This document shows, piece by piece, positions 1 to 6,238 of a stretch of DNA of 6,238 nt; the stretch's first letter is position 1, and each line of letters opens with the position of its first letter. This DNA is from Anaerolineae bacterium (lineage in GTDB: Bacteria; Chloroflexota; Anaerolineae; B4-G1; SLSP01), in contig JAFGSL010000180.1 of the NCBI GenBank assembly GCA_016934645.1, positions 1 through 6,238 of the forward strand. Direction: 5' to 3'. Position numbers and translations under genes: made by a program. Under the pieces are notes generated by a model that saw only the letters and a list, made by a program, of their open reading frames with translations, ran no database searches and was not told the DNA's origin.

Positions 1-63
1 CGCCGCTCGTCTGCCAGGAGCGCTCACGACAATGCATTGGCTTGAATCAGCCGATAACCCATT
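1..63. other. Unassigned downstream edge
   Basis: This is non-coding sequence after the TAG stop of the 311-aa gene. No terminator with a T-tract, no strong SD and no recognisable gene start is visible in these 63 bases. Confidence 0.5.
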
Positions 64-999
64 CTACAAAGTGCGGAATACAAGTTTCAGTGAGTTTTCG
101 TTGAGGACAATGAGCACTCCGACAATCACGGGCGCGACCAGCACGGAGATCGGGCTGACGAATAACAAAAGCAGAATTCCACCGCCTAAAATGGCAAACA
201 CCGAAAGACCGGTACCGCCCGAAAAACGGAAGAAGAGCACAGCAAACATAATCATCACAACTGCACCTAGAATAAAGCGCGCAGTGGGATTGTCCGTCAG
301 CCATTTGTTGACCAACTGCACGAACGTCATCTTGATCACGCGCGTCATACCACGCTGCGGGAAAGAGACACCGACCCGATAAGCCTGCGTCGCGGGTTCC
401 TGTGTCTGCCACACAGCAACAGCGCGTCCCTGGTAGAGCGCCTTGTTGGTAAAGGGAACGTCCTGATACAACATTTCATCCGGTTGGATACCTTCCAGCA
501 TGTGGATGGCGATCTGGATGTTCGATGTGCCGCGCACGAAGTCACTGGAAAACCAGGTCGGCGTAATCTGCAACGAGGCGAGTTCTTTGTTGGTCGTATC
601 CTGGAAGACCAGGTCGGGCATGCTGAACTCGAAGTGCAGCGTGCCGCTCGATCCTCGTGGAATGGCCTGGCCACTTAGGTGGACTTCGACACCAGGATTC
701 ACGTATTCGGATTTGCGGATGTCGCTCAGGTTGACGCCGTTAATCGAAGCGCTCATCGTGCTGATGTTGTAGTTGCTGTGCGGCATGCCGATGTCCACGA
801 TATCGATGGGGCTGCCGTAGTTTTCGAATGTGATGTCGTAGACGATCTTCACCGAGGCGTCCGGCTGTACGTAGACCTGCATCTTTAGATCCGGCACACC
901 AAAGCTGTAATTCTGGGCCGCCACTGGCCCTCCGAAGGACGTCAACACCAGTAATAACGTCAGCAAAACTAACGCCCGAAATATACGTTTGCTTTTCAT
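64..999 (-). CDS. Secreted/membrane paralogue of DUF2207-like protein, short form (311 aa)
   Basis: Function unknown. The protein starts with a clear signal peptide: basic MKSKR, a leucine-rich core at about residues 9-22, and a likely cleavage after VAA (residue 28) just before QNYSF. Residues 29-230 form an extracytoplasmic, probably beta-rich domain. It is collinear and roughly two-thirds identical by eye to the same region of the 585-aa protein upstream, sharing stretches such as YDITFENYGS, DIRKSEYVNPGVEVHL, ASLQITPTWF and RVGVSFPQRG. After residue 240 the two diverge. This one has about three hydrophobic segments (roughly 242-258, 264-281, 283-299) and ends with a short basic tail, with no cytoplasmic domain and no Cys-Ala tail. 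The ATG at 999 has a GGAGG eight bases upstream (1008-1012), and the stop is TAG. It lies 85 bp behind its paralogue and probably shares its transcript. It is best seen as a diverged tandem duplicate, perhaps a partner or competitor in the membrane. The DUF2207 link is by resemblance only. Confidence 0.85.
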   Translation of the reverse strand: MKSKRIFRALVLLTLLLVLTSFGGPVAAQNYSFGVPDLKMQVYVQPDASVKIVYDITFENYGSPIDIVDIGMPHSNYNISTMSASINGVNLSDIRKSEYVNPGVEVHLSGQAIPRGSSGTLHFEFSMPDLVFQDTTNKELASLQITPTWFSSDFVRGTSNIQIAIHMLEGIQPDEMLYQDVPFTNKALYQGRAVAVWQTQEPATQAYRVGVSFPQRGMTRVIKMTFVQLVNKWLTDNPTARFILGAVVMIMFAVLFFRFSGGTGLSVFAILGGGILLLLFVSPISVLVAPVIVGVLIVLNENSLKLVFRTL

Positions 1000-1025
1000 C
1001 CTTTATACCTCCAACAAGCTCAACG

Positions 1026-1074
1026 AGCTTTCAGCGATCAGTCCTCAGCTTTCAATTGCTGATAGCTGAAAGCT
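1026..1074. repeat. Imperfect inverted repeat (hairpin) between the two paralogues
   Basis: The left arm AGCTTTCAGCGATCAG (1026-1041) and the right arm CTGATAGCTGAAAGCT (1059-1074) are inverse complements at 15 of 16 positions, around a 17-nt loop. The loop itself carries another AGCTTTCA. The hairpin fills most of the 85-bp gap between the stop at 1085 and the start at 999. No T-tract follows on the minus strand, so it does not look like a standard intrinsic terminator. It could be an mRNA processing or stabilising hairpin that sets the ratio of the two paralogues, or a copy of a dispersed short intergenic repeat. Confidence 0.7.
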
Positions 1075-1084
1075 GACTGCTAAA

Positions 1085-2842
1085 TCACCGTCCACCACCC
1101 GCGCAGGCACACGCGCAGGCGCATCCAGCGCAAGCACAGGCACAACTGCTGTGAAAACTCCCGCCCGATGAAGACGAATGCGTGACCGGCGTGGGTTTTT
1201 GCAACGACGTCGGCATGATTGCGGCAGCCATACCGCCCATCGTCGTTTCGGCCCAGCCCGCGAAGGAGGAAGCCACATCGCCGAACTTCGGGGCAGGACG
1301 CCCACTGGCGGCAGCGCTCCCCCCGCTCTTTATCCCCCCCACCGGCGGGGACGTCAGGGGGGGACGTGTCCCGCGCGCCCAAAGCGGCCAGTAGTTGTAA
1401 GTGCCGACGGTCATCACCCTCCGGTAGTCCTTGTCGAGCATCACCCACGGCGCATACTTGTCGAGATATTGCTCACGCTGCTGGATATCGCCGAACGCAG
1501 AGGCTTGCTCCATCGCCCGTTCAATAACACGGCGATAATAGTCCTGGGTATCCGAGAGATCGAACCCCTGCATCTTGGCGGCGGCGATTTTCACCAGGTC
1601 CTCCATCGGCTTGACAACCTTGAGTTGCTTCACCGGCTTGTCAGGGTTCTCCTGGATCAGGTCCAGGAAAGCATCCTCGTAGTTATGGATCACGGTTCCC
1701 TGCCGCTGTGCAACGGAGCGGCGAAACTTCGCGCGCGCATCAGCATCCTCCAGATCGGTGCGGTAGGCATCCTCAATTTCCACCGTCAAAGCTTCGGTGA
1801 GCGAGCCGGTTCCATCCGCTTTCCGCACCAGTCCCTTCTCGAGCAAACCAAAGATGACGAGTGCCAGCACCTTGTTCAGCGGCATTTCCAGGATAATGGC
1901 GGCCTCAGGCGCGGTCAGCCCACGCTTGATCCCGCCACCCTCAACTTGAGCGATAGGCGGCAAGTAATTCGGCTTGCTGGCCTTCTTAATGGCCCTAACG
2001 ATCACCCAGAAAATGAAGATGGGGAAAACAAGCGGCAGACAGCCACCAACGATCCCGCCAATGACACCCGCGAACTGCCCGAACCACTGCATAAAGAGAT
2101 CCCACGTGGTCACTTCAGTGACATTGGTGAGGCCGCGCTGCGGGAAAGAGACACCCACGCGATATTCTTTCGTCGCCGCGACGTTCTCGAAGCGCCACAC
2201 CGTGACCACGCGCCCGTTCTCGGTGCCCTTGTCGGTAAAGGCGACATCCTGGTACAATACCTCGTCCAACTGAATGCCCTCGAGCATGGTGATGCGGATC
2301 TCGATCGTTCCCGTCCCGCGCGTCGAACTGCTATCGAACCACGTGGGCGTGATTTGCAACGAGGCATTCTCCTTGTTCGTGGTATCGGTAAAAATCATCT
2401 CCGGCATCGTCATCTCGAAGTGAAGCGTGCCTTTTCCACCCGATGGAATGGCCTTGCCATCGAGATGCACTTCCACGCCGGGATTGACATACTCGGATTT
2501 GCGAATATCGGTCAGCGCCACCCCATCAATGGAGGCGCTCATATTACTGATGCTATAGCCGCTGTGCGGCGTCCCGATGTCTACAATATCGATGGCGCTT
2601 CCATAGTTCTCGAAAGTGATGTCGTAAATGATCTTCGCGGAACTGTCCGGCTGGACAAAGACCTGCATCAGCATCTCCGGCACAGCGAAACTGTAGTTCT
2701 GGGCATACGCTGGCCCACCGGGGGACACAGCGAGCATTAGCAGTACCAGCAAGGCCAGTGCGTGACGCAACGGTGCGTGACGCAGCGGTGCGTGACGCAC
2801 CAATGCGTGACGCACCAGTGTGTGACGATGTTTCCGTTTCAT
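1085..2842 (-). CDS. DUF2207-like membrane protein with C-terminal Cys-Ala tail (585 aa)
   Basis: Biochemical function unknown. Layout: an unusually long basic n-region of RHxxx repeats (residues 6-27), a hydrophobic core (28-39) and probable signal peptidase cleavage after AYA (residue 47); an extracytoplasmic domain (48-255) matching the short paralogue downstream; one membrane segment (about 257-284) followed by the basic RAIKKASK; then a cytoplasmic part. That part has a conserved-looking helical stretch YLPPIAQVEGGGIKRGL...APEAAIILE...GLLEKGLV (about 293-340), a charged helical region (about 350-475), a low-complexity Pro/Gly linker (about 490-520), a Ser-rich spacer, and a tail with seven Cys alternating with Ala before GGGR. 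The YLPP/KRGLTAPEAA segment reminds me of the C-terminal half of DUF2207 proteins. Type I topology would put the tail in the cytoplasm. The ATG at 2842 is chosen because GGAGGTG sits five bases upstream and the next gene stops two bases away, giving translational coupling. The open frame continues to a TTG at 2890, which is unlikely to be used. Confidence 0.85.
   Translation of the reverse strand: MKRKHRHTLVRHALVRHAPLRHAPLRHALALLVLLMLAVSPGGPAYAQNYSFAVPEMLMQVFVQPDSSAKIIYDITFENYGSAIDIVDIGTPHSGYSISNMSASIDGVALTDIRKSEYVNPGVEVHLDGKAIPSGGKGTLHFEMTMPEMIFTDTTNKENASLQITPTWFDSSSTRGTGTIEIRITMLEGIQLDEVLYQDVAFTDKGTENGRVVTVWRFENVAATKEYRVGVSFPQRGLTNVTEVTTWDLFMQWFGQFAGVIGGIVGGCLPLVFPIFIFWVIVRAIKKASKPNYLPPIAQVEGGGIKRGLTAPEAAIILEMPLNKVLALVIFGLLEKGLVRKADGTGSLTEALTVEIEDAYRTDLEDADARAKFRRSVAQRQGTVIHNYEDAFLDLIQENPDKPVKQLKVVKPMEDLVKIAAAKMQGFDLSDTQDYYRRVIERAMEQASAFGDIQQREQYLDKYAPWVMLDKDYRRVMTVGTYNYWPLWARGTRPPLTSPPVGGIKSGGSAAASGRPAPKFGDVASSFAGWAETTMGGMAAAIMPTSLQKPTPVTHSSSSGGSFHSSCACACAGCACACACAGGGR
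1088..1144 (-). other. Alternating Cys-Ala C-terminal tail, possible modification or metal site
   Basis: The last 19 codons encode three Cys-Ala pairs, a glycine, four more Cys-Ala pairs, then GGGR. Counting from the ATG at 2842, the cysteines are residues 567, 569, 571, 574, 576, 578 and 580. Codons vary (TGC and TGT for Cys; GCC, GCT and GCG for Ala), so the pattern is kept at protein level and is not a simple microsatellite. A Ser/Gly-rich spacer precedes it. Such a core-like, cysteine-dense tail next to a PqqD/SPASM protein suggests a target for thiol-based modification or iron-sulfur or metal binding. Alternatively it is a low-complexity tail analogous to the glycine-rich ends of related membrane proteins. 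Confidence 0.8.
1319..1363. repeat. In-frame C/G-tract palindromic insert in the coding sequence
   Basis: A run of six C (1319-1324), a run of seven C (1334-1340) and a run of seven G (1357-1363) stand close together inside the 585-aa gene. C7 and G7 can pair around a 16-nt loop. The codons (about residues 494-508, reading PPLTSPPVGGIKSGG) form a Pro/Gly linker unlike the helical sequence before it. The composition resembles intergenic palindromic repeats that can be tolerated inside genes when in frame. Identity with a known repeat family was not tested. Confidence 0.5.
2760..2834. repeat. 15-bp tandem repeat, about 4.5 copies, in signal peptide n-region
   Basis: On the plus strand the units are GCGTGACGCAACGGT, GCGTGACGCAGCGGT, GCGTGACGCACCAAT and GCGTGACGCACCAGT, followed by a decayed copy beginning GTGTGACG. 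Fifteen bases equals five codons, so copy-number change keeps the frame. On the minus strand each unit encodes RH followed by A/T, L/P and V/L. The array extends the positively charged start of the signal peptide of the 585-aa protein, and the short paralogue lacks it. It looks like recent slippage expansion. Confidence 0.85.
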
Positions 2843-2844
2843 TC

Positions 2845-4143
2845 TCACACCTCCGACATCTGCGCCCACCCCGCCGGTTCGCGGGGACAATCGGCGGCGC
2901 AGATTGCTAACCCGGGACAGCGATCGCAGTGCGTCGGCGCTTCGACGCGCTCGCGGTATCTACGGAAAACCTCGTGATTCCAGATATCGCTCCACGCCAT
3001 GGCGAGCAGATTGCCCGCGCTCTTGTACTGACCGCGAGGTGGAATAACACTGCCATCCGGTTCGACGCGCACGGCCACATCGCCGGAGCAACGCGGGCCG
3101 TCTTGCACTTGCTCGGCCAGGGAATGCGCTGGATCGCGTTGCACGGGTGGATCCCAGATAAAGCGTGCCGACATCTCATGTGCGGCTTCCTCGACCATTG
3201 TGGCAACCTGGGGCATAGCGTCGGCAGCAAAGATTCCATCCCGTTCGGCGAGCGCCTCGTCGGTGGTGACATAGGCAACGAAGGCGATGTTGTCGGCGCC
3301 CTGCGCCATCAACGTGTGAACCGTGGTGTTGAGCGCATACAACGTCGCCTGGACGAGTGGCAGTTCCGCAACGGCGCACAGTTGGTTCTCTTCCAGCCAT
3401 GCCAACAACGCGATCGCAGCGGTGTGGTCGCCGTCGCCGCATAACGCGTCGTGGACGGCAGGATCGTCGGAGGCGTAGATGAAGGTGACGTGATCCACAC
3501 CCGCCTGGAGCACAGCCGTCAACAGCTCAGTGTTCCACAAATCACTGGCACGCCCGCGCACCCCGGCAATCATCCCCAGGTCCTCGGCCCGCTCGATAGC
3601 ACGAACAAGGTATGTGGCGTCAGGATCGCGTGGCGCGAGGAGGGTCACGTGCGGAATGCCTGCATCCCATAATTTGTCGATGATCGGCAGCAGCTTCTCC
3701 GGTTCAGCCAGTGGCAGGGAGGCTTGCAACGGGGCAATTAGTTCCGCACTGTAGGGCGAGAGGGCGGCATCGTCGAGATTGAAAACCGGATACATATCCT
3801 CCGGCGCGATGATTTGGGCGATAAGCCCTTCCACTTTAGCGATATCCGCTCGCATCACATCCTCGGTGGCCCCACGGAAATTGGCGACAAGTTCCTGGAG
3901 AACCACATCCGCACTCTTGCCGTCAAGCAAGCCCTTGACGATGAGGACGCCGGTCGGCGAAAGGCGTACGGCGGCAGCGGCGTTGGCGATCAACATCCCC
4001 GAGCCATCGCGCTCCACCCGCAAGTGAAAGCGTGTGATCATACCCTCGGCTTCCTTCATCACGTGATAGATTCCAGGAGAGACCGGCGGTGGGGGAGCAG
4101 CGCGTTTGACGCTAAACAGATTTTTGAGCCATTCGATTGCCAT
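2845..4143 (-). CDS. PqqD-like / radical-SAM-like / SPASM protein lacking the radical SAM cysteines
   Basis: Probable cytoplasmic peptide- or protein-maturation factor, catalytic status doubtful. Residues about 35-112 look like a PqqD-type recognition domain (RFHLRVERDGSG, LSPTGVLIVKGLLDGKS, then helices to LIAQIIAP). Residues about 115-330 follow a radical SAM barrel pattern (LLPIIDKLWDAGIPHVTLLAPRDP, LGMIAGVRGRASDLW, LQAGVDHVTFIYASDDPAVHDAL, GADNIAFVAYV). The expected CX3CX2C is missing, since the matching stretch LDDAALSPYSAEL has no cysteine, and the usual GGEP is LAPRDP. The C-terminus is SPASM-like: C352 and G364, then Pro at 369 where the family GX4C cysteine is expected, then a perfect C406-X2-C409-X5-C415-X3-C419. 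No further cysteine follows. The ATG at 4143 has AGGAGGT four bases upstream (4148-4154). The gene ends two bases before the Cys-Ala tail protein, which makes that protein the obvious candidate partner. Family calls rest on motif recognition. A non-catalytic scaffold that delivers a tail to another enzyme is as likely as an active enzyme. Confidence 0.75.
   Translation of the reverse strand: MAIEWLKNLFSVKRAAPPPPVSPGIYHVMKEAEGMITRFHLRVERDGSGMLIANAAAAVRLSPTGVLIVKGLLDGKSADVVLQELVANFRGATEDVMRADIAKVEGLIAQIIAPEDMYPVFNLDDAALSPYSAELIAPLQASLPLAEPEKLLPIIDKLWDAGIPHVTLLAPRDPDATYLVRAIERAEDLGMIAGVRGRASDLWNTELLTAVLQAGVDHVTFIYASDDPAVHDALCGDGDHTAAIALLAWLEENQLCAVAELPLVQATLYALNTTVHTLMAQGADNIAFVAYVTTDEALAERDGIFAADAMPQVATMVEEAAHEMSARFIWDPPVQRDPAHSLAEQVQDGPRCSGDVAVRVEPDGSVIPPRGQYKSAGNLLAMAWSDIWNHEVFRRYRERVEAPTHCDRCPGLAICAADCPREPAGWAQMSEV
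2848..2854 (-). promoter_or_regulatory. Shine-Dalgarno GGAGGTG embedded in the end of the SPASM gene
   Basis: On the minus strand the reading is GGAGGTG, TGA, GA, ATG. The SD is formed by the Glu-Val codons just before the TGA stop of the 432-aa gene, and the ATG at 2842 follows five bases after the SD. This decides the start of the 585-aa protein and makes coupled translation of the two very likely. Confidence 0.8.
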
Positions 4144-4229
4144 ATTGACCTCCTATTCGATGCTCGTTACTCGTTGCTGGATGCTGGATTGGGCAGTTCG
4201 GTGGTTGGGTTGATGGCCAGCACCTCGTT

Positions 4230-4258
4230 ATTCTAACATCTTCGCCAGGAAATGTACA
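4230..4258 (-). promoter_or_regulatory. Candidate sigma70-type promoter for the SPASM/membrane protein block
   Basis: On the minus strand TGTACA (4253-4258) and TAGAAT (4230-4235) are separated by exactly 17 bases and match the consensus at 4/6 and 5/6. Transcription would start near 4223, giving a leader of about 80 nt before the ATG at 4143. The hexamers are in the only sizeable non-coding gap upstream of the left block. It is a motif match only. Confidence 0.4.
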
Positions 4259-4261
4259 TTT
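4250..4261. promoter_or_regulatory. Perfect 12-bp palindrome AAATGTACATTT over the candidate -35 box
   Basis: AAATGTACATTT is its own reverse complement and abuts the TAA stop (4262-4264) of the upstream gene. It overlaps the proposed -35 hexamer, the position expected for a repressor or activator site. AT-rich 12-mers of this kind can also arise by chance. Confidence 0.35.
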
Positions 4262-4963
4262 TTATCTCTTACGATACTTACGGTCGTAGAGGGTGTCGTC
4301 GTAGGGAGCGCGGCGGCCAGGACAGTTTTCACGCGGACAGAGTTGGCAACTGGTGAAATCGTCGCGCCAATCTTGGCGTCCCGTCGCAAAGCGCAGTCCT
4401 GACACGGTTTTGTTCGGCGTCATCAGAAAGCTATCCGAGAGTTCTACCCCGATGGCGCCTTTGACGTCGCCAAGGATAGTGAAGAGCGGGCGCTGCTGCG
4501 GCAGCGGCCAATCGGCGAGTGATCCGGGCGACATTGCCGCCATTTTCCCCAGCCCATACTGCTCCGTCATTTGTACATTCAGTGTCTGAACGGCCTCGCG
4601 TAACGCCATCTCCTTGATAAGATCGGCCCAATACTGGTAAAGCATATCCTCCTGCGCGTGCGCCCAGGCATCCAGCTCCACGCCGCACGTCACAACGTAG
4701 GGGAACACGCGATAGACAGGTTCCAGGTTCACGCTCAGCACCCGGCTGGTAAACTTCATGCCATCGATGACAACCGTATCGTCATCCCTGGCATCGATAA
4801 AAGCAACCTTGTAGAGCGCCTTAGGCCGGGCAAGCTCCTGAGCCTCATCCGCCAGACGCTGCACATCGCCAACATAGGGACTGCCTTCCTTGATGCGCAA
4901 ACGACTCAACAGCACTGCTCGATCCGGTTGAAAGGGGATAGCATCAATGATGGTATTACACAT
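4262..4963 (-). CDS. Vitamin B12-dependent methionine synthase activation domain-like protein (233 aa)
   Basis: It resembles the stand-alone form of the MetH reactivation domain, which in that family binds SAM for reductive methylation of the inactive cobalamin. Evidence: the central helical region with AHAQEDMLYQYWADLIKEMALREAV (about 101-124), then MSPGSLADWPLPQQRPLF (144-161), corresponding to the family's Pro-Gly SAM-binding segment, and GVELSDSFLMTPNKTVSGLRFA (about 172-193), matching the conserved 'Lt.s..M.P..SvSG' motif. The end carries CQLCPRENC (C206, C209, C214) followed by basic residues, a possible iron-sulfur or metal site absent from the classical MetH domain. The ATG at 4963 overlaps the kinase TAA as TAATG. 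The upstream 56 in-frame codons lie inside the kinase gene and look non-conserved, so this start is preferred; only a weak GGGGG serves as SD, consistent with reinitiation. No methionine synthase catalytic gene is in view, so its corrinoid partner may be encoded elsewhere, or it may serve another corrinoid protein. Confidence 0.72.
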   Translation of the reverse strand: MCNTIIDAIPFQPDRAVLLSRLRIKEGSPYVGDVQRLADEAQELARPKALYKVAFIDARDDDTVVIDGMKFTSRVLSVNLEPVYRVFPYVVTCGVELDAWAHAQEDMLYQYWADLIKEMALREAVQTLNVQMTEQYGLGKMAAMSPGSLADWPLPQQRPLFTILGDVKGAIGVELSDSFLMTPNKTVSGLRFATGRQDWRDDFTSCQLCPRENCPGRRAPYDDTLYDRKYRKR

Positions 4964-6238
4964 TAGAAGCCCCCAAACTCTTGGAGCGCACCGATCAGCA
5001 CAAGCAGCAGTGTCAAACCTATGGTTAGCAGGCATAGCGCCAGCCCAGCCCAGGCCAGTCCCCGCTGCTTCTTCGAGCGGATGCCCAGGATGCTCACCAC
5101 AACGCCGATCAACGGCAAGGGCAGGTTGCAAAGGGGAACAATAACCATACTACCCAGGCCAATAATGCCCAAGATAAACGCGGCGATCGAAGCAGCAGAT
5201 CTTTCCTGCCGAAGTCTAGGCTGCGGTGGTAAGCGCTGCGGCACTTGCTGCATTTGTGACGGCACCGCCTGTTGCATTCGTTGAGGGTGAGGCGGCGCCG
5301 GTGGCTTGGTTATGGGAACAGAATGCGCACGCGAAGGCGGCGCAGTTCTCTGCGACCGAGGTAACGGCGGAGGCGAGCCGGCAGGAGAACGTTGGTCGGC
5401 ATAGTGCGGCACAGATGTATATAACGAACCGGTACCTAAAACGCTCGCCATTTCCCGTGCGCTCTGAAAACGGTCGATGGGCCGCAGCTCAAGCGCGCGC
5501 ATCAACGCCGCTTCTATGGCAGGATCGACGTCGGGGTTCAGCGCCCGCGCAGGGATCAGAGCCGCCGGATTGACGATGCGTTTGGTCGCTGTGGGCGGAG
5601 CTTGGCCCGCCAGCGCATGGTAAAGCGTCGCGCCGAGGCTGTAGATGTCGCTGCGAACATCGGTGGATCCGGATTCCGTCTCGTATTGCTCCGGCGGCGC
5701 ATATTCTGGCGTGCCCATCCCGCGCACCACCGTCATCGTGCGGGGATCGCGCGGATCCCACAGCTTCACCAGGCCAAAATCCACCAACACCGCCTGCCCA
5801 TCGGGGCGAATGACAATGTTGGTAGGTTTGATATCGCGATGGAGCACATTCTGCCCGTGACAATAGGCCAACGCGTCGAGCAACTGCTGTGCCCAACTCA
5901 GCACCAGTGGCAACGGCAGCGCGCCCTCATTCCCGATGCGGTCGGCCAGACTTTCCCCCTCGACCAGTTCCATCACCAGGTAAGCATTGCCGCCCTCCTC
6001 GAAAGAGTCGAGGACGCGCACCAGATTGTTGTGACTGAGCCGCGCCAGCGTCATCGCCTCACGCTTGAACTGCGCGCGCAGTTGTGCCAGCATTTCCGGG
6101 TCGAGATCGGCCTGCGCCGTCAACTCCTTGATGGCGACGGGGATTTCTAGACTCAGGTGCCAGGCGGCGTAGACCGCGCCCATGCCACCCCTGCCGAGCA
6201 AGTGCGTGATGCGATAGCGATTTTGTTGGAGGATGGTC
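4963..6238 (-). CDS. Membrane-anchored Ser/Thr protein kinase with DUF4190-like tail (5' end outside window)
   Basis: Hanks-type kinase, expected to phosphorylate Ser/Thr on cytoplasmic proteins. The frame is open to the window edge. The first visible codons read TILQQNRYRITHLLGRGGMGAVY, the usual N-terminal pattern of bacterial kinases, so only a few codons are probably missing. Counting the Leu codon at 6201 as residue 1: glycine loop GRGGMG (3-8), K25 in VAIK, helix-C Glu48, HRDIKPTN with catalytic D123 and N128, DFG 141-143, GTPEYAPPEQY (163-173), and DVRSDIYSLG (181-190). All catalytic residues are present. A Pro/Gln-rich linker (about 270-335) leads to a DUF4190-like double membrane segment (AASIAAFILGIIGLGS to GVVVSILGI, then RGLAWAGLALCLLTIGL). 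No PASTA sensor repeats are present and almost nothing is extracytoplasmic, so it may sense partners in the cytoplasm or membrane. The stop overlaps the next ATG by one base, which links its expression to the B12-related protein. Confidence 0.93.
   Translation of the reverse strand, partial: TILQQNRYRITHLLGRGGMGAVYAAWHLSLEIPVAIKELTAQADLDPEMLAQLRAQFKREAMTLARLSHNNLVRVLDSFEEGGNAYLVMELVEGESLADRIGNEGALPLPLVLSWAQQLLDALAYCHGQNVLHRDIKPTNIVIRPDGQAVLVDFGLVKLWDPRDPRTMTVVRGMGTPEYAPPEQYETESGSTDVRSDIYSLGATLYHALAGQAPPTATKRIVNPAALIPARALNPDVDPAIEAALMRALELRPIDRFQSAREMASVLGTGSLYTSVPHYADQRSPAGSPPPLPRSQRTAPPSRAHSVPITKPPAPPHPQRMQQAVPSQMQQVPQRLPPQPRLRQERSAASIAAFILGIIGLGSMVIVPLCNLPLPLIGVVVSILGIRSKKQRGLAWAGLALCLLTIGLTLLLVLIGALQEFGGF

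What the first reader, a model, noticed from the sequence alone, without database searches (positions are those of the whole stretch)
1085..4143. Possible tail-modification cassette: PqqD/SPASM protein coupled to a Cys-Ala-tailed membrane protein
Seen: a 432-aa protein with a PqqD-like N-terminus and SPASM cysteines is translationally coupled to a membrane protein whose last 19 residues contain seven alternating Cys. Known: PqqD-like domains are RiPP recognition elements, and SPASM proteins mature peptides, often at or near cysteines. Inference: the neighbour's cytoplasmic tail is the substrate or client, so a ribosomally made, modified tail would be carried on a full-length membrane protein and not on a small precursor peptide. 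A passive metal-binding tail is the main alternative.
Basis: partly seen in the sequence, partly recalled or inferred. Interest (0 to 1): 0.78.

Follow-up and report, generated by a model that had tools for sequence, protein, structure and literature searches.

The report
Cysteine-tailed membrane protein with radical-SAM maturase
A bacterial membrane protein ends in a strictly conserved Cys-Ala tail that is nearly always accompanied, from Chloroflexota to Asgard archaea, by its own radical-SAM enzyme family, which suggests that the tail of a full-size protein is chemically remodelled.

Summary

The window's PqqD/SPASM protein has a fold like RiPP maturases (SkfB, SuiB) but has lost the radical-SAM motif CX3CX2C, so it should not be the radical enzyme. 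In the two closest genomes the same operon holds a canonical PqqD-rSAM-SPASM enzyme just upstream of the kinase, outside the window. All 12 sampled genomes with the pseudo-enzyme also carry a canonical one.

The tail is under amino-acid selection: 103 identical tails are written in 87 DNA sequences. In three genome samples the Cys-Ala carrier occurs with clade-A rSAM in 39/39, 22/23 and 14/14 genomes. A second tail made of CHSA repeats, on related membrane proteins, occurs with a separate clade-B rSAM in 33/33 and 17/19. Tail type and enzyme clade keep company across bacteria and Asgard archaea, sometimes unlinked. One kinase carries the same tail next to a clade-A enzyme.

Best reading: a dedicated rSAM system modifies the Cys tail of full-length proteins; the window's protein is its catalytically dead partner. 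Modification was not observed and its chemistry is a guess.

The parts
2845..4143 (-). PqqD(RRE-like)-pseudo-rSAM-SPASM protein, 432 aa; rSAM CX3CX2C lost, Cys 352/406/409/415/419 kept; proposed non-catalytic partner
   Evidence: AF2 pLDDT 82.5; Foldseek and VIA kin SuiB and SkfB
1085..2842 (-). Tailed membrane protein, 585 aa: signal peptide, beta ectodomain (52-234), TM region about 246-289, helical domain (311-467), pre-tail helix (521-542), Ser/Gly linker, Cys-Ala tail
   Evidence: homologues
1085..1144 (-). DNA encoding the C-terminal CACACAGCACACACAGGGR tail plus stop codon
1208..1288 (-). Conserved pre-tail helix region (residues about 519-545), candidate leader-like recognition element (inferred); the corresponding segment is also on a tailed kinase
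   Evidence: mean identity to window 0.84 for the block that holds it; helix 521-542
64..999 (-). Paralogue of the tailed protein: ectodomain and TM stretches but no helical domain and no Cys tail
4262..4963 (-). Operon companion with a weak match to the B12-dependent methionine synthase activation domain (22.5 bits, below cut-off 25) and a C-terminal Cys cluster; found in 4 of the 12 pseudo-rSAM genomes
4963..6237 (-). Ser/Thr protein kinase, cut by the contig end; in L180 and L181 the canonical rSAM gene lies immediately upstream of it

Best explanation
A dedicated PqqD-rSAM-SPASM enzyme modifies the Cys-rich C-terminal tail of a full-length, membrane-anchored protein in the cytosol. The carrier exports its ectodomain, crosses the membrane, and presents a conserved helix, a flexible linker and a Cys-Ala core at its extreme C-terminus. 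The helix would serve as the leader bound by the RRE; the core would be the substrate. In the window's lineage the canonical rSAM lies upstream of the kinase, and the window's SPASM protein is a pseudo-rSAM partner that binds the tail or the enzyme, much as TrnD assists TrnC. Shown: tail conservation, co-occurrence, pairing of tail type with enzyme clade, loss of the rSAM motif, predicted fold, exact C-terminal position. Inferred: that modification occurs, cytosolic placement of the tail, the leader role of the helix, the partner role. Guessed: Cys thioethers to neighbouring residues as the product.
For: Of the 9 other genomes, 8 hold a canonical-type enzyme at 389.9 bits or more and the ninth only a pseudo-paralogue. 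Genome samples: CA carrier with clade A 39/39, 22/23 and 14/14; CHSA carrier with clade B 33/33 and 17/19. Cross pairs (CHSA with A, CA with B) coincide in 1 of 298 and 0 of 119 genomes. In the 298-genome sample the tail was read in 37 of the 39 CA genomes and in 20 of the 33 CHSA genomes, never absent where read. 103 identical tails use 87 DNA sequences; entropy 1.37 bits at third, 0.05 at first codon positions. All 12 pseudo-rSAM genomes carry a C(N/T)NxCxHC rSAM, 7 of them upstream on the same contig. Enzyme and carrier lie apart yet co-occur in G001, G005, G119, G192, G342 and G363. The same tail sits on a 1139-aa kinase beside a clade-A rSAM.
Against: No modification was observed. Ten of 85 clade-A genomes showed no tail carrier, and a tail-module query found none in those ten; that query missed two other genomes known to hold a carrier (G334, G409), so it is not very sensitive, and incomplete MAGs may explain some cases but not surely all. 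Two CHSA genomes and one CA genome lacked the matching rSAM. Related genomes are not independent, so the Fisher p-values overstate. The window's own contig does not reach a canonical rSAM. No further same-strand neighbour (such as a protease or exporter) recurred in more than 7 of 119 tiles. Topology is not proven.
Confidence: 0.7

Rival explanations
1. The tail is an unmodified, metallothionein-like metal or Fe-S binding element, and the SPASM/rSAM proteins receive or use its metal rather than modify it.
For: Alternating CxC and Cys/His-rich CHSA repeats look like ligands; the modelled tail is disordered; rSAM enzymes themselves need Fe-S clusters (general knowledge).
Against: Passive metal tails should turn up without the enzyme; carriers did not in 39/39, 33/33 and 14/14 genomes. 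Strict Cys-Ala order and the exact C-terminal GGGR go beyond what metal binding needs. RRE domains typically bind substrate peptides (general knowledge).
Confidence: 0.15
2. The tail is a recognition handle or regulatory arm that docks the SPASM proteins at the membrane; another residue or protein is the true substrate.
For: The window's partner is a dead enzyme; a kinase and a small membrane protein with a weak zinc-ribbon match are neighbours.
Against: A docking peptide need not hold 6-13 Cys in fixed order; two different Cys alphabets each have their own enzyme clade.
Confidence: 0.1
3. The window's PqqD/SPASM protein itself modifies the tail by non-radical or unknown chemistry.
For: It is directly upstream of the tail gene with a two-base gap; its Cys 406, 409, 415 and 419 are invariant; genomes with it carry a shifted tail register, 13 of 14 tails read with four Cys-Ala after the Gly, whereas all 24 other class tails read have three.
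Against: CX3CX2C is in 0 of 120 sequences (window and listed relatives); a canonical enzyme is co-resident in 12 of 12 genomes.
Confidence: 0.05

Closest known systems
RiPP rSAM/SPASM maturases SkfB, SuiB, CteB (the name CteB for 5why is recalled)
   Different: Those act on small precursor peptides; here the recurrent partner is a membrane protein of about 500-700 aa, and the window member lacks the rSAM cluster motif
Thuricin CD pair TrnC/TrnD (PMC12093266, abstract and outline seen)
   Same: Two rSAM proteins act as one complex, with the radical activity of only one strictly essential
   Different: Both Trn proteins are active rSAM enzymes on small peptides; the window partner has lost the motif altogether
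His-Xaa-Ser (Hxs) and TVG systems (PMC9062424, passages seen)
   Same: rSAM enzymes paired with repeated motifs; in TvgA the change lies in the C-terminal repeats
   Different: HxsC scores 70.4 and 70.8 of 267.9 for two canonical enzymes; motifs are not Cys-Ala
GeoRSP system (NCBIfam TIGR04303/TIGR04304)
   Same: Pairs a radical SAM/SPASM protein with a SPASM protein (model names only)
   Different: Scores 20.4 of 400 and 14.4 of 300 for the window protein
DUF2207-type membrane proteins
   Same: One partial CHSA-group relative was named DUF2207 domain-containing by its source; similar plan of ectodomain, TM, cytosolic part (DUF2207 plan recalled)
   Different: No Pfam family reached E 1 for the window protein

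Membership tests
Radical SAM enzymes (window protein) | CX3CX2C cluster motif in the barrel | tested here: not met
   0 of 120 sequences (window included) hold CX3CX2C anywhere; no such Cys columns
Radical SAM enzymes (window protein) | rSAM barrel fold | tested here: met
   AF2 model matches viperin, SkfB, SuiB, PqqE over the barrel; Pfam sequence score below cut-off
RRE-rSAM-SPASM RiPP maturases (canonical neighbours) | PqqD/RRE + CX3CX2C + SPASM in one protein | tested here: met
   L002 and L012 proteins: Radical_SAM 89.9 and 85.7, SPASM 38.1 and 39, above cut-offs; PqqD 20.4 (below 23.4) and 25.4 (above); motif
RRE-rSAM-SPASM RiPP maturases | small precursor peptide gene nearby | not tested
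   ORFs under 60 aa were not surveyed in the neighbourhoods; clusters used 80 aa or more
RRE-rSAM-SPASM RiPP maturases | conserved protease or exporter neighbour | tested here: not met
   among ORFs of 80 aa or more in 119 tiles, only the enzymes, the carrier and a small protein (59 loci) recur on the same strand in more than 7 loci; two opposite-strand clusters (18 and 14 loci) were not identified
Sactipeptide/ranthipeptide systems | Cys thioether crosslinks in product | not testable with these tools
   needs mass spectrometry
GeoRSP, HxsC, PqqE NCBIfam equivalogs | curated score cut-off | tested here: not met
   window: PqqE 24.7 of 381.35, GeoRSP_rSAM 20.4 of 400; canonical L002: PqqE 112.4 of 381.35, GeoRSP_rSAM 89.4 of 400, HxsC 70.4 of 267.9

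The most novel reading that the evidence does not exclude
An ancient, widespread class of protein modification: dedicated rSAM clades rewrite portable C-terminal Cys tails (Cys-Ala or Cys-His-Ser-Ala) on full-length membrane and signalling proteins in bacteria and Asgard archaea, producing a protein-borne crosslinked or metal-holding element, in some lineages with the help of catalytically dead rSAM partners.
Probability: 0.55. Interest if true: 0.92.

Novelty: new variant of a known kind. Interest (0 to 1): 0.82.

Why it matters
Radical-SAM/SPASM maturases are known mostly from small peptides. A system that marks the end of a resident membrane protein, with one enzyme clade per tail alphabet and spread over two domains of life, would move RiPP-type chemistry into core cell biology, including the archaea closest to eukaryotes. 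It is directly testable: the substrates, the residues and the partner enzymes are named here, and named Anaerolineae strains (Ornatilinea apprima, Bellilinea caldifistulae, Levilinea saccharolytica, Leptolinea sp. HRD-7) are among the hits.

Tried and rejected
Rfam on the window: 0 matches. The motif as printed text: 0 papers for three Cys-Ala strings. One search (two CHSA strings and two shorter strings) returned 535 papers; in the 20 listed the CHSA strings occurred 0 times and the hits came from the short strings, by their titles most likely DNA; the other 515 were not inspected. DUF2207 with radical SAM: 0 papers. Searches showed no paper describing the system, judged by titles and abstract starts of the rows listed; several listed only part of their hits, subscription journals are mostly missing, and Haft and Basu 2011 is not held. 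One further paper was looked into by passages without use here (PMC8939145). A cytochrome c reading of CHSACH was dropped because the tail is probably cytosolic: 4 to 7 Lys/Arg follow the strongest TM stretch in the five carriers scanned. But the same scan flags a second stretch at 316-334 in the window carrier and 333-351 in L116 (not in L002, L012 or L203), and AF2 splits the window's TM region into two helices, so topology is unproven. The window's ectodomain resembles ribophorin I and M1-aminopeptidase N-domains, which did not help with function.

Rows dropped and choices: P0237 was left out of the conservation alignment. Score thresholds separating clades (368 against 296 bits, 303 against 254, 295 against 218) were chosen after seeing the gaps; second hits of 292-296 bits in G295, G304 and G313 belong to genomes already counted. 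The clade-B count of 34 uses hits of 157-270 bits read by hand, including a partial hit (G137); pseudo-paralogue scores overlap that range and were told apart by the query range (ending near 412 instead of 445) and by their place beside clade-A genes. CHSA carriers were counted at 176 bits or more for the best hit of a genome (in one search the lowest counted is 285, the next 59). In one search the CHSA line mixed in seven Cys-Ala tails; the corrected figures quoted are my subtraction. Confidence in the best explanation was lowered from 0.72 to 0.70 because the topology evidence proved weaker on rereading.
Full report
What is in the window. On the minus strand lie, in transcription order, a Ser/Thr kinase (cut by the contig end), a short protein with a weak methionine-synthase-activation match, the PqqD/SPASM protein (2845-4143), the tailed membrane protein (1085-2842) and a tail-less paralogue (64-999). 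The tail gene starts two bases after the SPASM stop, behind a GGAGG. No whole genome is held for the window.

The tail. The protein ends in CACACAGCACACACAGGGR. Among 120 listed homologues (of 1109 found) 98 share this end, 20 have a form with six Cys, one has a Cys-to-Gly change (P0128) and one is disrupted (P0237). In the alignment of the window with 119 of these the last 17 residues are 99-100% identical while the linker before them varies. The pattern fixed three Cys after the Gly, so it picked the sister register CACACACAGCACACAGGGR and could not find the window's own register. In 117 of 119 tiles the ORF was long enough to list, and all 117 end in GGGR. 103 identical tails are encoded by 87 distinct DNA sequences, with third-position entropy of 1.37 bits and first-position 0.05. 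Some loci come from the same genomes, so the 103 are not all independent. This is selection on the protein, not a DNA repeat.

The enzyme family. An HMM built from the window protein and 119 listed relatives found a family ORF (E 1e-3) in 110 of the 119 tiles. Most of the strongest members there, unlike the window's, carry an rSAM motif such as CNNDCAHC; a second paralogue without the motif often follows. For the nine tiles without a family ORF, eight genomes hold a canonical-type enzyme at 389.9 bits or more and the ninth (G004) only a pseudo-paralogue at 130 bits. Recurrent same-strand neighbours are the enzymes, the tail protein, and a small membrane protein found in 59 loci whose scanned example has a weak zinc-ribbon match below cut-off.

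Co-occurrence. In the 298 genomes, clade-A rSAM (368 bits or more; next 296) is in 43 and the tail carrier (E 1e-15) in 39, all within the 43. In 119 genomes of the phylum of L012 (titled Heimdallarchaeota), clade-A rSAM is in 26 and the carrier in 23, 22 shared; in the exception, G334, the carrier gene is cut by a contig end. In 99 genomes of the phylum of an Aminicenantes MAG, 16 and 14, all 14 shared. Carriers were found by homology; the tail itself was read in 37 of the 39 class genomes (24, 3) and in 16 of 16 archaeal carrier loci not cut by a contig end. Fisher p-values are 1e-44, 6e-19 and 3e-15, but relatedness makes them too small. Against the reading, 4, 4 and 2 clade-A genomes show no carrier, and a 90-residue tail-module query found none in those ten. 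The query also missed G334 and G409, which do hold carriers, so it proves little.

A second alphabet. Among the weaker rSAM hits (157-270 bits) a sister clade appeared, with CQNRCxFC-like motifs in bacteria and CNNKCRFC-like in archaea. Four of five bacterial loci read had a distantly related membrane protein next to it whose tail is built of CHSA repeats (L202, L203, L204, L206); in L201 it was not nearby, but that genome (G078) has it on other contigs. In the 298 genomes the CHSA carrier is in 33 and all 33 hold clade B (34 genomes). In the archaeal sample it is in 19, of which 17 hold clade B (18 genomes). CHSA tails were read in 16 of 16 further bacterial hits, chosen from the 33, and in 7 of the 10 archaeal clade-B regions fetched. 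The two pairings barely mix: CHSA with clade A, or CA with clade B, in one genome of 298 (G295, which has both systems) and none of 119. In an 82-row tree, clade B is one side of a branch at 100, the window-type pseudo-enzymes at 100, and the other pseudo-paralogues at 94 (quick method, SH-aLRT only). In both alphabets Cys is usually preceded by Ala: 125 of 173 in 24 CA tails, and by my subtraction of seven misfiled tails 185 of 196 in 16 CHSA tails.

Unlinked and transplanted tails. In G001, G005, G119, G192, G342 and G363 enzyme and carrier lie on different contigs, with no carrier in the stretch read around the enzyme or no enzyme around the carrier, yet they co-occur (for G119 contig positions only). 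In G067 a 1139-aa kinase-ATPase protein ends in the conserved pre-tail helix, linker and CACACACAGCACACAGGGR, beside a clade-A enzyme; its last 150 or so residues align with the end of the L002 carrier at 42% identity, and the same genome has the membrane version on another contig. This single case suggests that the C-terminal part is a portable substrate module. All 178 tail proteins in hand, the kinase included, match the membrane-carrier references at E 1e-3, so the tail was not seen on a wholly unrelated C-terminus.

Carrier anatomy. The model of the carrier is only fair (mean pLDDT 71.4): signal peptide, a confident beta ectodomain, TM region, helical domain, a helix at 521-542 and a disordered tail. 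Positive residues after the main TM stretch suggest that the tail is cytosolic, which suits cytosolic enzymes, but a second hydrophobic stretch in the window carrier leaves this open.

Mechanism. I take the tail to be the substrate. The RRE binds the pre-tail helix, the canonical enzyme makes the radical, the pseudo-enzyme helps. A precedent for shared labour is TrnC/TrnD in thuricin CD, where the radical activity of only one partner is strictly essential (PMC12093266, abstract). A repeated C-terminal motif modified by an rSAM/SPASM enzyme is known from TvgA (PMC9062424, passages). Thioether formation is my guess from the chemistry of relatives, not a result.

Novelty. No Pfam or NCBIfam family covers the carriers I scanned: the window's and six others had no match or only matches below cut-off. 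The window enzyme meets no NCBIfam cut-off in any of 13 matches; for the canonical enzymes the rows shown (best 25 of 72 and of 81) are all below cut-off. My paper searches found no description within the limits told under Tried and rejected.

Noticed in passing
L210:990-4409: Kinase-ATPase protein of 1139 aa with the same Cys-Ala tail beside a clade-A rSAM.
   Followed up: partly
P0254: Kinase-TM protein whose outer part resembles the CHSA carrier's ectodomain, hinting at a functional link between the window's kinase and the carriers.
   Followed up: no
L014:2065-3747, L021:2807-4432, L066:380-2119, L096:1132-2751: Canonical rSAM enzymes with a C-terminal extension that holds further Cys (such as GGGGCSGCSGSCGTG in L014).
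   Followed up: no
L246:8907-9284 and similar: Small membrane protein with C-terminal CxxC pairs, recurrent beside the system in Chloroflexota, other bacteria and some archaeal loci.
   Followed up: partly
window 64-999: Paralogue with the ectodomain but without helical domain and tail.
   Followed up: partly
window 2757-2830: Short imperfect repeats encode an RHA(L/P)-type N-terminal run in the tail protein.
   Followed up: no
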